34,108 nucleotides of DNA. Origin: Gemmatimonadota bacterium. GTDB lineage: Bacteria; Gemmatimonadota; Gemmatimonadetes; Gemmatimonadales; Gemmatimonadaceae. The first letter of the stretch is position 1; every line of letters starts with the position of its first letter. The notes below the pieces were generated by a model. It searched no databases and had not been told where the DNA came from. It worked only from the letters and a program-made list of their open reading frames with translations. Positions 1 through 34,108 of the stretch are shown here, piece by piece. The stretch covers positions 1 through 34,108 of the forward strand of contig JAPLKT010000139.1 in assembly GCA_026387895.1 (NCBI GenBank). The letters are read 5' to 3'. The position numbers were made by a program, and so were the translations under genes.

Positions 1-2969
1 ACCCCGACGTGGTCTGGGCCGGTGGCGGTGAGACCGCGATTCGCGGTAACGTCTCGCACGGCGACGGTGTCTGGAAGACCGCCGATGCAGGCAAGACTTG
101 GACCTTCATGGGGCTCGGCGAGACCCAGTACATCTCGCGCATTGTGACGCACCCGACCGATCCGAACGTCGTGTATGTTGGCGCGCTCGGCCATGTGTTC
201 GGACCGAACAAGGAACGCGGCGTCTACCGCACGAAGGACGGCGGCAAGAGCTGGCAGCAGATCCTCTTCAAGAATGACTCCACCGGCATCGCGGATCTCG
301 TGATGGATCCGTCGAACCCGAATGTGTTGTACGCGGGCTTCTGGCAGGCTGGGCGCACGCCCTGGATGCTCGTGAGCGGCGGCGCAGGTGGCTCGATGTA
401 CAAGACCACCGACGGTGGCGATCACTGGACGGAACTGACCCGCAACAAGGGACTCCCCAGCGGACTGTGGGGGAACATCGGCATCGCGGTGTCGCCGGCG
501 AAGCCGAATCGGGTGTGGGCGATCATTGAAGCGGATTCAGGCGGCGTGTTCCGCTCTGACGACGCCGGCGCCACCTGGCAGTACCTCAACTCCGACCGCA
601 ATCTCCGTCAGCGCGCGTGGTACTACACCAAAGTCTTTGCGGATCCGCAGGACTCGAACACCGTGTATGCCGGCAACGTGGGCGGCTACATCTCTAAGGA
701 CGGTGGCAAGACCTTCCGCAGCGGACTCGGCAACGGCGACACGCACTACTACTGGATTGACCCCACGAACCCCAAGCGCATTGCGGTCGCGGGCGATCCG
801 GGCATCGTGCTCAGCTATGATGGGGGCACCTCGCAGGTGCGCAGCAATCTTCCGACGGGGCAGTACTACCACGTGCATCTGACCAATGCCGCGCCGTACG
901 ATGTGTGCGGCGCCGAGCAGGACGGTGGCGTGGATTGCTTCCCGATCCGCGCGGCCGGTGCAGGTGGCCGCGGTGGACGTGGCGGCCCCGGTGGTCCCGG
1001 TGGTGGACGTGGTGGCCCGGCGGCTCCGGCTGCGCCGGCGTCGCAGTGGGACTTCACCACACGCTACAGTGGCGCCGGTGGTGAGTCCGGTTATGTGGCG
1101 AGCGACCCGAATGACCCCGACGTGACCTTCGGCGGCAACTACAGCGGCGTGCTCGACATGCAGAACCGCCGCACCGGCGTGTCGATGCGTCTCGACCCGT
1201 GGCCCCTGAACCCGATGGGACACGACGCCAAGGATTCGAAGTATCGCTTCCAGTGGACCTTCCCTATCATGAACTCGCCGAACGACGCGAAGGTGCTGTA
1301 CGCCGGCGCCAACGTGCTCTTCCGCTCGTCGGATTTGGGACAAATCTGGAAGATCGTGTCGCCGGATCTCACGCGAAACGATCCCAGCACACTCGGCGCG
1401 TCGGGCGGTCCGCTCACCAAGGACCAGACCAGCGTTGAGTACTACGGAACGATCTTCGCGGTGGCCGAATCGCCAGTGACCAAGGGACTCGTGTGGAGCG
1501 GCTCGGACGACGGGCTGATCCATATCTCGCGCGATGTCGGCAAGGGCGCCGCGATGCCGGCGTGGAAAAATGTCACGCCGAAGGATCTTCCCAAGTGGAC
1601 GCGTATCTCGATCGTGGAGCCGTCGCGGTACAACGCGGGGACGATGTACTTTGCCGCGAACCGCTACGAGATGGATGACTTTGCGCCGTATCTGTACAAG
1701 ACCACCGACTACGGGGTGACCTGGAAGAAGATTGTGACCGGAATCCCCGGTACGGAGTTCACCCGCGCGATTCGCGAAGATCTCGTGCGTCCTGGCATGC
1801 TCTACGCCGCTACGGAGCGCAGCATCTACGTGAGCTACGACGCCGGTGAACACTGGCAGAGCTTGAAGCGCAATCTCCCGCCGGTGCCGGTGCACGACAT
1901 TGCGTTGCGCGACGACGACATCGTGATTGCGACGATGGGGCGCGGTTTCTATGCCATGGAAGGAATCGCGGCACTGCGTCAGTCCGACAAGGTGAACAAG
2001 GCAGTGGGTGCGTTCTTGTACACACCGAGCGCAACACCGCAGAGTGATGGCGCGGTGAAGGTGCAGTACTGGCTCAAGGCCGGCACCGCGCCGGTGACGC
2101 TCGAGCTCGTGGATGCCAAGGGCTTTGTGGTCTCGAAGGCCTCGAGCACCGATACGGCAGCGACTGCGGCCGGTGGCCGAGGCGGGCGTGGTGGCGGTGG
2201 TGGCGGTGGTGGACGTGGCGGCTTTGGTGGTGCGCCGCCGGCCAAGGTCACGACCGACGAAGGGCTCAACACGTACAGCCTCAGCCTGCGCTACCCCGAC
2301 GGCGTGAACTTCCGCAACGCCATCTATTGGGCTGGCAACGGGCTCAATGGTCCGATGGGCGCGCCGGGTACGTACACCGTGCGGTTCAGCGCCGGCGTCA
2401 ACCCGGTGCAGACTGCGCCGGTGAAGGTGGTGCCGCCGCCGCGTTCGACGGCGACGGAAGCCGACCTGGTGGAGAAGTTCAAGCTGCTGACTAAGATCCG
2501 CGACACCGTGTCGGCGGCCAACAACGCCGTGCGCACCGTGCGCAATGTGCGCTATCAGGTGGACAGCCTCCGCAAGGTGCTCACCGGTGAGCAGAAGGCG
2601 GCGTTCGAAAAGGAAGCGAACGCGCTGATGGACAGCACCAAAAAGGTGGAGGAAATCCTCTACCAGACCAAGAACGAGGCCGGTCAGGATCCGCTGAATT
2701 TCCCGATCAAGCTCAACAACCAGATTGGGGCGATTTCCGGATTCTTGCAGAACGCGGACCGTCGTCCGCCGCCGCAGGCCTACGAGGTGTGGAACACCTT
2801 GGCGCCGCAGCTCAGCACGGAGCTGATCCGCCTCAAGAAGCAGATCGCGCTAATGTTGCCGCGTGTGAACGCCACGCTGAAGGCAGCAGGCAAGGGACCG
2901 ATTGTGCCGAGCACGGATGAGCTTGGGCAGGCGCCCCGTCAGGGGCCGCAGGCGACCTTTATTCCCTGA
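1..2969 (+). CDS. BNR/Asp-box (VPS10/sortilin-like) beta-propeller protein, 5'-truncated
   Basis: The reading frame is open to the left edge, so the N-terminus and any signal peptide lie outside the window; the first visible GTG (position 9) encodes an internal Val. About nine Asp-box motifs of the S/T-x-D-x-G-x-x-W/F type are visible (for example KTADAGKTW, RTKDGGKSW, KTTDGGDHW, RSDDAGATW, VSYDAGEHW), as in the sortilin/Vps10 or glycosyl-hydrolase-like BNR propellers common in Gemmatimonadota and Bacteroidota. Two Gly/Arg-rich low-complexity loops interrupt the fold (about 955-1030 and 2168-2235). The last ~170 residues are charged and look helical. No catalytic residues can be assigned, so 'glycosyl hydrolase' would be only a family label. 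It is probably exported. It ends 33 bp before a hairpin terminator. Confidence 0.88.
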   Translation, partial: PDVVWAGGGETAIRGNVSHGDGVWKTADAGKTWTFMGLGETQYISRIVTHPTDPNVVYVGALGHVFGPNKERGVYRTKDGGKSWQQILFKNDSTGIADLVMDPSNPNVLYAGFWQAGRTPWMLVSGGAGGSMYKTTDGGDHWTELTRNKGLPSGLWGNIGIAVSPAKPNRVWAIIEADSGGVFRSDDAGATWQYLNSDRNLRQRAWYYTKVFADPQDSNTVYAGNVGGYISKDGGKTFRSGLGNGDTHYYWIDPTNPKRIAVAGDPGIVLSYDGGTSQVRSNLPTGQYYHVHLTNAAPYDVCGAEQDGGVDCFPIRAAGAGGRGGRGGPGGPGGGRGGPAAPAAPASQWDFTTRYSGAGGESGYVASDPNDPDVTFGGNYSGVLDMQNRRTGVSMRLDPWPLNPMGHDAKDSKYRFQWTFPIMNSPNDAKVLYAGANVLFRSSDLGQIWKIVSPDLTRNDPSTLGASGGPLTKDQTSVEYYGTIFAVAESPVTKGLVWSGSDDGLIHISRDVGKGAAMPAWKNVTPKDLPKWTRISIVEPSRYNAGTMYFAANRYEMDDFAPYLYKTTDYGVTWKKIVTGIPGTEFTRAIREDLVRPGMLYAATERSIYVSYDAGEHWQSLKRNLPPVPVHDIALRDDDIVIATMGRGFYAMEGIAALRQSDKVNKAVGAFLYTPSATPQSDGAVKVQYWLKAGTAPVTLELVDAKGFVVSKASSTDTAATAAGGRGGRGGGGGGGGRGGFGGAPPAKVTTDEGLNTYSLSLRYPDGVNFRNAIYWAGNGLNGPMGAPGTYTVRFSAGVNPVQTAPVKVVPPPRSTATEADLVEKFKLLTKIRDTVSAANNAVRTVRNVRYQVDSLRKVLTGEQKAAFEKEANALMDSTKKVEEILYQTKNEAGQDPLNFPIKLNNQIGAISGFLQNADRRPPPQAYEVWNTLAPQLSTELIRLKKQIALMLPRVNATLKAAGKGPIVPSTDELGQAPRQGPQATFIP

Positions 2970-5354
<2,385 letters not shown>

Positions 5355-5360
5355 CGATGT

Positions 5361-5422
5361 GACGCGGTACCGCGGTGTTCGCTTCGCGTTCAGCGGAGCA
5401 GAATCAGTTGCGGTACCGCGTC
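5361..5422. repeat. 13-bp inverted repeat at the katG/DUF3293 convergent junction
   Basis: GACGCGGTACCGC (5361-5373) and GCGGTACCGCGTC (5410-5422) are perfect inverted copies separated by 36 nt. Each arm contains the self-complementary decamer GCGGTACCGC. The right arm lies within the last codons of the convergent DUF3293 gene. It could form a long-loop hairpin terminating both genes, or it could be a paired protein-binding palindrome. Confidence 0.6.
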
Positions 5423-5728
5423 GCTGTCGGCCCACACGATCGCATCTTGATCGAAGGTGGTGCCGATCTCTCGTGCGGCACTGAGGGTAAGGCCGAGTGC
5501 GAACCAGCTGAGCTCTGCAGGCCAGTTGGATCCGTCTTCGGTGCCGCGAGGGTTGTAGGCGGTGATGAAGGCGCCGCAATCGACGTCATGAGTGCCAAAC
5601 AGCGATGCGAGCGCCGCAGAGCGCTGGCCGACGTTCAGGACAATCTCATTCGGGCCTGTGCCAATCCGATAGGATGTGGCGAGGTAGGCGCGGAGTTTAT
5701 TGGGGTCGATGTTGGAACGATCCGGCAT
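5390..5728 (-). CDS. DUF3293 domain-containing protein
   Basis: A 112-residue protein. The pattern of an N-terminal AYLATSYR segment, then FITAYNPRG in the middle, followed by a helix containing a conserved Trp-Asn and a C-terminal acidic stretch, matches my recollection of DUF3293 (function unknown). No signal peptide or membrane segment is seen, so it is likely cytoplasmic. It lies 21 bp downstream of the DUF4153-like membrane protein on the same strand and is probably cotranscribed with it. An AGGA sequence a few bases upstream of the ATG supports the start. It converges with katG, and its 3' end lies in a 13-bp inverted repeat. Confidence 0.75.
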   Translation of the reverse strand: MPDRSNIDPNKLRAYLATSYRIGTGPNEIVLNVGQRSAALASLFGTHDVDCGAFITAYNPRGTEDGSNWPAELSWFALGLTLSAAREIGTTFDQDAIVWADSDAVPQLILLR

Positions 5729-5749
5729 GCGCGAGATCCTGGTGTTACG

Positions 5750-7069
5750 TCACACGACGAACGGGAGCACCACCACCACACAGGCCGCCCACGCGGCGAA
5801 CGCCACACTCGCTTCGCTGAACGTGGTGTGCAGTGAGTCGAGCCAGGCGTCACGCGCGCGTGTGGTCTGCCGATAGAGCAGTCCGCTCAACACGCCGATA
5901 TGAATCACATTCCAGCCGATCACGGTGAGGCGGTTGATTGTGAGGCGGTCGTGCGCGGTCCGGTAGAGCACCGCGGCGAGGGCATACACCGCGACGAGTA
6001 ACGCCAATGCCGCGATGGCGATAATGCCACGGCGGAGCCAGCGCTGATAGTCGGCGGAGAGATCGTCAGCGTGCACGGGGATTGCGCCAATCATAAGCGC
6101 GGCCACAGCAAAGAGCATTCCGTTGTACGTGATGAGTGCGGTGCGGTCGTAGAACGGCTGCATGAAGTGCGCCGGAATCAGCGCGACGTACACCGCGAGC
6201 ACCACGAGCGTCGGCACCACCAGGAGCCGCGGGAGCGTGGTGACCATTTTGCTCAGGCCACGTCGAAAGTCCTGCGCCGACGGCGATACCAGCGGATCGT
6301 ATACCGTCGCAACCGCCACAATCGGCATGAGGCCAGCGCCGCCGACGATCAGCAGACGAATCACGGATTCGCTAAGCGTGATGCCAAGGGTCTTGAACAA
6401 CGCGGTAGTGATACCGCCAAAGGCAACGGTCGCTCCGGCGTAGAGTCCTGTCACGACCACGACTTCAATAGACTTGGCAAGAAACGCAAAGCGATCGCGC
6501 GCGCCGGCCCGCACTCCTGTCAAGCAGATGCCCACCGCAGCCCACGCGAGCAATGGCAGATGTCCCGCGGCTAACTGCCTGAAGTCGGAGTCGCCCACTG
6601 CGCGTGCGAGCGCCAACGTGGTGAGTGCCGTCAACCCTCCCACAAGCGCGAGCGATCGAGGCATACCGTTACCCGCCTGCGCGCGCCGAGCGACGGTGAA
6701 GAACCCAATCGCGGTCAACGCGATCACCGGCGTGATGAGCAGCTGCAAATAGAGCTCGGTCCCCGCCCCCGCCGCATCGCGAAACACAAACTGTGGCCCT
6801 GACAGCACCCAGAGCACGACACTCGTGATCAGACTGAACGGCAGCACGAGCCCCCAGTGCACGCGGGAGCGGTCAGCGGCGACCGTGGTAACATCGGCAA
6901 GGCGCAGCTGCCACGCCTCCAGCAACTGATTCTCGGGCGCGGCCGCATACGCGGCCGCGATATCCGCACGGAACTCGGCGCTCCCCTGCGCACGCTCGGC
7001 GGCGCGAAAGAGGGATTCGAGGGGCTGCGGCGCGTGCTGATTCGACTGGATCTGCGCGAGGTACTGCAT
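5750..7069 (-). CDS. Polytopic membrane protein, DUF4153-like
   Basis: A 439-residue protein. After a soluble helical N-terminus of about 70 residues come roughly 11 or 12 hydrophobic segments that reach the C-terminus. The segment FYDRTALITYNGMLFAV and the overall organisation resemble DUF4153 membrane proteins, whose function is unknown. ATG 7069 is preferred over an in-frame start 25 codons upstream because it has AGGAG 5 nt before it and yields a sensible N-terminus. It is divergent from the VF530 gene (85 bp shared upstream region) and leads the pair with the DUF3293 gene. The family assignment is from recall of its general features and should be read as tentative. Confidence 0.72.
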   Translation of the reverse strand: MQYLAQIQSNQHAPQPLESLFRAAERAQGSAEFRADIAAAYAAAPENQLLEAWQLRLADVTTVAADRSRVHWGLVLPFSLITSVVLWVLSGPQFVFRDAAGAGTELYLQLLITPVIALTAIGFFTVARRAQAGNGMPRSLALVGGLTALTTLALARAVGDSDFRQLAAGHLPLLAWAAVGICLTGVRAGARDRFAFLAKSIEVVVVTGLYAGATVAFGGITTALFKTLGITLSESVIRLLIVGGAGLMPIVAVATVYDPLVSPSAQDFRRGLSKMVTTLPRLLVVPTLVVLAVYVALIPAHFMQPFYDRTALITYNGMLFAVAALMIGAIPVHADDLSADYQRWLRRGIIAIAALALLVAVYALAAVLYRTAHDRLTINRLTVIGWNVIHIGVLSGLLYRQTTRARDAWLDSLHTTFSEASVAFAAWAACVVVVLPFVV

Positions 7070-7154
7070 GGCGTCTCCTATCGGCCGAGGTTCCAACAGA
7101 CTCAATAAGCATAGGGCACTGGCGCCCGTTCTGCTCGCCGACAATCGTTAGGCT

Positions 7155-7388
7155 ATGCCCACACCCGCCCAGCCCAAGAATCCGCTGCATGGTATCACCC
7201 TCGAGGCGATCCTCAATCAACTCGTGGCGGAACTCGGCTGGGCCAAAATGGGACGGCGGGTGAAGATTGACTGCTTCAACTCCGATCCCAGTGTGTCCTC
7301 GAGCCTGAAGTTCCTGCGGAAGACCCCGTGGGCGCGCACGAAGGTTGAGGACCTGTACCTCGAAGTCGTGAGAACACGAATCCGATGA
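7155..7388 (+). CDS. VF530 family (DUF2132) small protein
   Basis: A 77-residue protein. The blocks [35 protein letters not shown] and [14 protein letters not shown] match the VF530/DUF2132 family over nearly its whole length. Family members are small single-domain cytoplasmic proteins described as DNA-binding from a structure; no cellular role is firmly known to me. Its stop overlaps the start of the cupin gene (ATGA), which indicates translational coupling. Confidence 0.9.
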
Positions 7389-7825
7389 GCGCCGACAAGA
7401 TTGATCTCCTGGCTGGCATTGAAGACCACTCCGGGATTTATACCCTGCGCGCGGGGGATATCACGCGCGGCTGGAATGGCATTCGGTATCGCACCGGATT
7501 GTCTGGGCGGAACACGAGCGCCAAGAAGCTCTCGATGAATGTCGCGACCGTGCCCCCAGGGGCTGTGGCGTATGCGCACATTCATGTGGATTTTGAGGTG
7601 ATGCTGTACATCCTGTCGGGGCATGTGCGCCATGAGTTTGGGCCGAACTTAGAGCAGTCGCTCGAGAACGGACCGGGCGACATGATTTTTATTGAGCCCG
7701 GGGTTCCGCACGAGGTGCTGAACTTGAGCGAGACTGAGCCGGTGGTGGCGGTGGTGTCGCGCTCGGATGCGTCGGAGTGGGAGCATATTGTGGATGTGCC
7801 GAGTCGGCGGCGTCCGCAGGGGTAA
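7385..7825 (+). CDS. Cupin domain-containing protein
   Basis: A 146-residue single-domain cupin. Motif 1 supplies H65, H67 and E71 (HIHVDFE) and motif 2 supplies H109 (PGVPHE), the usual 3-His/1-Glu metal site, so it is expected to bind a divalent metal. The substrate cannot be told from sequence. It may be an isomerase, a dioxygenase or a small-molecule sensor. The ATG overlaps the VF530 stop by 4 bp, so the two are one transcription unit. No export signal is seen. Confidence 0.88.
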
Positions 7826-7848
7826 ATGCGGGAGGCCGCGCGCGCGTA

Positions 7849-7874
7849 GCGACGACGAGTTGCGACGACGAGTT
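7849..7874. repeat. 13-bp direct tandem repeat
   Basis: GCGACGACGAGTT occurs twice in a row (7849-7861 and 7862-7874), followed by a further GCG. It is non-coding and lies between the cupin stop and the AT-rich island. Confidence 0.85.
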
Positions 7875-7910
7875 GCGCGGTCGAAGCAGCGGGCGATGCT
7901 GGCGCCGTAG

Positions 7911-7992
7911 CAAAGAGATTTAGCGCATATAAATGTTTACGAAATAACACTAAGTCGTTTTATAGTAGCAGTTTACGATGATATTATAAAAC
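7911..7992 (+). promoter_or_regulatory. AT-rich island with inverted repeat and possible promoter
   Basis: Counting 7911-7990 gives 22 G/C in 80 bases (about 27% GC) inside a strongly GC-rich window. It contains an 8-bp inverted repeat, GTTTTATA (7957-7964) and TATAAAAC (7985-7992), with a 20-nt spacer, and a direct repeat GTTTACGA at 7935 and 7971. TATAGT (7961-7966) could be a -10 element with TTTACG (7936-7941) as a weak -35 at a long 19-nt spacing. It precedes the His/Met-rich gene by about 110-190 bp and is the likely control region of that operon. The regulator is unknown; I do not see a convincing Fur box. Confidence 0.55.
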
Positions 7993-8030
7993 CTCTCGCG
8001 CTGTCGTCCGCACCCCTGAACCTGCCGCCC

Positions 8031-8067
8031 AGCGATCCACCCCCCGATCCACCCAGCGATCCACCCG
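8031..8067. repeat. Short repeats of GATCCACC in the 5' leader
   Basis: CAGCGATCCACC occurs twice, with a third CGATCCACC between the copies, in the non-coding leader before the gene at 8105. The remainder of the leader shows no feature I recognise. Confidence 0.6.
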
Positions 8068-8104
8068 CTAGCGCCTCCGTAGCTGACGGCCCTATATTTC
8101 CGAC

Positions 8105-8584
8105 ATGCTCCGCATAACCGCCGCTCACCGCGTACTCGCGGCTGTGATGGCTCCCTGGCTCGCACTGCTCTTCGCGATGCCAGAGGCCGCACATGCCTGT
8201 GCCATGCACGGCGGTCAGGGGCACGCGATGGTGCATGAGGCGTCCGCGAGCATGGCCCACGACATGGCTCCTGGGATGTCCCACGGAATGTCCCACGGGA
8301 TGTCCCACGACATGTCGGCCGACCTGGCCGCGCCCACGGCAACCACGGCAGCAACTGCGCCAAGTTCGCCAACGCCGGCCCCGTCACCGAACGCCACCCA
8401 CTGCACCTGCCCCGAAGGGTGCTGCACTGTGGTCGTGGCCTTCGCCGCAGTGCCGACCTCGCTCAGCTGGGTGCGCGAGCTCCTCGCACATCGCGACCCG
8501 CAGTATCCGCGTGCCCTGCCGTCGGTGGCCCTGTCCGCCGATGTCCAGCTCCCCTTCGCCAACGGACCACCCGCGCAGGCCTGA
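8105..8584 (+). CDS. Secreted His/Met/Cys-rich protein, probable copper-binding, DUF2946-like
   Basis: A 159-residue protein with a signal peptide (about residues 1-31, ending AHA). Residues 32-72 hold eight Met and seven His arranged as GMSH/DMS repeats, a pattern typical of copper-binding periplasmic proteins. After a Pro/Thr/Ala linker, C100, C102, C106 and C107 form a compact Cys cluster (HCTCPEGCC). The C-terminus ends FANGPPAQA, which resembles the end of DUF2946 proteins. The three GMSH units come from a 12-bp DNA repeat. No clear Shine-Dalgarno precedes ATG 8105. The TonB receptor starts 129 bp downstream on the same strand. Copper binding is inferred from composition and could instead be another soft or borderline metal. 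Confidence 0.78.
   Translation: MLRITAAHRVLAAVMAPWLALLFAMPEAAHACAMHGGQGHAMVHEASASMAHDMAPGMSHGMSHGMSHDMSADLAAPTATTAATAPSSPTPAPSPNATHCTCPEGCCTVVVAFAAVPTSLSWVRELLAHRDPQYPRALPSVALSADVQLPFANGPPAQA
8273..8320 (+). repeat. 12-bp coding repeat (GMSH units)
   Basis: GGGATGTCCCAC occurs at 8273-8284, 8285-8296 (one change) and 8297-8308, with a degenerate fourth unit to 8320. It encodes Gly-Met-Ser-His three times and then Asp-Met-Ser-Ala. Confidence 0.85.
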
Positions 8585-8713
8585 TCGGTCGTGAGCGACG
8601 CTGCGTGAGTCTCCCCGCACCTGCGCGCACGGCCCCGATGATCCGACGCACTCCACCCATCGAACTCGCGATGGTGCCCGGAGTCGTTGCTCTCAGGCCT
8701 TCGGTTTAACATC

Positions 8714-11032
8714 ATGAACTTCGCCACACGGCCCCTCGCGCTCGCGAGTGCCAGTGTACCAACGGGCACAGCCGCTCTCGTGAGCGTCCTGCTGCTCGCC
8801 ACCTCGGCCTTCGCACAACAGACCGCCAAGCCAGACACCGCCACGAAACTCGGCGGCGTCACGATCATGGCGGCGGCTGACGAAACGATCAAGCTTCCAC
8901 CGCTCAGGCTCGCCACACTCCCCGCCACGGCCAGCATTACCGCGCGCACGATGGACGCCACGGTCAACGTGATGGACGTTGAAGACGCGGTGAAATACCT
9001 GCCGAGTCTCTTTCTGCGCAAACGCAACAACGGCGACACCCAAGCGGTCATGGCGACCCGCGTATGGGGCGTCAGCTCAAGCGCGCGAAGCTTGGTCTTT
9101 GCCGACGGCGTGCCGCTCACCGCGCTCATTGCAAACAACAACACCATCGGCGCGCCGCGATGGGGACTCGTGGCACCTACGGAAATCGCACGCGTCGACA
9201 TCATGTACGGCCCCTTCTCGGCCGCCTACGCCGGCAACTCCATGGGCGCCGTGCTCGAGATGACCACGCGCATGCCCGCGAAGTTCGAAGGCACCGTGAG
9301 TCAGTCGAACGCGCAACAAGCATTCGATCTGTACGGCACCAAGCAGTGGTTCGGCACATCGCAGAGCGCGCTCGCCGTCGGCGACCGAATCGGCAAGGTC
9401 TCGTTCTGGGTGAGCGGCAACTATCAGAGCAGTCATGCACAGCCACTGACCTACGTGACCGCCGCCTCATTCCCCACCGGCACCACCGGCGGCTACAGCG
9501 AACTCAATAAACTCGGCACCGCAGCGAACGTGCTTGGCGCAAGCGGACTGCTCAACAGTCGCATGACGAATGGCAAGGTGAAGCTTGCCTATGACATCAC
9601 GCCGACGGTGCGCGCGTCCTACACGTACGGGATGTGGCGCAACGATGCCGACGCAGGTGTCGCACCGTACATCCGCAAGACGGGTGACCCGACCTACGCC
9701 GCGGTCGCAGGCTTTGCGAGTGGCACCTATCAGCTGGTGCAGCAGCATGCCTCACAGGCGCTGACGGTACGCTCCGACACCAAGGGCGCCTGGGACTGGG
9801 AAGTGGTGGCCTCAACTTATGCCATCGACAAGGACCAGCAGCGCTCGCCCACGACCGCGGCCGCAACCGGGCAGAGTTTTGGATCGGCAGGAAAAGTCGC
9901 GGTCCTCGACGGCACCCACTGGAACACCGTCGACGCAAAAGCGCTCTGGCGCATTGGGGGCGCGAACGCGGACCACACGCTGAGCGTTGGTGTGCATCAG
10001 GATGCGTACGCCCTCATCAACCCGACATACACCAGCGCCGAGTGGACGGCGGGGGCGTTCGGCACGGTGGCGTCGGAGGGCGATGGCAAAACGCAGACGC
10101 AGGCGCTCTGGGTGCAAGATGCGTGGAAGCTCGGCGCGCGGTTCACCCTCACGTACGGTGGTCGCTACGAACGCTGGACAGGCTTTGACGGCTACAACGT
10201 GAATGGTGCGACCAAGGTCACGCAGGCGACCAACAGCGTGAGCAACGTTTCACCGAAGGCGATCTTGGGATGGGCGGCGACATCAGATCTGACCGTCACC
10301 GCGTCGGTCGGGAAGGCCTATCGCTATGCCACCGCGAGTGAGCTGTTTCAGCTCGTCACAACCGGCGCGACCTTCACGTCGCCGAACCCCACGCTCAAGC
10401 CGGATGATGTCTTAGCGTCGGAACTGCGCTTCGATCAACGGTTCGACAAGGGCAGTGTGCAGGTCGCGCTCTTCCAAGACGATGTGCACGATGCGATGAT
10501 TGCACAGTATCTCCCGCTCGTGAGTGGCTCCAGCACGCTGTACTCGTATGTGTCGAATGTCGACCATGTGCGGGCGCGCGGCGTCGAGCTGATTCTGAAC
10601 ACGCACGGCCTCGGTGTCGAACAGCTGGACCTGTCGGGAAGCGTCACGTATCTGGATGCCCGTGTGCTTGCGCTGAGTGGCGCAGCGACCGCGACCGCGA
10701 CGCCGGGCGCGGCCGTGGGCAAGTTCCTGCCGAACATTCCGGATGTGCGGGCCAGTGTGCAGGCGACCTACCGCGCCACGGACCGCGTAGGACTGTCGAT
10801 CGCGGGGCGCTACAGTGGCAAGATGTATACGACTCTCGACAACGCCGACGTATATCCGAACACCTATCAGGGATTTTCTGGATGGTTCGTAGCAGACGCA
10901 AAGGCGACGTATCGAATTGGCCGCGGCGTTGGTGTTTCCCTCGGCGTCGATAATCTCTTGGATCGCAAGTATTTCCTCTTTCATCCGTTCCCGCAGCGGA
11001 CCTTCGTGGGGAGTCTCAAGTATGATTTCTAA
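8714..11032 (+). CDS. TonB-dependent outer-membrane receptor (candidate metal receptor)
   Basis: A 772-residue protein. The signal peptide runs to about residue 35 (TSAFAQQ). A plug domain follows, containing VFADGVPLTAL and the conserved IARVDIMYGPFSAAYAGNSMG block, then a long 22-strand-type barrel that ends in SLKYDF with a terminal Phe, as expected for BAM-assembled proteins. Energised uptake across the outer membrane through TonB is the family role; the substrate is not stated by the sequence. Its position between a His/Met-rich protein and a Cys-cluster protein argues for copper or another metal chelate, recalling OprC/NosA-type receptors, but I cannot align it to them here. ATG 8714 is preferred to TTG 8687. 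Its stop overlaps the next gene by 11 bp. Confidence 0.9.
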   Translation: MNFATRPLALASASVPTGTAALVSVLLLATSAFAQQTAKPDTATKLGGVTIMAAADETIKLPPLRLATLPATASITARTMDATVNVMDVEDAVKYLPSLFLRKRNNGDTQAVMATRVWGVSSSARSLVFADGVPLTALIANNNTIGAPRWGLVAPTEIARVDIMYGPFSAAYAGNSMGAVLEMTTRMPAKFEGTVSQSNAQQAFDLYGTKQWFGTSQSALAVGDRIGKVSFWVSGNYQSSHAQPLTYVTAASFPTGTTGGYSELNKLGTAANVLGASGLLNSRMTNGKVKLAYDITPTVRASYTYGMWRNDADAGVAPYIRKTGDPTYAAVAGFASGTYQLVQQHASQALTVRSDTKGAWDWEVVASTYAIDKDQQRSPTTAAATGQSFGSAGKVAVLDGTHWNTVDAKALWRIGGANADHTLSVGVHQDAYALINPTYTSAEWTAGAFGTVASEGDGKTQTQALWVQDAWKLGARFTLTYGGRYERWTGFDGYNVNGATKVTQATNSVSNVSPKAILGWAATSDLTVTASVGKAYRYATASELFQLVTTGATFTSPNPTLKPDDVLASELRFDQRFDKGSVQVALFQDDVHDAMIAQYLPLVSGSSTLYSYVSNVDHVRARGVELILNTHGLGVEQLDLSGSVTYLDARVLALSGAATATATPGAAVGKFLPNIPDVRASVQATYRATDRVGLSIAGRYSGKMYTTLDNADVYPNTYQGFSGWFVADAKATYRIGRGVGVSLGVDNLLDRKYFLFHPFPQRTFVGSLKYDF

Positions 11033-12350
11033 CATCGCGCGCGTGATGGTGTGTGCGAGCATCGTCGGCCTCTCGCCGGCGGTGTTCGTGGGTGCTGTTG
11101 CACAGGCGCAGGGTTCCACGACCACGCTTGCGGTGGCAGGACGGTACAACGCGAATCCCTCGATCGCTGCGCGCGGAAATTTTGCCGCGGTGGCCTGGTC
11201 GGGGACACTCGGCAGTACGATGGACATTTATGTCGCGACAAGCCGAGATGGTGGGGCGAAGTGGAGCGCCCCGGTGCAGGTGAATGCCACGGCCGGTGAT
11301 GCGCGCGTGAGTGGGGAGCAACCGCCACGTGTGGTGTTGGTCGCGGGGCGGGGCGCCACACCGGAGATCGTGGTGGTGTGGGGGAGCAAAGGAACGACCG
11401 GTTCGCGGCTGCTACGTGCGCGTTCGACCGATGGTGGAAAGACCTTCGGTGCGAGCATCCTCGTGGCTGGTGCAGACGGCGAGGGGAACCGCGGGTGGGA
11501 GTCGCTGGCCGCGGATTCAAGCGGGCGCGTGTATGCGCTGTGGCTCGATCATCGCGAGACGGTGATGCCGGCCGCGATGCATCATCAAGATGGCACGACG
11601 ATGCCTGCCGCCGTTCCTGCCGCCGTTCTTGCGGCTGTTCCTGCGCCGAAGATTGATCCCAACGAGAAGGCGAATAAGTCGCAACTCTACTTTGGCTCGC
11701 TCGATGGGAGGGCTGGCGTCGCGGCGCGCGGGATCGCGCGCGGCGTTTGCTATTGCTGCAAGACGTCGTTGGTTGCGTCGGGCGGCGCGATCTACGCGGT
11801 GTGGCGCCACGTATTTCCGGGGAACCAGCGAGATATTGGCTTCACGGTGTCGCGCGATGGGGGCAAGACGTTCAGTGCGATTACGCGCGTGAGCGAAGAT
11901 CACTGGCAGTTCGACGGATGCCCCGAGAATGGTCCGGCCGTGGCAGTGGACCGGCAGCAGCGCACCCATGTGCTCTGGGCAGCGCCGGTCGATGGCAAAG
12001 ATGGATCGCCCTTGGCGTTGTATCATGCGCTCACCACGGACGGAAAAACTTTTACCGCACGCACGCAGGTGCCCGCGCGCGGACCCGCGGGACATGTGCA
12101 GGTCACGGCGGTCTCCGATGGATCGCTCGTGATTGCGTGGGACGAGAATGTGAGTGGCACCCGCCACGTGGCGTTTGCGCGCGCGGTGGTCAATGCGGCC
12201 GGGCGCGTGACGTTCAGTCCCGTACACGCGGGCGACGACGACGTCGGACGCGGCTATCCTGTGGTGGCGACTGCGGCATCGGGTGTGCTTGCCGCGTGGG
12301 TCAAGCAGATCCCGAACGGAACGACCATTGGGGTGGCGCGTGCGCAGTAG
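11022..12350 (+). CDS. Secreted Asp-box propeller with CxCC cluster (sialidase-like fold, probable metal-related role)
   Basis: A 442-residue protein. It has a signal peptide (to about residue 29, VAQAQG) followed by Asp-box repeats (SRDGGAKW, STDGGKTF, SRDGGKTF), so a sialidase-like propeller is expected. Unusual features are C243-Y-C245-C246 in GVCYCCKTS, a separate C300 in FDGCPENGP, and a Met/His stretch near residues 182-194 (MPAAMHHQDGTTM). A Cys triad in an exported protein beside two putative metal-handling proteins suggests metal binding. ATG 11022 overlaps the TonB receptor gene by 11 bp and has GGGGAG 8 nt upstream, so translation is coupled. Automated names such as exo-alpha-sialidase would reflect only the fold; I see no evidence for sialic acid cleavage. 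Confidence 0.82.
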   Translation: MISNIARVMVCASIVGLSPAVFVGAVAQAQGSTTTLAVAGRYNANPSIAARGNFAAVAWSGTLGSTMDIYVATSRDGGAKWSAPVQVNATAGDARVSGEQPPRVVLVAGRGATPEIVVVWGSKGTTGSRLLRARSTDGGKTFGASILVAGADGEGNRGWESLAADSSGRVYALWLDHRETVMPAAMHHQDGTTMPAAVPAAVLAAVPAPKIDPNEKANKSQLYFGSLDGRAGVAARGIARGVCYCCKTSLVASGGAIYAVWRHVFPGNQRDIGFTVSRDGGKTFSAITRVSEDHWQFDGCPENGPAVAVDRQQRTHVLWAAPVDGKDGSPLALYHALTTDGKTFTARTQVPARGPAGHVQVTAVSDGSLVIAWDENVSGTRHVAFARAVVNAAGRVTFSPVHAGDDDVGRGYPVVATAASGVLAAWVKQIPNGTTIGVARAQ

Positions 12351-12362
12351 CGCCTCGTGTGA

Positions 12363-13184
12363 TTACCGGCAGGCGGGGTCGTTTTTCGCGTTGGTCACGG
12401 CGCGCGGCGGGAGTGGTGCTTTCTCGACCAAGCGACGTAGCTCGATAATAGGCTCTGGGCTGTCGTCCACTTGGAGGCGGAGTACGACATCGTTGTGCAG
12501 CCAGACGCCGCCGCACTTTTTCACGATTAGCATGGCGGCCGATTGCTTGCCGCGCTTATCGCCGCCAGCGGCTTGTCCCGCCTCGATCCCTGCGAGCAAG
12601 CGGAGCGCGAGGTGCCCCTTGGTGCGCAGGAATGCTGCGACCATGGAATCTGGGACCGCTTTGTCGGCGAGGGTGTTCCCCTGGGCGGTGACGTGCGGGC
12701 CTTGCTTGTCGCCCGCTGCGGTCGGCGCTGTGGGGCCGGTGTAGGCCGCGACGTTGCCCTTGGCATCGACCACGGCGAACTGTCGGCCCGTTTTGGCCCA
12801 GCGTGCGGTGTCAGGGTCGGTGTCATGCTCCCACACGTACTTCACCACTTCGGCAGCTGACTTGCCCTGCTTGAGCAGCGCGATTGCTTGCGGGCCGTAA
12901 CTGACGTCGACCACGGCCTGTGTGGCGACCACACCGACGCCGGCCTCCGCGGAGAGAACGCCATTGCCCACGGAGAACACGCGCGACTGCACCGCGCCGC
13001 CCCACTCGCCGGTGGCGGTGTCGTAGGCGATGATCGAGAAGGTGCCGGTCTCGGGGAGCGCGTCTGCCGCGTTCGTAGAGGCTTTCGCCCGCGCGGCATC
13101 ACGCGGCGCGCAGCCCATCATGACGGCGACGAGCGTGACGGTGGTCAGGAGCGCGAAGCGGGTGCGGTGCGTGAGCGGTGTCAT
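12363..13184 (-). CDS. DUF1028 domain lipoprotein
   Basis: A 273-residue protein. A lipobox VMMGC close to the N-terminus predicts a lipid-anchored protein. The segment starting FSIIAYDTATGEWGGAVQS, with GVGVVATQAVVDVSYGP and FAVVDAKGNVAAYTG, is diagnostic of DUF1028, an Ntn-hydrolase-like family of unclear function. A C-terminal extension of about 80 residues completes it. ATG 13184 is used because it places the lipobox at a normal distance; the frame stays open upstream into the neighbouring gene. It starts 8 bp after the fatty-acid-hydroxylase-like gene (no clear Shine-Dalgarno, so reinitiation is plausible) and converges with the Asp-box gene, leaving a 12-bp gap. Confidence 0.87.
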   Translation of the reverse strand: MTPLTHRTRFALLTTVTLVAVMMGCAPRDAARAKASTNAADALPETGTFSIIAYDTATGEWGGAVQSRVFSVGNGVLSAEAGVGVVATQAVVDVSYGPQAIALLKQGKSAAEVVKYVWEHDTDPDTARWAKTGRQFAVVDAKGNVAAYTGPTAPTAAGDKQGPHVTAQGNTLADKAVPDSMVAAFLRTKGHLALRLLAGIEAGQAAGGDKRGKQSAAMLIVKKCGGVWLHNDVVLRLQVDDSPEPIIELRRLVEKAPLPPRAVTNAKNDPACR

Positions 13185-13192
13185 CGGAGTGA

Positions 13193-14050
13193 TCAATCGA
13201 TGGGAATATGCTTGTCGTGGCCGAGTACGGATTCGGCGCGCGTGGAGCGAAAGATCGGGAAGAGAAACTGCGTGTACCAGCGTTCGGGGCCTTGGCGGAT
13301 GTCGTCTTTGAGGCCGTAGGCTGGCGGATATTGCCGAGTGATGCGGGCGGTGCCGAACAGCACGTCCCAAATGAAGAGGAGGTTCCCGTAGTTGCCCATG
13401 TAGTGGCCCACGCCGTCGTCTTGCGTGAGAGCGTGGTGGGCAAAGTGCGTGGCTGGGGTCGAGATCGTGCGCTCAAGGACCCACGCCACAGGGCGTAATG
13501 CCCGGTAGCGATACAAGGGCAGATCCCAGCGCACAGCAGAATGCGCGCCGATGATCACCGCGAGCTTCACGACGCTGTACCAGACGAAGGTCCAACCAAA
13601 CCCCAGATAGAGCAGCACGCCGCTGAACCAGAGCCCGGGCATCAGCGCGTAGTAGAACGCATTGTTACGGTAGACCACGCGGACGCTCATGTAGGCCGCC
13701 GAGTGGTGGGCGCGGTGGAGGGGCCACATGAGCGAGGTGTGTGACAGCCGATGCCACCAGTATTGCGTGAAATCGTCGGCGACCAGGAGCACGAGCACCA
13801 TCTGCCACACCGGCCATGCGGCCCAGGCATCGCGCGCGCCCGGAATAAGCCACACACAGAGCGCCTTTGCGGCGGCGAGTACAAGCCCCATCACGACGGG
13901 AAAGACGATCGTGACGGCTGTGTCGAGGCGGTTGTCCTCTGGCGTCGCATTCGACGGGAAGAACCGGTCGATCATTAGTTCCGCGATAGCGAATCCGCCG
14001 TAGATGATGACCACGGCGAGCAACTGCACGGTTTGACGGCTTAGCGGCAT
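13193..14050 (-). CDS. Sterol desaturase/fatty acid hydroxylase family membrane protein
   Basis: A 285-residue protein with about four or five membrane segments and the three His boxes of the diiron membrane hydroxylase superfamily: WWHRLSH, HRAHHSA and HFAHHA. Members hydroxylate or desaturate lipids such as fatty acids, sterols or carotenoids using O2; the substrate cannot be inferred. ATG 14050 starts a plausible first membrane segment. It is followed 8 bp later by the DUF1028 lipoprotein gene, probably in one transcript. Confidence 0.92.
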   Translation of the reverse strand: MPLSRQTVQLLAVVIIYGGFAIAELMIDRFFPSNATPEDNRLDTAVTIVFPVVMGLVLAAAKALCVWLIPGARDAWAAWPVWQMVLVLLVADDFTQYWWHRLSHTSLMWPLHRAHHSAAYMSVRVVYRNNAFYYALMPGLWFSGVLLYLGFGWTFVWYSVVKLAVIIGAHSAVRWDLPLYRYRALRPVAWVLERTISTPATHFAHHALTQDDGVGHYMGNYGNLLFIWDVLFGTARITRQYPPAYGLKDDIRQGPERWYTQFLFPIFRSTRAESVLGHDKHIPID

Positions 14051-14155
14051 GCGGATCAGGGAATATGCGATTCTTGTCGGTACCCGTGGTGCCAGCCTTC
14101 AAAGGTGCGGAGGTGGAAGAGATGGCGCCAGTCGGTCGTGGGCGGCCACGCCCGT

Positions 14156-14184
14156 TTGACAGTGGACCGCCCCATGGTCACTAT
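14156..14184 (+). promoter_or_regulatory. Candidate sigma-70-type promoter for the YVTN gene
   Basis: A perfect TTGACA (14156-14161) is followed after 17 nt by CACTAT (14179-14184), which matches three of six -10 positions. It lies 63 nt before ATG 14248, in the divergent intergenic region. The -35 is convincing and the -10 is weak. Confidence 0.45.
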
Positions 14185-14247
14185 CCACTGGTCCGAACGG
14201 TTCCACACTGTCCCGCTCGAGTTCAACCCGCACATCCCGGAGTTTCC

Positions 14248-15399
14248 ATGCGTGCAGCATTGTTGGTGGCACTGATCACCGCGACCGCGGTTGCTCCTCT
14301 GGCGGGTGCTCAGCAGCCGACGACCGACGGTCCGTACAAAGTCTTGACGCGCGCCAAGGTTGGCGGCGAAGGCGGCACCGACTACATCTACGCCGACGCG
14401 ACGGGGCGCCGGCTCTACATCCCGCGTGGTGGAACGCGCGCGATAGCGGCCACCGACTCCACGCCAGCGCGTCCGGCGGTGCCGGGCCGCATGTCGATCT
14501 TTGATCTCGACAACCTCAAGCTGTTGGGTGAGATCGCCGGCGTTGGCGGGAATGGCGCCGCGGTGGTGCAGGGCACAGGGCACGGCTTCTCGAGCAGCAA
14601 GCCGGTGTCGATGTTCGATACCAAGTCGATGACGCTGATCAAGACTATTGATGTCGGCGCGGCGCAGCCGGACGGCATCTTGGCCGATGATCTCAATGGC
14701 CGCGTCTACATCTTCAGTCATCCGACCAAGGACGCCGTCGTCATCGACGCCAAGGACGGTACCGTAGTCGGCACCATCGACCTGGGCGGTGTGCCGGAGC
14801 AGGGCGTGCTCGACGGCAAAGGCTTACTCTACGTAGTGATGCAGGACGCGGCCGGCAGCGTGACGGTGGTCGACACCAAGACCATGAAGGCCACGGCGCA
14901 CTTCGCGCTGGGCGACAAGGGCGGCTGCAATGGACTCGCGCTCGATGTGAAGAACAAGGTGCTCTTCGCCGCCTGCGCACGCTCTGGTGCGGCCGTTGCG
15001 CCCGGCGCTCCTGCTCCGACCGCTCCGTCGGGCAGCCCGGCAACGCCGATGATGGTCGTACTCAGCGCCGTCGACGGTAAGATCCTCGCGAATCTGCCGC
15101 TTGCTGGTGGCTCCGATGGTGCGGCGTTCAATCCCGCGACCATGGAAGCGTTCAGCACGCACGCGAATGGCACGATGACGGTCGTCAAGGAAAAGAGCCC
15201 GACGAGCTTCGAGGTCGAGCAGAACCTCGAGACGATGCTCGGGGCGCGTACCCTGAGTCTCGATCCGAAAACCGGGCATATCTTTGCGATGAGCGTTGAG
15301 CGTGGCCCGGCGCCGCCGCCACCGGCTGGCGGTGGGCGCGGTGGTCAGGCCCCGGCGATTCCCGGGTCGTTCACGATTCTCGTGATCGGGAAGCCGTAG
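14248..15399 (+). CDS. Exported YVTN/YncE-like beta-propeller protein
   Basis: A 383-residue protein with a signal peptide ending LAGAQQ. Repeated blade segments (MSIFDLDNLKLLGEI, SMFDTKSMTLIKTIDVG, VVIDAKDGTVVGTIDLGG, VTVVDTKTMKATAHFALG, VVLSAVDGKILANLPLAGG) place it in the YVTN/surface-layer propeller group. Such proteins usually act in binding or scaffolding; no enzyme site is seen. Two low-complexity stretches occur: a Pro/Ala/Ser loop about two thirds along and a Pro/Gly-rich segment (PPPPAGGGRGG) near the C-terminus. ATG 14248 has GGAG 7 nt upstream; the frame is open for about 60 more codons upstream, but the signal peptide supports this start. The DUF188 gene begins 4 bp after its stop. 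Confidence 0.87.
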   Translation: MRAALLVALITATAVAPLAGAQQPTTDGPYKVLTRAKVGGEGGTDYIYADATGRRLYIPRGGTRAIAATDSTPARPAVPGRMSIFDLDNLKLLGEIAGVGGNGAAVVQGTGHGFSSSKPVSMFDTKSMTLIKTIDVGAAQPDGILADDLNGRVYIFSHPTKDAVVIDAKDGTVVGTIDLGGVPEQGVLDGKGLLYVVMQDAAGSVTVVDTKTMKATAHFALGDKGGCNGLALDVKNKVLFAACARSGAAVAPGAPAPTAPSGSPATPMMVVLSAVDGKILANLPLAGGSDGAAFNPATMEAFSTHANGTMTVVKEKSPTSFEVEQNLETMLGARTLSLDPKTGHIFAMSVERGPAPPPPAGGGRGGQAPAIPGSFTILVIGKP

Positions 15400-15403
15400 C
15401 CTC

Positions 15404-15862
15404 GTGAAACTCTGGCTCGATGCAGACGCTGCTCCGCGTGACGTGAAGGAGGTCTGTTATCGAGCCAGCGACCGGCTCAAACTTGAAACGGTGCTCGTCG
15501 CCAACCAGCGACTCCAGTTGCCGGTGGGATACGAGCACCTGTCGTCGGTGCGTGTCGAAGGGGGCCCGGATGTCGCTGACCGCTACATCGCCGACCACGC
15601 CGAGCGTGGGGATGTGGCGGTGACGGCCGACATCCCACTCGCGGCGATTCTCGTGCCGAATGGTGTGGTGGTGATTGACCCGCGCGGCGAGGAGTATACC
15701 GCTGAGGTGATTGGGGAGCGGTTGTCGGTGCGCAACTTTATGGACGGGTTGCGCGGTGCCGGCGTCGAGACTGGCGGGCACGCAGCATATGGTGCGAAGG
15801 AAAAGCAGGCGTTCTCGAACGCCTTGGACCGGGCGCTGACGCGGGCGTTGCGGCAGCGTTGA
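15404..15862 (+). CDS. YaiI/YqxD family (DUF188, UPF0178) protein
   Basis: A 152-residue protein. Family blocks are clear: LWLDADAAPRDVKE at the N-terminus, VEGGPDVADRYIADHAERGDVAVTADIPLA in the middle (quoted in pieces: GPDVADRYIADHAERGD, then VTADIPLA), and GAKEKQAFSNALDR at the C-terminus. The fold is related to PIN/NYN nucleases, and conserved Asp residues are retained, but no activity is established to my knowledge. The start is GTG 15404, only 4 bp after the YVTN stop, so the pair is likely cotranscribed. It is cytoplasmic. Confidence 0.92.
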   Translation: MKLWLDADAAPRDVKEVCYRASDRLKLETVLVANQRLQLPVGYEHLSSVRVEGGPDVADRYIADHAERGDVAVTADIPLAAILVPNGVVVIDPRGEEYTAEVIGERLSVRNFMDGLRGAGVETGGHAAYGAKEKQAFSNALDRALTRALRQR

Positions 15863-15886
15863 TCCGGGTATCGAGTTCGACGCTCC

Positions 15887-16114
15887 TTAGCGTTTGAAGA
15901 ACGCGAAGTAGAGCACGTACGCCCACGAGAAAAATCCGTGGATCACGGCCCAGGTGATCGAGTGGTTGACCGACCACGAGATCGTAATCGCGAGTGCGCT
16001 CCCGAATCCGACGCCCGCTTTGGCGTAGTTCGTCGACCGCGTCACGAACGAGACGCGTGGCGGTTGCTGTTGTTGCCGTTCGCCATAGGTGTGGATGATG
16101 GGTTCTTCGTCCAT
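15887..16114 (-). CDS. Small membrane protein of unknown function
   Basis: A 75-residue protein. A polar N-terminus with a short Gln run (ERQQQQPP) is followed by two hydrophobic segments containing WSVNHSITWAVIHGFFSWAY, and it ends FAFFKR. I do not recognise a named family. ATG 16114 is chosen because AAGGA lies a few bases upstream; the frame is open 17 codons further. It starts 23 bp after the DUF2164 gene on the same strand and converges with the DUF188 gene. Confidence 0.68.
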   Translation of the reverse strand: MDEEPIIHTYGERQQQQPPRVSFVTRSTNYAKAGVGFGSALAITISWSVNHSITWAVIHGFFSWAYVLYFAFFKR

Positions 16115-16137
16115 GGTGTCCTTGTAGGAGCTACCGC

Positions 16138-16413
16138 TTATCGCAGTGGCTTTGTCGGTTTCCAAAACGGAAACTCTGCTTGATACCCGATCCCTTCCAG
16201 ATCGGCGGCGCGCTCTTCCATGAAGGCGCGTGCGTCGGCCATCGCTTGGTTGTAAATCGTGGGGCCGATTTCAGCCAAGATGTAGTCGAGGCAGATGGCG
16301 GCCTTCAGATCGCCAATCTCCTCGTCGGTGTTCTCGGTGAACCAGCGCCGTATGGACGCGATCGCCTGATGACGGCTTCGAGCGGAAATCGTGATCGGAG
16401 GTTTTCCTCGCAT
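16138..16413 (-). CDS. DUF2164 domain-containing protein
   Basis: A 91-residue protein. The core EEIGDLKAAICLDYILAEIG followed by PTIYNQAMADARAFMEER matches DUF2164, small cytoplasmic helical proteins of unknown function that end in a conserved Trp-containing segment (here FPFWKP). The start is ATG 16413; I see no strong Shine-Dalgarno. It leads the pair with the small membrane protein. Confidence 0.87.
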   Translation of the reverse strand: MRGKPPITISARSRHQAIASIRRWFTENTDEEIGDLKAAICLDYILAEIGPTIYNQAMADARAFMEERAADLEGIGYQAEFPFWKPTKPLR

Positions 16414-16444
16414 GCTAGAAAGATGGGGGAGGCGCTGGCGGATG

Positions 16445-16481
16445 CACAGCGGGGCACCTCGATCTGAGGTGCCCCGCTGTG
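16445..16481. terminator. Perfect 16-bp hairpin downstream of sodC
   Basis: CACAGCGGGGCACCTC (16445-16460) and GAGGTGCCCCGCTGTG (16466-16481) are perfectly complementary around a 5-nt loop. It lies 24 bp past the sodC stop on the minus strand and upstream of the DUF2164 gene. It probably ends the sodC-side transcript. No T-tract follows. Confidence 0.78.
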
Positions 16482-16505
16482 TGTCAGCAACTGCCGGCGT
16501 TCGGA

Positions 16506-17018
16506 CTACTTGGCAATCACTCCGCAGGCGATCCGCGCACCAGCGGCACCGGCGGGGTTTGTCTTGTAGTCATCGCCGACGGCGTGCATAACAATCGCCG
16601 TGCCGCCGCTCTTGAAGAGCGAGTTTGCGCCGGCGCCGAGTGTGACGTCGCGCGCCATGGCGTCAAAGGTGAGCGCGCCATCGGTTGGGACCTGTACGTT
16701 CGGCAGATCGCCGGCGTGCATCCCCATCGGGTTGGCCATGCCGTGCTGCTTGCTTGCTGGATTGAAGTGCCCGCCGGCCGAGGTGAAGGGCGCGTCGCAG
16801 GTGCCCGTCTCGTGGATATGGAAGGCGTGCGGCCCCGCCGGCATGCCGGTGAGGACGACGTGCATGAGCACGCCATTCGGCGAATCCGTCAGCGTAGCCT
16901 GACCGACGACCGCGCCCTTGGCGTCCTTCAGTTCAGCCTTCGCGGTGGCCGCGTCCTGTGCAGTTGCAGTGGAGGCGCACAGCACGAGCGCGATCATGGC
17001 ATATGACATCGACTTCAT
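16506..17018 (-). CDS. sodC: Cu/Zn superoxide dismutase, periplasmic
   Basis: A 170-residue protein with a signal peptide (about residues 1-20, STATAQ), so it dismutates superoxide outside the cytoplasm. All metal ligands are present: Cu via H67, H69, H84 and H145; Zn via H84, H92, H101 and D104. The disulfide pair is C74/C165 and the active-site Arg is R162. ATG 17018 has AGGAG 6 nt upstream. It is the last gene of the minus-strand run and is followed by a strong hairpin. The 94-bp gap from ridA may hold its own promoter, but I see no convincing boxes. Confidence 0.95.
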   Translation of the reverse strand: MKSMSYAMIALVLCASTATAQDAATAKAELKDAKGAVVGQATLTDSPNGVLMHVVLTGMPAGPHAFHIHETGTCDAPFTSAGGHFNPASKQHGMANPMGMHAGDLPNVQVPTDGALTFDAMARDVTLGAGANSLFKSGGTAIVMHAVGDDYKTNPAGAAGARIACGVIAK

Positions 17019-17112
17019 TAGGGTCTCCTGGAACGAGGCGAATCAAGCAGCGGTGGGAGGCATCGCGAACTCTATGCCTGAATAATAGCGGTTACGTCCG
17101 TGAGCGAACCCC

Positions 17113-17499
17113 TTACGGCACGTATGCAATACAGTCGATTTCGACGCGGAGCCCTTCACCCGGAAGTGCCGCGGCCTGGATTGTGGTGCGCGCCGGACGG
17201 TGGCCGGCGAACACGCGCTCGTACACACCATTCATTTCCGTGAACTCCTTCATGTCGAGCAGAAAAACGCCACAGCGCAGCACGTACTGCAGGTCCGAGC
17301 CGCCGGCCTGCAGGATGGTGCGAAGGTTCGCGAGGCACTGTTCGGTCTGCGACGCCGCGTCGGGACCAGAAAGCTTTCCGGTCGCTGGCACGGTCGCGCC
17401 CTGCCCCGACACGAAGATGAGGCGCTCAAACCCCATCCCCGGGGAGTAGGGCCCGACAGGCTTCGGGAGGTCAGCGCTATGGATTGGGCGGTGGCTCAT
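17113..17499 (-). CDS. ridA: RidA family (YjgF/YER057c/UK114) protein
   Basis: A 128-residue protein. RidA enzymes hydrolyse reactive enamine/imine intermediates such as 2-aminoacrylate. The family N-terminus (HSADLPKPVGPYSPG), the catalytic Arg in ARTTIQAAALPG and the acidic residue in LRVEIDCIAYV are present, so an active deaminase is expected. I used ATG 17499, which gives a standard length. A GTG at 17538 would add 13 residues and lies inside a 10-bp repeat tract; neither start has a strong Shine-Dalgarno. It is cytoplasmic. Confidence 0.9.
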   Translation of the reverse strand: MSHRPIHSADLPKPVGPYSPGMGFERLIFVSGQGATVPATGKLSGPDAASQTEQCLANLRTILQAGGSDLQYVLRCGVFLLDMKEFTEMNGVYERVFAGHRPARTTIQAAALPGEGLRVEIDCIAYVP

Positions 17500-17518
17500 G
17501 GGAAGGCTCGCGTCGGGA

Positions 17519-17568
17519 GGTGAAAGAGGGTGAAACACGGTGAATCGGAATGAATCGCAGTGAGTAGC
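17519..17568. repeat. Five imperfect 10-bp tandem repeats upstream of ridA
   Basis: Units GGTGAAAGAG, GGTGAAACAC, GGTGAATCGG, AATGAATCGC and AGTGAGTAGC run from 17519 to 17568 with an exact 10-bp period, close to one helical turn. They lie just before the chosen ridA ATG, in the ctaA-ridA gap. Confidence 0.6.
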
Positions 17569-17613
17569 GGTCGATGGCTATCAGTGGTGCCAAACAGATG
17601 TGTGCGCCTACGG

Positions 17614-18654
17614 TTAGGACCGACTGTAGGCCTCGCGCGCGGCCAAGGTCACCGCGGTCAGCAGCAATAGCGCCCCCGCCTGATGCGCCATACCGATTGC
17701 CACCGGAACCGCGAGCAGGAGGACGGTGATGCCCAGCGTGACCTGGACCGCGACGGCAACCATCATCAACGTGAGTCGTGAGCGAAGGCGTGGCCACGCA
17801 TGCTTGCGCACCGTGAGCGCTACACCGATGACCGCGAGCAATGTGACGATCGCCAGCACACGATGATCAAACTGCGCGCTCGCGGGATCTTCGAACAGGC
17901 TCTTCCACCAGGGAACCATCGTCCCGTACTCGACAGGGACGAACCCCGCCCCCATGAAGGGGAACTCATTGTAAATACGGCCCGCGCGGAGCCCCGCGAC
18001 AAAGGCGCCGCTGACGACCGTGAGGAATGCGAGCGCGAGCAGCACGAGGAGCGATCCCTTTGGTGCGCGCGACCGGCTGCCGTTGTTCGCGACCGGTGAC
18101 CGCTTCTCCGCAAGCAGACCGTCTGCCGTCCAGATCGTAATCAAATAAATCACGAGCGCCAGCGAAAGGTGCGCGGCAAGTCGATACTGACTCACATTCA
18201 CGCGCGCGGTCAGCCCACTCGACACCATGTACCACCCCATCGCCCCCTGCAGGCCCATGAGCACCCCGAGGGTGCCAAGTCGCGGAAGCAATGCCCCCGG
18301 GAGACGGCGGCGGAGCGCGAACCAGAGCAACGGGAGTACGAAGACCACGCCAACCAGGCGCGCCCAGAACCGGTGTAGGAACTCCCACCAGAAGATCGCC
18401 TTGAACGCGCCGAGTGTCATACCGGCGTTCATCTTGGCATACTGGGGGATCAGCTTGTATTTGTCGAACTCTGACTGCCAAGTCGCGTCGGTGAGCGGCG
18501 GGAGGACGCCGGAGACCGGCTTCCATTCCGTGATGGAGAGTCCGCTCTCGGTGAGCCGTGTGCCACCGCCAATCAGGACGAGGAGAAAGAGCATCCCCGC
18601 CCACGCGGTGAGCCAACGGCCGATCGTGATGCGGTCGATTGTGGTGGTGTTCAT
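17614..18654 (-). CDS. ctaA: Heme A synthase (Cox15/CtaA)
   Basis: A 346-residue, about eight-helix membrane enzyme that oxidises the C8 methyl of heme O to a formyl group to give heme A for aa3-type oxidases. The Cox15-type signature is clear: GGGTRLTESGLSITEWKP near residue 29, then FWWEFLHRFWARLVG with H94. Further heme-ligand His residues are H162 (RLAAH), the FDHRVLAI His and the GMAHQAG His in the second half. ATG 18654 is the natural start. It lies 94 bp downstream of the truncated hemoglobin gene. No cytochrome oxidase subunit gene is in the window. Confidence 0.95.
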   Translation of the reverse strand: MNTTTIDRITIGRWLTAWAGMLFLLVLIGGGTRLTESGLSITEWKPVSGVLPPLTDATWQSEFDKYKLIPQYAKMNAGMTLGAFKAIFWWEFLHRFWARLVGVVFVLPLLWFALRRRLPGALLPRLGTLGVLMGLQGAMGWYMVSSGLTARVNVSQYRLAAHLSLALVIYLITIWTADGLLAEKRSPVANNGSRSRAPKGSLLVLLALAFLTVVSGAFVAGLRAGRIYNEFPFMGAGFVPVEYGTMVPWWKSLFEDPASAQFDHRVLAIVTLLAVIGVALTVRKHAWPRLRSRLTLMMVAVAVQVTLGITVLLLAVPVAIGMAHQAGALLLLTAVTLAAREAYSRS

Positions 18655-18748
18655 TAGACGAATAATACGGAAGTGAGTCTAGGGACTGAACACCGAACTA
18701 CGCGATTTCGTTTCGAAGCGCCGTCAGAAGCGCGGGTTCGAGCGCCAT

Positions 18749-19171
18749 TTAGACAATCGAGAGTCCAGCCGGTGGATCGAGCGGGTCTGCGTGGTTGCGC
18801 ATATGATCCGCCAAGTCGTGCAGCTTCTGGCGGAGCGACGCGCGGAGTGGTGCTGGCATCTCGTGCGTAGCAAGAGCGCGATCCATGCACCAGAGCCACT
18901 GATCGCGCGCCTGAGAGCCGATTGGGAAGGGGAGATGGCGTGCCCTTAGCCTGGGATGCCCGTACTGCTCCACGTACAGCTGAGGACCGCCAAGCCATCC
19001 GCAGAGAAACAGGTACAGCTTCTCGCGCGAGGCCTTGAGCGACGGCGCGTGCATCGAGCGGATCTCGCCGGCTTCAGGCGCATTGTCCATCAGGTCGTAG
19101 AACCGGTCGACCAGCGCACGAACGCCGACATCGCCGCCCACAAGCTCGTAGGGAATCTCGAGCTGTGTCAT
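18749..19171 (-). CDS. Group II truncated hemoglobin (trHbO-like)
   Basis: A 140-residue protein. Proximal His H79 lies in GHPRLRARHLPFPIG, and the group II Trp at G8 is W92 in RDQWLWCMDRAL. Tyr at B10 is likely Y25, and the GWLGGPQLY segment is typical of the E helix region. These proteins bind O2 and NO and are linked to respiration, NO detoxification or redox signalling. The ATG is 16 bp downstream of the histidine kinase stop, so the two genes are very likely cotranscribed. No export signal is seen. Confidence 0.92.
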   Translation of the reverse strand: MTQLEIPYELVGGDVGVRALVDRFYDLMDNAPEAGEIRSMHAPSLKASREKLYLFLCGWLGGPQLYVEQYGHPRLRARHLPFPIGSQARDQWLWCMDRALATHEMPAPLRASLRQKLHDLADHMRNHADPLDPPAGLSIV

Positions 19172-19187
19172 AGTTGCTGAACCACCG

Positions 19188-20696
19188 TCATTCGCCGTAT
19201 TCCGTCGTTGGTACCGCTACCGCTACCGCTACCGCTACCGCTACCGCTACCGAAGCCGACGGGAGCGTGAGCCGGAACTCGGTGAGTCCTGGCCGCGAGA
19301 CGGCGAGTTCTAAGGTGCCTCCGTGCGCGACCGCAATGCGTCGCGCAATCGCGAGGCCAAGTCCGGCGCCGTCGGTCATGCTGCCAGCGGTGCGTACGCG
19401 CGCCGCATCACTCCGGTAAAACCGATCGAAAATTCGTGCCTGCGCGTCAGGGCTGATGCCGGTTCCGTGGTCAATCACGGCCACAACATGCGCACCCGGC
19501 GCCTCTCCCATCACGACCTCTACCGTGCTTCCCGCCGGCGAATACTTGATGGCGTTGTCGAGGAGATTGAGCAGGAGACGATCGAGCAAGATGCGGTCGC
19601 CATGGAATGGCGCCTGTGTCATTTGCCGGAGCTCAACAGACACGCCGCGCCGCTCGCCCACCTGCACCACCGCACGAACGGCGTCGTGCACGATTTCCTC
19701 GAGATACACGGGCTCGGCGCGCAACGCGAGATGTCCAGCATCGGCGCGCGCAAGCAAGAAGAGATCGTCCACAAGTCGAGCAAGGCGCTGCCCGGACTGC
19801 AACATGACGTGCACCGATTCCCGATACTCCGCCTCTGTCCGATGCTCACGGGCGAGCGTCACCTCAGCTTCCGCACGGAGCGTCGCGGTTGGCGTGCGCA
19901 TTTCATGCGACGCATCGGCCATGAAACGTCGTTGCTGTTCCAGCGCTCCTTCGACGCGGTCCAGCAACTCGTTGAACACGCGCGCGAGTCCCATCAACTC
20001 GGCGCCGCCACCGACAGGGAGACGCTGGTCAAGATTCTGCGCCGTGATTTCCTCGGCGCGCGTGGCCATCGCTGCGACTGGCGCCAAGCTCCGTTGCGCG
20101 AGCAGATACGCACCAAGCGCTGCAACGAGCAGCAACAGAGGGATTGCAACAATAAACAGTGTACGAATCTGCGAAAGCACCGCCTTGACATCACGAAGCG
20201 GATACGCGCCGCTGACCAAGAAGCGCTCATTGTCGAGCATAACTGGACGAGTCAGCACACGTACACCACCGTCCGGCGCGGGGATGCTTCGCGGGAGGGT
20301 GTCACCGCTCGCGTCGGCAACACTGAGCGCCGTGAGGACGCGATCCCCATCGCCACCCAGACCGGCATCGTTTTCGGCGGTCGACGCGACCACGACACCA
20401 GCGGAATTGCGGACGAGTACGCGAACGTTGCGAAAACGTACTTCGTTGAGTGTCATATGAATTGCGTCGAGCGAGGAGCGTGCCTGCATCCGTTCGGCGG
20501 CAACCTCACGTACAAAGACGCTGAGCGCATCGCCGATAAACGCATCCGAGCGGGTGACCAGTGCCCGCGCGAACGTCACGTAGCAGACGAACGCGAAGAC
20601 AATCAAGGGGATTGCAAGCGCCACCGTGTAGCCGATGGTGAGTTGTGTACGGAGCGACGAGGGCGCCCGACCCTGCGACACGGGCGTGCTGGGCAC
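19188..20696 (-). CDS. Membrane sensor histidine kinase
   Basis: A 502-residue protein. TM1 spans about residues 19-43, a periplasmic sensor of about 135 residues follows, then TM2 (180-200) and a HAMP region. The HisKA phospho-acceptor is H264 in DASHEMRTP. The ATPase domain shows an N box (LLDNAIKYSP), G1 (DHGTGISP), an F box (FDRFYRSD) and G2 (GAGLGLAIARR). GTG 20696 is chosen; it begins 2 nt after the response regulator stop, with a CTG also possible at 20702. The sensor domain is not one I recognise. The last residues are a Val-Ala repeat encoded by a hexanucleotide tract. The partner is the adjacent regulator. Confidence 0.93.
   Translation of the reverse strand: MPSTPVSQGRAPSSLRTQLTIGYTVALAIPLIVFAFVCYVTFARALVTRSDAFIGDALSVFVREVAAERMQARSSLDAIHMTLNEVRFRNVRVLVRNSAGVVVASTAENDAGLGGDGDRVLTALSVADASGDTLPRSIPAPDGGVRVLTRPVMLDNERFLVSGAYPLRDVKAVLSQIRTLFIVAIPLLLLVAALGAYLLAQRSLAPVAAMATRAEEITAQNLDQRLPVGGGAELMGLARVFNELLDRVEGALEQQRRFMADASHEMRTPTATLRAEAEVTLAREHRTEAEYRESVHVMLQSGQRLARLVDDLFLLARADAGHLALRAEPVYLEEIVHDAVRAVVQVGERRGVSVELRQMTQAPFHGDRILLDRLLLNLLDNAIKYSPAGSTVEVVMGEAPGAHVVAVIDHGTGISPDAQARIFDRFYRSDAARVRTAGSMTDGAGLGLAIARRIAVAHGGTLELAVSRPGLTEFRLTLPSASVAVAVAVAVAVAVPTTEYGE
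19212..19252. repeat. Hexanucleotide microsatellite TACCGC x6.8
   Basis: Six perfect TACCGC units plus TACCG run from 19212 to 19252, at the 3' end of the histidine kinase gene. On the coding strand they give alternating Ala-Val. Unit changes keep the frame, so tail length could vary between strains. Confidence 0.92.
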
Positions 20697-20698
20697 GG

Positions 20699-21391
20699 TC
20701 AGATCACCCGCGCCGCGTCGTCTGGCGCATTCCACATGAATCCCGCACCGCGTACCGTCGCCAGCAGTGGGAGCTTCTCGTCGTCGCCGAGTTTCTTGCG
20801 GAGGCGCGCGGCGTACACGTCGATGATGTTGGAATACGTACTGCTCGAGCCGTCCCACACTTCGCGCAGCAGATCCGCACGTGTGATGACGCGGCCTGGG
20901 CGTTGCGCCATGTAGAGCAGCAGCGCGTATTCGCGTGCGGTCAGCGCCACGGCGATGCCGGCGCGCGACACTTCATGGCGCGCCGTGTCGATGACTAAAT
21001 CTCCGACGACGATACGCTCAGGCACCGGTTCTGTTTGTCGGCGCGTGATGGCCCGGAGGCGCGCCAAGAGCTCGCCAAAGTCAAACGGTTTGGTGAGGTA
21101 GTCATCGGCCCCTGCGTCGAGCCCAGCAATGCGCTGCTCTACCGCGTCGAGAGCGGTGAGCATCAGGATTGGCACCTGATTGCCGAGCCCGCGAATGGTG
21201 CGGCATGCCGTGATACCGTCGGGCGCGGGAATGAGCACGTCGACGATGAGCGCGGCATAGTCGTGAGCGGCGACCAGCTCGAGCAGCTGCTCGCCAGTCC
21301 CAGCTTGATCGACCGCGTACCCCGCTTCTTCTAAGCCACGGCTGACCGACTTCCGCAGCTGATGATCGTCCTCGACGAATGCGATCCGCAT
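20699..21391 (-). CDS. OmpR-family response regulator
   Basis: A 230-residue protein with an N-terminal receiver (acidic E7, D8, D9; phospho-acceptor D51; T79; K101) and a C-terminal winged-helix DNA-binding domain (LTAREYALLLYMAQRPGRVI, then DVYAARLRKKLGDD). It is the first gene of the two-component pair. The kinase start follows its stop by 2 nt. The position upstream of a truncated hemoglobin and heme A synthase suggests, but does not prove, control of redox or respiratory genes. ATG 21391 has no strong Shine-Dalgarno. The 35-bp gap to the upstream hydrolase gene is short, and the promoter may lie inside that gene. Confidence 0.95.
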   Translation of the reverse strand: MRIAFVEDDHQLRKSVSRGLEEAGYAVDQAGTGEQLLELVAAHDYAALIVDVLIPAPDGITACRTIRGLGNQVPILMLTALDAVEQRIAGLDAGADDYLTKPFDFGELLARLRAITRRQTEPVPERIVVGDLVIDTARHEVSRAGIAVALTAREYALLLYMAQRPGRVITRADLLREVWDGSSSTYSNIIDVYAARLRKKLGDDEKLPLLATVRGAGFMWNAPDDAARVI

Positions 21392-21426
21392 CTTTGGAAT
21401 CTACGGCACGGGAGGCGTGCTACAAG

Positions 21427-23424
21427 CTAGGGCTTTAGCGGGGCGGCCATGTACTTCGCGCCCATCGACGGAGTGATCCCGACGTCATCCAAGATGATGG
21501 TGCCGACGAAGGTCTTGTTGAAGAGCAAGCGAATCGATTTCAGGCGCTCCAGACGGAACTCCGGCGAGGCAGCCGCGAAATCGGCAAGCGGGAGCAGGAA
21601 CGATTGCGGGACGTACTCAAAGGTGTTCGTAAAGCGTTGTTCGTCGCGTCCCTTACGGCGGTAGAGATGCACTTCAAGCGGACGGCGCACGGCTCCATAC
21701 CGACTGATCGGCATGCGCGCGGTATGGCCGTCGGCGTCCGTCAGCTCCACCGTGAAGTCCACGGGGATGGTGTCCGCCTCATCCTTTTTCGGGTTCTTGG
21801 CTGCGGATTTCACCGAATCTGCTTTGAGCTTAGCGGCGAGGGAGTCCGCCTTCTTCGTCGAATCAGACTTCTTGGTTGTGTCCTTTGGCAGTGCGCGCGG
21901 GCTCGGCTTGTCCTTGGTCGGTGCAACCGAGAGGTGGAGCACTCCCTTGTCGGTGACGTTCCACGATTTCACCAGCGAATCGGCGATGGTGAGCGTGTAA
22001 CTCGCCGGACGTCCCATCTTCGTGGTGTCTGGGCCAGCGATGCGATTATTCCATCCAATCCACACCGCGTTGTTTCGCTGGTCATCGGTCCCCATTCCCC
22101 GGAAAGGAATCACATTTTCTTTCCAGGTCGCGAGGCTGTCGGTTTCAATGGTCACGCCGGGTGCGCCAGTCGTGACATCGATGTCGTCTTCATAGTCGGC
22201 GAGTGTGCGAAAGCCGCTTTCCATGAATCGCGTGGTGTACATCGACTTGGGGAACCAATGCCCCGCGGTGCGGTGATCGCGAAACATCGGGAGGTACTCG
22301 CTCTTGCCGTGGAGCGTGGCCTCGAGAAACCCCGAGATCACCAGCTTCCCCATCTGGCGCTGGTCTTCGATCGGCACAAGCGCCGCGAGTTCTAGGGAAC
22401 GCCCGCTGCGCGGGCCATTGTCCTTGTTTTGCCAGACACTGTTCCACTGTCCGTGATTTGCGCGGTACATGAAGAACATCGCCTTGAAGTGCTCTTGGCC
22501 GTCTGTGAAGCGCAGTCGCTCGTACTGCCGCATCCCCACTGCGGTAGACACGTCGCCGTCGTGTGATCCATGAAGGAGCAAATAGTTCACATTCTCGAGC
22601 GGCGTGTACTTCGAGGCGGGCTTATACTGGCCGTCCACAGGAGCGATTGCCACCACACTCCGGATGTGAAAATTGAACTTGAACTTCTGCTTCGCGTCGT
22701 CGGGGTAGAACTTGAGCGTGTTGAAGGTCGCCGCGAGTGCCGCCGCCTCGCCGCCACGCGAGTGTCCCATCACGGCAATCCGGTCCATGTCGATTTTGTG
22801 CGTGAGTGGGCCAGCACTGGAGTCGTTGAAACGCTTCCATTGCTCGAGATGCTTGAGCATCAGCCACGCGCGCCCATCGTTCTCGCCGGAAAGTCCGTTG
22901 ATAAAGTTTTCGTCGACCGACGCGAGAATAAACCCGCGCGACGCAAGCAGTTCGCCCAAATACCCGTAGCCGGGATCAGAAAAATCTTCGGAGTTATGAT
23001 TCCCGTGCACCACGAGCACGAGCGGAAACGGTCCCGCGCCCTCGGGATACCACACCCGTGCATTGAGAGGCACAGCTTTCATGTCGAAGCCCCAGAAATC
23101 TTTGCGATCACCAGCAGCAGCGGGCGGAACAGTGACGTACGGCGACACGTCCACGGACTTCGTCTTGTACGTGACGGAGTCCTTGAACTCCTTGCGCTGT
23201 TTATCCGTCCCCGATCCATAAAACATCCGCACAACCTTAAACGCCCCCGGCTCGGCAGGGTTCTCAGCGGTGATCGTCTGGAAGGCGAGTACGGTGGCCG
23301 AGTCGTCTTTCGAGAACTTCAGCGGCTGCGAACAGGCGGCAAGCGAGAGGCCGACGGCGAGCCCGACGGCGAGGCCGACAGCGAGGCTCGCAGTGATCGT
23401 ACGCCGGGATCGATGCATCGACAT
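21427..23424 (-). CDS. Alpha/beta-hydrolase lipoprotein (PET-hydrolase/dienelactone-hydrolase-like)
   Basis: A 665-residue protein. The N-terminal signal has a LAVG-repeat hydrophobic core and a LAAC lipobox, predicting a lipoprotein. The hydrolase domain has an oxyanion region (VVHGNHNS), nucleophile S222 in GHSRGG, a likely catalytic Asp in LLHGSHDGD and His in RANHGQWN. A C-terminal domain of about 270 residues looks beta-rich and is interrupted by a Lys/Asp/Ser/Ala-rich stretch (around KKSDSTKKADSLAAKLKADS). Substrate unknown; the class covers esterases and lipases. ATG 23424 overlaps the preceding stop (TAATG), so it is coupled to the PorV/PorQ-like gene. Confidence 0.85.
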   Translation of the reverse strand: MSMHRSRRTITASLAVGLAVGLAVGLSLAACSQPLKFSKDDSATVLAFQTITAENPAEPGAFKVVRMFYGSGTDKQRKEFKDSVTYKTKSVDVSPYVTVPPAAAGDRKDFWGFDMKAVPLNARVWYPEGAGPFPLVLVVHGNHNSEDFSDPGYGYLGELLASRGFILASVDENFINGLSGENDGRAWLMLKHLEQWKRFNDSSAGPLTHKIDMDRIAVMGHSRGGEAAALAATFNTLKFYPDDAKQKFKFNFHIRSVVAIAPVDGQYKPASKYTPLENVNYLLLHGSHDGDVSTAVGMRQYERLRFTDGQEHFKAMFFMYRANHGQWNSVWQNKDNGPRSGRSLELAALVPIEDQRQMGKLVISGFLEATLHGKSEYLPMFRDHRTAGHWFPKSMYTTRFMESGFRTLADYEDDIDVTTGAPGVTIETDSLATWKENVIPFRGMGTDDQRNNAVWIGWNNRIAGPDTTKMGRPASYTLTIADSLVKSWNVTDKGVLHLSVAPTKDKPSPRALPKDTTKKSDSTKKADSLAAKLKADSVKSAAKNPKKDEADTIPVDFTVELTDADGHTARMPISRYGAVRRPLEVHLYRRKGRDEQRFTNTFEYVPQSFLLPLADFAAASPEFRLERLKSIRLLFNKTFVGTIILDDVGITPSMGAKYMAAPLKP
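23347..23388. repeat. 12-bp tandem repeat in the lipoprotein signal peptide
   Basis: Three near-identical units, GAGGCCGACGGC (23347), GAGCCCGACGGC (23359) and GAGGCCGACAGC (23371), plus a partial fourth, encode the LAVG LAVG LAVG hydrophobic core of the hydrolase signal peptide. Confidence 0.85.
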
Positions 23425-24413
23425 TAGCGCCACCGTACGGTGAGGCGGTGTGCCATCTGCGAACCGCTGTAGAAGGATGCCCCGTAGTCCAAGTTGAGGC
23501 GATCCGCACCGAATGAGAATCCTGCACCGACCGGCTTTTCATCCGCGGTCTCGGTGCGGTGCGCGCCGGCACGCATCGTCACGGTGTAGCCGTCAATCCA
23601 GCTCCACCCCAGTTCAAATCCTGCAGCAGGCGACACCCATCCGTTTCGACGAGCGGCAACCTGCGTGTGAAAGCCGTAGTCGAACGGTCCCCACGCGTAT
23701 TGCGCCGACCAGCCGAGTGCGAGTTGCGTGGGCACGCTGTACTGCGTGCCGCGTAGCGTGTACGGCTGTCCAACATTCTGGAGCGACAGCCCGGCGATCC
23801 CCGTCCACAGCGGATGCGACGTTCCGATGTCGAGAAGCCAGGCAGCGCCACGCGACGGCAGTGCAACGACCGGCAGATCAGTCGAGTTCCGCCGGACCAT
23901 ATCTTCGGCGTACTTCACCGAGGTGCCGATACGGAATCCCTTGTAGGTCATCGCACCTGAGACCATCGCCACAAAGCTGAAGGCATCCGACTCGCCACCA
24001 CTCATCAACGACGCGGGAGCAAGCGGATACGCGGTGCTACTCCGTGGTGCAGAAAAATCCACAGCCTGCAGCGCCCAGCCGAGTGTGACAGGGCCAATGG
24101 TGGACGCCGATGCGGCCGCGAGGGCGCGGGTTGTTGAACCGTACGTGGCGAGTGTGATCCCGAAGCCGGTGGTCGCGTTGAGTCGCGCCGGGTTCTGGAA
24201 GACGGCGTATTCGTCACGTCCCGCCACAGCAGCGTTGCCAATTGCCGCAGCACGCGCCGAGGCAGGGAGGAGCAGCGCGAGCGGCCCAGTGTCAGGGGCG
24301 GCGTTTTGGGCCGCGGCCAGGTGCGCGGAGAGCGCGATTGCGGAGAGCACGAGGGCGGCCACGCAAAAAATGCGGTGAAATCGGTCTGTACGCATCCAAC
24401 GAAGGTGAGTCAT
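23424..24413 (-). CDS. PorV/PorQ-like outer-membrane barrel protein
   Basis: A 329-residue protein. It has a signal peptide (to about residue 35, HLAAAQ), then the typical family opening with LLLPASARAAAIGNAAVAG and NPARLNATTG, followed by alternating beta strands to a C-terminal RLTVRWR. It resembles the PorV/PorQ (UPF0164/FadL-like) outer-membrane family. PorV acts in type IX secretion in Bacteroidota, but no T9SS component is seen here. ATG 24413 has AGGG a few bases upstream; M7 is an alternative. Its TAA overlaps the hydrolase ATG, so the two are one unit, 48 bp downstream of the ABC-F gene. Confidence 0.78.
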   Translation of the reverse strand: MTHLRWMRTDRFHRIFCVAALVLSAIALSAHLAAAQNAAPDTGPLALLLPASARAAAIGNAAVAGRDEYAVFQNPARLNATTGFGITLATYGSTTRALAAASASTIGPVTLGWALQAVDFSAPRSSTAYPLAPASLMSGGESDAFSFVAMVSGAMTYKGFRIGTSVKYAEDMVRRNSTDLPVVALPSRGAAWLLDIGTSHPLWTGIAGLSLQNVGQPYTLRGTQYSVPTQLALGWSAQYAWGPFDYGFHTQVAARRNGWVSPAAGFELGWSWIDGYTVTMRAGAHRTETADEKPVGAGFSFGADRLNLDYGASFYSGSQMAHRLTVRWR

Positions 24414-24461
24414 TTCCCTGCGTCACGGAAGGGGACCTGCCGCTCGAGGCGGGTGGGCTGC

Positions 24462-26381
24462 CTAGCCCTCCGCCGCAATAAACTCCAGCGCTTCCCAGCG
24501 TGCCGTCGTTGCCGTCAGTTCCGCCTCGAGTGCCGTGAGCCGTGCCCGGGCGCCAATCACCGCCGCACCGTCGCGCAGGAAGGTCGGATCGGCCAGACGC
24601 GCGAAAAGCTCGCCCCGCTCCCGCTCCAGCGCATCGATCGCGTCGGGAAGCGCCGCGAGCTCAGTCTTCTCCTTAAACGTGAGTCGCCGTGGTTTGGCGG
24701 TTTTCGCGATCTGCTTCGCCGTGTCTTTCGTAGCGGCCGTAGCGGCCGTAGCGGCCGTAGCGGCCGTAGCGGCCGTAGCGGCCGTAGGCACCCAGTCGGC
24801 GTAGCCACCGACATACTCACCGACTTGCCCCTTCCCCTCAAACACCAGCGTGCTGGTGACCACGTTATCGAGAAAGGCGCGATCGTGACTCACCACGAGC
24901 AACGTCCCTGAAAATTCGAGAAGAAGCTCCTCGAGCAGGTCGAGGGTCTCGATATCCAGATCATTCGTTGGTTCGTCGAGCACCAGCAAGTTGAACGGCC
25001 GTGTGAACAACCGTGCAAGCAACAACCGATTGCGTTCTCCACCAGAGAGCGCACGAACCGGCGTGCGCACCCGATCCGCACCGAACAGAAAATCCTGCAG
25101 ATAGCTCATCACATGCTTCTTATTCTCACCCACATCCACCCAGTCGGCGCCATCAGCGATGCTGTCGTACACGCTTTGCTCAGGGTCTAGCTGCTCCCGG
25201 AGTTGGTCGAAGTAGGCTACCGCTAGCCCAGTCCCCAGCCGGACGGAGCCGCTGTCAGGCGCGAGCTCACCGAGCAGCAGGCGCAGTAGCGTGGTCTTGC
25301 CCGAACCGTTCGGACCAATCAGCCCCACGCGATCGCCGCGCGTGATAGTAGTCGTGAAGTCACGGACAATCACCTTCTCGCCGCGCGCGAAGATCACACC
25401 ACGCGCCTCGGCCACTAAACGCCCCGATCGCTCGGCCACCTGCACGTCCATCTGTGCTGTGCCGCCGCGCTCACGACGCTTGCTGCGTTCCACGCGGAGC
25501 GCTTCGAGATTTCGCACGCGTCCTTCGTTGCGGGTGCGTCGCGCCTGGATCCCGGTGCGGATCCACACTTCTTCTTTCGCCAACTTTCGGTCGAACGCGG
25601 CGAACTCCTTCTCCTCGACGGCGAGCGAAGCTTCTTTGCGGATGAGATACGTGTCGTAGTCGGTGCCCCAGTCCACCAGACGGCCGCGGTCGAGCTCCAC
25701 AATCCGGGTGGCGACATTGCGGAGAAAAGCACGGTCGTGGGTCACAAAGACAATCGTCATCCCGCGGTCGACGAGGAATTCCTCCATCCACTCCACCGCT
25801 TCGACGTCCAAGTGGTTGGTGGGCTCGTCGAGCAGGAGCACATCGGGCTGTCGCACCAGGGCACGCGCCAACAGTGTCTGACGCTTTCGCCCACCTGAGG
25901 CAGACGCAAAGGGGAGGTCAGCGTCGAGCGCCAGATGCTCGAGCACGGTGTCCACGCGTGACTGCATCTCCCACGCATTCGCTGCGTCGAGGGCGTGGTG
26001 CAGGCGATCCAGCTCCTTGAGTGCACTGGCGCTTCCCGCGGACTCCGCCATCGTGCTCACTCGGTGGCTCGCCTCGTGGTAGCGCGCGAGCAAGGTGCCG
26101 GCGTCGCCGAGTCCCCCCGCGACCACCTCAAAGATGGTCCCCTCCACGTCGTCAGGGACCTGCTGCTCGAGTCGGGTGACCGTGACCCCCGTTTGGCGAA
26201 TGACCTCGCCAGAGGCCGGGGTCAGTTCTCCGTCTAGCAACTTGAGAATGGTGCTCTTTCCGGCGCCATTGCGGCCCAGCAAACAGACCCGCTCGCCGCG
26301 CTCGATCGCAAAACGCGCACGATCGAGAACTGGGGGGCCGCCGAAGGCCAGCGTGACGTCCTGCATTCCGAGAAGAGCCAT
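24462..26381 (-). CDS. uup: ABC-F ATPase, Uup-type
   Basis: A 639-residue soluble protein with two ABC domains and no membrane segments. The first Walker A is GRNGAGKST with signature SGGRKRQTLLARAL and Walker B LLLDEPTNHLD. The second Walker A is GPNGSGKTT with SGGERNRLLLARLF and LVLDEPTNDLD. A charged inter-domain linker (the ABC-F P-site tRNA-interaction motif region) and a C-terminal coiled coil (ALPDAIDALERERGELFARL) favour the Uup subgroup, which acts at the ribosome and on genome stability. Between ABC2 and the coiled coil is an AAT x6 repeat from a 9-bp DNA tract. ATG 26381 is the start, without a clear Shine-Dalgarno. It is divergent from the penicillin acylase gene. Confidence 0.94.
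   Translation of the reverse strand: MALLGMQDVTLAFGGPPVLDRARFAIERGERVCLLGRNGAGKSTILKLLDGELTPASGEVIRQTGVTVTRLEQQVPDDVEGTIFEVVAGGLGDAGTLLARYHEASHRVSTMAESAGSASALKELDRLHHALDAANAWEMQSRVDTVLEHLALDADLPFASASGGRKRQTLLARALVRQPDVLLLDEPTNHLDVEAVEWMEEFLVDRGMTIVFVTHDRAFLRNVATRIVELDRGRLVDWGTDYDTYLIRKEASLAVEEKEFAAFDRKLAKEEVWIRTGIQARRTRNEGRVRNLEALRVERSKRRERGGTAQMDVQVAERSGRLVAEARGVIFARGEKVIVRDFTTTITRGDRVGLIGPNGSGKTTLLRLLLGELAPDSGSVRLGTGLAVAYFDQLREQLDPEQSVYDSIADGADWVDVGENKKHVMSYLQDFLFGADRVRTPVRALSGGERNRLLLARLFTRPFNLLVLDEPTNDLDIETLDLLEELLLEFSGTLLVVSHDRAFLDNVVTSTLVFEGKGQVGEYVGGYADWVPTAATAATAATAATAATAATKDTAKQIAKTAKPRRLTFKEKTELAALPDAIDALERERGELFARLADPTFLRDGAAVIGARARLTALEAELTATTARWEALEFIAAEG
24730..24787. repeat. 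9-bp tandem repeat GTAGCGGCC x6
   Basis: Six perfect copies run 24730-24783, followed by GTAG. On the coding (minus) strand the tract encodes Ala-Ala-Thr six times in the Uup linker. Confidence 0.93.
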
Positions 26382-26489
26382 AGCGCGAAATATGGCCGAT
26401 GGCGCAGCTCTCGTGGTGGTACCTTGGGCATTCCTATGCGGAACTTTACCCGCTGGCGCCGAGGGCGCGGATGTGGCATCCTCCTGACT

Positions 26490-28937
26490 ATGACTCGCCA
26501 CCGACTTCTGACACTCGCGCTCGCCGGACTGTTCGCGAGCCCCCTCGCGGTGTCGTTGCCCGCGCCGCTCGCCGCGCAAGCCACCGATACCCTTCGTACG
26601 ACCGGACTCGTTGCCTCGGTCGAAGTGGTGCGGGATCGCCAAGGGATCTCGCACATCTACGCCAAGAACGAGCATGACTTGTTCTTCACCCAAGGCTACG
26701 TCGCGGCACGCGATCGGCTGTTCCAACTCGAACTCTGGCGGCGTCAGGCCACGGGAACGGTTGCCGAACTGCTCGGCCCGCGCGAACTCCAACGCGATAT
26801 CGGCGCACGACTGTTTGCGTTCCGCGGCGATATGTCCAAGGAGCTGTCCCACTATCATCCGCGGAGTCGCACGATCATCGGCGCCTTTGTGGATGGCGTG
26901 AATGCGTACATCGCGGTGACGGAGCGCGACCCGAAGCTCCTGCCGATGGAGTTCCGCCTGCTCGACACCAAGCCGGGACGGTGGACGCCCGCAATCGTGA
27001 TCTCGCGACATGGCGGACTGCTCGGCAACATCGAGCAAGAGCTCGCGGTCACCCGAGCGGTCGCTGCAGTTGGGGCGCCCACGGTGAAATCGCTCTGGAG
27101 TTTTCATCCCGGCGACCCGGATCTGACGATTGATCCGGCTATCGATCCATCGCTGCTGAGCGCAAAGATTCTGGATCTGTATCGCGCCTATCGCGCACCG
27201 GTGCGATTCCAGCCGAGTGATGTGAAGCTGGCCAGCGCGCGCAATAGCAGCGAGAGCTGGAAATCGCTCGCGGCCGCCACGCAGGCGGCGTACGACGAGG
27301 TCCAGCAGAACCAGATCCGCGATATTGGCAGCAACAATTGGGTTGTGAGTGGATCGCGGTCGGCGAGTGGAAAGCCGTTGCTCGCCAACGATCCGCATCG
27401 TGCGCAGGCCTCGCCGTCGTTGCGCTACTGGGTGCATCTCGTGGCCCCAGGTTGGAACGTGATTGGTGGGGGAGAGCCCGAGATCCCTGGTGTCTCGATT
27501 GGGCACAACGAATACGGCGCGTGGGGGCTCACGATCTTCGCCACGGACGGTGAGGATTTGTATGTCTATAAGACCAATCCTGCCAACCCGCGCGAGTATC
27601 GCTACGGCAACGGGTGGGAAGCGATGCGCACGGTGGAGGAGAACATCCCGGTGAAGGGTGCTCCTGCGTCGCACGTGGAGTTGCGATTCACGCGACACGG
27701 CCCCGTCGTGTACGAAGACACGCTGCATCATGTGGCGTATGCGGTGCGCGCTGCTTGGCTTGAGCCTGGCGCCTCGCCGTATCTCGCGAGCCTGCGCATG
27801 GATCAAGCCAAGAACTGGGACGAATTCCGCGCCGCGTGCGCGGCGAGCTTCATTCCGGGCGAGAACATGATCTGGGCCGACCGCACCGGGCACATCGGCT
27901 GGCAGTCGGTGGGGATCGCGCCGGTCCGCACGCACTGGAGCGGACTGGTTGCCGTTCCGGGCGACGGGCGTTTCGAGTGGAAGGGGTATCTGCCGATTCT
28001 CGAGAAGCCGCATTCGGCGGATCCAGCTGAGGGCTTTATTGCTACCGCCAACAACGACCTGATTCCGCGCGGTTATGCGCACATGGACGCAGTGGGATTC
28101 GAGTGGACCGATCCGTACCGCTGGGATCGGATCTCCGAAGTGCTGCGCGCTGGGCAAAAGCTGACCGTGGACGACATGACTCGGCTCCAAACCGATTACA
28201 CGTCGCTTCCCGCACGCCAACTCGTGCCGCTACTGAGCGCCGTGAAGTCCGTGGTACCCGCTGTCGAAGCCGCGCGTCTCGCATTGCTCAACTGGGACCG
28301 CGTACTCGGCGTGCAGTCCGTTCCTGCTGGGATTTACGAAGCCTGGTGCCGCGCTCTCGCTGTGGACCTCACACAGCGACAGGTCCCGGCATCCATCCGC
28401 GCGTATCTCAACACGCTCTCAACCGGACGTGTGGTGGAGTTGCTCACCGCGCCGCCGGCCGCGCTGGGACGCACGCCCGCGGCCGCACGCGACTCACTCG
28501 TGCTCCGCGCACTCGAGACGGCCGTGGCAGATCTCACCAAGCGCTTTGGTGCCGATCCCACCAAGTGGATGTACGGTCAAGACGGCTACCATCACGCACT
28601 GATCACGCATCCGCTGAGTCCTGCTGTTTCGCCCGAGCTTCGCAAGCAACTCGACGTGGGTCCCGCGCCACGCGGCGGTGATGCGACCACCGTTGGCGCC
28701 ACTGGAAATGGCGGCAATCAAACGTCGGGCGCTTCGTTCCGTATGGTCGTCGATCTCGCCGATTGGGAGCGCACGGTGGGGACCAACACGCCGGGGCAGT
28801 CGGGCGACCCGTCCAATGCCCACTATCGGGATCTCTTTCCGCTGTGGGCCGAGGATCGGTTCTTTGCGGTGCCGTATGCGCGTGCGCAGATTTTGAAGAA
28901 TGCCGAACAGCGCTCGGTGATGATTCCTCAACGGTGA
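26490..28937 (+). CDS. Penicillin acylase family (Ntn hydrolase) protein, exported
   Basis: An 815-residue protein with a signal peptide (about residues 1-30, APLAAQ). The alpha-chain part opens with VEVVRDRQGISHIYAKNEHD and FTQGYVAARDRLFQLELWRR, which are family hallmarks. The self-cleavage site and catalytic Ser is S281 in RDIGSNNWVVSG, followed by KPLLANDPHR and the ENMIWADRTGHIGWQ block of the beta chain. Members hydrolyse amides such as penicillins, aculeacin or acyl-homoserine lactones; the substrate is not determinable here. ATG 26490 suits the signal peptide; an ATG at 26436 is also in frame and neither has a clear Shine-Dalgarno. Its TGA overlaps the DUF3472 ATG. Confidence 0.93.
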   Translation: MTRHRLLTLALAGLFASPLAVSLPAPLAAQATDTLRTTGLVASVEVVRDRQGISHIYAKNEHDLFFTQGYVAARDRLFQLELWRRQATGTVAELLGPRELQRDIGARLFAFRGDMSKELSHYHPRSRTIIGAFVDGVNAYIAVTERDPKLLPMEFRLLDTKPGRWTPAIVISRHGGLLGNIEQELAVTRAVAAVGAPTVKSLWSFHPGDPDLTIDPAIDPSLLSAKILDLYRAYRAPVRFQPSDVKLASARNSSESWKSLAAATQAAYDEVQQNQIRDIGSNNWVVSGSRSASGKPLLANDPHRAQASPSLRYWVHLVAPGWNVIGGGEPEIPGVSIGHNEYGAWGLTIFATDGEDLYVYKTNPANPREYRYGNGWEAMRTVEENIPVKGAPASHVELRFTRHGPVVYEDTLHHVAYAVRAAWLEPGASPYLASLRMDQAKNWDEFRAACAASFIPGENMIWADRTGHIGWQSVGIAPVRTHWSGLVAVPGDGRFEWKGYLPILEKPHSADPAEGFIATANNDLIPRGYAHMDAVGFEWTDPYRWDRISEVLRAGQKLTVDDMTRLQTDYTSLPARQLVPLLSAVKSVVPAVEAARLALLNWDRVLGVQSVPAGIYEAWCRALAVDLTQRQVPASIRAYLNTLSTGRVVELLTAPPAALGRTPAAARDSLVLRALETAVADLTKRFGADPTKWMYGQDGYHHALITHPLSPAVSPELRKQLDVGPAPRGGDATTVGATGNGGNQTSGASFRMVVDLADWERTVGTNTPGQSGDPSNAHYRDLFPLWAEDRFFAVPYARAQILKNAEQRSVMIPQR

Positions 28938-30232
28938 TGGTCATGTCTCTGCTGCGTCGCGTGCTTTTGGGTCGCTCCGCGCTGCTCGCGCTTCCGCTCG
29001 TCGTTCCAGCAGCGCTCTCCTTTCGCGCGCTACTGGAACCGCGTGCGGAGTTGCGTGTGCCGGCGTTTACGGCGTATTTGCTGCCGGACGCTGATGCGGC
29101 GCGAGTGTCGCAGAATCGGCCCGTGCAGCCATTCGTGGTGCGTGGGAGCAGTCTGGCGTGGTATGGGCAGTTGACGGCGCGCGGCAGTGTGACCGCTGCG
29201 GTCGCGCTTCAGCTTCCGGCTGGTGCGCACCAATCCATGCGACTCTCGGTTGGCACACAGACGCATGACGCGTTAGTCACGGGAACAGGCGCAGAGGTTC
29301 GCATCCCGTTTGGCGATTTTACCGTGGCCGACACTGGCTATCTGAAAATCGAACTCACCACCACCGATGGCGCCGCGGTGCCAGCCATCGCGGTGCAGGC
29401 ACTATTGCTTGACGGCGCCGCAACCACAGGCGCGCACTTCAACACCGACCCGCGCCGCAACGCCGCGAGCGTCCATCTCCGATATCCCGTAGACAGCACC
29501 CTCACCGTGACGGGCTTTTACAACGAAGTCACGGCCGTCGACGATCCGGTCACTACCTACTACATGGCCACCGGTTTTGCCCGTGGCTATTTCGGGATGC
29601 AGGTGAACTCGCTGACGGAGCGTCGCATCATCTTCTCGGTGTGGGATGCCGCCAACGGCACTAACGCCAAGGATCGGACTACCGTTGCGCCAGAAAATTT
29701 CACGCAACTCATCGGCAAAGGCGACGGTGTGGTCGCCGAGGTGTTTGGCAACGAAGGGACCGGTGGGCATTCACATCTCGTGTACAACTGGAAGACTGGT
29801 TCCACGCAGAAGTTCTTTGTGACCGCGAAGCCTGATGGCGAGAGCACCATCTACTCGGGCTACTGGTTCCACCCGGAGAAGAACGCGTGGATGCTTGTCG
29901 CTAGCTTCCGTGCCCCCAAGGACGGGCTCGGACTCCGCCGTCTCTATTCGTTCAGCGAGAACTTTGGCGGCAACAACGGCCATCTGCGTCGCAAGGCGCG
30001 CTTCGGCAATCAGTGGATCCAACTCAGCGATGGCCGCTGGCAAGAACTCACCACCGCAACATTCAGCCACGACGCCACCGGCAAGGACGCGCGGCTCGAC
30101 CGATTCATGGGCGTGGAGAACGGACAGTTCTTTTTGAGCCACGGCGGATTCGTGCCTGGCTTTACGCTCATGGGAACCCCCTTTACGCGCGCGCCGAGCG
30201 GCACGCCGCCGACGATCGTCCTGCCGAAATGA
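28937..30232 (+). CDS. DUF3472 domain protein with DUF5077-like N-terminus, exported
   Basis: A 431-residue protein. A hydrophobic N-terminal signal (residues about 10-30) precedes a region AFTAYLLPDADAARVSQ that resembles DUF5077. A beta-rich domain follows, and then a DUF3472 module: SVHLRYPVDSTL, GFYNEVTAVDD, YYMATGFARGYFGMQVNS and ERRIIFSVWDA. These families are usually exported and of unknown function; carbohydrate-related roles have been suggested for relatives. It starts at the ATG overlapping the penicillin acylase stop (TGATG), with another ATG two codons on. It converges with the YhcH-family gene, leaving a 21-bp gap. Confidence 0.85.
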   Translation: MVMSLLRRVLLGRSALLALPLVVPAALSFRALLEPRAELRVPAFTAYLLPDADAARVSQNRPVQPFVVRGSSLAWYGQLTARGSVTAAVALQLPAGAHQSMRLSVGTQTHDALVTGTGAEVRIPFGDFTVADTGYLKIELTTTDGAAVPAIAVQALLLDGAATTGAHFNTDPRRNAASVHLRYPVDSTLTVTGFYNEVTAVDDPVTTYYMATGFARGYFGMQVNSLTERRIIFSVWDAANGTNAKDRTTVAPENFTQLIGKGDGVVAEVFGNEGTGGHSHLVYNWKTGSTQKFFVTAKPDGESTIYSGYWFHPEKNAWMLVASFRAPKDGLGLRRLYSFSENFGGNNGHLRRKARFGNQWIQLSDGRWQELTTATFSHDATGKDARLDRFMGVENGQFFLSHGGFVPGFTLMGTPFTRAPSGTPPTIVLPK

Positions 30233-30253
30233 GTGCGGGGGGCCGTGCGAGGG

Positions 30254-30712
30254 TTACGCGACGACCGGAACTTTCACCACGATTTTCCGCGTCGCAGCCG
30301 GCGTGGTGACCGCAACATTCGGGCGATGCGCGTCCTGCGGAAAGAACACCGCGAACATCCCAGCGCCGACGACCAGCGCGGTTGTCGGCGCTGGTGCGTT
30401 GCCGTAGAAACACACGTCCTGGTCTGCGTCGTACGGTGTGGCGACAGGCAGCGTCTCGATCGGCGCGACTGGAATGCACTCGAGTCCTGACACGACATAC
30501 TGGATGTCGATGTACCGACGGTGCGATTCCCACTTCCGTTGTTCGGCAGGTTCGGTGCGGTACGACATCACGCGGGCTTCGCAGCCGTGGCCGATGTCGT
30601 GGTTGCCGTCGGGCGTCGTGCCGTCGAAGGCTGCAAGCCAGTGGAAGCAGTGCGCGAAGGCTGGGTGCAGCGGCGCATACTGCGGCGCGTTGGCAATGTG
30701 GTCGCAGATCAT
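30254..30712 (-). CDS. YhcH/YjgK/YiaL family (DUF386) protein
   Basis: A 152-residue protein, the standard family length. Blocks HKxxD-like region (ESHRRYIDIQYVVSGLE), DQDVCFYG and FAVFFPQDAHRPNVAV are clear; the conserved Glu/His residues form the putative metal site of this cupin-like fold. Family members sit near sugar acid or sialic acid catabolism genes and may act as anomerases, but no such genes are nearby here. ATG 30712 gives the normal N-terminus; the frame is open much further upstream, but that part looks non-coding. It is cytoplasmic. Confidence 0.9.
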   Translation of the reverse strand: MICDHIANAPQYAPLHPAFAHCFHWLAAFDGTTPDGNHDIGHGCEARVMSYRTEPAEQRKWESHRRYIDIQYVVSGLECIPVAPIETLPVATPYDADQDVCFYGNAPAPTTALVVGAGMFAVFFPQDAHRPNVAVTTPAATRKIVVKVPVVA

Positions 30713-30889
30713 TCTGAAATGTACGGATGGTGCGGCTTCTGGGCAGGTTGATGCCCCGGAATGATGCGTCGGAACACGAATAGTTGACGCCCCGCGTTGG
30801 TATTCTTTAACAACAATCGCTCCCGTTCGTCCATTAACAGTATGTTGCTGGATCTCCACGAACCTCCCCCCGTCCGCCGCTCCGTGATA

Positions 30890-32665
30890 ATGTCGCATCC
30901 CTGTGTTCCGACACTGCTAGCTAGAGTACGGATTGCTTGTTCCGCACCCGCGGCTGCGAGCCTCGCGCTCTGTCAGATTGTCGGCCTCGCCGCCTGCAGC
31001 GCCTCGCAGCCCGCCGCTACGGTCACCCCGACGACTCCAGCGGCCACTGCGCCAGGTGCGCCGAGCAGTGTGGTCGCGACGTCGGGGAACGGAAGCGTTT
31101 CCCTGAAGTTCACTGCACCATTGTCGACCGGTGGGTCGCCCATCACCAGCTACACCGCGACCTGCACGGCGAGCGGGGGGAGCCGAAGTGCTTCGGGACC
31201 TGCGAGTCCCATAACTGTACAGGGAGTATCAAACGGGGTCAGCTACGCGTGCACGGTCACGGCTGCAAACGTAGTTGGAACTGGAAGCCCATCGCCGGCG
31301 GCCAACGTGACGCCAGCGGCCACCGTCGCGCTTGGCGCGTTCGCCGGCAATATCGTGTTGGGGGTGCCCACGGGAAGTAGTGTGACCGCCAACGTATACG
31401 CCCCCACGCAATCGGGCTCGGTGTACATCGCATACGGGACGACGCCTGGTGTATACGACCGGCAAACGAGCACGGTGTCGATTACCGCAGGTACGCCACT
31501 CGAGATTCCGATCACGGGGCTCACGACCGACACGCGCTACTACTACCGTCTCTACTACGCGACGGGGAGTGCCAGCGCAGGCCCCACCGACGAATACACC
31601 TTCCACACGTCGCGCCCCGCGGGAGCTGCCTTCACCTTCGCGGCACAGGGGGATTCACACCCCGAGCGTGCAAATAGCGAGTTCGATGCAACGCTCTATA
31701 CCCGCACGCTGACCGCTGCGGCCAACGATCGCCCGGATTTCTTCTTCACTAGCGGCGACGATTTTAGTGTCGATACGCAAGATCCGCTGACCATCACCGA
31801 GCCGATCGTCGCCAATCGATACCTCATTCAGCGGCCATACCTCGGCATCATCGGCCGCAGTGCACCAGTGTTCTTGGTGAACGGCAATCATGAACAAGCG
31901 GCGCGCTATCTCCTCAATGGAACACCGAACAGCGTAGCCGTGTGGGCGCAGAATGCCCGCAATCGTCTCTACTCGCAGCCGGCGCCAAGTGCGTTCTATT
32001 CCGGCAACAGCGAGGTCGTGCCCGACGTTGGATTGTTGCGCAACTACTACGCTTTCACTTGGGGCGATGCGCTCTTCGTCACGATCGATCCGTATTGGGG
32101 GTCGCCGGTCTGCGTCGATAATCCGTTCTTCGGCGGCGCTAAACGAAGCAGCATCTGGGACGTCACCCACGGCGACGCACAGTATCAGTGGCTCAAGCGC
32201 ACGCTCGAGCAAAGTTCCGCCAAATACAAGTTTGTTTTTGCGCACCACGTCATGGGGACGCAGCGCGGTGGCACCGATGTGGCGCGCCTGTACGAGTGGG
32301 GCGGGCAAAGCCAGAATGGCAACTATGACTTTGCCGCGCAACGTCCGACCTGGGCGATGCCGATCCATCAGCTGCTCGTGGCCAACCACGTGACGATTTT
32401 CTTCCAAGGGCACGATCACATCTTCGTGCACCAGCAACTCGACGGCGTCACCTATCAAACGCTTCCAGAGCCCGCGGATCCGAACTATTCGCTCTTCAAC
32501 GCCGATGCCTACGCCACCGGCGACAAGTTTCCGAACGCGGGATACGCGCGCATCTCCGTGGGGCCTACTGGGGTGAAGGTCGAATATGTGCGCAGCTGGC
32601 TCCCGCAAGACGAACTCCCCGGGAAAACCACCGGAACGGTCGCCTTCAGCTACACCATCCCCTAG
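30890..32665 (+). CDS. Metallophosphoesterase lipoprotein with fibronectin type III domain
   Basis: A 591-residue protein. An LAAC lipobox near residue 35 predicts a lipoprotein. An FN3-like domain follows (APSSVVATSGNGSVSLKFTAP, given here only as its first part SSVVATSGNGSVSLKF, then PITSYTATC), then a second beta domain with DTRYYYRLYYATG. The calcineurin-like catalytic domain has AAQGDSH, SGDDFS, GNHE (residues 332-335), FAHHVMG and GHDH (507-510). It probably hydrolyses phosphoesters in the periplasm or on the cell surface, like purple-acid-phosphatase relatives. The start is uncertain (ATG 30890 or 30842, no clear Shine-Dalgarno). Its TAG stop overlaps the convergent TspO-like stop in the sequence CTAG. 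Confidence 0.87.
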   Translation: MSHPCVPTLLARVRIACSAPAAASLALCQIVGLAACSASQPAATVTPTTPAATAPGAPSSVVATSGNGSVSLKFTAPLSTGGSPITSYTATCTASGGSRSASGPASPITVQGVSNGVSYACTVTAANVVGTGSPSPAANVTPAATVALGAFAGNIVLGVPTGSSVTANVYAPTQSGSVYIAYGTTPGVYDRQTSTVSITAGTPLEIPITGLTTDTRYYYRLYYATGSASAGPTDEYTFHTSRPAGAAFTFAAQGDSHPERANSEFDATLYTRTLTAAANDRPDFFFTSGDDFSVDTQDPLTITEPIVANRYLIQRPYLGIIGRSAPVFLVNGNHEQAARYLLNGTPNSVAVWAQNARNRLYSQPAPSAFYSGNSEVVPDVGLLRNYYAFTWGDALFVTIDPYWGSPVCVDNPFFGGAKRSSIWDVTHGDAQYQWLKRTLEQSSAKYKFVFAHHVMGTQRGGTDVARLYEWGGQSQNGNYDFAAQRPTWAMPIHQLLVANHVTIFFQGHDHIFVHQQLDGVTYQTLPEPADPNYSLFNADAYATGDKFPNAGYARISVGPTGVKVEYVRSWLPQDELPGKTTGTVAFSYTIP

Positions 32666-33411
32666 CGAACCGCGCGCGCGCGCGCCCGGCCGACCCACCA
32701 CAGCCCGAGTCCGCCAACAATACCCGCGGGCACCAGAATGGCCGCAGGTCCGGCAATCACGGGCATGTCCACGAACCGCGCTCCGATCCCACGCAGCGCC
32801 CAGGCGACGACCAGCGGGAACACCCACGCGCCGCGCGCGTAGCTCATAGCCCAGCCGAGCGCGGTTGCGATAATCATCATCGCAACCGCGTACGTGGACT
32901 CACTGATGCCAAAGCCCTGCCACTGCACCACGTGCGCGTACTGGAAAATGTTCGCAATGATCGCGACGGAAATCCAGGCGAGATAAATCCCCGTGGGGAC
33001 CGTGACACACCAGTACTCCGCCGTACTCGCCGGCTCGCCGCCCGTTACGCGCTCAAACAGCGTAATCAGCGCGACGAGCATCACCGCCATCACGGCCAAC
33101 GCGCCGAGGAAGTGCGAGAAAGAAAAAGTGGAGATCCACGCGACATTGAGCGTGCCGACAATGATCCACCAGGGCCCGGTCCGCCGCACGCTGCGCGCGC
33201 TGCTCTCGCCCGGCAGCGCCTGAAAAACCGTGACCACCATCAACCCCACATAGATCAGGCTCCAGATCCCGAACACATAGTTGGCCGGGAGGAAGAGCGA
33301 CTGATAACGATTCGCGATCGTGCCAATAGAATCGCCACTCATCTTGCCCGAGGCGGCGAGTCCATTGCCGGCGAGCACGAGGATGAACACCACGAGGTTG
33401 AGGAATCTCAT
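32662..33411 (-). CDS. TspO/MBR-related membrane protein
   Basis: A 249-residue protein with about seven or eight hydrophobic segments. The N-terminal part contains FLPANYVFGIWSLIYVGL and several Trp residues, which resemble the TspO/MBR (tryptophan-rich sensory protein) family. It is clearly longer than classical TspO (about 160 residues), so it is a relative with extra helices rather than a typical TspO. The C-terminus is RARARAVR, from a CG dinucleotide run at 32671-32685. ATG 33411 lacks a strong Shine-Dalgarno. The stop codons of this gene and the metallophosphoesterase share CTAG. Confidence 0.68.
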   Translation of the reverse strand: MRFLNLVVFILVLAGNGLAASGKMSGDSIGTIANRYQSLFLPANYVFGIWSLIYVGLMVVTVFQALPGESSARSVRRTGPWWIIVGTLNVAWISTFSFSHFLGALAVMAVMLVALITLFERVTGGEPASTAEYWCVTVPTGIYLAWISVAIIANIFQYAHVVQWQGFGISESTYAVAMMIIATALGWAMSYARGAWVFPLVVAWALRGIGARFVDMPVIAGPAAILVPAGIVGGLGLWWVGRARARAVR

Positions 33412-33507
33412 GCAACAAAGATGCGGCGACTGGGCCCGGTTCGCTACGGCGGTGCGTGCTGCGCTGAGCGTGGTGCTCGGGACGTACGAGTCGGGAACGA
33501 GGTGCCC

Positions 33508-33843
33508 CTAATAGAGGCAGGCATCCAAAATCGAGAGTACCTCGTCGAGCATGGCTGCCGGTGCTCGGCCAATTCGCGTAGCCTTTCGGGCGCGGTAGTC
33601 GATGGACTTCACCTGTTCGGCCATCACAAAACCTGTGACATCGGCACTCGCCGGTACGGCGACGTGGAATGGGTGCCGTCGGTCAGTGTTTGTCACAGGG
33701 CAGGCGATGCATAGCCCCGTATGACGATTAAATAAATCGTTGCTGATGACAAGCGCCGGGCGCCGCCCGCGCTGTTCATGGCCGGCTTGCGGGTCAAAGC
33801 TCAGCGCAATCAGGTCGCCTTTTTTCGGGATGTACTCGGCCAC
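33508..33843 (-). CDS. mazF: MazF/PemK-family endoribonuclease toxin
   Basis: A 111-residue protein. The MazF signature is clear: KKGDLIALSFDPQAGHEQRG followed by RRPALVISNDLFN, then CPVTNTDRRHPFHV and MAEQVKSIDYRAR. The conserved Arg of RRPAL and the Ser/Thr of the active region are present, so an active mRNA interferase is expected. The start is GTG 33843, immediately after the antitoxin TAA (TAAGTG), with GAGGA upstream inside the antitoxin gene. It forms a toxin-antitoxin operon with the antitoxin at the window edge. Confidence 0.94.
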   Translation of the reverse strand: MAEYIPKKGDLIALSFDPQAGHEQRGRRPALVISNDLFNRHTGLCIACPVTNTDRRHPFHVAVPASADVTGFVMAEQVKSIDYRARKATRIGRAPAAMLDEVLSILDACLY

Positions 33844-34108
33844 TTACCATTCCTCTTGGCCGAGGGCGACTCCCCAGTCCACTTCGGCCGAGCGCGTGGG
33901 CTTCGGGCGCGTTCCCTTCGGGCGCGTTCCCTTCGGGCGCGTTCCCTTCGGGCGCGTTCCCTTCGGAAGATGACGGACCAGCTCGCGTAAGTCGTGCCCC
34001 CCGCGCACGCGCCGTGATGGCGTGAGCACAATCCGTCCCTCGTGTACCGAAACGTCGAAGCTGTCTCCAACGGCAACGCCAGCCTCGGCGAGGAGCGCTT
34101 TACTGAAG
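33844..34108 (-). CDS. mazE: MazE/AbrB-type antitoxin, 5'-truncated at the window edge
   Basis: The 87 visible residues start inside the AbrB-like DNA-binding domain (SKALLAEAGVAVGDSFDVSV, then HEGRIVLTPSRR). They continue through HDLRELVRHLP and end in the toxin-binding tail AEVDWGVALGQEEW. Between the two lies a (GTRPK)x4 expansion. The 5' end is beyond the window. Its TAA (33844-33846) directly abuts the MazF GTG. Confidence 0.9.
   Translation of the reverse strand, partial: FSKALLAEAGVAVGDSFDVSVHEGRIVLTPSRRVRGGHDLRELVRHLPKGTRPKGTRPKGTRPKGTRPKPTRSAEVDWGVALGQEEW
33901..33966. repeat. 15-bp tandem repeat CTTCGGGCGCGTTCC x4
   Basis: Four perfect copies at 33901, 33916, 33931 and 33946, plus CTTCGG to 33966. 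On the minus strand this encodes a Lys-Gly-Thr-Arg-Pro pentapeptide repeat in the MazE linker. Confidence 0.93.

Follow-up and report, generated by a model that had tools for sequence, protein, structure and literature searches.

Leader-receptor copper operons have already been described in Pseudomonadota (PMC9426467, PMC9973294, PMC12914433). In Bordetella pertussis, the cruR-crtA(bfrG)-bp2921 operon starts with CruR, a copper-responsive leader peptide whose control involves copper-dependent Rho termination and ribosome arrest (PMC9426467). Copper represses this operon, whose receptor CrtA takes up copper for haem-copper oxidases (PMC9426467, PMC12914433). CutF-like leaders, represented by CutF of Rhodobacter capsulatus and the hits of a survey, were found mostly in Pseudomonadota and Bacteroidota, with TonB receptors among their commonest neighbours (PMC9973294). 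CutF acts on translation and enhances expression with copper, so that its copper sign is opposite to that of CruR. The locus described here is likely to be a copper-acquisition operon under the control of a copper-sensing leader peptide.

Genes and genomic context of the locus

The window, i.e. the whole stretch of 34,108 nt that was analyzed, contains three genes on the forward strand. The first (8105-8584) encodes a protein of 159 residues, the second (8714-11032, with a possible alternative TTG start at 8687) a TonB-dependent receptor of 772 residues, and the third (11022-12350) an exported Asp-box propeller of 442 residues. The last 11 bp of the second gene (11022-11032) are shared with the third. 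Each of the three reading frames is intact in comparison with a near-identical genome, with few codon changes between the two (6/3, 7/4, and 2/2 synonymous/nonsynonymous changes in the first, second, and third gene, respectively). Because homologues occur across several phyla and the frames are kept, the arrangement is not due to chance. The assignment of the three genes to one operon is supported. The initial annotation had described this gene order and overlap, a first protein rich in Met and His with a Cys cluster, a TonB-dependent receptor, and an exported Asp-box protein with a C-Y-C-C motif, a lone Cys, and a Met/His stretch; coordinates, residue positions, and domain matches bore out all of these features.

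Upstream of the first gene, an AT-rich segment on the same strand (7927-7995; 75% AT over 60 nt) is a putative promoter/operator. The sequence TTTACGA occurs twice in it (7936 and 7972), and these repeats were rejected as a shared operator since a similar AT-rich block was absent in five relatives. The gap between the first and second genes (8585-8713, forward strand) measures 129 nt, and its counterpart in B. pertussis measures 162 nt (PMC9426467). Its C/G ratio of 1.33 equals that of the leader gene, compared with 1.04 in the receptor gene. This C-rich gap is a candidate site of leader-dependent control, in which Rho might be used.

Co-occurrence of the trio in related genomes had been set as the test that could refute the initial reading. 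The trio was found to be kept across Gemmatimonadota, with parts of it also in Acidobacteriota, Nitrospinota, Bacteroidota, and others, and this recurrence across phyla supported the propeller as a conserved operon partner; the loci were found via related proteins and are thus not independent samples. Receptor orthologues with 56-64% identity lie in leader-receptor-CopC/CopD-YcnI operons. In other loci, the propeller family adjoins MbnP, MbnH, and CopC, and in Methylomonas the propeller stands beside CopC and HupE_UreJ_2. CusF is adjacent to the propeller in two loci (L084 and L089) and fused to it in a third (L092), and a YHS domain is fused to it in two members. As the receptor orthologues occur in CopC/CopD-YcnI operons and the propeller occurs beside or fused to copper proteins, copper, the metal originally suggested, is well supported by gene context as the metal that the operon would handle. 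Such context falls short of proving that copper is the cargo of the receptor. The CopD gene of the window genome lies in no visible copper operon.

The operon probably imports copper. Alternatively, it could serve copper defence: a CutF/CopL-like leader would induce expression at high copper, and the metal would be sequestered by the propeller and CopC/CopD. The genes for CopC, CopD, and CusF frequently confer resistance, CutF raises expression with copper, and a CopL-family profile weakly matched 3 of 14 leaders. A TonB-dependent receptor, however, is an importer by family, and the matching B. pertussis operon is shut down by copper and serves copper supply, which makes defence an unlikely role. 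Because CutF and CruR are opposite in copper sign, the sign assumed for the window operon is a guess.

The proposed leader gene and its geometry

The 159-residue protein encoded at 8105-8584 comprises an export signal (called solely from the N-terminal hydrophobic stretch), a stretch of 41 residues (33-73) rich in Met (8) and His (7), the cluster C100xCxxxCC107, a linker of 45 residues, NGPP, and 3 residues before the stop codon. Its cysteines are at positions 32, 100, 102, 106, and 107, and its C terminus reads LPFANGPP followed by AQA. CruR shares this anatomy: an export signal, a Cys motif, about 45 unconserved residues, an xxPP motif, and a short tail of a few residues. In CruR the gap is likewise 45 residues, a distance for which the CruR/DUF2946 type allows one or two residues of play, and the tail 3 residues, and RAPP takes the same place as NGPP with different letters. 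CruR has a CXXC motif, whereas the window leader, from another phylum, has CxCxxxCC and is rich in Met and His. The gene order is also alike, with the leader first, then a long gap and a TonB-dependent receptor, and the upstream position of the leader recurs in related loci. CutF-like leaders have an export signal, a Cys motif, a C-terminal PP, and downstream copper genes in common with the window leader (PMC9973294). The signal peptide, the PP within the last 15 residues, and the same-strand neighbour within 1000 nt used as rules in that survey are all present, but with 159 residues the protein falls outside its limit of <150 aa (PMC9973294).

Comparison of relatives pointed to a conserved spacing. 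In 30 Gemmatimonadota leaders, the distance from Cys to PP was 45.8 ± 1.1 residues (range 43-48), whereas the N-terminal gap was far looser (SD 17.9). The linker itself was no more alike than shuffled sequence (identity 0.118 versus 0.102). Relatives share a conserved CxC...C, and many end in LPF(A/S)NxPP. Among Cys-rich exported ORFs directly upstream of related receptors, 29 of 34 had a PP end, compared with 17 of 152 control ORFs, both counts being made with no spacing filter; the last 11-40 residues of these upstream ORFs were almost free of Cys. Under the same rule, 15 of 44 receptor-propeller loci were without a leader.

The first protein had initially been thought to pass metal to or from the receptor. 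A mature periplasmic carrier or buffer with an incidental PP end would agree with the export signal and with a Met/His-rich stretch and Cys cluster that could bind copper, and carrier and leader roles need not exclude each other. A folded protein is, however, not expected to maintain constant spacing across a linker that is not conserved, along with a conserved extreme C terminus, and the number of Met residues swings from 2 to 13 among relatives. Furthermore, no peptides of the matching leader protein were detected in B. pertussis, whereas peptides of the downstream proteins were (PMC9426467). The fixed spacing, the unconserved linker, and the LPFANGPP end led us to reject metal carriage as the main role, and we regard it as rather improbable. 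The first protein looks like a CruR/CutF-type leader that regulates as a nascent chain.

Pfam DUF2946 (PF11162) did not match the window leader at E ≤ 1 and matched 5 of 14 relatives weakly (best E 0.036). In three genomes (G083, G090, and G264), the Gemmatimonadota DUF2946 matches and the propeller loci are on different contigs, and the two kinds of leader are therefore separate genes there. An NCBIfam search yielded no fitting name for the leader family, and a literature search found no description of it. HYC_CC_PP, an NCBI family considered as an analogous leader, was dropped after neither an NCBIfam match nor a paper was found.

The receptor and the propeller

The receptor matched Pfam Plug (6e-12) and the TonB_dep_Rec barrel (4e-42). 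It is devoid of Cys and has conserved H345, H428, H592, H618, H757, M164, M177, and M284. The proposed likeness to OprC/NosA did not hold, as TIGR01778 gave no match at E ≤ 1. The CrtA family is characterized by sequence clustering with CrtA, by conserved binding-site residues (Y130, W265, E337, Q356, H358, and R395), and by a downstream PepSY_TM gene in >75% of loci, a common rather than strictly defining trait; the third gene of the B. pertussis operon is of this type. In the window, the CxCC propeller is found instead, and CopC/CopD-YcnI in sister operons. Among solved structures, the receptor has only remote relatives, namely haem, siderophore, colicin, and B12 receptors, and the absence of a CrtA structure among these matches carries little weight.

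A siderophore or vitamin B12 as substrate, or another metal such as zinc, nickel, or cobalt, was also considered. Among TIGR families, the receptor came closest to haem and siderophore types. Yet the scores were far below the curated cut-offs (haem, 122 versus 323.75 bits; siderophore, 97.5 versus 223.5; BtuB (B12), 73.5 versus 599.7). Nor is copper the metal of every leader, given that a DUF2946 leader heads a porin-ZnuABC-like cluster in the same genome; those CutF-like leaders that have a link to HupE/UreJ could act for other metals. The CopC/CopD-YcnI, MbnP/MbnH, and CusF contexts nevertheless all indicate copper, and another metal or substrate appears quite improbable.

The third protein (11022-12350), our proposed copper-binding partner, was assigned as a seven-bladed Asp-box propeller from its domains (Pfam BNR_2 and Asp-box BNR) and predicted fold. 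Apart from Cys11 in the signal peptide, its cysteines form C243-Y-C245-C246 and a lone C300 in DGCPENGP, and residues 243, 245, 246, and 300 were invariant in 49 diverse propellers. The Met/His stretch MPAAMHHQDGTTM directly follows residue 180. The best sequence match in the PDB had an E value of only 0.11. The predicted fold matched the CylK C-terminal propeller (7fh8, Z 34.8) and PLL lectin (8q82, Z 29.6), which we take to be seven-bladed as well, but at 8-12% identity and without a functional link. Family libraries label the family only BNR-repeat or sialidase-like. A literature search, with most subscription journals outside its coverage, found nothing relevant on it, and a known function was found for none of its members. 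That the propeller is a sialidase-like sugar enzyme or lectin and accidental in the operon, as its BNR/Asp-box repeats and fold matches to sialidases and PLL lectins might suggest, is hardly credible given the linkage conserved over phyla, the invariant CxCC and Cys, the CusF and YHS fusions, and a fold nearer to CylK and PLL than to sialidases (Z ~22.5). The CopC/CopD-YcnI, MbnP/MbnH, and CusF modules that take its place or adjoin it are unrelated families to which no sequence relation was seen; judged by these neighbours, the propeller would offer another way of handling copper.

Proposed mechanism and implications

From the anatomy of the leader, ribosomes would pause at the C-terminal LPFANGPP during translation; the Cys cluster, located some 45 residues before the pause, would then have just emerged from the ribosome and could bind copper. 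Copper on the nascent leader may then alter the pause and, with it, read-through to the receptor gene. If the system behaves like that of CruR, expression would be permitted at low copper and shut off at high copper. Family and context suggest that the substrate brought in by the receptor is copper, probably in chelated form. The propeller may bind copper at the CxCC plus Cys site and the Met/His loop and pass it to periplasmic users, in place of the CopC/CopD and YcnI of sister operons.

The system had been called undescribed, which, within the literature searched, holds for the propeller and this leader family but not for leader-receptor copper operons as such, given CruR/CrtA and the CutF-like leaders. 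It is quite possible, although we would stop short of calling it probable, that the operon represents a widespread, undescribed module of environmental phyla, in which a sensor with 45-residue geometry, barely DUF2946-like, is combined with a new class of copper protein, a seven-bladed propeller whose CxCC/Cys residues form the copper site and that replaces CopC/CopD and receives the copper or chelate of the receptor.

Outer-membrane copper uptake is a poorly known field. If the proposal is true, copper control by nascent leaders extends to phyla whose copper control is little known, and it is the geometry, with roughly the length of one ribosome tunnel between a Cys site and a PP pause, rather than the sequence that would appear to be conserved. 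A propeller family so far labelled BNR-repeat or sialidase-like would thereby gain a function.

Gene order and conservation of the trio

The three genes occupy the forward-strand positions assigned to them in the initial annotation: the leader gene (8105-8584), encoding a Met/His-rich protein with Cys clusters; the receptor gene (8714-11032, or from a TTG start at 8687), with Pfam TonB plug and barrel; and the propeller gene (11022-12350), with Pfam BNR/Asp-box repeats and an 11-bp overlap with the receptor gene. The described leader composition (8 Met and 7 His within 41 residues) and Cys clusters were correct. A Pfam search of the leader found no domain. The highly AT-rich block 5' of the leader gene carries two TTTACGA repeats (7936 and 7972; spacing 36 bp), a possible operator.

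In the phylum sample, relatives of the propeller at E <= 1e-20 were found in 41 of 298 genomes and 24 of 119 genera. The proposed co-occurrence check was run, and the gene set recurred in the neighborhoods of these relatives in the order leader-receptor-propeller, with a TlpA/ResA-like thioredoxin sometimes between or after. A search that reached beyond the phylum, covering 84,980 species genomes, detected the propeller by record title in Gemmatimonadota, Acidobacteriota, Nitrospinota, Methylomonas, Bacteroidota, Calditrichia, and others; some records are metagenome bins with apparently wrong labels (L055, titled "Kuenenia," carries a Gemmatimonadota operon also seen as L033). Locus L047 (4380-9077) follows the same plan: its leader and TonB receptor, the latter non-orthologous and containing four Cys, are accompanied by a CPCC propeller rich in Met and by a TlpA-like gene.

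Anatomy and predicted role of the leader

The leader has an N-terminal hydrophobic export signal and the motif C100xCxxxCC107; a gap of exactly 45 residues separates this motif from NGPP, after which three residues remain. CruR of Bordetella pertussis has the same 45-residue gap and three-residue tail, with CXXC and RAPP in place of CxCxxxCC and NGPP; lengthening its spacing by five residues strongly weakened the copper response (PMC9426467). Met1, C32, H64, C100, C102, P150, P155, and P156 were invariant in an alignment of 14 leaders. The gap between the last motif Cys and xxPP was 45.8 ± 1.1 residues (43-48) in 30 Gemmatimonadota leaders, whereas that between the N-terminal Cys and the motif had an S.D. 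of 17.9 (all 40 leaders, where scorable). Pairwise identity was 11.8% in the linker versus 10.2% after shuffling, and 56% in the terminal ten residues.

Because the 30 leaders had been chosen partly by spacing, the analysis was rerun without any spacing or PP filter. Just 5' of the receptor, 34 ORFs were rich in Cys and began with a hydrophobic stretch; 29 of them ended in PP, compared with 17 of 152 such ORFs at other positions in these loci (Fisher p about 4e-17, overstated since the loci are related). Cys was nearly absent 11-40 residues before the PP motif and abundant at 41-52. Leaders from Acidobacteriota (mostly ending DAPPPR/K or ESPPPRA) and Nitrospinota (ending LDPPP) differed in their termini but had similar geometry.

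About 45 residues are needed to bring a site out of the ribosome tunnel. The fixed spacing would thus place the leader Cys site clear of the tunnel, and we infer that this anatomy matches the expectation for a nascent-chain sensor. Given the Cys-PP spacing and the conserved PP end, delivery of metal to the receptor, as initially proposed, is unlikely to be the leader's main role; the Met/His stretch may still contribute to copper binding.

Elsewhere in the window genome, a true DUF2946 leader (L143, G000:C81:8000-18000; 4780-5133, minus strand, 117 residues, ending LRAPPARS) heads a porin-like gene and genes for ZnuA, an ABC ATPase, and a permease. It is a CruR-type leader on a zinc-uptake-like cluster and perhaps senses zinc.

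The receptor and its two operon types

Receptor orthologues were present in 15 of 118 family genomes, and 15 aligned relatives were 56-63% identical to the window receptor. The receptor lacks Cys; five His and three Met were conserved in 15-16 of 16 receptors. It was not of the OprC type to which it had been compared, and its scores as a B12, siderophore, or haem receptor fell well short of the respective cut-offs.

A leader with a PP end lay 5' of the receptor in all ten newly fetched loci (L133-L142). The propeller followed the receptor only in L139, and a CopC-CopD fusion plus a YcnI/DUF1775 protein did so in seven, called by Pfam (L133 and L137), by tblastn (L140), or by N-terminal sequence and length (L134, L135, L141, and L142). 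Neither set was seen 3' of the receptor in L138, and the L136 sequence stops soon after the receptor. Since the window receptor was equally similar to receptors of both operon types, their cargo is probably the same.

The propeller, its copper context, and the proposed mechanism

C243, C245, C246, and C300 were invariant across 49 diverse propellers. The AlphaFold2 model was confident (pLDDT 89.0, pTM 0.87), and its closest folds were the CylK propeller (Z 34.8, rmsd 3.2) and PLL lectins (Z 29.6). Because both are seven-bladed, the window propeller is predicted to be so as well. No paper describing the family was found in the literature searched. A second such propeller in the window genome (L002, G000:C153 near 71233-71886; CDCC) precedes a TlpA/ResA-like gene; the 3.7-kb stretch retrieved contains no leader-receptor pair.

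Propeller neighborhoods included genes for MbnP, MbnH, and CopC (L038) and for MbnP and MbnH (L075). In Methylomonas sp. LW13 (L121, 6749-10190), a methanotroph and thus of a group with high copper demand, genes for CopC, an unnamed lipoprotein, and a HupE/UreJ_2 (HupE_UreJ_2) protein lie 3' of a CSCC propeller. CusF lies 3' of the propeller in Acidobacteriota loci L084 and L089 and is fused to it in an Acidobacteriota record (L092:6917-8512); a YHS domain is fused to it in a Bacteroidota record (L129:6001-7428) and, by sequence, in L131. These separate lines of gene context from different phyla all point to copper.

Predicted copper users exist in the window genome, as indicated by a single hit to subunit I of haem-copper oxidase and, 4-6 kb 3' of the operon on the opposite (minus) strand, genes for Cu/Zn superoxide dismutase (16506-17018) and haem A synthase (COX15/CtaA, 17614-18654).

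Anatomy, conservation, gene context, and predicted fold are directly supported. In the mechanism proposed from them, the ribosome would pause at the leader ANGPP, the leader Cys cluster would sense copper, and copper would repress the operon by analogy with CruR; the response of the Rhodobacter capsulatus leader CutF has the opposite sign (PMC9973294). The receptor would import copper, and the propeller would bind it.

Operons in which a leader controls a TonB copper receptor are already known from Pseudomonadota. New are the leader family, which falls outside the DUF2946 profile and, as the window leader does, exceeds the maximum length admitted in the CutF survey (PMC9973294), the phyla carrying such an operon, and the propeller as a partner.
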